Source: an uncultured Bacilli bacterium (GTDB lineage: Bacteria > Bacillota_I > Bacilli_A > RF39 > UBA660). From it: a stretch of DNA of 34,493 bases. Where the stretch lies: contig CALVQY010000015.1 in NCBI GenBank assembly GCA_944358355.1, forward strand, positions 1 through 34,493, given 5' to 3'. The notes beneath the pieces are model-generated. The model did not search any database. It had not been told where the DNA came from and worked only from the letters and a program-made list of their open reading frames with translations. Of the stretch, positions 1 to 34,493 are shown one piece after another (the first letter of the stretch is position 1; each line of letters begins with the position of its first letter). The position numbers were made by a program, and so were the translations under genes.

Positions 1-257
1 AATACATTTAAATCAGAAACATTGATAACTGCATATACTGTTTTAAAATCATGATTACTAAATCCTCTTTTTGGAAGTCTTCTATATAGTGGTAATTGTC
101 CACCTTCAAATACTGGTGAAACTCCTCCACCACTACGAGCATTTTGTCCTTTTTGTCCGCGTCCTGATGTTTTACCAAGACCTGATCCTCTACCACGTCC
201 TACAATCTTTTTACGGAAAGTAGCACCTTCATTTTTCTTTAGTTCATGTAATTTCAT
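1..257 (-). CDS. rplO: Ribosomal protein L15, N-terminal part (cut by window edge)
   Basis: Large-subunit protein that binds 23S rRNA late in assembly. The visible 85 residues begin [20 protein letters not shown] and continue with the Gly/Arg-rich stretch [17 protein letters not shown] and the motif RLPKRGFSN, both diagnostic of L15. The frame runs off the left edge, so the C-terminal part is missing. The ATG overlaps the S5 stop codon by one base (TAATG), which suggests translational coupling. No L30 gene lies between S5 and L15, where it usually sits. The call is secure. Confidence 0.95.
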
Positions 258-766
258 TATCCTAAAATCTCCTCTACACTTTTACCACGTAATGCTGCAA
301 CTTCTTCAGGTGTCTTTACACTTTTAAGTCCATTGATAGCAGCATTTGCCATATTTAATTTAGTTCTAGCTCCAAGAGATTTTGATACAACATCACGAAC
401 TCCAGCTAGTTCAAGGACAGCTCTTACACTACCTCCAGCAATGATACCAGTACCTTCTTTAGCTGGTTTTAACATTACTCTAGCAGCTCCACTTTCTCCT
501 ATTACTTCATGAGCAATAGTTCTTCCATCAATTAAATCTATAGTAATCATATTTTTATTAGCATCTTGAATTGCTTTCTTAATAGCATCTGGTACTTCAA
601 ATGCTTTTCCAGTACCGATACCAACATGTCCTTTACGATCTCCAACAACAACAACTGCTGAAAAACGACGTTGACGTCCACCTTTTGTAACTTTAACTAC
701 ACTTTTAAGTTGAACGACTAGTTCTTCTGTTTGTTTTTCTTTGGCATCGTTTGTTTGTTTTTGCAT
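257..766 (-). CDS. rpsE: Ribosomal protein S5
   Basis: Small-subunit protein at the mRNA entry and decoding region. It has 169 residues, the normal length. The N-terminal double-stranded-RNA-binding-like domain is visible around residues 15-75 ([20 protein letters not shown], then [17 protein letters not shown]). The C-terminal domain contains [19 protein letters not shown]. It lies in the spc part of the operon, directly after L18, and its stop overlaps the L15 start. Recognition is certain from the motifs. Confidence 0.98.
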
Positions 767-777
767 ATTTACCCTCC

Positions 778-1140
778 TTAGAACTCTAGTCCATTTTCAC
801 GTGCAGCATCTGCTAATGCTTTAACACGTCCATGATAAAGATATCCACCTCTATCAAATACTACTTTTTTAATGCCAGCTTCATTACATTTTTTTGCAAT
901 ACTAGCACCTACAGCAGTAGCTGCTTCAATGTTTGATTTATTTTTTAAATTTAAATCTTTATCTCTAGAAGAAGCAGATACTAAAGTAGTAGAACTCTCA
1001 TCATCAATAACTTGAGCATATATTGCTGTATTTGATCTAAATACATTTAATCTTGGTGTGGCAGCATTTCCACTTAAATGAGTTCTAATTCTAGCATGAC
1101 GTACTTGTCTCATGCTATTTCTTGATTTTTTACTAATCAT
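778..1140 (-). CDS. rplR: Ribosomal protein L18
   Basis: A 5S rRNA-binding protein of the central protuberance. It has 120 residues, the typical bacterial length. Visible signatures are [19 protein letters not shown] in the first half, [20 protein letters not shown] near the end, and the characteristic C-terminal GLEF. An AGGAGAGA ribosome binding site precedes the ATG. It sits between L6 and S5 as in most Firmicutes. Confidence 0.98.
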
Positions 1141-1163
1141 ATATTTCTCTCCTTCCTACTAGC

Positions 1164-1694
1164 TTAAGCAGCTTTCTTTCCTTCTTTACGTCTAATATGT
1201 TCATCTTTATAACGAATTCCTTTACCTTTATATGGTTCAGGACGACGTACTTTTCTAACGTTGGCAGCAAATTCGCCAACTAAGGCTTTATCAATACCTT
1301 TAATAGTTATTTCTGTATTAGACTGTGCTTCTACAGTAAGCCCTTCAGGTATAGTCATTTCAACAGGATGAGAATAACCTGCATTAATAGTTAATTTTTT
1401 ACCACTTACATTGAAACGATATCCAACACCTACTATTTCTAGTCCCTTCTCATATCCTTTAGTTACACCTGTAATCATATTTTGAAGAAGTGCATTCATT
1501 GTTCCATGCATTGCTTTTACTGCATCGCTTACTCTTGTTAATGTTATTTCATTATCTTTTTGTTCCATTGAAATACCTTTCAACATCTTTTGGCTCAAGC
1601 TTCCCTTTGGGCCAGTAACTGTTACGATTCCGTTTTCTTCAGTAACTGTTACTCCTGCGGGAACTTCAATTTTACGATTTCCAATACGGCTCAT
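1164..1694 (-). CDS. rplF: Ribosomal protein L6
   Basis: Large-subunit protein near the sarcin-ricin loop and the factor-binding site. It has 176 residues and starts [17 protein letters not shown]. The tandem L6 domains end in the conserved signature [20 protein letters not shown] close to the C-terminus. An AGGAGGTG site is well placed for the ATG. Length and motifs match the family with nothing unusual. Confidence 0.98.
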
Positions 1695-1707
1695 TCAAAA
1701 CACCTCC

Positions 1708-2109
1708 TTACCATACATAAGCTAGGACTTCGCCACCAAGTTTATTTTTTCTTGCTTCTTTATCTGTCATAATTCCCTTAGATGTAGAAACTATTGCAAT
1801 TCCTAGTCCATTTAAAACTACTGGAATTTCATCAGTTTTAGCATATACTCTAAGTCCTGGTTTAGAAATTCTCTTTAAGCCTGTTATTACTCTTTCTTTA
1901 TTTTCACCATATTTTAATGTTAGAACAATTGTACCTTGTACATCATTTTTTTCTAACTTGTAATCTTTAATAAATCCTTCTTCTTTTAAAATTCTTGCTA
2001 TTTCTAATTTTAATTTTGATGAAGGAACTTTTACTTCTTCATAACGCATAGCATTAGCATTACGAATACGAGTTAACATATCTGCAATTGTATCTGTAAC
2101 TACAGCCAT
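1708..2109 (-). CDS. rpsH: Ribosomal protein S8
   Basis: Primary 16S rRNA-binding protein of the central domain; in enterobacteria it is also the spc operon repressor. It has 133 residues and begins [17 protein letters not shown] after MA. The conserved C-terminal half contains [31 protein letters not shown] and the ending GGEVLAYVW. The next gene upstream is S14. No S8-binding mimic was identified. Confidence 0.98.
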
Positions 2110-2142
2110 CTTTTTTCCTCCTTTTCTTACCAGCTTTTCATT

Positions 2143-2328
2143 TTACCAACTTGATTTTTTAACGCCTGGTATTTGTCCTTTATAAGCCAATTCACGGAAG
2201 CAAATACGGCAGATCCCAAATTCACTCATAACTGCATGTGGTCTGCCACAACGTGTACAACGAGTGTATTCACGTACTTTGTATTTTGGCTTTCTACTTT
2301 GTTTTACAACCATACTTTTTCTTGCCAT
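2143..2328 (-). CDS. rpsZ: Ribosomal protein S14, zinc-binding short type
   Basis: Small-subunit head protein of 61 residues, the compact C+ form of S14. Two Cys pairs, CTRCG and CRICF, flank the family motif [12 protein letters not shown] and would hold one zinc ion. The longer zinc-free paralogue found in some Bacilli is not in this window. The gene is in the usual place between L5 and S8. Confidence 0.97.
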
Positions 2329-2341
2329 CTTTTACCCTCCA

Positions 2342-2890
2342 TTACTTTCTAAAAGGAATTCCAAGACCTTTTAATAAGTCATATGCTTCTTCATTAGTTT
2401 TTGCAGTGGTAACGAAAACGATATCCATACCACGAACTTTTACAATTTCATCATAGTTAATTTCACTAAAGATTAATTGTTCTTTAATTCCTAATGTATA
2501 ATTACCACGACCATCAAAAGACTTAGGATTTACTCCTCTAAAATCACGTACTTGTGGAAGTGAGATAGAAATTAGTTTATCAACAAAGTTATACATGTTA
2601 TCGCCTCTAAGTGTTGCTTTACATCCAATTTTTTGTCCTTCTCTAATTTTAAATCCAGCGATTGATTTTTTAGCTTTAGTAACTACTGGTTTTTGACCTG
2701 TAATTTTTTCAAGATCTTTCATAGCAGCATCTAATAGTTTAGAGTTTGTTGTAGCATCTCCAACACCCATATTGATAACTACTTTTTCTAGTTTAGGTAC
2801 TTCCATTATTGATTTATATCCATATTTGCTCATAAGAGCTGGAACTACTTCTTTTAAATATTTATCTTTTAATCTTAAGTTTTTACTCAT
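2342..2890 (-). CDS. rplE: Ribosomal protein L5
   Basis: A 5S rRNA-binding protein that contacts the P-site tRNA. I take the ATG at 2890 ([11 protein letters not shown], 182 residues). An upstream in-frame GTG at 2911 overlaps the GGAGG ribosome binding site at 2901-2905, which is correctly spaced for the ATG. Conserved blocks include [54 protein letters not shown] and the C-terminal [18 protein letters not shown]. Confidence 0.98.
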
Positions 2891-2910
2891 ATAAACTGTA
2901 CCTCCTTCCA

Positions 2911-3219
2911 CTAATCTAGTACTTCTTTTGATTTTGTACTTATTCTAACTTTTTTTCCATTTTTATCAGTTGTATGTCCGATTCTTGTACCTTTTTTAGT
3001 TTTAGGATCAATAATCATAACATTAGATGCATCAATAGGAGCTTCTATTTCTAAGATTCCTCCAGAATTTTGTCCTGTAGGCTTTTGATGTTTTTTAACA
3101 ATGTGTACTCCTTCTACTATAACTTTATTTTCTTTTCTTAATGTTTTAATTATTTTTCCTTCTTTTCCTTTATCGGCACCGCTTATAACAACAACTTTAT
3201 CTCCTTGTTTTAACTTCAT
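2911..3219 (-). CDS. rplX: Ribosomal protein L24
   Basis: Assembly-initiating 23S rRNA-binding protein of 102 residues. The N-terminal KOW motif is visible as [20 protein letters not shown], followed by the block [13 protein letters not shown]. It ends near [25 protein letters not shown] precedes the ATG. The family assignment is clear. Confidence 0.98.
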
Positions 3220-3230
3220 AATTTTCCTCC

Positions 3231-3599
3231 TTATAGTACTTCTTTCGCAAGACTTACTATTTTCATATAGTCTTTATCACGAAGTTCGCGTGCTACTGGT
3301 CCGAAAACACGTGTTCCAATTGGACTCTTATCATCTTTGATAAGTACACAAGCATTATCATCAAATTTAATATAACTACCATCTTCACGTCTTACTCCTT
3401 GACGAGATCTAACAATAACTGCTTTTACAACTTTTCCTTTTGGAACTCCAGAGTTTGGAATTGCATTTTTAACGGTTCCAACAACAACATCTCCGATATT
3501 TCCAGTCTTAACGTGACTTCCTCCAAGTACTCTAATTACTAATAGTTCACGAGCACCTGAATTGTCTGCAACTTTTAATCTACTTTCTTGTTGTAACAT
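3231..3599 (-). CDS. rplN: Ribosomal protein L14
   Basis: Large-subunit interface protein that forms an inter-subunit bridge and contacts 16S rRNA. It has 122 residues, the canonical length, and begins with the signature [20 protein letters not shown]. Later blocks include [29 protein letters not shown] and the ending [10 protein letters not shown]. It lies between S17 and L24 as expected. Confidence 0.98.
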
Positions 3600-3623
3600 A
3601 GATTATCCTCCTTTACTTAAGAG

Positions 3624-3884
3624 TTATAGAATAACTGCTTCTTTTACGATTTCTTTTAAGTAGAAATGTTTTGTTTTAGAAATTGGTTTAGTCTCAACGA
3701 TTCTAACAACATCTCCAACTTTAGCTTTGTTTGTTTCATCATGGACACTATATTTTTTAGATGATTTAACTCTTTTATGATATAGTGGGTGCATTTTATG
3801 TGTTTCAACTAAAACTGTAATAGTTTTATTGTTTTTAGCACTTATTACTTTACCGACTAATTCATGTGTCATTTTCTTTTCCAT
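3624..3884 (-). CDS. rpsQ: Ribosomal protein S17
   Basis: Primary 16S rRNA-binding protein of 86 residues with an OB fold. The signature [20 protein letters not shown] is present, followed by [19 protein letters not shown] and [17 protein letters not shown] lies eight bases before the ATG. Length and motifs are normal. Confidence 0.98.
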
Positions 3885-3896
3885 AAATTATACCTC

Positions 3897-4100
3897 CTAA
3901 TCAACCTTTGCTTCATTTTCACGTTCTTTTAAAACGGTTTTAAGTCTTGCAACTTGGTGTCTTAATTCTCTAAGGCGTGAAGGTTTTTCTAGATTTCCCA
4001 TAGCTCCACTAAATTTTAGGTTGAATAGTTCTTCCTTACTTTCTTTTAGTTTTGCTTTTATTTCTTCATTTGATAATTCTCTAATTTCTTTAACCTTCAT
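3897..4100 (-). CDS. rpmC: Ribosomal protein L29
   Basis: Small helical protein near the exit tunnel, where chaperones and the signal recognition particle dock. I take the ATG at 4100 ([18 protein letters not shown], 67 residues). A GTG at 4109 is in frame but lies inside the GGAGGTG ribosome binding site. The family motif [19 protein letters not shown] is present. Its first 11 bases overlap the end of the L16 gene, so the two are probably translationally coupled. Confidence 0.97.
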
Positions 4101-4530
4101 TACTAACACCTCCGTTTAGCTTTTCTTCTTTTTTTACAAATTTACAGGTGATAGGTAATTTATGACTAGCAAGTCTTAGTGCTTCACGAGCAACTTCTTC
4201 AGAAACTCCTGCTACTTCAAACATTATTTTTCCTTCTTTTACAACTGCTACCCACTCTTCTACATTACCTTTACCTTTACCTTGACGAGTACCGATTGGT
4301 TTTTTAGTTAGAGGCATGTGTGGGAAAATATTTATCCATACTTTACCACCACGTTTCATATAACGAGTCATAGCAACACGAGCTGCTTCAATTTGATTCG
4401 CTGTAATCCATGCTCCTTCTTTTGCTTGTAATCCATACTCTCCAAAGTGTAGTTCACGGTTACCTCTTGATTTGCCTTCGTAAGGTAATCTATGAACGCG
4501 ACGATATTTAGTTCTTGATGGAATTAACAT
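4090..4530 (-). CDS. rplP: Ribosomal protein L16
   Basis: Large-subunit protein near the A-site tRNA elbow, needed for peptidyl transfer. The real start is the ATG at 4530 ([14 protein letters not shown], 146 residues). The frame stays open further upstream, but that part is the S3 tail read in another frame, and GGAGG fits 4530. Conserved stretches include [40 protein letters not shown] and [15 protein letters not shown]. It begins one base after the S3 stop. Confidence 0.98.
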
Positions 4531-4531
4531 T

Positions 4532-5230
4532 CTAATTACCTCCTTTAGCTTTTCTTTCTTTACTTTCTTTAGTAGCTTTATTATTAGCTTTAGCTTTCTT
4601 TGAAGGAAGAATTTCACCTTTATATATCCATACTTTTACACCAATTTTACCAAATGTTGTATCTGCTTCTGATACAGCATAATCAACATCTGCTCTTAAT
4701 GTATGTAGAGGTATTGTTCCTTCAGTATAACCTTCACTACGAGCCATATCAGCACCACCTAAACGGCCTGATACTTTAGTTTTAATTCCTTTAGCTCCTG
4801 CTTTCATTGCATTTCTAATCGCACGTTTTTGAGCCATTCTGAATGATGCTCTATTTGTGATTTGACTAGCAATGGAATCAGCAACTAATTGTGCATTTAA
4901 ATCTGCTTTTTTGATATCTACAATTGATACTTGTACATTTTCTCCAATAAGTTTTGATAGTTTATCTTTTAGTTTAGTGATTTCTTCACCACCACGACCA
5001 ATTATTACACCTGGTTTAGAGGTAGAAATAATTACTTCACAACTTTTTGGAGTTCTTTCTATTTCGACTTTGGCAATTCCTGCATTTTTAAGATTTTTCT
5101 CAAGATAGTTTCTAATTTTTATATCATTTGCTAAAACTTTTGAGATATCTCCTTTAGGAGCATACCATTTAGCTTCCCAATCTTTGTTGATGCCAAGTCT
5201 TAGTCCATTTGGATTAACCTTTTGTCCCAT
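4532..5230 (-). CDS. rpsC: Ribosomal protein S3
   Basis: Small-subunit head protein at the mRNA entrance, with helicase activity. It has 232 residues and begins [19 protein letters not shown] type-2 KH domain is marked by [11 protein letters not shown] around residues 75-85. The C-terminal domain contains [19 protein letters not shown] and [20 protein letters not shown]. The Lys-rich tail ([18 protein letters not shown]) is typical. The start is supported by AGGAGG. Confidence 0.98.
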
Positions 5231-5246
5231 CTATAGTTCCTCCTTA

Positions 5247-5579
5247 TTATTTTGTAGCCACTGTTATTACTATGTGACTTGTTCTTTTATCTTTATGTCC
5301 GATGCGTCCACGTGAATCGAATAATACTCTTTTCATTACAGGGCCAGCATCTACGCGTGCTTCCTTTACATATAAATCTTCTGCATTTAAACCATTGTTA
5401 TTAACGGCATTTGCTACAGCTGAATTTAAGACTTTCTTAGTAAGGATAGCTGCTTTTTTATTTGTATTTTCTAAAATTGCTAGGGCATCACTTACTTTCT
5501 TACCACGAATAGTATCAATTACTAAACGAGCTTTAATAGGTGATATTCTTTGCATTTTAGCGATAGCTTTTGCTTCCAT
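5247..5579 (-). CDS. rplV: Ribosomal protein L22
   Basis: Large-subunit protein whose hairpin lines the exit tunnel at the constriction. Two ATGs lie two codons apart (5585 and 5579). AGGAGG ends only two bases before the first and eight before the second, so I take 5579 (MEAKAIAKMQRIS, 110 residues). Family motifs are ISPIKARLVIDTIRGK and VDAGPVMKRVLFDSRGRIGH, the latter from the hairpin region. Macrolide-resistance-type deletions in the hairpin are not seen. Confidence 0.97.
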   Translation of the reverse strand: MEAKAIAKMQRISPIKARLVIDTIRGKKVSDALAILENTNKKAAILTKKVLNSAVANAVNNNGLNAEDLYVKEARVDAGPVMKRVLFDSRGRIGHKDKRTSHIVITVATK

Positions 5580-5601
5580 TTTCATATCCTCCTAGTCTTT
5601 A

Positions 5602-5868
5602 TTATTTTTTATCTGAACCGTGTCCACCATTTTTACGAGTTAAAGCAAATTCTCCTAATTTGTGTCCAACCATATCTTCAGTAACATAAACAGGGATAAA
5701 TTCTTTACCGTTATGAACTGCAAAGGTGTGACCGATAAATTCAGGAAAGATAGTAGAACGGCGTGACCAAGTTTTTATTACTTCTTTTTTTCCACTTTCA
5801 TTTAACTTTTCAACCTTTTTTAGTAAGCTTTTAGCTACATAAGGTCCTTTCTTTAAACTTCTAGCCAT
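5602..5868 (-). CDS. rpsS: Ribosomal protein S19
   Basis: Small-subunit head protein that contacts S13 and the A-site region. It has 88 residues and begins [19 protein letters not shown]. Signature blocks are [40 protein letters not shown] and GEFALTR. It lies between L2 and L22. Length and sequence are standard. Confidence 0.98.
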
Positions 5869-5879
5869 GTTTTATCCTC

Positions 5880-6710
5880 CTATTTACTATTACGACGACG
5901 TACAATAAATTTGTCAGTCTTTTTATTATTTCTTGTTTTATATCCAAGAGCAGGTTTACCCCAAGGTGTAAGTGGTGCTTTTCTACCTACTGGAGCACGT
6001 CCTTCACCACCACCATGTGGATGGTCATTAGGGTTCATAACAGAACCACGTACTGTTGGACGAATTCCCATGTGACGTTTACGTCCAGCTTTTCCTAGTT
6101 TAACTAGGGATGCATCTTCATTTCCAACAACACCTACTGTAGCCATACAAGTTCCAAGTACTTTTCTTTGTTCTCCACTTGATAATCTAATCATTACGTA
6201 TTTTCCTTCACGACCAAGGATTTGAGCAGAACTACCAGCACTTCTTGCTAAAGCTGCACCTTTACCTGGACGAAGTTCAATATTGTGGATTACTGTACCT
6301 ACTGGAATATTCATAATAGGAAGAGCATTTCCTACTTTAATGTCAGCATTTTCACCACTTATTATTTTATCTCCTACTTTTAAACCTTTAGGAGCGATTA
6401 TATATCTTTTTTCTCCATCTAGATAATTTATTAAAGCTATATTAGCTGTTCTATTCGGATCATATTCAATACTTGCTACAACACCAGTAATATCTTTCTT
6501 ATTTCTTTTAAAATCAATAAGACGATATTTTCTTTTAACGCCACCACCTTGATGACGAACTGTTATTTTTCCTTGATTATTACGACCAGAGTTTTTCTTA
6601 AGTGTTACTGTTAAACTTTTCTCTGGAGTAGATTTAGTAATCTCTTCATTTGTTAGAGTACTCATTTTTCTACGTCCTGGTGTAGTAGGTTTATAATTTC
6701 TTATTGCCAT
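5880..6710 (-). CDS. rplB: Ribosomal protein L2
   Basis: Core 23S rRNA protein next to the peptidyl transferase centre. It has 276 residues, the family norm. The N-terminal part has [20 protein letters not shown]. The centre has [20 protein letters not shown]. The C-terminal part has the highly conserved [19 protein letters not shown] with the functionally important His, then [20 protein letters not shown] precedes the ATG. Confidence 0.99.
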
Positions 6711-6726
6711 GTTTTATTTCCTCCTT

Positions 6727-7008
6727 CTAACCAAGATCAATTTGTTCACCATCAGCTAGAGTTACAATAGCTTTTTTACATCTATTTGTAAGTCCAGTAT
6801 AGCGACCAACTCTTCTTTTTTTAGGTTTAACATTTAATGTTCTTATTTCTTTTACATGTACTTTAAAGATTTTTTCAATAGCTTGTTTAATTTCGATTTT
6901 ATTTGCTTTAGAAGAAACCTTAAATACATATTGATTCTTCTCTCCTAGAGCACCACTTTTTTCTGTGATAACAGGAGCTTTAATTATTTCTAAATATTTA
7001 GTATCCAT
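6727..7008 (-). CDS. rplW: Ribosomal protein L23
   Basis: Exit-tunnel protein and docking site for trigger factor and SRP. It has 93 residues. The motifs IIKAPVITEKS at the start and YVFKVSSKANKIEIKQAIE in the middle are typical, and the C-terminal half carries KPKKRRVGRYTGLTNRCKKA. The ATG overlaps the L4 stop by one base (TAATG), so translation is likely coupled to L4. Confidence 0.98.
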   Translation of the reverse strand: MDTKYLEIIKAPVITEKSGALGEKNQYVFKVSSKANKIEIKQAIEKIFKVHVKEIRTLNVKPKKRRVGRYTGLTNRCKKAIVTLADGEQIDLG

Positions 7009-7634
7009 TATTTAAGAGCCTCCTCTATCTTTTTAATAGCATCATTTGTAAAGACTACTACATCAGAGTTAACTAAGTCTAATACATTTAATTCTTCAGC
7101 TGATATTAATGCTACATTTGGAATGTTTCTAGATGATAGAATTACATTTTCTGTAAAGTCACCTACTACAAATAATACTTTTTTATCAGCAATTTTTAAG
7201 TTATTTAGTAAGGTAATCATTTCTTTAGTCTTTGGTGTTTCAAATACTAATTCTTCCATAACGATTACTTCATTATCATTAAATTTATGACTTAAAGCAC
7301 TCTTTAATGCTAGACGTCTTTCTTTACGATTTTGTTTTTTACTGTAATCTCTTGGTACTGGAGTTCCGTAACGTCCTCCACCTACCCATTGTACAGCTCT
7401 AATTGAACCTTGACGTGCATGTCCAGTTCCTTTTTGTCTCCAAGGTTTACGTCCACCACCGCTTACTTCTGAACGATTTTTAGTAGAATGTGTTCCTTGT
7501 CTTAATGATGCTCTTGCTAAAATAATGGCATCATATAATACTTTATCATTTGGGGTAATAGAAAATATTTCTTCATTTAATTTTTCTTCACTTACTTTTT
7601 CACCTTTAAGATTTAAAAGTTCTATCTTTTTCAT
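7008..7634 (-). CDS. rplD: Ribosomal protein L4
   Basis: 23S rRNA protein that reaches into the exit tunnel; in several bacteria it also represses the S10 operon by binding its leader. The start is the ATG at 7634 (MKKIELLNLKGEKVSEEKL, 208 residues); an in-frame GTG six codons upstream precedes the AGGAGG site. The tunnel-loop region carries GGGRKPWRQKGTGHARQGS and the following block WVGGGRYGTPVPRDYSKK. The long-range structure before S10 could be its target, by analogy only. Confidence 0.98.
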   Translation of the reverse strand: MKKIELLNLKGEKVSEEKLNEEIFSITPNDKVLYDAIILARASLRQGTHSTKNRSEVSGGGRKPWRQKGTGHARQGSIRAVQWVGGGRYGTPVPRDYSKKQNRKERRLALKSALSHKFNDNEVIVMEELVFETPKTKEMITLLNNLKIADKKVLFVVGDFTENVILSSRNIPNVALISAEELNVLDLVNSDVVVFTNDAIKKIEEALK

Positions 7635-7687
7635 ACTTTTTCCTCCTTTCACTACTCATTATTAAATTTAATTATAGGTAGTGATGA

Positions 7688-8455
7688 TTATTCGTTTGTT
7701 GTTTCTACAGACTCAGAAGTTGTAGCTGGTTCTACTTCTTCTCTTGCAATATTTTCTTCAACTTCAGCAGTAGTCTCAGCTTCTTTCATTTCTTCATAAG
7801 TGATTAAGTCTTTAGCAGTGTTTTTCTTACCTGGCTTTTTAACAGCTGTTTTAATAACTACTAGTCCTTCTTTTGGTCCAGGTACATTACCTTTAATTAA
7901 AATTACATTATTTTCTAAATCTACTGCTATTATTTCAAGATTTTGAACAGTAGTATTTACATTACCCATTTGTCCTGGTAATTTCTTACCTTTTAATACG
8001 TGCATTGGTCTCATTGTTCCAAGAGATCCTACTCCACGATGATATTGTGAACCATGTCCCATAGGTCCACGACTTTGATTGTGACGTTTGATTACACCTT
8101 GGAAACCTTTTCCTTTGCTTACTCCACTAACGTCTACAATTTCACCAGCTTCAAAAATGCTAGCATCTAATACTTGTCCTAAAGTGTAATCAGCTACATT
8201 TACGCCTTTTATTTCTCTTAAGAAGCGCTTAGGTTCAGTATTAGCTTTAGTGGTATGACCCATTTTTGGTTTGTTACTTAGTTTTTCTCTAACTGTTTTA
8301 TAACCTAATTGAATTGCTTCATAACCATCTGTTTCATTAGTTTTGATTTGTGTAACAACATTAGGTTCAACTTCTACAACAGTTACAGGAATAAGCTTAC
8401 CATCAGTAGTGAATACTTGAGTCATTCCTTTTTTTGTACCTAAGATTCCTTTCAT
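7688..8455 (-). CDS. rplC: Ribosomal protein L3 with acidic C-terminal extension
   Basis: Assembly-initiating 23S protein that reaches the peptidyl transferase centre. Two ATGs lie two codons apart; AGGAGG is spaced correctly for the second, at 8455 ([15 protein letters not shown], 255 residues). Core motifs are [37 protein letters not shown] and KLPGQMGN. The L3 core ends near [17 protein letters not shown]. After it, roughly 35-40 residues form a Glu/Thr-rich tail ([20 protein letters not shown] and onward) that many L3 proteins lack. Confidence 0.97.
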
Positions 8456-8472
8456 TTTCATTTCCTCCTATT

Positions 8473-8784
8473 TTAGATTGTTTTGATTTTGATATCGACA
8501 CCACTTGGTAAATCAAGATGTGCTAATGCATCAATCGTTTCTTTACTTGGGTTTTTAATGTCAATTAATCTCTTGTGTGTTCTTCTTTCGAATTGTTCAC
8601 GACTATCTTTATCTTTGTGAACAGCTCTTAAAATTGTGAATTTCTCAATTTCAGTTGGTAGAGGTACAGGTCCAACTATATCTCCTCCAGTTCTTTTGAT
8701 TGTTTCAACAATTTTAGTTACAGCATTGTCAAGAATCTTATGATCATATGCTTTTAACTTAATACGAATCTTTTGTGTTGACAC
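8473..8784 (-). CDS. rpsJ: Ribosomal protein S10, GTG start
   Basis: Small-subunit head protein and, as NusE, a transcription antitermination factor. It has 103 residues and contains [37 protein letters not shown] and the late block [20 protein letters not shown]. The start is GTG at 8784, placed by GGGAGGAC seven bases upstream; no in-frame ATG fits. It is the first gene of the operon, behind a structured leader and a promoter. Confidence 0.98.
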
Positions 8785-8903
8785 TATTTACGTCCTCCCT
8801 TCGCCTATATCTAGTATAGACTTGCTCCGTGTGAATAACCCGATAGCTGATTAACAACTTAACCTGGCGTATCGACAACCTCCCACATCTAAGCAGTCAC
8901 ACG
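8785..8903 (-). promoter_or_regulatory. S10 operon 5' leader with nested stems
   Basis: About 118 nt of untranslated RNA are expected between the promoter and the S10 GTG. In transcript orientation, CGTGTGA near the 5' end can pair with UCACACG about 60 nt later. Inside that stem, CGAUA pairs with UAUCG, and inside this GGUUA pairs with UAAUC. A separate hairpin, CUAUA-CUAGA-UAUAG, stands just before the GGGAGG ribosome binding site. S10 leaders in other bacteria bind L4 for feedback control. Such a role here is an inference from position and structure; the fold was found by eye. Confidence 0.6.
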
Positions 8904-8909
8904 TAATTA

Positions 8910-8938
8910 ATATTAACATAGAAATCCTTGAAATACAA
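8910..8938 (-). promoter_or_regulatory. Vegetative promoter of the S10 operon
   Basis: A -35 TTGTAT (8933-8938) and a -10 TAATAT (8910-8915) are separated by 17 bases. TG one base before the -10 gives an extended -10. Transcription would start near 8903. It is the only good match upstream of S10, and no translation-factor genes (fusA, tuf) sit upstream to supply read-through. Confidence 0.7.
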
Positions 8939-8967
8939 GCATTTTTTTGATTTTTTTACAAAAAAAA

Positions 8968-8997
8968 TTGACAATCTTACTTAATAAAGAAGATAAT
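8968..8997 (+). promoter_or_regulatory. Promoter for the DUF1835-type gene
   Basis: A perfect -35 TTGACA (8968-8973) and a -10 GATAAT (8992-8997) lie 18 bases apart, with transcription expected to start near 9004. It is divergent from the S10 operon promoter 30 bases away. Confidence 0.6.
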
Positions 8998-9029
8998 GAA
9001 ATAAATAGACTGTGTAAAGGTAATTAAAT

Positions 9030-9646
9030 ATGTTTACAAAAAAAGGATAGATAGCAAAAATATTGATAGGTTAGTTGTATGTTTTGGTGAGGCTGCTTTT
9101 AGCACTCTTTATAAAAGTTCTTTAATTATTAATGATTTATATGGCTTTTACGAAGATTTTACTATAGGAAGTATTAAAGATATAGACATTCCTATAAATA
9201 TTGATAAAGATAAAATAGTTAGAATTTGGAGTAGCAAAAATAATACTCAAGAGTATTTAAACTTTCTTTACTTTTGTTATAAGCTTCCTAATCTGATATC
9301 TGTTGTATTTGTAAATGACTATAACAAATATCTTCCTACTGTTGGAGCGACAACACCAAAGGAGATTAAAGAACTATTAAAGTATGAGCATAAGCTTACT
9401 AAGAAAGAAAAAGATAAATATAAAAACGAATGGATAAGACTCACGAACGAGAATAGTGAAATAAGGCTTTTTGATAATGGTAAAATTATTAGTACTAACT
9501 ATGACTATTTAAATAGTTATATTGATAAGTACTATGATAAAAATAATATAAGGAAAACGGTTGCTACTCTTATGGGTAATGATGCTGAAAACAATTTAAG
9601 TTCTTATATTTATAACTTTTTAGTTGAAAGAAAAGATAATAATTAA
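9030..9646 (+). pseudogene. DUF1835/DUF3658-type protein, frame broken near the start
   Basis: A long open frame from 9005 to the stop at 9644-9646 encodes about 200 plausible residues but has no ATG, GTG or TTG at its head. The only good start, ATG 9030 with AAAGG upstream, reads MFTKKG and stops. One extra A in the seven-A run at 9038-9044 would join it to the long frame. That frame contains LVVCFGEAAFSTLY, then RIWSSKNNTQEYLNFLYF, and later EWIRLTNENSEIRLFDNG. This order resembles the DUF1835 and DUF3658 domains of Bacilli, whose function is unknown. The break could be a true frameshift, an assembly error, or a site corrected by slippage. Confidence 0.65.
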
Positions 9647-9680
9647 ATATTTCCCTTTGTACATTTCAATTTTCTTTTAA

Positions 9681-9709
9681 TTGCATTTTCATTATAAGTA
9701 TTATATAAT
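9681..9709 (+). promoter_or_regulatory. Promoter of the Fic-like/PHP gene pair
   Basis: TTGCAT (9681-9686) and TATAAT (9704-9709) are separated by 17 bases, close to consensus. The ribosome binding site GAGGG and the ATG at 9739 follow. It lies in the gap after the DUF1835-type gene, so the next two genes form their own unit. Confidence 0.75.
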
Positions 9710-9738
9710 ATGATAAGTTTTAGAAACGAGGGATTTTT

Positions 9739-10626
9739 ATGTTAACAAGAGAAGTTATACAGAAAATGAGAAAAACTGGTGAAATACCAACTGTTGATTT
9801 AAAAATATTCAATGATATTTATTCTTTACCAGTTAGTAGATTTGTAACAGATCACGAAAATGATACAGAAGAGTATTATACACACTATTTAAATGATATG
9901 TTAGAATTAAAAGGAGATGATTTGATTGCTTATTTAAATGCTATTAAGTCTGTAGAAATAGTCGATAATCAGTCTTTGGAAAAAGAAGATAGCTTTTTAA
10001 TGAGTTTATATATGCAAACTGAAAAAACAAATGCAATTGATTATCTTCTTGATAATGGATATGTATTAAATAGAGATGCTTTTGTAAACGCACACAAATT
10101 AATATTAAAAGGAACTAGCAGTCAACAATTTGCAGATAAAGATTGTAGAACTGATAATGAAGCTTTTGTTGTTAGAATAGAAAATGGTAGCCCTAAAATT
10201 CGTTATTTTGCTTTACCATATACGGATATCGAAGAAGCAATCAAGAAAATTATAGAATTCTATAATTCTGATGCTTATGATAACAGAATCTTTTTAAAAT
10301 CACAAATAGTTCATGGCCTAGTAGCAACATTACAATTATTTGATGATGGTAATACAAGATATGCACGTATTTTACAGAATATTAAATTAGCTGAACTTAC
10401 TAATAAAAAATATGATAAAAATCTTAAATTGCCTGCTTTATATGGTACTAGAGCTTATTTTCCTCATAGAAATAAATATCGTGAATTAATTGGTAATTTA
10501 GCGATTAATCCTAATTATGAAAATTGGGATGCTTGGTTTAATTTTAATCTAAATAGAACTGAAGATGCTATATTCTTTATTGATAATAAATTGTCATCTT
10601 ATAAAAAAATGATTTATAAAAGATAG
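9739..10626 (+). CDS. Fic-domain-like protein with altered catalytic motif
   Basis: A 295-residue cytosolic protein without signal or membrane segments. Fic proteins usually transfer AMP or another NMP to a target hydroxyl, using the motif HPFxDGNGRxxR. The aligned stretch here, around residues 195-215, reads VHGLVATLQLFDDGNTRYAR. The DGN core and both Arg residues are present, but Gln stands where the catalytic His is expected and Thr replaces the second Gly. Upstream, NAHKLILKG and the following region fit the Fic fold. The missing His suggests loss of ordinary AMPylation or a different chemistry. It is followed after 8 bases by the PHP gene, probably in one transcript. The fold is fairly sure; the function is unknown. 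Confidence 0.7.
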   Translation: MLTREVIQKMRKTGEIPTVDLKIFNDIYSLPVSRFVTDHENDTEEYYTHYLNDMLELKGDDLIAYLNAIKSVEIVDNQSLEKEDSFLMSLYMQTEKTNAIDYLLDNGYVLNRDAFVNAHKLILKGTSSQQFADKDCRTDNEAFVVRIENGSPKIRYFALPYTDIEEAIKKIIEFYNSDAYDNRIFLKSQIVHGLVATLQLFDDGNTRYARILQNIKLAELTNKKYDKNLKLPALYGTRAYFPHRNKYRELIGNLAINPNYENWDAWFNFNLNRTEDAIFFIDNKLSSYKKMIYKR

Positions 10627-10634
10627 AGGTTATA

Positions 10635-11528
10635 ATGAAAAAAACAATTGATTTACATATTCATAGTAATTTATCTGATGGAGAATTATCTCCTAAAGAA
10701 ATAATTGATAGAGCAGTTGATAATGGAGTTAGTGTTATGGCAATTGCAGATCATGATACAACTCTTGCTTATAGTGATGAATTATTTAATTATGCTAAAG
10801 AAAAAAATATAAAGTTAATTACCGCAGTTGAAATATCTACTAAATATAATGGTATAGGCATTCATGTATTAGGTTATAACTTTAATATTAATAATAAGCA
10901 GATAATAGAAAAATTATATGCTTTACGTAATGCAAGGCATATTTACCTTCATAAAGTTGCTAGTAAATTAAATGAATTAGGTTATGTCGCCGATATTGAT
11001 TTTTTAGATAAGATTGATGCTGTTACTAAAGCTCATATTGCTCTTAATATTGTAGAAAATAAGGATAATAGTAAATTATTATTAAAAACTTTTGGCCATA
11101 TTCCTAGTAAAGGAGAATTTATTGAGACTATCATGAACGAAGGATGTCCTTGTTATGTAAAAAAAGAAACAGTTAGTCCTAAGGAAGCTAGTGATTTGAT
11201 AAGAGAAGCTGGTGGCAAAGCAGTTCTTGCTCATCCTGTTTGCTATAAATATGAAGATGGCTTAACTGATGATGATATATTAGAGTTAATTAAAGAAATG
11301 AATCCTGATGGTATTGAAGCTAATTACATTTATATAGATAGAGATGGTAATAAAATTAACGAGTGCATTCTTTGGAATAACTTTGCTAAACATCATAATC
11401 TAATAACAACAATAGGCTCTGACTTTCATAAATATGATTATATTCATCCTGATATTGGTCTTATTAATGAAGAAATTATATTAAACGATAATGAGATTAA
11501 TTCTATTATTGATAATCTCTTAGATTAA
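10635..11528 (+). CDS. PHP-domain phosphoesterase (YciV/TrpH-like)
   Basis: A 297-residue metal-dependent phosphoesterase. PHP proteins of this type (RNase AM / nucleoside 3',5'-bisphosphate phosphatase group) remove phosphates from nucleotides or RNA 5' ends. Metal ligands are visible in the usual order: DLHIHSNLSDG at residues 6-16, IADHDTT near 40, the Glu of TAVEIST near 65, HVLGY, VLAHPV near 195, and SDFHKYD near the end. AGAGG precedes the ATG. The gene lies 8 bases after the Fic-like gene and ends at a strong terminator. The exact substrate cannot be read from the sequence. Confidence 0.85.
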   Translation: MKKTIDLHIHSNLSDGELSPKEIIDRAVDNGVSVMAIADHDTTLAYSDELFNYAKEKNIKLITAVEISTKYNGIGIHVLGYNFNINNKQIIEKLYALRNARHIYLHKVASKLNELGYVADIDFLDKIDAVTKAHIALNIVENKDNSKLLLKTFGHIPSKGEFIETIMNEGCPCYVKKETVSPKEASDLIREAGGKAVLAHPVCYKYEDGLTDDDILELIKEMNPDGIEANYIYIDRDGNKINECILWNNFAKHHNLITTIGSDFHKYDYIHPDIGLINEEIILNDNEINSIIDNLLD

Positions 11529-11560
11529 GTTTTTCCACAAGACTGTGGAAAAACTTTTTT
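11528..11560 (+). terminator. Rho-independent terminator after the PHP gene
   Basis: A perfect 12-bp stem, AGTTTTTCCACA with TGTGGAAAAACT, closes a four-base loop (AGAC) and is followed by five Ts. It begins at the last base of the PHP stop codon. The T-run supports plus-strand termination. On the minus strand it follows the end of dinB but lacks a good T-run. Confidence 0.9.
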
Positions 11561-11561
11561 A

Positions 11562-12770
11562 TCACCTTTTTTCTATATTATAACTTTCTTCTTTCTTACT
11601 TGCTCTTATAACACTGCCTTTACCATATTTTTTAATAATTTTATCCATTACTTCTTCAACTTTATCTTCTACTTTTACATCAGACTCTTCAAACAAAGAC
11701 ATTTGACTAACTGCTTTCTCTTTTAAATCACCTAATCTTACTCCTATATTTCTAATAGGATCTTCTTGCCAACTAGCTTCAAAAACCCGTTTAACAGCTT
11801 TATAGATTTCTTCTGTTACATTAGTTGGATTATCTAAAGTAATTTGATGAGAATAATTTTTAAAGAGATTATTTCTATAAGTAACGGCAATAGTTGCAGT
11901 ATATAGTTTTTGGTCTCTCAAAGTAAATGACACTTCTTCTGTTTCACTAAATAATATTTTAAGTAACTCTTCTTTTTTCGTTACATCATAAGGTAAGGTT
12001 CTTGAGATACTAATACATTTATTCTTAGCATTTCTTGGTTCTACTTTGCTATAATCTATTCCTAAAGCAGCTTCTTTAAAATAATCTCCTTGGCTTTTAA
12101 AATGTCTTCTTAGTAAGTTAATGTTAGACTCAGCTAAATCTTTAATAGTATAGATTCCTAAATCATTTAACTTTTTAGCAGAACTTTTACCTAACATAAA
12201 TAAATCATTTACTTTTAAAGGCCACATTTTAGTCTTAACTTCATTTAAATAAAGAGTATGTACTTTATCTGGTTTTTCAAAGTCACTTGCCATTTTTGCA
12301 CAAAGTTTATTTTCTCCTATTCCAACATTAACAGTAAAGCCAAACTTTTCTTTTATTTCATCTTTTATTTTATGAGCTAGTGATACATAATCATTACCAT
12401 AAAGAAGTGTTGTTCCAGTAAGGTCAAGAAAACACTCATCAATAGAATACTGTTCTATTATAGGGGTGTATGTCGATAAATAATTATATAATTTCTTAGA
12501 CTCTTCTTTATAAAAAGCATAGTTAGGAGGAAATACTTGTAAGTTTTTACACTTACTTCTAGCACTATATAATGTTTCTGCTGTTACAATACCATATTTC
12601 TTAGCGATAGGACTTTTAGCAAGAACTATACCACGTCTTGCTTTTTCATCTCCTCCTATTACAGAAGGAATCTTTCTGATATCTTGTTTATAGCCGTGAT
12701 TTAGTAAATAAATAGCAGTCCAAGATAAAAAAGCATTATTTACATCAATATGAAAAATGATTCGCTGCAT
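11562..12770 (-). CDS. dinB: DNA polymerase IV (Y family)
   Basis: A 402-residue error-prone translesion polymerase that bypasses damaged bases. The palm-domain metal ligands are visible: Asp9 in HIDVNNAF, and Asp111-Glu112 in YSIDECFLDLTG. Phe14 is likely the steric gate. The thumb and little-finger regions follow, with NVGIGENKLCAKMASDFEKP and LMLGKSSAKKL-type motifs. Near the C-terminus QMSLFEE matches the beta-clamp-binding motif. The start MQRIIFHIDVN is preceded by GGAGGGAAAACT. The gene runs convergent to the PHP gene. No clear LexA box was found upstream. Confidence 0.95.
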   Translation of the reverse strand: MQRIIFHIDVNNAFLSWTAIYLLNHGYKQDIRKIPSVIGGDEKARRGIVLAKSPIAKKYGIVTAETLYSARSKCKNLQVFPPNYAFYKEESKKLYNYLSTYTPIIEQYSIDECFLDLTGTTLLYGNDYVSLAHKIKDEIKEKFGFTVNVGIGENKLCAKMASDFEKPDKVHTLYLNEVKTKMWPLKVNDLFMLGKSSAKKLNDLGIYTIKDLAESNINLLRRHFKSQGDYFKEAALGIDYSKVEPRNAKNKCISISRTLPYDVTKKEELLKILFSETEEVSFTLRDQKLYTATIAVTYRNNLFKNYSHQITLDNPTNVTEEIYKAVKRVFEASWQEDPIRNIGVRLGDLKEKAVSQMSLFEESDVKVEDKVEEVMDKIIKKYGKGSVIRASKKEESYNIEKR

Positions 12771-12792
12771 AGTTTTCCCTCCTCTTTATTTT

Positions 12793-12821
12793 ATTATATA
12801 ATACGTTAGTTCTATTTTAAA
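12793..12821 (-). promoter_or_regulatory. Possible dinB promoter
   Basis: A perfect -10 TATAAT (12793-12798) lies 17 bases from a weak -35 TTTAAA (12816-12821), just upstream of the dinB ribosome binding site. The rest of the gap to 12969 is AT-rich, and I see no further gene or clear terminator in it. Confidence 0.45.
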
Positions 12822-12969
12822 GAGAAAAAATAACTAGTATTATTATTTTTACCAGCTATTTAATTTTAAGTTTTTCTAATATACTAGATATATTGCTCTT
12901 TAATAATATATATATCTTTTCTTCTTCTATTTTTATCTTCTTTTGTAGTTATTATACAGTTATGTAAAT

Positions 12970-15900
12970 TTATTTTAATACTTTGGAATATTTCTTAATA
13001 ACCTCCTTATCTATATAGGTATTATCTTCAAATAAAATTAAAGGAATATTATTTTGAAATAGTTCTTGCAAATAAGTTATTTGAACTAATTCATCTATTT
13101 TAATTTGTGATGCAAATATTCCTATAGATTTATCTAAATTAATTTTATCTAACACATGTAATTCACCATCATAATTAGGATTTCTAAGTGGATATTTTGA
13201 ATTTAAAAATTCAATTGCAATCCTTTCTTGTTCAAATGCTGGTTTACCAAATACACAAATATTATCTGTTAAAATAAATGTTTTAGAGCCAGCATAGGAA
13301 TTATAAACACCACTATTTACTCTTGCTACAGAAATAAAATTTTCACCATTACAGCCAATACCTCCTGCATGTCTTCCATATTTTGCTGATGTAATAGCAT
13401 TATCTTTTAATATTTTACTAAATGTTTCTAAAGAATTAGGCCTATGGGTATAGTATTTTTCTTTTAATTCAAATTGTTGTCTTTTATCATTTTGCAAATA
13501 AGCCAATATTTTTTCTATATTAAACTGATAATTTTTGATATTTAATAATATATCTATATTTTCTTTAGGAGTTTTAATAATATTAGGTACAGAAGTTATT
13601 TTTAAGTCTTCATTTTTAAGATACGTTTTTGCTTCTTTAAATAATCTTTTATCATTTCCTCTATAATAAAAGTCATAAGTGTTATTGTCTTTATATCCTA
13701 TAAACCAGTCTTCATTTAAGTAGCCGTCTATATAATTAGTAGTTATCTTTTCATATTTATTATTATTTTCAAGACAATAGTCAAAATAAATAGAATTTAT
13801 TTCTCTTTTTAAATAATCTTTATCACAATTTTTAAATCTTTTAACTTCTTTTCTTATATATTTATATATAGGTTCTATATCATCTGTTTTTAAATCATCT
13901 TTATATTTACCAGATAAAATTAATTGTTTTTTTGAGGAATCTTCAAGATATAGATATTCTTTTGAATTTGGCTTAAATAAGTTTTCAGTATAATCATTTA
14001 CTTTTGGTAATTCATCTAAGAAGGAATTAGATACATCAATATCATTTCTTCCTATTATTACTAATTTAATACCACTATTTTCTTTTTCAGCAGTTATTTC
14101 TCTTATGGTTTCAGCAGTATTTTTATAAGCAGTATAGATTATATATTCAGGATTATCTAATTTATAACTATTCTCTGTTACTTCAATATTATCAAAACAA
14201 AGTACTTCTCCTGTGCGCCAAACCCAACTATAAGAGACTATATTATCTTGATATGTTACTTTAAAAAATCTCCCATGAGGATTAATAGCACCGTGTCTTA
14301 GACAACTAGAAGCTTTCCCAGCTGGAGTTAAACAACTGCTTATTAGTTTATCTTTTACTATGTATTTTTCAATACCATTTGATATTATTTCTTCACTATG
14401 CATATCAATCATTTCATATTCACAATTATTTACTTTCCCCTTTATATCAGGAATAGATGAATATAGTCTAAATCTATAATTATTATATAATTTTATTCCC
14501 TCAACTTTTTCGCTTAAAGGTATACCTTTATGAACAAAATTTAATTTTTCTAAGTTATTTTCAATATTATAATTATTTGGAAATAAAGCATAGGCAATAG
14601 AATCTACCATGTTTTTTATTCGCATAAATTTTATCTTAGTGTTTTTTTGTTCATACAGTAAATTAAAACAAGTGAAAAATGCACTTATTGTATATTCCTC
14701 TTTAGTAGTAGAGATATCTATAATATCCAACAATAATGGTTTTATTTTTTCTATATAGTCAGTTGGTTTCTGCTTTAATAACGTAGTAATATAATCTAAT
14801 TTAGTAAAATCTTTATTTATTATTTTTTTTGTTATATCGTATCCTAATATTTTAAGTGCATCAATTATTACCTGATTATCTTTATCAAAATTAATTATTA
14901 CTTTTTCTGTTATATTGAGATTTTGTATATTAAGTATACCAATTATTATAGGATTAATTTTATCAATATTAATTAATATTTTTTCTACCACATCACGTTC
15001 TTGTGTGTTAAGCGTGTCAATTATTGCCCAATTATCTTTATTTATCAGATTATCTTTATCAATATTTAGTTTTTTTATTCTTTCTATATCTTTTTTATTA
15101 AATAAAGAGTTTAATTCTAAATACTGCTTTGCATTATAATTTTTAACGATTTCAAAAGAAGTATTTATATTTAAATTAAATTTACCTGACTTATAATAAT
15201 GATAAAGGGTTTTTTTATTATCTATTTTTAATATTTGAAATATATTTTTACGATTAATTACTCTTTGGAATAGTGCCTCTATAATTTTTATTTCTTCTTT
15301 AGTTATTTTATCTTTATATTTAGATAAAAATTCTTTTAAAAATATCTGAAAACATTTTAAATATAGTGGTTCTTTTTTTCTTTCAGATGATGATAGCATT
15401 TCCAGTTTATTTAGAGCATTTATATATTTTAATGAAAACAGATCGTCTAAAATATCATCACCAAAATCATAACCTTTAATTTTATTACGTAATAATTTAT
15501 TAAAATTGTCAATAACTATATTATTTGAATTTGTTAATATATGTGGTTGTTTTAGACATGATATTAGTATTTCTAATATTTCTTTATTATCTATTTGCAT
15601 GAGACTATTTATTTCTTCATAAGAAACATTATGCCTAGTAATTTTTTTGTTAAAGGTAGTTAAAAGCTCATCTATATAATTTTTGTTAAATTCTTTTTTT
15701 AGAGCATAGGAAAATATATCACCTAGTTCTTTAAAATTCATAAGAGATAGATACTTATGACAGTATTTAATAATGGAATCATTATAATAAAATTTTATAT
15801 CCTCTAAAAACAACTTACAGATTGGATATATTATAGTTTCATCAAGAGATATAAGTTTTAACTTATAATTAGTATCTTTGAAGTTATAATAAAAAAGAGA

Positions 15901-16284
15901 TTCAATTTCTTCAAATGTATCAAGTTCATCTATACTATATTCATCAACAAAGACTGTTTCTTGAAATTTCTTTTTAAAAAACTGATAATGCTTTTTAGCA
16001 TATTTAAAAAATGATTCTTTATCATTAATTGTCAATAGAACATCAAATCTATCTTTTTCATTTATACATATATCATATAGATTTAAAACTTGATCAAAAT
16101 ATGATTTATCTGCTTTTTTATTTTTCTCTCGTAAATAATAGATATTAATTTTTTTAATTAATTTATATATATTTTCAGAAGTAAGGAATGGTTTAGTTTC
16201 TAAAATATATTGTATTTGCTTTGAGAAGTCATCATAATTATCTTCTTCTAAAAATAGCCAGTCAAAAGAATCACTTTTTTTCAT
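12970..16284 (-). CDS. Giant protein of unknown function with possible GNAT-like and ART-like domains
   Basis: A 1104-residue Lys/Asn/Ile-rich protein with no signal peptide or clear membrane segment. Residues 1-590 look mostly helical and include a short tandem repeat at about 412-490. Residues 600-750 hold a compact conserved-looking domain, with NPHGRFFKVTYQDNIVSYSW, then WVWRTGEVLCFDNIEV and IKLVIIGRNDIDV. Its strand-helix-strand order recalls an acetyltransferase fold, but no acetyl-CoA loop is obvious. Residues 940-1060 read THRPNSLETFSKILKDN, NGENFISVARV and YDGELHVLDKI, which weakly recalls ADP-ribosyltransferase-like proteins. The ATG overlaps the ankyrin gene by 14 bases and has its own AAGGA, so the two proteins are made together. 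Both domain ideas are inferences, and no function can be assigned. Confidence 0.85.
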   Translation of the reverse strand: MKKSDSFDWLFLEEDNYDDFSKQIQYILETKPFLTSENIYKLIKKINIYYLREKNKKADKSYFDQVLNLYDICINEKDRFDVLLTINDKESFFKYAKKHYQFFKKKFQETVFVDEYSIDELDTFEEIESLFYYNFKDTNYKLKLISLDETIIYPICKLFLEDIKFYYNDSIIKYCHKYLSLMNFKELGDIFSYALKKEFNKNYIDELLTTFNKKITRHNVSYEEINSLMQIDNKEILEILISCLKQPHILTNSNNIVIDNFNKLLRNKIKGYDFGDDILDDLFSLKYINALNKLEMLSSSERKKEPLYLKCFQIFLKEFLSKYKDKITKEEIKIIEALFQRVINRKNIFQILKIDNKKTLYHYYKSGKFNLNINTSFEIVKNYNAKQYLELNSLFNKKDIERIKKLNIDKDNLINKDNWAIIDTLNTQERDVVEKILINIDKINPIIIGILNIQNLNITEKVIINFDKDNQVIIDALKILGYDITKKIINKDFTKLDYITTLLKQKPTDYIEKIKPLLLDIIDISTTKEEYTISAFFTCFNLLYEQKNTKIKFMRIKNMVDSIAYALFPNNYNIENNLEKLNFVHKGIPLSEKVEGIKLYNNYRFRLYSSIPDIKGKVNNCEYEMIDMHSEEIISNGIEKYIVKDKLISSCLTPAGKASSCLRHGAINPHGRFFKVTYQDNIVSYSWVWRTGEVLCFDNIEVTENSYKLDNPEYIIYTAYKNTAETIREITAEKENSGIKLVIIGRNDIDVSNSFLDELPKVNDYTENLFKPNSKEYLYLEDSSKKQLILSGKYKDDLKTDDIEPIYKYIRKEVKRFKNCDKDYLKREINSIYFDYCLENNNKYEKITTNYIDGYLNEDWFIGYKDNNTYDFYYRGNDKRLFKEAKTYLKNEDLKITSVPNIIKTPKENIDILLNIKNYQFNIEKILAYLQNDKRQQFELKEKYYTHRPNSLETFSKILKDNAITSAKYGRHAGGIGCNGENFISVARVNSGVYNSYAGSKTFILTDNICVFGKPAFEQERIAIEFLNSKYPLRNPNYDGELHVLDKINLDKSIGIFASQIKIDELVQITYLQELFQNNIPLILFEDNTYIDKEVIKKYSKVLK
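14821..15060 (-). repeat. Three imperfect tandem repeats of about 78 bp inside the giant gene
   Basis: The encoded units are similar: KDNWAIIDTLNTQERDVVEK, then KINPIIIGILNIQNLNITEK, then KDNQVIIDALKILGYDITKK, each about 26 residues and starting after an (I/N)-(I/F/K)D-like step. The DNA is also visibly repeated (AATTATTA and TTTATCAA words recur at the same spacing). The pattern fits a small helical solenoid that grew by in-frame duplication. Confidence 0.6.
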
Positions 16285-17893
16285 TACGATATGTCCTTAC
16301 TTTTTCAGCTTGTTTTTTATTATCAGTTAATTTAGAATCAACAAAATTCCATATCTCTTCACCAGTTAAAAGTCCACTCTTTTCTCCATTTGATACTAAG
16401 TTTAATAGTTCGACTATTTTATTATTAATAGTTTCCCAGAATATATTCTTATTTTTTTCTATTAATTCAATTAACTTATCTTCTAAGCTATTTATTTCAT
16501 CAACTGTAAGATATGCATAATCTAATTCATCAAATATTTCTATTTTTTTATCATCTTTTACTATGTTCATACTATTTACGCTATTTATTACATTAATTTT
16601 TAATTTTATAGCTTCTATTTGTTCTATAAATAATATTTCTTTTTTATTTAATTCTTCTAATAATGTTTTTTTAATATCTTCATTGTAAATATTTTCTATT
16701 CTTTCTTTTAAAGCATTCATATCTTTTAAAGTTTTACATTCCTTAATATCATTTATAGATATTTCTTTACTACTTTCTTTTATTATTTCATTAAGTAACT
16801 GTAATTCATCTTCATAATTAAAAGCTATTAACATGGCTTTTAATCTATCAACATTTTCAATAGTTTGATTTTCTATAATATAATTATTAATGGTTTCTTT
16901 TAGTAATAAATCCAATTTGTTAGATAATAATATAATGCTACTTTTCTCTCTTATACTTAAATCATTATTTTCAAGGTAAGTATTTAGTTTATTTTTATCA
17001 TTTAATATTGTAGCATAATTTAATAATAAAAATTCTATGGTTATATTAAGAAGCATTGCTTCTATTCTTGTTTTTAACTGATTAATTGTTTCATAGTCGA
17101 TGTTTTCTTGTTTTATAATATTATTTAATTGATTTTCTTTACTTTCTTCTTTTTGGATTTTCTCTTTATCCTCTAAATCCACTATTAATATTTGGTCTTC
17201 ATCTTCTATATCTTCTTCTATTGTTTGTAGATCTTTAGTATCTTCTATAGTTTCTTCCGTTGTTTGGATATTTTCTTTAACTTTTTCATTATTTTTTTCT
17301 ATATATGACTTTATTTTTTCTCTTTCTTGAGATAACCTGTCATACCAAATCTTATTTTTAGTTTGGCTTGCTTCTTGCTTATATCCAATTAAGGCTTCAT
17401 AGATATTATTATCATTATTATCTTTACATTGTAAATCATACTCATCACCTAAAGCATCAATTAAATTAGCAGTATCACCGGTATAAACTTCGCTGGCAAG
17501 TGCTGTATGAATTAGACTATCACCATCATTATCTTTAATATTAACATCAAAATTATATTTTTTAGCTAAAGAAATCAATTTATTAATAAATTCAGTTGAA
17601 TATGAATAATCTTCTCCATTTTCTGTATATCCATAAAGTGCTAGATGAATAAAACTATATCCTGTACTTTTACCTTTTAAATTAACATCGACACCGCATT
17701 GCAACAATGTATCTATAAATTTTAAGACTTTATCTTCGGGAAATTTATTTTGAACTGCAGCATGCAATAATCCACCATATTCATTAATCTTATTTATATC
17801 ATTAAAATATTTCTTTATATTTTCTTTAGTAATCTCATCTAATTTGTGTTCTTTAAAAAAATTACTCATCTCTTCATTAATATCTGTTTTCAA
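16271..17893 (-). CDS. Ankyrin-repeat and coiled-coil protein, partner of the giant protein
   Basis: About 540 residues with no signal or membrane segment. Ankyrin-like units fill roughly residues 35-180: GGLLHAAVQNK, CGVDVNLKGKSTGYSFIHLA, FDVNIKDNDGDSLIHTALAS and a decayed last unit near NNIYEALIGYK. The rest is Glu/Lys/Asn-rich, with an acidic linker around 200-250 followed by long coiled-coil-type helices. I place the start at TTG 17893 (MKTDINEEM), because GGAGAG lies nine bases upstream and the in-frame GTG at 17902 overlaps that site. Its TGA stop lies inside the start of the giant gene. Ankyrin repeats usually bind proteins, so this may be an adaptor for its neighbour; that is inference. 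Confidence 0.8.
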   Translation of the reverse strand: MKTDINEEMSNFFKEHKLDEITKENIKKYFNDINKINEYGGLLHAAVQNKFPEDKVLKFIDTLLQCGVDVNLKGKSTGYSFIHLALYGYTENGEDYSYSTEFINKLISLAKKYNFDVNIKDNDGDSLIHTALASEVYTGDTANLIDALGDEYDLQCKDNNDNNIYEALIGYKQEASQTKNKIWYDRLSQEREKIKSYIEKNNEKVKENIQTTEETIEDTKDLQTIEEDIEDEDQILIVDLEDKEKIQKEESKENQLNNIIKQENIDYETINQLKTRIEAMLLNITIEFLLLNYATILNDKNKLNTYLENNDLSIREKSSIILLSNKLDLLLKETINNYIIENQTIENVDRLKAMLIAFNYEDELQLLNEIIKESSKEISINDIKECKTLKDMNALKERIENIYNEDIKKTLLEELNKKEILFIEQIEAIKLKINVINSVNSMNIVKDDKKIEIFDELDYAYLTVDEINSLEDKLIELIEKNKNIFWETINNKIVELLNLVSNGEKSGLLTGEEIWNFVDSKLTDNKKQAEKVRTYRNEKK

Positions 17894-17926
17894 AATAATC
17901 ACTCTCCATATTTGTAAATTGTTCTT

Positions 17927-17955
17927 ATACTATCATATTAAAGTATTTTTATCAA
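17927..17955 (-). promoter_or_regulatory. Promoter of the ankyrin/giant gene pair
   Basis: TTGATA (17950-17955) and TAGTAT (17927-17932) lie 17 bases apart, upstream of the GGAGAG site. The -35 box is close to the right end of the TnpB element, so the insertion sits at the very edge of this promoter. Confidence 0.5.
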
Positions 17956-17959
17956 CGAA

Positions 17960-18130
17960 CAAATAAAACAAAATAAATTTTGTTTCGCCCTTGTCGTTAC
18001 CTCCAAGGATTCCTACTTAATAGATAGAGTAACCTCTATTCTCCATAGGCTTAAATTCCGATAGTCGCTACCGTACTAATTTATTTTTTCTATTAAATTG
18101 TTATTTTTCTATGTAAAATATTATCTATAC
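17960..18130 (-). ncRNA. TnpB omega-RNA (guide RNA scaffold)
   Basis: TnpB nucleases use an RNA that spans the tnpB 3' end and the right end of the element. Downstream of the stop, the minus-strand RNA shows four hairpins in a row: CGGTAG/CTATCG (18059-18073), TAGAG/CTCTA (18025-18038), CCTTG/CAAGG (17989-18008) and AAACAAAA/TTTTGTTT (17966-17985). The stretch GGAATTTAAGCCTATGGAG resembles the conserved core I recall from Firmicutes IS605-type right ends. The guide would be the bases just beyond the last hairpin, toward 17945. Exact ends are unknown. Confidence 0.65.
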
Positions 18131-19273
18131 TAAACTAACTAAATTATAGTGTAACTTTAATCCTTCAAATAATATGTTTAAACTTGCATTTATATCTCTA
18201 TCATTATGTATTCCACATCTTGGACAATCATACTCTCTTATACTTAAATTCTTTAACTTACTATTCTTATAGCCACAATGACTACATATTTGACTACTTG
18301 GATAATAAGTATTTATTTTATAATAAATCTTTCCTTTTATCTTACATTTCCACTCTATTAGAGAACGTAATCTACTAACACATGCATCTGATAGAATTTT
18401 ATTAAATGCTTTCCTCTTATCTTTAAACATATCTTTTACTAATAAACTCTCTGTTACTATAATGTCATGTTCATCAACTATTTCATTTGCAATATCGTTT
18501 AAATAATGTTTTCTATAATTCTTTATCTTATCATGTAACCTTGCTATCTTTTCTTTTGTTTTTAAATAGTTTTTACTACCTTTAATTTGTCTTGATAACT
18601 TTCTTTGTAATCTTTTTAATCTCTTTTCAAACTTCATTAATACTTTCTCGTTACCATATTTAATACCATCACTTGTTATTACTAAATCTTTTATTCCTAA
18701 ATCTATTCCTACTATATTAGTAGGTGTTACTTTATCTATTAAGATATCTTCTACTACAACTACACTTACATAATATTTACTTGTAGGCTCTCTTGATATA
18801 GTCGCATTTAATATTTTACCTTCTATTCTATCTTTGGTTCTAAATCCTCTTATTTTTACTTTGCCTAGTTTAGGTAATTTTATAAATCTACTTAATAAAT
18901 CTACTTCTATATTACTATATTCTTTTCCTTTTTTGGTACTTCTTATACAACTAGTTCTATAAGACTGCCTACTAAATCTATTTTTAAATTTAGGATAACC
19001 TTTTCTTTTAGCATAATAATCATTAAAAGCTTTACATAAATCATCTATAGCAGAACATAATACAGTTGAATCTACTTCTTTTAAAAATTCATTTTCTTCT
19101 TTTAATTTAGGTAAATCTTTATGTAAATCAAATCTATTTATACCATTATTATCTTTTAAATAATTAAGATAATGATTATATACAAATCTTTTGCATCCTA
19201 AAGTTTTATTAATTAATATCTTTTGGTCATCTGTTGGATATAACCTAAATTTATATGCTCTATACATCTCCAT
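18125..19273 (-). CDS. tnpB: TnpB RNA-guided nuclease
   Basis: A 382-residue protein of the family ancestral to Cas12. The N-terminal helix-turn-helix region begins YRAYKFRLYPTDDQK. The RuvC-like nuclease residues are Asp191 (GIDLGIKDLVIT), Glu275 (IIVTESLLVKDMF) and Asp360 (HNDRDINASLNI). The zinc finger Cys330, Cys333, Cys350 and Cys353 is complete (ICSHCGYKNSK, YDCPRCG). Length and residue spacing are close to the characterised ISDra2 protein, so the enzyme should be active. GGGGG lies upstream of the ATG. In known systems TnpB cuts the site left after excision and helps keep the element. Confidence 0.95.
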   Translation of the reverse strand: MEMYRAYKFRLYPTDDQKILINKTLGCKRFVYNHYLNYLKDNNGINRFDLHKDLPKLKEENEFLKEVDSTVLCSAIDDLCKAFNDYYAKRKGYPKFKNRFSRQSYRTSCIRSTKKGKEYSNIEVDLLSRFIKLPKLGKVKIRGFRTKDRIEGKILNATISREPTSKYYVSVVVVEDILIDKVTPTNIVGIDLGIKDLVITSDGIKYGNEKVLMKFEKRLKRLQRKLSRQIKGSKNYLKTKEKIARLHDKIKNYRKHYLNDIANEIVDEHDIIVTESLLVKDMFKDKRKAFNKILSDACVSRLRSLIEWKCKIKGKIYYKINTYYPSSQICSHCGYKNSKLKNLSIREYDCPRCGIHNDRDINASLNILFEGLKLHYNLVSLV

Positions 19274-19307
19274 AATCCATTTCCCCCTGCTTAATATTTG
19301 TAACTTA

Positions 19308-19337
19308 AGTGTACTATCTAGAAGATACGTTTGTCAA
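19308..19337 (-). promoter_or_regulatory. tnpB promoter
   Basis: A perfect TTGACA (19332-19337) and TACACT (19308-19313) with an 18-base spacer lie about 35 bases upstream of the tnpB start. The element therefore carries its own promoter. Confidence 0.55.
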
Positions 19338-19363
19338 TACATATTTTCGATTTTATTCATTAA

Positions 19364-19912
19364 AAACGCAATTTCCTTATATATAAAAAAATAGAACTCC
19401 CTAAAAAGCCTATTTTACTTACATTTGATGATGGATATTATAGTAATTATAAAGATATTTATCCTATTTTAAAGAAATATAATGTTAAAGCTTCTATTTT
19501 TATCGTAACAAATAATATTGGAAAGAAAGTTAATGGTAAGAAGTATCTTAATTGGAAACAGTGTAAGATAATGCAAGATAGTGGCCTTGTAGAAATATTT
19601 AGTCATAGTAAAAGACATGTATTTTATGATAAACTTCCAGTTAGAACTCTTAATGATGATGTTAAAGATTCGTATGATATAATCGAAAAACATTTAGGAA
19701 AGAAAGATTTAAAAGTTTTTGCTTATCCTTATGGAGCCTATACTAAAGAAACTGTCTTTATCTTAAAAAGAAATGGTATAGATATGCAAGTTTATGATAT
19801 TGGAATGAATAACTTCAAAGACTTTAATAAAAATTATATAAAAAGAATTAATATTCCTTGTGAAATGACAGGAAAAGAAATTATAGAAGAAATAGAAAAG
19901 ACCTATCTCTAG
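19364..19912 (+). pseudogene. Polysaccharide deacetylase (NodB/CE4 type), 5' part lost
   Basis: CE4 enzymes remove acetyl groups from cell-wall or other polysaccharides. The open frame from 19364 reads FLIYKKIELPKKPILLTFDD with the metal-binding Asp-Asp of motif 1 (LTFDDGY), then ASIFIVTNN, the His pair of motif 2 in VEIFSHSKRH, and motif 3 as FAYPYGAY. About 180 residues remain. There is no start codon at the head, and the N-terminus, normally with a signal or membrane anchor, is absent. The break coincides with the left end of the TnpB element. An internal ATG at 19571 would lose the catalytic motif. The missing part is not found beyond the element. Confidence 0.8.
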
Positions 19913-19920
19913 GCCTTTTT
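19896..19920. terminator. Shared bidirectional terminator between the deacetylase remnant and dedA
   Basis: AAAAG-A-CCTA pairs with TAGG-C-CTTTT around a four-base loop, with one mismatch, and T-rich sequence follows on both strands. The stop codons of the two converging genes overlap inside the hairpin (CTAG at 19909-19912). Confidence 0.65.
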
Positions 19921-20535
19921 ACTTTGTTTCTTTTTTCTTATTACAAACCAATAATACATTGCCACAACAAATATTATTACTAAGATTATTAAAATTATAT
20001 TAGAGAAATTATCTAAATATCCTACAATAGTTTCCCATTTATCTCCTACTATACTACCTACTATTATTAAAACTGTATTCCAGATTAAAGAACCTAAAAT
20101 AGTATAGATTAAGAACTTTTGCATAGGCATCTCACTCATACCAGCAGGAATAGATATTAGACTTCTTACAATTGGTATAAATCTACAGAAAAAAACTGTT
20201 TTATTACCTTTAGTATCAAACCACTTATCAGCTTTCTCTATATCACTAGATTTCAATCTTAACACTTTACCTATCTTACCACTTACTATTCTTTTTAATC
20301 TCTCTTTATTAAAGATTTTACCAATATAATAAAGTACTATCGCTCCAAGAAGTGAACCTAACGTCGCCGCTACAATCATTATAGGAATATTAAGTGATGT
20401 ATAAGTAGTCATAAAACCACCAAATACTAATATTACTTCAGATGGTATTGGTGGAAAGATATTTTCTATAGCAATTAGAAGGAATACTCCTATATAACCA
20501 AATTGTTCCATTGCATTAATTATTATTTGTTCCAT
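19909..20535 (-). CDS. DedA-family membrane protein
   Basis: A 208-residue integral membrane protein with a VTT (SNARE-associated) domain. Several DedA proteins flip undecaprenyl phosphate or phospholipids across the membrane. Family marks are the re-entrant stretch ENIFPPIPSEVILVFGG, the Gly-rich helix GSLLGAIVLYYIGK, and FFCRFIPIVRSLISIPAGMS with its conserved Arg pair. The end is a hydrophobic helix followed by a Lys-rich tail. AAGGAG lies upstream of the ATG. It has its own promoter, separate from the spoIVF genes behind it. Confidence 0.92.
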   Translation of the reverse strand: MEQIIINAMEQFGYIGVFLLIAIENIFPPIPSEVILVFGGFMTTYTSLNIPIMIVAATLGSLLGAIVLYYIGKIFNKERLKRIVSGKIGKVLRLKSSDIEKADKWFDTKGNKTVFFCRFIPIVRSLISIPAGMSEMPMQKFLIYTILGSLIWNTVLIIVGSIVGDKWETIVGYLDNFSNIILIILVIIFVVAMYYWFVIRKKKQSKKA

Positions 20536-20568
20536 ATATTAGACTCCTTTATCTATTTTGTCCATTCC

Positions 20569-20598
20569 ATTATAACATTTATATATAAGAAATGTCAC
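20569..20598 (-). promoter_or_regulatory. dedA promoter
   Basis: GTGACA (20593-20598) and a perfect TATAAT (20569-20574) have an 18-base spacer, with TG one base before the -10 (extended -10). It touches the spoIVFB stop codon. Confidence 0.65.
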
Positions 20599-21365
20599 TA
20601 TAATTTATTTCTATATTTTTTTAACAAGTACTCTTCTTCTAAAAAATATTTATCATTTATTTTTATTAAATGATGATAATCTCTTTTAAAATCCTTTGTT
20701 TTCTTTACAATTTTACTTTTTTTAAACTTATATTTATGTAGATATCTCTCTAAAATAAATTTCTCTAAATAATAATTGATATTCTTTTTCTCAGTCAATA
20801 ATTTTATTACTAAAAGAATTATAATTAATAAAATATTTAAGGTTGGATTATAAAAAAAGAAAATTGTAATAAGACTAAGAAAGATAAATGATATAAAATA
20901 TATTATTTTAAAGCTTAACTGATATGATGTTAAATAACATATTAGTATCTGCATTATTCTCCCACCATCTAAAGGATAAATTGGTAAAAGATTAAATAAT
21001 AAGATGCTATAATTTATAGTTTTAAGAATATCTTGATAGTTATAAAAATATGTTATATTTTTTAAAATAAAATAACCAAAAAGTTGCATAACAGGTCCCA
21101 TCAAAAGAACTATTAATTCTTCTTTCAAAGGACAATTTACTTCATGATTAAATTTAGATATTCCTCCATAAGGATAAAAGACTATCCTATCTACTTCCCA
21201 ATTTAAAAAATAAGCAGTAAAAAAATGACCACATTCATGAATTAATAGAAGAATACTTATCATAGTAATTAAACTAAAATATCCTGAAATAAATGCTAAA
21301 ACTATTAAAAAGTAACAACTAGGATGAATATAAATCTTACTTAATATATTCTTTATAATCAACAA
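20598..21365 (-). CDS. spoIVFB: SpoIVFB-like intramembrane metalloprotease
   Basis: A 255-residue M50 (site-2 protease) membrane protein. In Bacillus, SpoIVFB in the outer forespore membrane cuts pro-sigma-K. The N-terminal ILSKIYIHPSCYF resembles the start of SpoIVFB. The zinc site is His43-Glu44-His47 (IHECGH) with Asp133 in LLPIYPLDGGR. About five to six hydrophobic segments are visible, followed by a basic cytoplasmic tail from about residue 190, where SpoIVFB proteins carry a CBS domain; this tail looks shorter. Its start overlaps the end of spoIVFA by 29 bases, as a coupled pair. Confidence 0.88.
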   Translation of the reverse strand: MLIIKNILSKIYIHPSCYFLIVLAFISGYFSLITMISILLLIHECGHFFTAYFLNWEVDRIVFYPYGGISKFNHEVNCPLKEELIVLLMGPVMQLFGYFILKNITYFYNYQDILKTINYSILLFNLLPIYPLDGGRIMQILICYLTSYQLSFKIIYFISFIFLSLITIFFFYNPTLNILLIIILLVIKLLTEKKNINYYLEKFILERYLHKYKFKKSKIVKKTKDFKRDYHHLIKINDKYFLEEEYLLKKYRNKL

Positions 21366-21912
21366 AATTACCCTCTTTTTGGAATGCTAAATAAAGTTTC
21401 TTATCTATAGCCTCCCCTATCAAAGAACCTTTTTCTATATAATCATACATATTAACACTAGCATTAACATTACCATAAAAAACATCTACACCATTAACTT
21501 GTTGAACTATAACCGTCTTACCATATTTATCTTTTTCTCCAATAAACACAACAATTCCACTATTTAAAGCTTTAACTAAATAATTATCATCAACTGTCAA
21601 CTTTACTCCATCTTCATACATACTTTTATTAGTATATGCTAAGTCTTCATTAAAAACTTCTTTAGTATCATCATTTTCTTTACCTAAAAAATATTTATCA
21701 TAAAGTTCTTTAAAATCAGTAAATGGTAAAGAGGTATTATAAACGTATTTATTAAAATTATTTTTAAAATCTAAATTAACTTTAAAACTTATAAGTAAAA
21801 TTAAAACGACTATAATAGTAAGTAATATTTGATTTATAAAACCTCTAATTACTTTCTTTATTTTATTATTAGAATTATTATTGTTATTATTATAAAATTT
21901 AGACTCTATCAT
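21337..21912 (-). CDS. spoIVFA: SpoIVFA-like membrane protein with degenerate LytM domain
   Basis: 191 residues: an Asn-rich start (NNNNNNSNN), one membrane segment around residues 27-47 (QILLTIIVVLILLISF), then an extracytoplasmic M23/LytM-like domain from about 110 (LNSGIVVFIGEKDKYGKTVI, then VDVFYGNVNASVNMYDYIEK). The zinc-binding His residues of active LytM enzymes are not there, as in Bacillus SpoIVFA, which tethers and inhibits SpoIVFB. The gene order spoIVFA-spoIVFB supports the name. A CATATATAT stretch upstream could be a sigma-E type -10, but this is weak. Confidence 0.8.
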   Translation of the reverse strand: MIESKFYNNNNNNSNNKIKKVIRGFINQILLTIIVVLILLISFKVNLDFKNNFNKYVYNTSLPFTDFKELYDKYFLGKENDDTKEVFNEDLAYTNKSMYEDGVKLTVDDNYLVKALNSGIVVFIGEKDKYGKTVIVQQVNGVDVFYGNVNASVNMYDYIEKGSLIGEAIDKKLYLAFQKEGNFVDYKEYIK

Positions 21913-21951
21913 AAAATTCCTCTTTTCTCTAACTTAATAATATATATGTTA

Positions 21952-21988
21952 AAAGAAAAGAAAAAAGACGTTAGTTAAGTCGTCTTTT
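21952..21988 (-). terminator. Terminator at the end of mreD
   Basis: AAAAGACG (minus strand, from 21988) pairs with CGTCTTTT (ending at 21963) around a 10-base loop. T-rich sequence follows. The mreD stop codon lies in the loop. It separates mreCD from the spoIVF pair. Confidence 0.8.
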
Positions 21989-22471
21989 CGTAGGTAAATA
22001 TTTACAAATTAAATATAGTACTTCACCATATATAACATTTAAAATAATACTATGAAGTATTAAGTATAAAAATTTTTCAAAATTAATAGGAACTACATTA
22101 AATATAAACAAGCATAAAACAAAAATAGCATGATAAATAAATAAAGATAAGATTACTATAAAAATATTAGTTAACAAGTTAAGAGCCATTTTTTTATAAA
22201 GAAAACTAATGATATATGTAACAAGTAAAAAGAAAATAGTATTAGTAAATAAGAGATTAGTATAGAATAAATCGTAAAGAAAGCCTGTTATTCCTACAAG
22301 AATATAATAATTTTTAATTTTTTTTACAAATAAAGGATATATAACAATAATACTAACTAAAGTAAAATATGGTGTAAACAAAGATAAATCACCTAACATA
22401 TATGGTAAATAGTTAGAAAGAATTCCATCTAATAAAAAGGATATAATTACTATTATTAAAGGAATAATCAC
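21971..22471 (-). CDS. mreD: Rod-shape protein MreD
   Basis: A 166-residue, strongly hydrophobic protein with about five to six membrane helices, Leu/Ile/Tyr-rich throughout. It would be part of the elongasome that guides lateral cell-wall synthesis. Sequence identity is low, as is usual for MreD. The call rests on size, topology and the 4-base overlap with mreC just upstream. The LGDLSLFTPYFTLV region resembles the N-terminal part of other MreD proteins. Confidence 0.85.
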   Translation of the reverse strand: MIIPLIIVIISFLLDGILSNYLPYMLGDLSLFTPYFTLVSIIVIYPLFVKKIKNYYILVGITGFLYDLFYTNLLFTNTIFFLLVTYIISFLYKKMALNLLTNIFIVILSLFIYHAIFVLCLFIFNVVPINFEKFLYLILHSIILNVIYGEVLYLICKYLPTKRRLN

Positions 22472-23265
22472 TTTGTCTCCTCCTTAAGAATTGTAACATA
22501 GTGAATATTATTAAAGTTCTGATTCATTCTAACACCTAAAGTTTTACTTAAACCATATTTATCATTAGTTATAGTCTCAACTTCACCTATATATATTCCT
22601 CTTGGAAACATTCCCCCTAAACCACTTGTAGTGACAACATCTCCTACTTTAATTTCCACTAAACTATCAACACCACTAATTAACACTAAATTATTATCTT
22701 TATCATAACCACTTAAAATGGCTGTTGTCTCTCCAGAAGTAGTTGCAATAGAAACAGATACTTTATTATTAATATCATTAGCAGTTATAAGTTTAATTTC
22801 ACTAGAATAATTAGTAACTTTCTGAATCTTACCAATCAAACCATCTTTAGTAATAGCAACCATGTTCTTTTTTAATCCATCTTTCTTTCCTTTATCTATT
22901 GTTAGAGTCTGATACCAATAACTCTTATTTCTATTAATAACAGTAGCATTTACTACATCATAACCTGTCAATGTTTGATTTAAATCAAGCGCATCTCTAA
23001 GTTGTTCTATTTCTTCTTCTAAATGAACATTAAGATTCTTTTGAATCACATAACTTTCAGTCAAATCACTATCTTTATCAGCATTAAGAGAAGTAAAAGG
23101 CAACATCACACCCTTCATAACTACTGATGCTACATCTTTAAAGAATGATTCTACAACTGTCATTTTTCTATTAGAAGAAAGTGAATAAAATAATAGGAAA
23201 AAAGAACAAAAAACAATGATAATAATTATTATAATTTTCTTTTTTTTCTTATTTTTTCTATACAT
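22468..23265 (-). CDS. mreC: Rod-shape protein MreC
   Basis: 265 residues: a Lys-rich start (MYRKNKKKKK), one membrane helix (about residues 11-30), a coiled-coil stretch near 65-95, and the extracytoplasmic beta-rich MreC domain with ATVINRNKSYWYQTLTIDKG, KDGLKKNMVAITKDGLIGKI and VVTTSGLGGMFPRGIYIGEV. It would organise peptidoglycan synthesis at the side wall. I take ATG 23265; the in-frame TTG at 23283 overlaps the AAGGA site. In Bacillus mreB precedes mreC, but here radC does. Confidence 0.95.
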   Translation of the reverse strand: MYRKNKKKKKIIIIIIIVFCSFFLLFYSLSSNRKMTVVESFFKDVASVVMKGVMLPFTSLNADKDSDLTESYVIQKNLNVHLEEEIEQLRDALDLNQTLTGYDVVNATVINRNKSYWYQTLTIDKGKKDGLKKNMVAITKDGLIGKIQKVTNYSSEIKLITANDINNKVSVSIATTSGETTAILSGYDKDNNLVLISGVDSLVEIKVGDVVTTSGLGGMFPRGIYIGEVETITNDKYGLSKTLGVRMNQNFNNIHYVTILKEETK

Positions 23266-23287
23266 AACTATAATTCCTTTCAAATCT

Positions 23288-23316
23288 AGTATACTAACTT
23301 CTCAATATTTTTTCAA
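23288..23316 (-). promoter_or_regulatory. mreCD promoter
   Basis: TTGAAA (23311-23316) and TATACT (23288-23293) lie 17 bases apart, in the gap directly after the radC stop codon. mreCD can thus be expressed independently of radC. Confidence 0.6.
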
Positions 23317-23994
23317 TTATCCAAGTAAATTATTATCTAAAAAGCTAAAATAATTATCATTACTTACAATGATATGATCATAAATATAAACACCATGTAA
23401 TAGTCCTAACTTTACTAGATAAGTCGTAAATTCAATATCTTTAGAACTAGGTTTAACATTACCTGAAGGATGATTATGCAAGCATACAATATAACTAGCA
23501 TCTTCTTTATAAGCTTCTTTAAATATTTCTCTAGGATGAACACTACTCTTATTAATAGTTCCTTTAAACAATAATTTCATCTTTAGTATTTTCTTATTAC
23601 TATCTAAGTACAAAGCATAAAAACATTCTTGTTTAAGCCCATAAAAAAATACTTTAGCATAATTATAGATATCTTTAGGATTATTAATTTTAATTTTATT
23701 AGCTTCTTCCTCTAAAAATATTCTCTTTCCAAGTTCTACAGTTGCTAATATTTTCGCTGCTTTAACTTCTCCTATTCCTTTAATTTTAGTTAACTCTAAA
23801 AAAGATAAATTAACAAATTCATGAATATTACCTACTTCTTTTAGTAACTTAAAAGCAAGTTCATTAGCATTAATATCTTTAATACCTCCTTGCAAAATAA
23901 TAGCTAATAATTCACTAGTAGAAAGACTATCTGCACCTTTTTTTATTAACTTCTCTCTTGGTCTTTCACTAACTGGTATCTCTTTTATTTTCAA
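23317..23994 (-). CDS. radC: RadC-family JAB-domain protein
   Basis: 225 residues. The N-terminal half has a helix-hairpin-helix (IKGIGEVKAAKIL, 71-83) suited to DNA binding. The C-terminal half is a JAB/JAMM domain with His173, His175 and Asp186 in CLHNHPSGNVKPSSKD. The cellular role of RadC is unsettled; an early link to DNA repair has not held. The start is probably TTG 23994 (MKIKEIPVSERPREKL) behind AGGGGGTG, and the sequence matches the family from the first residues. radC next to mre genes is the Bacillus arrangement. Confidence 0.95.
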   Translation of the reverse strand: MKIKEIPVSERPREKLIKKGADSLSTSELLAIILQGGIKDINANELAFKLLKEVGNIHEFVNLSFLELTKIKGIGEVKAAKILATVELGKRIFLEEEANKIKINNPKDIYNYAKVFFYGLKQECFYALYLDSNKKILKMKLLFKGTINKSSVHPREIFKEAYKEDASYIVCLHNHPSGNVKPSSKDIEFTTYLVKLGLLHGVYIYDHIIVSNDNYFSFLDNNLLG

Positions 23995-24035
23995 ATTAAC
24001 ACCCCCTATTTTTATTATATACAGTAAATTTAAAT

Positions 24036-24488
24036 TTACTCTAATACAAATTCCTGATAATTAGCAAGTACAACCTCATTTACTGCTAATATTTCATCTT
24101 GAGAGGTAGTTTTATCAATAAGTAAATCCATCTGCTCCAAAGTAGCTAAAAACTCTTCATTATCTATACTCATCTTCTTTATTGTTGTATTAAGTTTTAA
24201 GTCTTCATAAATTTTTTCTAATTTTTCTAAATTATCATTACTCTTAGTAATAGCAAGATATACTACATAATTAGCATCTTCTTTAGTAATTAATTTAACT
24301 TCAATATCTTTAGTAGCTTCCTTAGCTTGCTCTAATGTGCCATAACTTCCTTCCATAACAAAATAAATACTATTAACTTCCCTAACGACACTCTTATCCT
24401 CAAGCTTATACTGTTCAAATAAAAAATTACCTAAAACTGCCCCTAAAAATATTGCAACTACCATTGTTATAAAAAAACTCTTCGTCAT
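24036..24488 (-). CDS. SPOR-like membrane protein, possible SpoIIB counterpart
   Basis: 150 residues with an N-terminal membrane helix (about 5-24, FFITMVVAIFLGAVLGNFLF) and an outer domain that starts VNSIYFVMEGSYGTLEQAKE. This resembles the start of a SPOR domain, which binds peptidoglycan lacking stem peptides. In Bacillus spoIIB, a membrane-anchored SPOR protein of engulfment, lies just upstream of maf-radC-mreB. The position directly before radC therefore supports a SpoIIB-like role. Identity is too low to be sure, and the protein is shorter than SpoIIB. Confidence 0.55.
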   Translation of the reverse strand: MTKSFFITMVVAIFLGAVLGNFLFEQYKLEDKSVVREVNSIYFVMEGSYGTLEQAKEATKDIEVKLITKEDANYVVYLAITKSNDNLEKLEKIYEDLKLNTTIKKMSIDNEEFLATLEQMDLLIDKTTSQDEILAVNEVVLANYQEFVLE

Positions 24489-24599
24489 ATTATCACCGTT
24501 TTAATATTAACAAAAACAACAATATTATTTTGTCGAATACTGTAATAGATTATCAAGAAATTAAAAAAGTACCTAATTAGTACCTAAAATCAAAATTCA

Positions 24600-24626
24600 A
24601 TAATAAAACCCTTATAAAATAAGGGT
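24600..24626 (-). terminator. Terminator of the tRNA cluster
   Basis: ACCCTTAT pairs with ATAAGGGT across a three-base loop (24608-24626), followed by TTTATTATT on the minus strand, just after tRNA-Phe. The rest of the gap down to 24489 holds a short direct repeat (AGTACCTAA at 24568 and 24579) but no gene. Confidence 0.85.
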
Positions 24627-24638
24627 CTAAAGTCTAAC

Positions 24639-24714
24639 TGGTGGCTCCAGCGGGAATCGAACCAGCGACACAGGGATTTTCAGTCCCTTGCTCTACCGAC
24701 TGAGCTATGAAGCC
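24639..24714 (-). tRNA. tRNA-Phe (GAA)
   Basis: Cloverleaf with acceptor GGCTTCA/TGGAGCC, D-arm AGCTCAGTCGGTAGAGC, anticodon loop CTGAAAA, T-arm with GGTTCGATTCC and encoded CCA. It is the last gene of the ten-tRNA unit. Confidence 0.97.
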
Positions 24715-24726
24715 AAAAATAAAAAA

Positions 24727-24803
24727 TGGCGGTTCCGACGGGGCTCGAACCCGCGATCTTCTGCGTGACAGGCAGACGTGTTAACCAGCTGCACCACGGA
24801 ACC
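24727..24803 (-). tRNA. tRNA-Asp (GTC)
   Basis: Acceptor GGTTCCG/CGGAACC, anticodon loop CTGTCAC on the stem TCTGC/GCAGA, T-loop GGTTCGAGCC, discriminator G and encoded CCA. Confidence 0.97.
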
Positions 24804-24804
24804 A

Positions 24805-24880
<76 letters not shown>

Positions 24881-24895
24881 ATATAAAATTCTAAA

Positions 24896-24988
24896 TGGCG
24901 GAGGAAAAGGGATTCGAACCCCTGCGCCGCTTGCGCGACCTCCCGGTTTTCAAGACCGGTCCCTTCAACCAGACTTGGGTATTCCTCC
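24896..24988 (-). tRNA. tRNA-Ser (TGA)
   Basis: A long variable arm, acceptor GGAGGAA/TTCCTCC, anticodon loop CTTGAAA on CCGGT/ACCGG, discriminator G and encoded CCA. Confidence 0.96.
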
Positions 24989-24996
24989 AAAATAGA

Positions 24997-25085
24997 TGGT
25001 GCCTAAGGTCGGACTTGAACCGACACGAGGGGTGAACCTCCCAGGATTTTAAGTCCTGTGCGTCTACCAATTTCGCCACTCAGGC
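24997..25085 (-). tRNA. tRNA-Leu (TAA)
   Basis: A long variable arm, acceptor GCCTGAG/CTTAGGC, anticodon loop CTTAAAA on CAGGA/TCCTG, discriminator A (as leucine tRNAs require) and encoded CCA. Confidence 0.96.
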
Positions 25086-25094
25086 ACATATAAA

Positions 25095-25170
25095 TGGTGA
25101 CCCGCATGAGATTCGAACTCATGACCCTTTGATTAAAAGTCAAATGCTCTACCGACTGAGCTAGCGGATC
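25095..25170 (-). tRNA. tRNA-Lys (TTT)
   Basis: Acceptor GATCCGC/GCGGGTC, D-arm AGCTCAGTCGGTAGAGC, anticodon loop CTTTTAA, T-loop GTTCGAATC and encoded CCA. Confidence 0.97.
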
Positions 25171-25183
25171 AATTACTAATAAA

Positions 25184-25258
25184 TGGTTGCCTCGGTTAGA
25201 TTCGAACTAACGCATGTCAGAGTCAAAGTCTGATGCCTTACCACTTGGCTACGAGGCA
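25184..25258 (-). tRNA. tRNA-Gln (TTG)
   Basis: Acceptor TGCCTCG/CGAGGCA with the U1-A72 pair usual for glutamine tRNAs, anticodon loop CTTTGAC and encoded CCA. Confidence 0.96.
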
Positions 25259-25280
25259 ATAGCAAAATGAGTATAAACAG

Positions 25281-25364
25281 TGGTGGAGAGAGATGGATTC
25301 GAACCATCGAACCCGAAGGAACAGATTTACAGTCTGTCGCGTTTAGCCACTTCGCTATCTCTCC
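25281..25364 (-). tRNA. tRNA-Tyr (GTA)
   Basis: A long variable arm, as in bacterial tyrosine tRNAs, with acceptor GGAGAGA pairing its 3' partner, anticodon loop CTGTAAA, T-loop GGTTCGAATCC and encoded CCA. Confidence 0.96.
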
Positions 25365-25376
25365 GACATAATAAAA

Positions 25377-25452
25377 TGGTGCCGAAAACAGGAATCGAAC
25401 CCGTAACCTACTGATTACAAATCAGTTGCTCTACCAATTGAGCTATTTCGGC
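25377..25452 (-). tRNA. tRNA-Thr (TGT)
   Basis: Acceptor GCCGAAA/TTTCGGC, anticodon loop TTTGTAA on CTGA/TCAG, T-loop GGTTCGATTCC and encoded CCA. Confidence 0.97.
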
Positions 25453-25459
25453 AAATAAA

Positions 25460-25536
25460 TGGTGGGCGATATAGGACTCGAACCTATGACCCCTTGCTTG
25501 TAAGGCAAGTGCTCTAACCAACTGAGCTAATCGCCC
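25460..25536 (-). tRNA. tRNA-Val (TAC)
   Basis: Acceptor GGGCGAT/ATCGCCC, anticodon loop CTTACAA on CTTGC/GCAAG, T-loop GGTTCGAGTCC and encoded CCA. It is the first gene of the tRNA unit, about 15-20 bases after the predicted transcription start. Confidence 0.97.
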
Positions 25537-25556
25537 AAAACCGTTTGACATGATTA

Positions 25557-25585
25557 AATATACCAGTTAATTGTCTGATTGTCAA
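25557..25585 (-). promoter_or_regulatory. Promoter of the ten-tRNA unit
   Basis: A perfect TTGACA (25580-25585), a 17-base spacer and TATATT (25557-25562) form one of the strongest promoters in the window. No other good promoter was seen between the tRNAs, so they are probably one transcript processed by RNases. Confidence 0.85.
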
Positions 25586-25603
25586 TAATATTTTAACATT
25601 TTT

Positions 25604-25957
25604 TTACTTTTTTGACAAAGACAATTCTTTATCAATCCAATAACTAAGATGCAAAGCTAAATTTTTAAAGCCACTCTCTGTTTCTACTATCTTACTACCA
25701 TGTCTTTTAGTAATCCTATAATCAACATTTTTTATACTTAATTTATAAGTACCATCTTGATTTTTTTCAACTATTCTTACTCTAATAAGTTCTCCAATAT
25801 TAACATAATTATGCAAATCTTTAATATAATGATTACCTATTTCCGAAATATGAATAAGTCCACTATTAAATTTATCTAATTTTATAAAAATACCATAATC
25901 TTCAATTCCTGTAACAGTACCAAGAACAACAGATCCATTTTCATAGTTTTTCATCAT
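25604..25957 (-). CDS. S1 RNA-binding-domain protein (YugI/GSP13-like)
   Basis: 117 residues. The S1 domain fills about residues 7-75: GSVVLGTVTGIEDYGIFIKL, GLIHISEIGNHYIKDL, VNIGELIRVRIVEKNQDGTY and KLSIKNVDY. A basic helical tail follows. Small single-S1 proteins of this kind (general stress protein 13/YugI, CvfD) bind RNA or ribosomes and affect translation. AGAGG precedes two adjacent ATGs, and I take the first. It has its own promoter, divergent from the NifU-type gene. Confidence 0.8.
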   Translation of the reverse strand: MMKNYENGSVVLGTVTGIEDYGIFIKLDKFNSGLIHISEIGNHYIKDLHNYVNIGELIRVRIVEKNQDGTYKLSIKNVDYRITKRHGSKIVETESGFKNLALHLSYWIDKELSLSKK

Positions 25958-25976
25958 ACAATTAACCTCTAGACGT

Positions 25977-26005
25977 ATTATAGCAAAAAAAAGATATCAT
26001 TACAA
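25977..26005 (-). promoter_or_regulatory. Promoter of the S1-domain gene
   Basis: TTGTAA (26000-26005), a 17-base spacer and a perfect TATAAT (25977-25982). The boxes lie back to back with the NifU promoter. Confidence 0.65.
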
Positions 26006-26007
26006 CC

Positions 26008-26036
26008 TTTACAAGATTTTGAAATATGTTTATAAT
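26008..26036 (+). promoter_or_regulatory. Promoter of the NifU-type gene
   Basis: TTTACA (26008-26013), a 17-base spacer and a perfect TATAAT (26031-26036), followed by the GAGAGGA ribosome binding site. Confidence 0.7.
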
Positions 26037-26063
26037 GTCTTTAATAAAAGAAAGAGAGGAAAA

Positions 26064-26303
26064 ATGAATAATCAAGAAGAAATTGTAAAAAAAATTAAAG
26101 ATATTATTGAAGAGTTAAAGCCATTTTTAATAAGTGATGGTGGTGCCTTAGAATATATTGATTTTAAAGATGGAATTGTCTATGTAAAACTAGGTGGAGC
26201 CTGTGCTGACTGTTCATTTTTAGATGTAACTTTAAAAGAGGGAATTGAACAAATGCTTATGAATGAAATAAAAGAAGTAAAAGAAGTAAGAAATATTAAT
26301 TAA
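26064..26303 (+). CDS. NifU C-terminal-domain Fe-S scaffold (YutI-like)
   Basis: 79 residues from ATG 26064 (MNNQEEIVKKIKDII), placed by GAGAGGA; an earlier in-frame ATG at 26019 lies upstream of the -10 box. The domain assembles and hands on iron-sulfur clusters, using Cys47 and Cys50 in GGACADCSFLD; the DGGALEYIDF block is typical. It converges on a YutH-like gene. In Bacillus yutI and yutH are also neighbours, which supports both names. Confidence 0.92.
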   Translation: MNNQEEIVKKIKDIIEELKPFLISDGGALEYIDFKDGIVYVKLGGACADCSFLDVTLKEGIEQMLMNEIKEVKEVRNIN

Positions 26304-27201
26304 CCTCTAACCAATCTATTTTTAAAATAGATTGCTTTTTATTTATAAGTGTATATATTTTAGATAAATAACTTTCATAATTTTTCGCTCTAACTAATAC
26401 TTTTTCAATCTCTTTTTCTTTAATATAGCCATTAATTATAGATTCATATACATCAAAATAGAAACTAGGAAACAAAACTCTAGCCATCAAAAGAGCATAT
26501 TGATAATTACTATATTCTAAATTTGTTATTAGTGTTTCTAACAAATCATCAGTATAATCATCTTTAATAAATATATATTTTAAATATTCGCCTACATCCC
26601 TAGCCTTATTATCAATAACAAGATTTAAAGGATTATAAAAGCTCAAATCATCGAAATTAACTCTTCTTCTAGATACTACCAGCATATCATTATAATCTTT
26701 TTTAAGAAAGCTATTAACAGCATTAAAATAACTAATAGCATTTTCTCCAAAGCCAATAAAATAATCTACTGTTTTATAAAGGATAGGATATTTTATTTTA
26801 ATATATTTTTTCTGATATTCAAAATAATCTATTTTACTACTCCATAATTTTCCCCAATCACTATGATCAAGTAATTTTAATTTAAGCATTTCATTAAAAC
26901 AATAATAAGGGTGATAAAAGTCATTAAAATTAAAGCTTTTATTTTTATTATCTTTTAATAAGATATAATAATGATTATTAATTAGACTTAAAGCTTGGTT
27001 ATTAGTATTATGAATAATAGTCATAAACTTAGTATTAATTAAATATTTATTAAGAAGTACTACTTCATTAACATAATCAAGGGGTCTATCAACAAGATAT
27101 AAATAGTATATATTTTCCCCTTCTTCAAAGTAGTAATATCTTTTTTCTTTAATTAATTTCAAAGCATTAATCTGATAATAGTAAAAAAGAGCATTTTTCA
27201 T
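26296..27201 (-). CDS. yutH: YutH-like spore coat protein (CotS kinase-like family)
   Basis: About 301 residues from ATG 27201 (MKNALFYYYQINALKL), placed by GAGG eight bases upstream; an earlier in-frame start has no site. CotS/YutH proteins have an aminoglycoside-phosphotransferase-like fold and sit in the spore coat. Here HSDWGKLWSSKIDYFEYQ near residue 110 and the Tyr/Leu-rich N-terminal lobe fit YutH. A clear catalytic HxDxxxxN loop is not seen, so it may not be an active kinase. The neighbouring NifU-type gene gives support from synteny. Its 3' end overlaps the convergent gene by 8 bases. Confidence 0.6.
   Translation of the reverse strand: MKNALFYYYQINALKLIKEKRYYYFEEGENIYYLYLVDRPLDYVNEVVLLNKYLINTKFMTIIHNTNNQALSLINNHYYILLKDNKNKSFNFNDFYHPYYCFNEMLKLKLLDHSDWGKLWSSKIDYFEYQKKYIKIKYPILYKTVDYFIGFGENAISYFNAVNSFLKKDYNDMLVVSRRRVNFDDLSFYNPLNLVIDNKARDVGEYLKYIFIKDDYTDDLLETLITNLEYSNYQYALLMARVLFPSFYFDVYESIINGYIKEKEIEKVLVRAKNYESYLSKIYTLINKKQSILKIDWLEVN
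26312..26341 (+). terminator. Terminator of the NifU-type gene, inside the yutH 3' coding end
   Basis: CAATCTATTTT pairs with AAAATAGATTG around one central base (about 10 pairs in practice), followed by CTTTTT on the plus strand. It lies within the last codons of the convergent yutH-like gene. Confidence 0.8.
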
Positions 27202-27248
27202 ATTCAAAACCTCAATAAAGTATATGAAAAAAGCCAAAAAAAAGAACG

Positions 27249-28766
27249 CTATCTAGAACGTCCTTTACCTAAATCAACATCAAAGCTATCACTATCACCA
27301 GTTAATGAGCTACGTAACTTTCTTAATTCTTCTAGATAATTTGCATACTCTTCATTGAACCTATCAGTATCTTTTTTATAAACATCAGTTGCATTATTAA
27401 TTGAAGTAAGCTCATCTCTAGTTCTTTGTAACTCATCTTCCTGACCCTGAATTGTTTTCTTACGTTCAGCTTGCAATCTTCTTTCATCTTGGATTTTAGG
27501 CATATATGACTTAAACAATTCAACCTGTCTTTTAGCTTCTTCAGCATTTTTCTTAGCAGCTTCTCTTTCTCTTTCGGCCTCAGTTTTAGCTTTAGTAGCA
27601 ACATCTACTTGACTCTTAGCACTAGAAATACTAGAAGTAAGCTCTTGAGATCTATTTTCTAACGCTTTATTACTTTTTTGCAAACTTTCTAATAATTCCT
27701 GCATTGATTTATCATTACCAAAGTCAATAGCACTACTATCTTCAACTTTTAAAGTATTTTCATCTATTGTTTTAACTTCTTCCTCTTTAACTGGCTCCTC
27801 ATTCATTTCAATAGCTGGAGCAAAAGTAGCATTCTTAAAAATATCAAAGTCATCAGATGGCATAAAAGTATCTTGTGATGTAAATAAAGGATTATTCTCT
27901 GTACTCATACTATAAGTATTATCATCAGTACCCTTTTCCTCTACTTTAGTTTCTTCTACAGTATTTTCAACAACTGAATCAGCATTACTAAACATACCAG
28001 TCTCTTCCTTTTTAACAGTTTCCTCTTCTTTTTCTTCACTAGAATCAGGTTGATCATCAATCATTCCAGCATCAGTCTTAACTAAATCAGGATTTGCAAA
28101 GATATTAGCTAAATCATCTTTAGTAATCTTATCATCTTCCTCTGTTTTAGTAGCATCTACATCATTAGAAGTTGCTTTTTCACTTTGCTTTTCATCAATA
28201 TTTTTAATGACTTCATCACTAGCAAGTTTAACAGTACCTTCAAAGTTATCAGCATTAACATTCTCTGCTATATAATCACCCTGACTATTAATAACATTTT
28301 CTACTTCTCTTTTAATCGCTTCACTATCTATATTAGCAAAAGCATTTGCATATTTATCAGTTTCATTAGCAGCACTATTAACATCTTCCATGCTAATTTT
28401 TTTACCTTTATACTCTGTAACACCTTTAGATGCTAACTCTTTTAAATTTTTCTCTGGCAATTTTAATGCTTTCTTAGCTATACTTATAAACCTTTTTTTA
28501 GATTTTAGAAAATCATCACTAATATCAACAAAATCCAAATGAGCATTAATAGCCTCATCTATTTGCTTATCATCGCCACCATTTCGTACCATGGCGCTAA
28601 TCTCAGCATCCATACTTTTAAGTTCTCTTTCAATAAACTCTTCTTGAACTTCCATAACAGTAGCAAAAGAAACCATTTTTAATTTAATCTTGTTAGAATC
28701 ACCGTCTAAAACATTACCATCAATACTTTTAACTACAAAGTCTTCATTATTTAGTTTTTCATCCAT
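27249..28766 (-). CDS. Acidic coiled-coil protein of unknown function
   Basis: 505 residues from ATG 28766 (MDEKLNNEDFVVKS), chosen because GGAGG stands eight bases before it. No signal peptide or membrane segment is seen. Residues 1-170 are mixed helical. Residues 170-350 are very acidic and low-complexity (many Glu, Asp, Thr and Ser), probably disordered. Residues 355-490 form a long coiled coil with Ala/Glu/Lys/Arg heptads (KAKTEAEREREAAKKNAEEA). A basic end, GKGRSR, closes it. It lies between a yutH-like and a DUF1292 gene in a sporulation-rich stretch, which hints at a structural or scaffold role. I do not recognise the family. Confidence 0.75.
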   Translation of the reverse strand: MDEKLNNEDFVVKSIDGNVLDGDSNKIKLKMVSFATVMEVQEEFIERELKSMDAEISAMVRNGGDDKQIDEAINAHLDFVDISDDFLKSKKRFISIAKKALKLPEKNLKELASKGVTEYKGKKISMEDVNSAANETDKYANAFANIDSEAIKREVENVINSQGDYIAENVNADNFEGTVKLASDEVIKNIDEKQSEKATSNDVDATKTEEDDKITKDDLANIFANPDLVKTDAGMIDDQPDSSEEKEEETVKKEETGMFSNADSVVENTVEETKVEEKGTDDNTYSMSTENNPLFTSQDTFMPSDDFDIFKNATFAPAIEMNEEPVKEEEVKTIDENTLKVEDSSAIDFGNDKSMQELLESLQKSNKALENRSQELTSSISSAKSQVDVATKAKTEAEREREAAKKNAEEAKRQVELFKSYMPKIQDERRLQAERKKTIQGQEDELQRTRDELTSINNATDVYKKDTDRFNEEYANYLEELRKLRSSLTGDSDSFDVDLGKGRSR

Positions 28767-28803
28767 GTCATTCGCCTCCAACTAATTATCAAGAAATATC
28801 AAA

Positions 28804-29073
28804 CTAATCTTTTTTAGATAATCTTCTTAATACATCTTTAACTCTATTCCATTCATCCTCATCATCAATACCGTATAATCTTGGAGTATCTCCACTTCTA
28901 TCAACTTGAGATACATAAACCGTTACATTACCATTTTCATCTTTCTCATTTTTTGTATATACAACATACTCTTTTTTTGTATCTTTAAACTCAAAAGCTA
29001 TAACAACTTCTACTTCATCTATAGAACCATCTTCGCTTATAATTGATAGAGTCATTTTCTTCTTTTCATTCAT
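28804..29073 (-). CDS. DUF1292 protein
   Basis: A small acidic cytosolic protein of 89 residues, typical of the DUF1292 family of Firmicutes (YrzB-like): an N-terminal strand region (MTLSIISEDGSIDEVEVVIA), the central KKEYVVYTKNEKDENGNVTV, and the ending DEDEWNRVKDVLRRL. Its function is unknown. In many Bacilli it lies beside a Holliday-junction resolvase gene, but not here. AGGGAGGAAACA precedes the start. Confidence 0.85.
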   Translation of the reverse strand: MNEKKKMTLSIISEDGSIDEVEVVIAFEFKDTKKEYVVYTKNEKDENGNVTVYVSQVDRSGDTPRLYGIDDEDEWNRVKDVLRRLSKKD

Positions 29074-29163
29074 CCTTGTTTCCTCCCTTTACTATTCTAT
29101 AGTCCATTTTAGCATAAAAAAAAAGAAATAGGAAGACTATTTTTCAAAAAAAATGTTATTATT

Positions 29164-29436
29164 CTACTTTTTAACTTTCTTTAACACAAAAATCTTCGCT
29201 CCAGGAGCACAATAATTTTTTATATAATCATCTAAATTCTTAATATTATTAAAGTCCTTCACTTTCTTATTAGAAGAATCATAATACCCTTTCAATCTCA
29301 ATCTTTCATAAGCATAATCCCCTAAAACATAATCAAAAGGCAAAAAATAATCTGTAAAAAACTCTTTAACAATTACACTATCAAAATTTTCTTTTCCTCT
29401 AATTATTTCATATTTATTATCTAATAAATTAACCAT
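29164..29436 (-). CDS. yutD: YutD-like protein (DUF1027)
   Basis: 90 residues. The stretch DYVLGDYAYERLRLKGYY, followed by IKNLDDYIKNYCAPGAKIFV near the C-terminus, matches the YutD pattern (a region of the type YDYIVGDWGYGQLRLKGF and an ending with a Tyr-Cys pair). Its function is unknown. In Bacillus yutD lies in the same general region as yunB, as here. The gap of 90 bases before the DUF1292 gene contains only A- and T-rich sequence. Confidence 0.8.
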   Translation of the reverse strand: MVNLLDNKYEIIRGKENFDSVIVKEFFTDYFLPFDYVLGDYAYERLRLKGYYDSSNKKVKDFNNIKNLDDYIKNYCAPGAKIFVLKKVKK

Positions 29437-29456
29437 ATTATCACAACCTAAATATA

Positions 29457-30176
29457 TTATAACAAACTTTCAGAAGAAAAACTACTAGAACTAGTTGTAA
29501 AACCATTATTATAATATTCAGGAACTTTTCCTTGAACAATCTGTGTTATAAGATTAACTCTAGTAGTAATAGGAATAGTCTCTGTAGAATGAGGCATAGT
29601 TATCTTTTCTTTAATTGTAACTTCAACACCCACCTCAATTAAAGCATTATTAAAGCCATATTCCTTAACATCAGTAAAGATATTACTAGATACAGTACCT
29701 ATAAAAGAAAATCTAATAGGAATACTAGTAGAAAAATTAACCAACAAAGAATTATTTAATAAAACTCCCAAAGGTATATCACAAACAATCCCATCTTTAA
29801 GATATGTTAACTTAGTTCCCTTTAATGAATCAGATAATTCTAAGTCCTCACTATTACCTTTCTCTAAAGCTATTAATCTTTTCATCGCTCTATCATTAAT
29901 TACCTTCAAAATACTATTAACTTCTTTAGAATTAAAATCAATTAAATTTATATTACCATTATTATCTTTTATAATCTCATAAAAATCATTATCAAATATC
30001 TCATCATCTAAATCAACAACATCATTTAAAATAACATTTGCAATTCTTTCTGTCTCAGCAGTAGCATATCTAACAATTACTTTTTCTAATCTTTTTCCAG
30101 AATAAAGAATCATAATTATACTTAATACGAATGATAAGATAATTAAAGCTATAAATATATTAAATCTCTTTTTCAA
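29457..30176 (-). CDS. yunB: Sporulation protein YunB
   Basis: 239 residues with an N-terminal membrane anchor (about 5-25, FNIFIALIILSFVLSIIMIL) and an outer domain. In Bacillus, yunB is a sigma-E-controlled gene needed for normal spore formation. Family marks are RYATAETERIANVILNDVV near the start, IPLGVLLNNSLLVNFSTSIP in the middle, and TTRVNLITQIVQGKVPEYYN near the C-terminus. The Ser-rich end (TTSSSSFSSESLL) is ordinary low complexity. It sits 11 bases after the YlmC-type gene. Confidence 0.9.
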   Translation of the reverse strand: MKKRFNIFIALIILSFVLSIIMILYSGKRLEKVIVRYATAETERIANVILNDVVDLDDEIFDNDFYEIIKDNNGNINLIDFNSKEVNSILKVINDRAMKRLIALEKGNSEDLELSDSLKGTKLTYLKDGIVCDIPLGVLLNNSLLVNFSTSIPIRFSFIGTVSSNIFTDVKEYGFNNALIEVGVEVTIKEKITMPHSTETIPITTRVNLITQIVQGKVPEYYNNGFTTSSSSFSSESLL

Positions 30177-30186
30177 AAAACACCAC

Positions 30187-30414
30187 CTAATTTATTCTAA
30201 CTAAAATAACATCTTCACCAATTCTTTCAATATTTTGCCATCTTATCTCCATATCTTCATTCTTAGAAAAAGACATAAATTTTCCTTTACTTTCAACAAC
30301 TAAACTAATAATACTACCACTCTTATCATCTATTTTAGCATCTATAATATTACCAATATTTCTTCCATCTACAACATTAACAATATCTTTACTTTGTAAA
30401 TCAGAAAGTCTCAT
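30187..30414 (-). CDS. ylmC: YlmC/YmxH-type PRC-barrel protein
   Basis: 75 residues in one PRC-barrel fold: MRLSDLQSKDIVNVVDGRNI, then GNIIDAKIDDKSGSIISLVV, then the end EIRWQNIERIGEDVILVRIN. This family is common in spore formers, often directly downstream of sigG as it is here, and is annotated as a sporulation protein, although its function is not settled. Confidence 0.88.
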   Translation of the reverse strand: MRLSDLQSKDIVNVVDGRNIGNIIDAKIDDKSGSIISLVVESKGKFMSFSKNEDMEIRWQNIERIGEDVILVRIN

Positions 30415-30465
30415 AATATCACTGCCTAACTATTAAAAGATATGTAAAAAATAATTATTCTATGC

Positions 30466-31242
30466 TCACCGTAAAGTTTTCTTAAGCTGTTTTATAGCAT
30501 TTTTTTCAAGTCTTGATACTTGTGCTTGACTTATATCAAGTTCTTGTGCTATTTCCATTTGTGTTTTACCAACAATATAGCGTTCATTTAAAATATATTG
30601 TTCTTTGTCTTTTAAATTATTAACAGCATCTATAGTTGCAAGTTTTTCTTCCATAACAGAACCAGTTTTTTTCTTATCTTCTACTTGATCATAAATATAA
30701 ATAGTATCTCCTCCATCATTATAGATAGGCTCAAACATAGACACAGGATCTTTTAGGGATTCTAGAGCAAAGACAATGTCATAGATAGTTACATCCAAAG
30801 CTAAAGCTAAGTCTTCTATAGATATTTCCATTCCCTTTTCCATAAAATATTCTTCTTTAAGTTTTAAAGCTTTATAAGCTAAATCTCTAGTAGAACGACT
30901 AACTCTGATACTGTTGTTATCTCTCAAATATCTTTTTATTTCTCCTAATATCATAGGAACAGCATAAGTAGAAAATTTAACCTCATGAGATAAATCAAAA
31001 TTATCAATCGCTTTAACGAGTCCAACACAACCAACTTGAAATAAATCATCTAGATTCTCATTTCTAGTATTAACTTTTCTTAAAATACTCAATACAAGTT
31101 TTAAATTACCACTAATAAGGTCATTTCTAGCAAAAGGATCACCTTTATACATTTTTTTAAACAACTCTGTCATCTCTTCACTAGTTAAAACCTTCAAATC
31201 TGAAGTCTTCACTCCACTTATTAATACTTTATTATTAGCCAT
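30466..31242 (-). CDS. sigG: RNA polymerase sigma-G factor
   Basis: A 258-residue late forespore sigma factor. The N-terminal NKVLISGVKTSDLKVLTSEE is the stretch that marks sigma-G against sigma-F. Region 2 has DLFQVGCVGLVKAIDNFDLS and KFSTYAVPMILGEIKRYLRD. Region 3 has IRVSRSTRDLAYKALKL. Region 4 has the helix-turn-helix KTQMEIAQELDISQAQVSRL. AGGAG lies in the loop of a hairpin that reaches the start codon. In Bacillus sigG follows spoIIGA-sigE; here ttcA is upstream, so the usual neighbour is lost or located elsewhere. Confidence 0.97.
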   Translation of the reverse strand: MANNKVLISGVKTSDLKVLTSEEMTELFKKMYKGDPFARNDLISGNLKLVLSILRKVNTRNENLDDLFQVGCVGLVKAIDNFDLSHEVKFSTYAVPMILGEIKRYLRDNNSIRVSRSTRDLAYKALKLKEEYFMEKGMEISIEDLALALDVTIYDIVFALESLKDPVSMFEPIYNDGGDTIYIYDQVEDKKKTGSVMEEKLATIDAVNNLKDKEQYILNERYIVGKTQMEIAQELDISQAQVSRLEKNAIKQLKKTLR

Positions 31243-31274
31243 TTAATCATCTCCTAACTTAGTAATGATTAAAT
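31241..31274 (-). promoter_or_regulatory. Hairpin enclosing the sigG ribosome binding site
   Basis: ATTTAATCAT (31265-31274 on the minus strand) is a perfect 10-bp match to ATGATTAAAT (31241-31250). The 14-base loop holds the AGGAG site, and the lower stem reaches the first two bases of the start codon. It would make ribosome access weaker. In Bacillus I recall a leader stem-loop that lowers sigG translation; a like role here is inferred. Confidence 0.6.
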
Positions 31275-31290
31275 AACTGTTTTTTTATAC

Positions 31291-31312
31291 AAAAAAGACC
31301 TAATAGCGGTCT
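31291..31312 (-). terminator. Terminator at the end of the ttcA-type gene
   Basis: AGACC/GGTCT with a seven-base loop, followed by six Ts on the minus strand. The stop codon TAG lies in the hairpin. The short stem makes it moderate, but the position is right. Confidence 0.65.
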
Positions 31313-32115
31313 AAAAAGGAAGTAACTTTACCTTCATCTTGATAACTTATAAGAGTTTCTAAATTAACTTTCTCAGTACTTTTAAAGATATTATTATCAA
31401 TAACATCACTGTTTTTTCTAAGCTCATTAAGTAGATTTTTTATTTCTAAACGTTTAGAATTACTTTCGCCCATCTTATTTTCTGTAAATTTACAAGCACA
31501 GTTTATAAAGGTATATTCATTATATTGCCAAAATCTTTTAATAGATTCTTCTCTTACTAGATAAAGGGGTCTAATAAGTTCCATACCAGGGAAATTAGTG
31601 CTGTGTAGTTTTGGTAACATCGTTTTAAATTCTCCACCATAAAACATTGATAGAAGAATAGTTTCTATTACATCGTCAAAGTGATGACCTAAGGCAATTT
31701 TATTACAGCCTAAGTCTTTAGCAGTTTTATAAAGAAAACCTCTTCGCATTCTTGCACACATATAACAAGGATGGTCTTTATCTAATTTGTTAGCAACTTC
31801 AAAGATATCAGAGTTAAATATTTTATAGTCGATACCTAAAGATTCTAAATTATCTTTTATTAATTTTAAAGTCTCTTCTTTATATCCTGGGTTCATAATG
31901 ATATATGAAAGTTTAAAGTTAGTCTTACCATGTTTCTGTAACTCTTCTAGACATTTTGCAAGTAAGACAGAATCTTTCCCACCAGAAATACAAACAGCGA
32001 TATGGTCATTTTCATTTACAAGGGAATAATCTCTAATCGCTTTCATAAATTTACGCCAGATATCTTTACGATATTTTGTTATAAGACTATGTTCTACTTG
32101 GCTTTTACTTTTCAT
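31300..32115 (-). CDS. ttcA: TtcA-type tRNA 2-thiocytidine synthetase (PP-loop)
   Basis: 271 residues from ATG 32115 (MKSKSQVEHSLITKY). The family adenylates C32 of some tRNAs and adds sulfur. The ATP-binding PP-loop is CISGGKDSVLLA (SGGKDS at 44-49). The Cys pair CYMC and the later Cys in INCACKF can hold an iron-sulfur cluster, as in TtcA. ALGHHFDDVIETILLSMFYG is the usual following block. The start overlaps the end of the pseudouridine synthase gene by 11 bases, so both RNA-modification genes are co-expressed. A close relative with a different target nucleoside remains possible. Confidence 0.85.
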   Translation of the reverse strand: MKSKSQVEHSLITKYRKDIWRKFMKAIRDYSLVNENDHIAVCISGGKDSVLLAKCLEELQKHGKTNFKLSYIIMNPGYKEETLKLIKDNLESLGIDYKIFNSDIFEVANKLDKDHPCYMCARMRRGFLYKTAKDLGCNKIALGHHFDDVIETILLSMFYGGEFKTMLPKLHSTNFPGMELIRPLYLVREESIKRFWQYNEYTFINCACKFTENKMGESNSKRLEIKNLLNELRKNSDVIDNNIFKSTEKVNLETLISYQDEGKVTSFLDRY

Positions 32116-32956
32116 TTTTAAACACCTTCTTAAATGATGATGGAACACTACTTTCAAATGTATAAATTTTATTATTAAGAGGATTAATTATAGTTAATTT
32201 ACTTGCATGTAAATATAATCTATTAGATTTAATACCTCCATACTTCTTATCTCCTACTATAGGGCATCCTAAATGATTTAAGACTACTCTTATCTGATTA
32301 CGTCTTCCAGTTTTGATATTAACTTTAACAAGAGAATATTTATTGTTTTTATTAATTGTTTTGATAGAAGTAACAGCAATCTTACCTTCTTTTTTATTAG
32401 TAACAATAACTTTATCAGGTCCTATTTCTTTTAAGTAACAAGTATAGTCATCTATATCTTTCACAGTACCAGTTACTAAAGCGATATATTCTCTTGTTTT
32501 AACATATTTATCCCAATTATTTTGCAAAAGATGTTTTAGAGTATTATCTTTTACAAAGACTAAGACTCCTGATGTATCTTTATCAAGGCGATGTAAGACA
32601 AAGATTTTATCAGACTTCTTTCTATTTTTAATAAACTCTCTAACTAAGTGATAAGCAGTCTTTTCTTTTTCTTTAGTAGTACTGATAGATAAAAGTCCAG
32701 CAGGTTTATTAATTACTAAAAAGTATTCATCTTCATAGATAATATCAAGATCACTTTTCTTATGAGTTTTATTAATCTTACTAAGTTCAATAATATCATT
32801 CTTCTTAACAATTGTATTATACTTAGTTACTACTTTACCATTAAGTAGTACCCCTCCATCCTTTAGATAGTTCTTTATCTTTTTCTTACTTAAGTCCTTA
32901 AATAAAATAAATAACGTATCTAATAGTTTTCCTTTTTCTAAAACTTTTCCTTTCAT
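32105..32956 (-). CDS. RluA-family 23S/tRNA pseudouridine synthase
   Basis: 283 residues from ATG 32956 (MKGKVLEKGKLLDTLF) behind AGGAAG. An S4-like RNA-binding domain covers about residues 10-65 (DLSKKKIKNYLKDGGVLLNG). The catalytic domain follows, with INKPAGLLSIST and the active-site Asp in HRLDKDTSGVLVFVKDN, then KTGRRNQIRVVLNHLGCPIV, GDKKYGG and LYLHASKL. It converts uridine to pseudouridine in RNA. The target cannot be told from the sequence. Confidence 0.93.
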   Translation of the reverse strand: MKGKVLEKGKLLDTLFILFKDLSKKKIKNYLKDGGVLLNGKVVTKYNTIVKKNDIIELSKINKTHKKSDLDIIYEDEYFLVINKPAGLLSISTTKEKEKTAYHLVREFIKNRKKSDKIFVLHRLDKDTSGVLVFVKDNTLKHLLQNNWDKYVKTREYIALVTGTVKDIDDYTCYLKEIGPDKVIVTNKKEGKIAVTSIKTINKNNKYSLVKVNIKTGRRNQIRVVLNHLGCPIVGDKKYGGIKSNRLYLHASKLTIINPLNNKIYTFESSVPSSFKKVFKNEK

Positions 32957-33002
32957 TAATATCACACTTCCTTCAAAATACGGTATTATTTTATCAGATA
33001 AA

Positions 33003-33028
33003 AAGAAAAAAGTCTATTACTAGACTTT
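33003..33028 (-). terminator. Terminator of the sulfotransferase gene
   Basis: AAGTCTA pairs with TAGACTT around a four-base loop (33011-33028), with TTTTTTCTTTTT following on the minus strand. The gene's stop codon overlaps the upstream arm. Confidence 0.8.
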
Positions 33029-34493
33029 AATCAAATAAGTTATTAAATTCATATTTAAAGACACGATAAGCATATTTCTTAGAGTTGTAATTAAATTGTC
33101 TAATTAAATTACCATCATTATCATATTCACCATAAGAGTTATCTTTACCACTTCCAACAACGATATTACCATCATCAAGTATTTCAACATCACTTACTAT
33201 ACTTGAGTAAGGTATTTCAAAACTCTTAACTAATTCATAAGTCTTATCATTTTCATTAACTTTATATTGATAGAAGTATGATGTTTCTCCCTCATTATAA
33301 GTACCAGTACCAGGATAATTTGACCAATCAAAGTTAGGTCTTGTTCTAGCACCTTGATAATTGTTATTAAACATATATAAGTAATACTCTCCATCCTCTA
33401 AGTCGTCATCTGTATAATAAGTAATACTATGTTGTCCTGCTTGAGAAACAAAGTCTCCTACTTTTTCATATAGTAAATCACTATATGATGTATCTTCTGT
33501 AACAGATTCATCTGTTAATAAGTATTTAACACTAGGTTCAGTATAAGCATCACTAATATAAATTATAGTACTTAACTCTCTTGAACTTAAGACTATATCA
33601 TCTCCTATTAAAGATAGACTATTTAAATGAATCCAATCAAGTTCATAACCACCATAAGTATTTTTACCTTCTGGTTTAACAGCATTTAAGTAAAATTCTG
33701 GTAGTAAGTCTTTCATATCAACTATTTTTTCTACTTCTTTAGTATCTAAATCTACTGTAATTATAACGTCTTCAATAGTATCAGTACCATCTTCATTAAC
33801 TAATATTACAAAACGATTATTATCTTCATCATAGACCATATCATGATGCATTGAATATTTCCCTAGGTCATAGAACTCTTCTATTTTACCTAAATCATTT
33901 ACTTTAACTATACCTTTTTTACTATAAGCATAGTACATATAGTTATCATCAAAGATAATACGATCTGCTCTATAACTATCTAAGACAAACTCTTCTCTTA
34001 TTACTCCGTCATTATCATATAGATAAATATTAGAGTTATAGTTTTTATCATGTCCTAAAAGAGCGAAAAGACCATCTGTTAACTCTTCTTCACTATCTCC
34101 ATCTACTACTTCTACCTGTGTATCGATATCAGCTTCAGATTTAGGAGTTGTAATAGTAAACTCATGTTCTTCATCTCCACTAGTAAGTGTTAGAGTATTA
34201 GTTTCTCCTGGAACAAAACCAATTAATTGATATTCATTACTATCTTTATGAGATATTTCTTTTTCAAAATCACTATATCCTTCTGCTTCAATTTTATAGT
34301 CTAAATCTTCATCACTATCAGTATAATATAAGTAGTAAGATAATGAACCAGTACCATATGGATTATGGATTAATAAAGGTTCTTCCAAAGTATAATCAGC
34401 TTTATCTTTTAATTCCTCTATTTTTTCTTCAATTATATTTTGATAATCTTCACTAAAGATAGATATTTCTTCATCTTTTTCTACTTCATATAC
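33027..34493 (-). CDS. Aryl-sulfate sulfotransferase (ASST), N-terminus beyond the window
   Basis: About 488 residues are visible, and the frame continues past the right edge with no start. A first in-frame TTG at 34388 should not be taken as the start, because the sequence before it (DYTLEEPLLIHNPYGTGSLS after LKDKA) reads as an ordinary ASST N-terminal domain. The enzyme moves sulfate from one phenolic ester to another phenol without PAPS. The beta-propeller part contains YSMHHDMVYDEDNNRFVILV, with the active-site His region, then GGYELDWIHLNSLSLIGDDI, LSSRELSTIIYISDA and GQHSITYY. Any signal peptide lies outside the window. Gut Firmicutes often carry ASST genes. Confidence 0.88.
   Translation of the reverse strand, partial: VYEVEKDEEISIFSEDYQNIIEEKIEELKDKADYTLEEPLLIHNPYGTGSLSYYLYYTDSDEDLDYKIEAEGYSDFEKEISHKDSNEYQLIGFVPGETNTLTLTSGDEEHEFTITTPKSEADIDTQVEVVDGDSEEELTDGLFALLGHDKNYNSNIYLYDNDGVIREEFVLDSYRADRIIFDDNYMYYAYSKKGIVKVNDLGKIEEFYDLGKYSMHHDMVYDEDNNRFVILVNEDGTDTIEDVIITVDLDTKEVEKIVDMKDLLPEFYLNAVKPEGKNTYGGYELDWIHLNSLSLIGDDIVLSSRELSTIIYISDAYTEPSVKYLLTDESVTEDTSYSDLLYEKVGDFVSQAGQHSITYYTDDDLEDGEYYLYMFNNNYQGARTRPNFDWSNYPGTGTYNEGETSYFYQYKVNENDKTYELVKSFEIPYSSIVSDVEILDDGNIVVGSGKDNSYGEYDNDGNLIRQFNYNSKKYAYRVFKYEFNNLFD

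What the first reader, a model, noticed from the sequence alone, without database searches (positions are those of the whole stretch)
12970..17893. Two-gene module: ankyrin/coiled-coil protein coupled to an uncharacterised 1104-residue protein
The two genes overlap by 14 bases, share one promoter and make up nearly 5 kb with no recognisable family. One partner has protein-binding repeats; the other is giant, cytosolic and multi-domain. They sit between dinB and a mobile element, on an accessory stretch. A two-protein effector, toxin or defence system would fit this layout, but it is inference; nothing seen proves such a role.
Basis: partly seen in the sequence, partly recalled or inferred. Interest (0 to 1): 0.8.

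Follow-up and report, generated by a model that had tools for sequence, protein, structure and literature searches.

The report
Coupled ankyrin–ADP-ribosyltransferase-like effector pair
A gut-type Bacilli bacterium carries a tightly linked pair of genes, an ankyrin coiled-coil protein and a 1104-residue partner ending in a probable NAD-using (ADP-ribosyltransferase-like) domain; the pair stays together across at least eleven genera and looks like an undescribed two-protein effector or toxin system, although no activity has been shown.

Summary
In detail: two same-strand genes overlap by exactly 14 bases, share a conserved upstream promoter, lie between dinB and a recently inserted TnpB element, and match no Pfam, NCBIfam, PADLOC or PHROGs family. 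Searches of relatives' genomes add four things. (1) The pair is real: all 13 strong homologues of the ankyrin partner in 385 genomes lie within 26 bp of the large protein (15 loci, 11 genera, counting two found separately; once in swapped order). (2) The large protein contains an undescribed core domain (residues 586-790), found in 102 of 385 genomes of the order and almost absent elsewhere; sister clades pair it with other genes (aldehyde-dehydrogenase-like, M20-like peptidase). (3) Its last ~200 residues form an ART-like domain (invariant H947, E1041) that also exists as a stand-alone gene; the copy in this genome sits inside an NAD-biosynthesis cluster. (4) ART-like domain and coiled-coil partner go together (9/9); versions without it have an ankyrin-ClpB-like AAA partner (4) or ankyrin alone (2). 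Best reading: an NAD-dependent effector controlled by its ankyrin partner. Coupling is well supported, ART likely, and the defence or toxin role is inference.

The parts
12970..16284 (-). Large protein (1104 aa): N-terminal helical region, core domain, C-terminal ART-like domain
   Evidence: ORF; core homologues in 102/385 genomes of the order; dN/dS 0.29-0.32
14665..16284 (-). N-terminal, helical-looking, fast-evolving region (residues 1-540), conserved only among close relatives
   Evidence: alignment A3; sliding divergence
13915..14529 (-). Undescribed core domain (residues 586-790) with near-invariant G, C, H, GR, SWxWR, CFDNxE; weak GNAT-like signal
   Evidence: A1 and genome searches; hhalign against a GNAT profile P=0.0037 versus best 0.073 among 35 unrelated families
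12979..13575 (-). C-terminal ART-like domain (residues 904-1102); H947, F983/S985, E1041
   Evidence: 36-sequence alignment with H 36/36 and E 36/36; stand-alone homologues
16271..17902 (-). Ankyrin / coiled-coil partner (543 aa from GTG 17902; probable start TTG 17893)
   Evidence: ORF; orthologues in 15 loci, all adjacent to the large gene
17348..17785 (-). Ankyrin region of the partner (residues 40-185), the part conserved in all partners
   Evidence: ankN profile; Pfam Ank_4 in orthologues
16274..17347 (-). Helical, proline/glycine-poor coiled-coil-like C-terminal half (3 P+G in its last 343 residues); a ClpA/B-like AAA domain takes its place in four relatives
16271..16284 (-). 14-base overlap of the two genes (stop of partner / start of large protein)
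17927..17955 (-). Promoter-like site TTGATA-17-TAGTAT, conserved in L022 and L023

Best explanation
The two genes form one functional module. Shown: they are laid out for co-transcription, inherited together, and vary together in architecture. Inferred: the large protein is a cytosolic NAD+-dependent effector whose C-terminal ART-like domain (H947, F983-x-S985, E1041) transfers ADP-ribose to a target or hydrolyses NAD; the core domain is a second, possibly acyltransferase-like, catalytic or regulatory domain; the fast-evolving helical N-terminus senses or binds. The ankyrin protein binds the large protein and holds it inactive or presents it to its target (antitoxin or adaptor), its coiled coil working with the ART-like domain. 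In relatives without the ART-like domain a ClpB-like AAA motor often takes the coil's place. The module most probably serves conflict: an anti-phage abortive response or a toxin-antitoxin-like function.
For: Pairing: 13 of 13 strong ankyrin-partner hits in 385 genomes lie within 26 bp of the core protein, same strand, one in swapped order, plus pairs L022 and L208; contexts differ (dinB; infC-rplT; rplK-nusG; uvrA). Co-variation: ART-like domain present 9/9 with coiled-coil partner, absent 6/6 with AAA or ankyrin-only partner. ART: invariant H and E in 36 sequences; YYHGT motif in L170 and in the paired protein L208; two members match Pfam DarT weakly, best E=0.0074; stand-alone copy in this genome between nadD and pncC, with prs, a NUDIX/NrtR-like gene and NAD kinase, same cluster in L217 and L215 and next to pncC in L213. 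Conflict-like behaviour: patchy; dN/dS 0.29-0.34 against 0.06 for dinB; ankyrin gene and 5' end of the large gene nearly identical to L022 (ankyrin gene dS 0.007) while dinB dS is 0.31, i.e. recent exchange; partner swapping across the core tree.
Against: No member matches an ART family above cut-off and no PDB sequence matches. Both structure predictions failed (pLDDT 30 and 32), so no fold is shown. The window domain itself has YTHRPN, not HGT. Only 4 of about 16 stand-alone loci examined have NAD genes beside them. The ART-bearing proteins form one branch of the core tree, so the link with the coiled-coil partner may be a single event. No defence genes surround the pair and there is no PADLOC match. 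The toxin-antitoxin or defence role rests on analogy.
Confidence: 0.5

Rival explanations
1. A housekeeping or regulatory protein-modification pair (ADP-ribosylation and/or acylation of cellular targets, tied to NAD status), not a conflict system.
For: Stand-alone ART-like genes sit in an NAD-synthesis cluster; loci often lie among translation and repair genes; the ALDH-like partner of a sister clade also belongs to an NAD(P)-using family; no defence-island context.
Against: Patchy even within the genus, fast protein evolution and recent exchange between strains, partner swapping and tandem copies.
Confidence: 0.22
2. An exported effector pair (for example by type VII secretion) acting on rival bacteria or host cells, with the ankyrin protein as chaperone or immunity protein.
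For: One sister-clade protein (L039) follows a WXG100-like gene and has a long extra N-terminus; ankyrin immunity proteins are known in polymorphic toxin systems (PMC3482391); the C-terminal domain also occurs as a stand-alone cassette.
Against: No signal, LXG/WXG or transmembrane region seen in either window protein; only one secretion-linked relative seen; the partner gene usually lies upstream.
Confidence: 0.12
3. The C-terminal domain is not an ART; it is another small enzyme or a binding domain with a conserved His and Glu, and the module's chemistry is that of the core domain alone.
For: No family or PDB match above threshold; structure predictions failed; six paired loci lack the domain altogether.
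Against: H - [YF][IV]S - E order, YYHGT variants, weak DarT match, NAD-gene neighbourhoods.
Confidence: 0.16

Closest known systems
CmdTAC anti-phage system (PMC11618068)
   Same: A proposed ART effector encoded next to a protein that would hold it in check; chaperone-type parts also occur in the relatives (ClpB-like AAA).
   Different: CmdTAC has an ART toxin, an antitoxin and a chaperone; here two genes, an ankyrin partner and a giant multi-domain protein. Sequence relation to CmdT was not tested directly.
DarTG toxin-antitoxin (Pfam DarT)
   Same: Two of 36 ART-like domain members match Pfam DarT weakly (best E 0.0074); His/Glu signature.
   Different: Match is weak; partner is ankyrin/coiled coil, not a macrodomain; the domain is the tail of a 1104-aa protein.
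Polymorphic toxin systems with Imm-Ank immunity (PMC3482391)
   Same: Exchangeable C-terminal enzyme domain that also exists as a stand-alone gene; ankyrin partner.
   Different: No trafficking domain here; partner is usually upstream; the shared part is a core domain, not a delivery module.
Phage and conjugative-element polyvalent proteins with neighbouring GNAT and ART domains (PMC5512222)
   Same: Large proteins joining an ART and, perhaps, a GNAT-like domain in one polypeptide.
   Different: Here chromosomal with a dedicated partner gene; their ARTs are H-Y-D, here H-Y/F-E; no sequence relation shown.
Animal CLPB/Skd3 (from memory) as analogue of the ankyrin-AAA partner
   Same: Ankyrin repeats fused to a ClpB-type AAA domain (L081, L082, L083, L092).
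   Different: Analogy only; the window partner has a coiled coil instead.

Membership tests
ADP-ribosyltransferase superfamily | Conserved His, Tyr/Ser and Glu signature in order | tested here: met
   H 36/36, [YF] 34/36 with S 32/36, E 36/36
ADP-ribosyltransferase superfamily | Match to a curated ART family | tested here: inconclusive
   Pfam DarT matched by 2 of 36 members, best E 0.0074, weak; nothing credible in PDB sequences
ADP-ribosyltransferase superfamily | ART fold | tested here: inconclusive
ADP-ribosyltransferase superfamily | NAD+ binding and transfer | not testable with these tools
   Only indirect: stand-alone homologue within an NAD-synthesis cluster
GNAT acyltransferases (core domain) | Acyl-CoA motif R/Q-x-x-G-x-G/A after strand 4 | tested here: not met
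   The region after CFDNIE does not show it in the aligned members
GNAT acyltransferases (core domain) | Profile similarity | tested here: inconclusive
   hhalign P=0.0037, probability 9%, best of 36 compared profiles; no core protein hit by the GNAT HMM
PcfJ-like proteins (core domain) | Profile similarity | tested here: not met
   hhalign against one PcfJ protein, probability 0.1%
Ankyrin repeat proteins (partner) | Ankyrin repeats above curated cut-off | tested here: met
   Met in orthologue L029 (28.1 vs 22.7 bits); window protein itself below cut-off
DarTG | Macrodomain antitoxin partner | tested here: not met
   Partner is ankyrin/coiled coil
CmdTAC | Three genes: ART toxin, antitoxin, chaperone | tested here: not met
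   No third gene recurs beside the pair in the 15 loci
Polymorphic toxin systems | N-terminal trafficking domain | tested here: not met
   No signal, transmembrane or known secretion domain in the window protein
Polymorphic toxin systems | C-terminal enzyme domain also found as stand-alone cassette | tested here: met
   Matches in 35/291 genomes, most of them stand-alone genes
Known anti-phage defence systems | Match to PADLOC models | tested here: not met
   No match for either protein; for the ART-like domain set one weak hit to a type II restriction enzyme model (E 0.014) in one member

The most novel reading that the evidence does not exclude
An undescribed superfamily of intracellular immune or toxin systems built on a new core domain and largely confined to one family of Bacilli. 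Each clade has its own dedicated partner (ankyrin-coiled coil, ankyrin-ClpB motor, degenerate aldehyde dehydrogenase, M20-like peptidase); the ankyrin-coiled-coil clade has captured an NAD-consuming ART-like domain as its effector.
Probability: 0.3. Interest if true: 0.82.

Novelty: new variant of a known kind. Interest (0 to 1): 0.62.

Why it matters
About a quarter of sampled genomes in this order of uncultured Bacilli carry proteins with a core domain absent from Pfam, NCBIfam, PHROGs and PADLOC, often in genes of 1000-1900 codons within genomes of only 1-1.7 Mb. If the reading is right, this is a new partner-swapping effector system with an NAD-dependent arm, in a group for which I found no described system of this kind. 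The module offers direct tests: interaction of the pair, NAD+ turnover, and dependence on H947 and E1041.

Tried and rejected
PcfJ as relative of the core: rejected. GNAT as the core's family: motif absent, profile signal weak; kept only as a lead. DarT genes as a comparison profile: none in 120 genomes of the class. PDB sequence searches with the core and ART-like profiles: none, or chance hits to viral polymerases. Viral contigs, phages and plasmids: no relatives of the pair or of the ART-like domain; only a distant core homologue in Microcystis phage MaMV-DC and its close relative MaMV-DH01. The TnpB element as part of the module: rejected, absent upstream in L022 and L023. Weak ankyrin hits in five further genomes: ankyrin proteins not next to a core in four, none recovered in the fifth. 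Literature: no paper found describing the pair or the core.

Full report
Observation. The window is a whole contig (C15) of a 1.5 Mb, 93-contig assembly of a low-GC Bacilli; the nearest named relative is an 'uncultured Bacilli bacterium' MAG (L022). The partner probably starts at TTG 17893 behind GGAGAG. A promoter-like site lies at 17955-17927 and is conserved in L022 and L023, with the IS element inserted just upstream in the window strain only. No curated family matches either protein.

The pair is conserved. Searching 193 genomes of the family with the large protein gave near full-length relatives in two genomes (G054, same genus; G161, another genus) and domain-level relatives in 14 more, besides the window's own. 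Searching 385 genomes of the order with the core profile gave 102 genomes. Among the genomes outside the family sampled across class and phylum, one (G633) had a weak hit. In the same 385 genomes the ankyrin partner has 13 strong hits, and every one lies within 26 bp of a core protein on the same strand. With L022 and L208 that makes 15 loci in 11 genera. In L027 the order is reversed, yet the genes still overlap by 17 bp. Chromosomal contexts differ, so pairing is not just conserved synteny. Weak ankyrin hits elsewhere are other ankyrin proteins.

Anatomy of the large protein. Residues 1-540 are helical-looking and diverge fast. Residues 586-790 form the core, with near-invariant G, C, H, GR, SWxWR and CFDNxE. 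Its apparent strand order suggested a GNAT-like fold; hhalign against a 34-sequence GNAT profile gave P=0.0037 in that register, against a best of 0.073 for 35 unrelated families, but the probability is only 9% and the acyl-CoA motif is missing. I treat this as a lead. The core also occurs in a protein of Microcystis phage MaMV-DC.

The C-terminal domain. Residues 904-1102 recur as stand-alone genes of about 190-220 aa: a profile built only from paired proteins found one in the window's own genome at E=1.6e-9, and an extended profile found matches in 35 of 291 genomes. In 36 aligned members only a His and a Glu are invariant, with N-G and [YF]-[IV]-S nearly so. YYHGT at the His in some members (including the paired protein L208), the H-[YF]S-E order, and weak DarT matches point to an ADP-ribosyltransferase. 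Independent context agrees: the stand-alone copy in this genome lies in prs-nadD-[ART]-pncC-(262 aa)-NUDIX/NrtR-like-NAD kinase, each neighbour except the 262-aa protein identified against PDB sequences. The same enzymes cluster in L217 and L215, and ART-pncC in L213. Other stand-alone copies have unrelated neighbours. This is good but indirect evidence; no fold or activity is shown.

The partner and co-variation. The partner's ankyrin half is shared by all 15. Its other half is coiled-coil-like in the nine loci whose large protein has the ART-like domain. In the six without it, four partners carry a Walker-A AAA domain (Pfam AAA 9e-13 in L081; ClpA/B-like by its motifs, my reading) and two are ankyrin only. 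On the core tree the eight ART-bearing proteins included (L208 was found later) form one branch, so this may reflect one event, but it fits joint function of coil and ART-like domain.

A wider family. Sister clades pair the core with other dedicated genes: a degenerate aldehyde-dehydrogenase/ProA-like protein directly downstream in 19 loci (Pfam Aldedh E=1e-6, above cut-off in L035), an unknown 219-251-aa protein (4 loci) and an M20/M42-like peptidase (3 loci). N-termini vary as well: BspA-type leucine-rich repeats (L104) or a long region following a WXG100-like gene (L039).

Evolution. Against L022 the ankyrin gene has dS 0.007 and the first 120 or so codons of the large gene are nearly identical, while dinB next door has dS 0.31; against L023 both genes have dN/dS near 0.3 where dinB has 0.06. 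This indicates recent exchange and fast but constrained evolution, as expected of conflict genes, though not proof.

Mechanism. Most likely the large protein is an NAD-dependent effector, with the ankyrin protein as its keeper or adaptor. CmdTAC, in which a chaperone and an antitoxin restrain an ART until newly made phage capsid protein is sensed (PMC11618068), is the nearest working model. My estimates: coupling about 0.93, ART about 0.7, conflict role about 0.5. Nothing here shows toxicity or phage defence.

Noticed in passing
L172 (G000:C23) 2654-3223, with L217, L215, L213: Stand-alone ART-like gene inside or beside an NAD-biosynthesis cluster (prs, nadD, pncC, NUDIX/NrtR-like, NAD kinase) in the window's own genome and three relatives.
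   Followed up: yes
L028, L030-L033, L035-L039, L073-L080, L110: A sister clade of 1200-1900-aa core proteins has a degenerate aldehyde-dehydrogenase/ProA-like gene directly at its 3' end, usually overlapping, in 19 loci.
   Followed up: partly
L081, L082, L083, L092: Partner protein is ankyrin fused to a ClpA/B-type AAA domain, paired with core proteins lacking the ART-like tail.
   Followed up: partly
L104 2515-11993: Three tandem, very similar core proteins of about 1050 aa; the first carries N-terminal BspA-type leucine-rich repeats.
   Followed up: no
L039 1800-8359: A WXG100-like gene and two small genes precede an 1874-aa core protein, hinting at type VII secretion in one branch.
   Followed up: no
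L085 5784-14889: Two different core systems (M20-like-peptidase-partnered and ankyrin-partnered) lie side by side, divergently oriented.
   Followed up: no
L072 1519-3612 (Microcystis phage MaMV-DC ORF68L): Cyanophage protein of unknown function with a distant copy of the core domain.
   Followed up: partly
window 9739-10626: Fic-domain gene near the pair; also in L023 but replaced by an unrelated 178-aa ORF in L022.
   Followed up: no
window 12970-17902 versus L022: Ankyrin gene and 5' end of the large gene nearly identical between strains although dinB differs at dS 0.31: a recombination boundary inside the large gene.
   Followed up: partly
window 18125-19273: TnpB element inserted just upstream of the pair's promoter in this strain only.
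   Followed up: partly
L209, L210 (G796): Arrays of several tandem or fused ART-like genes.
   Followed up: no
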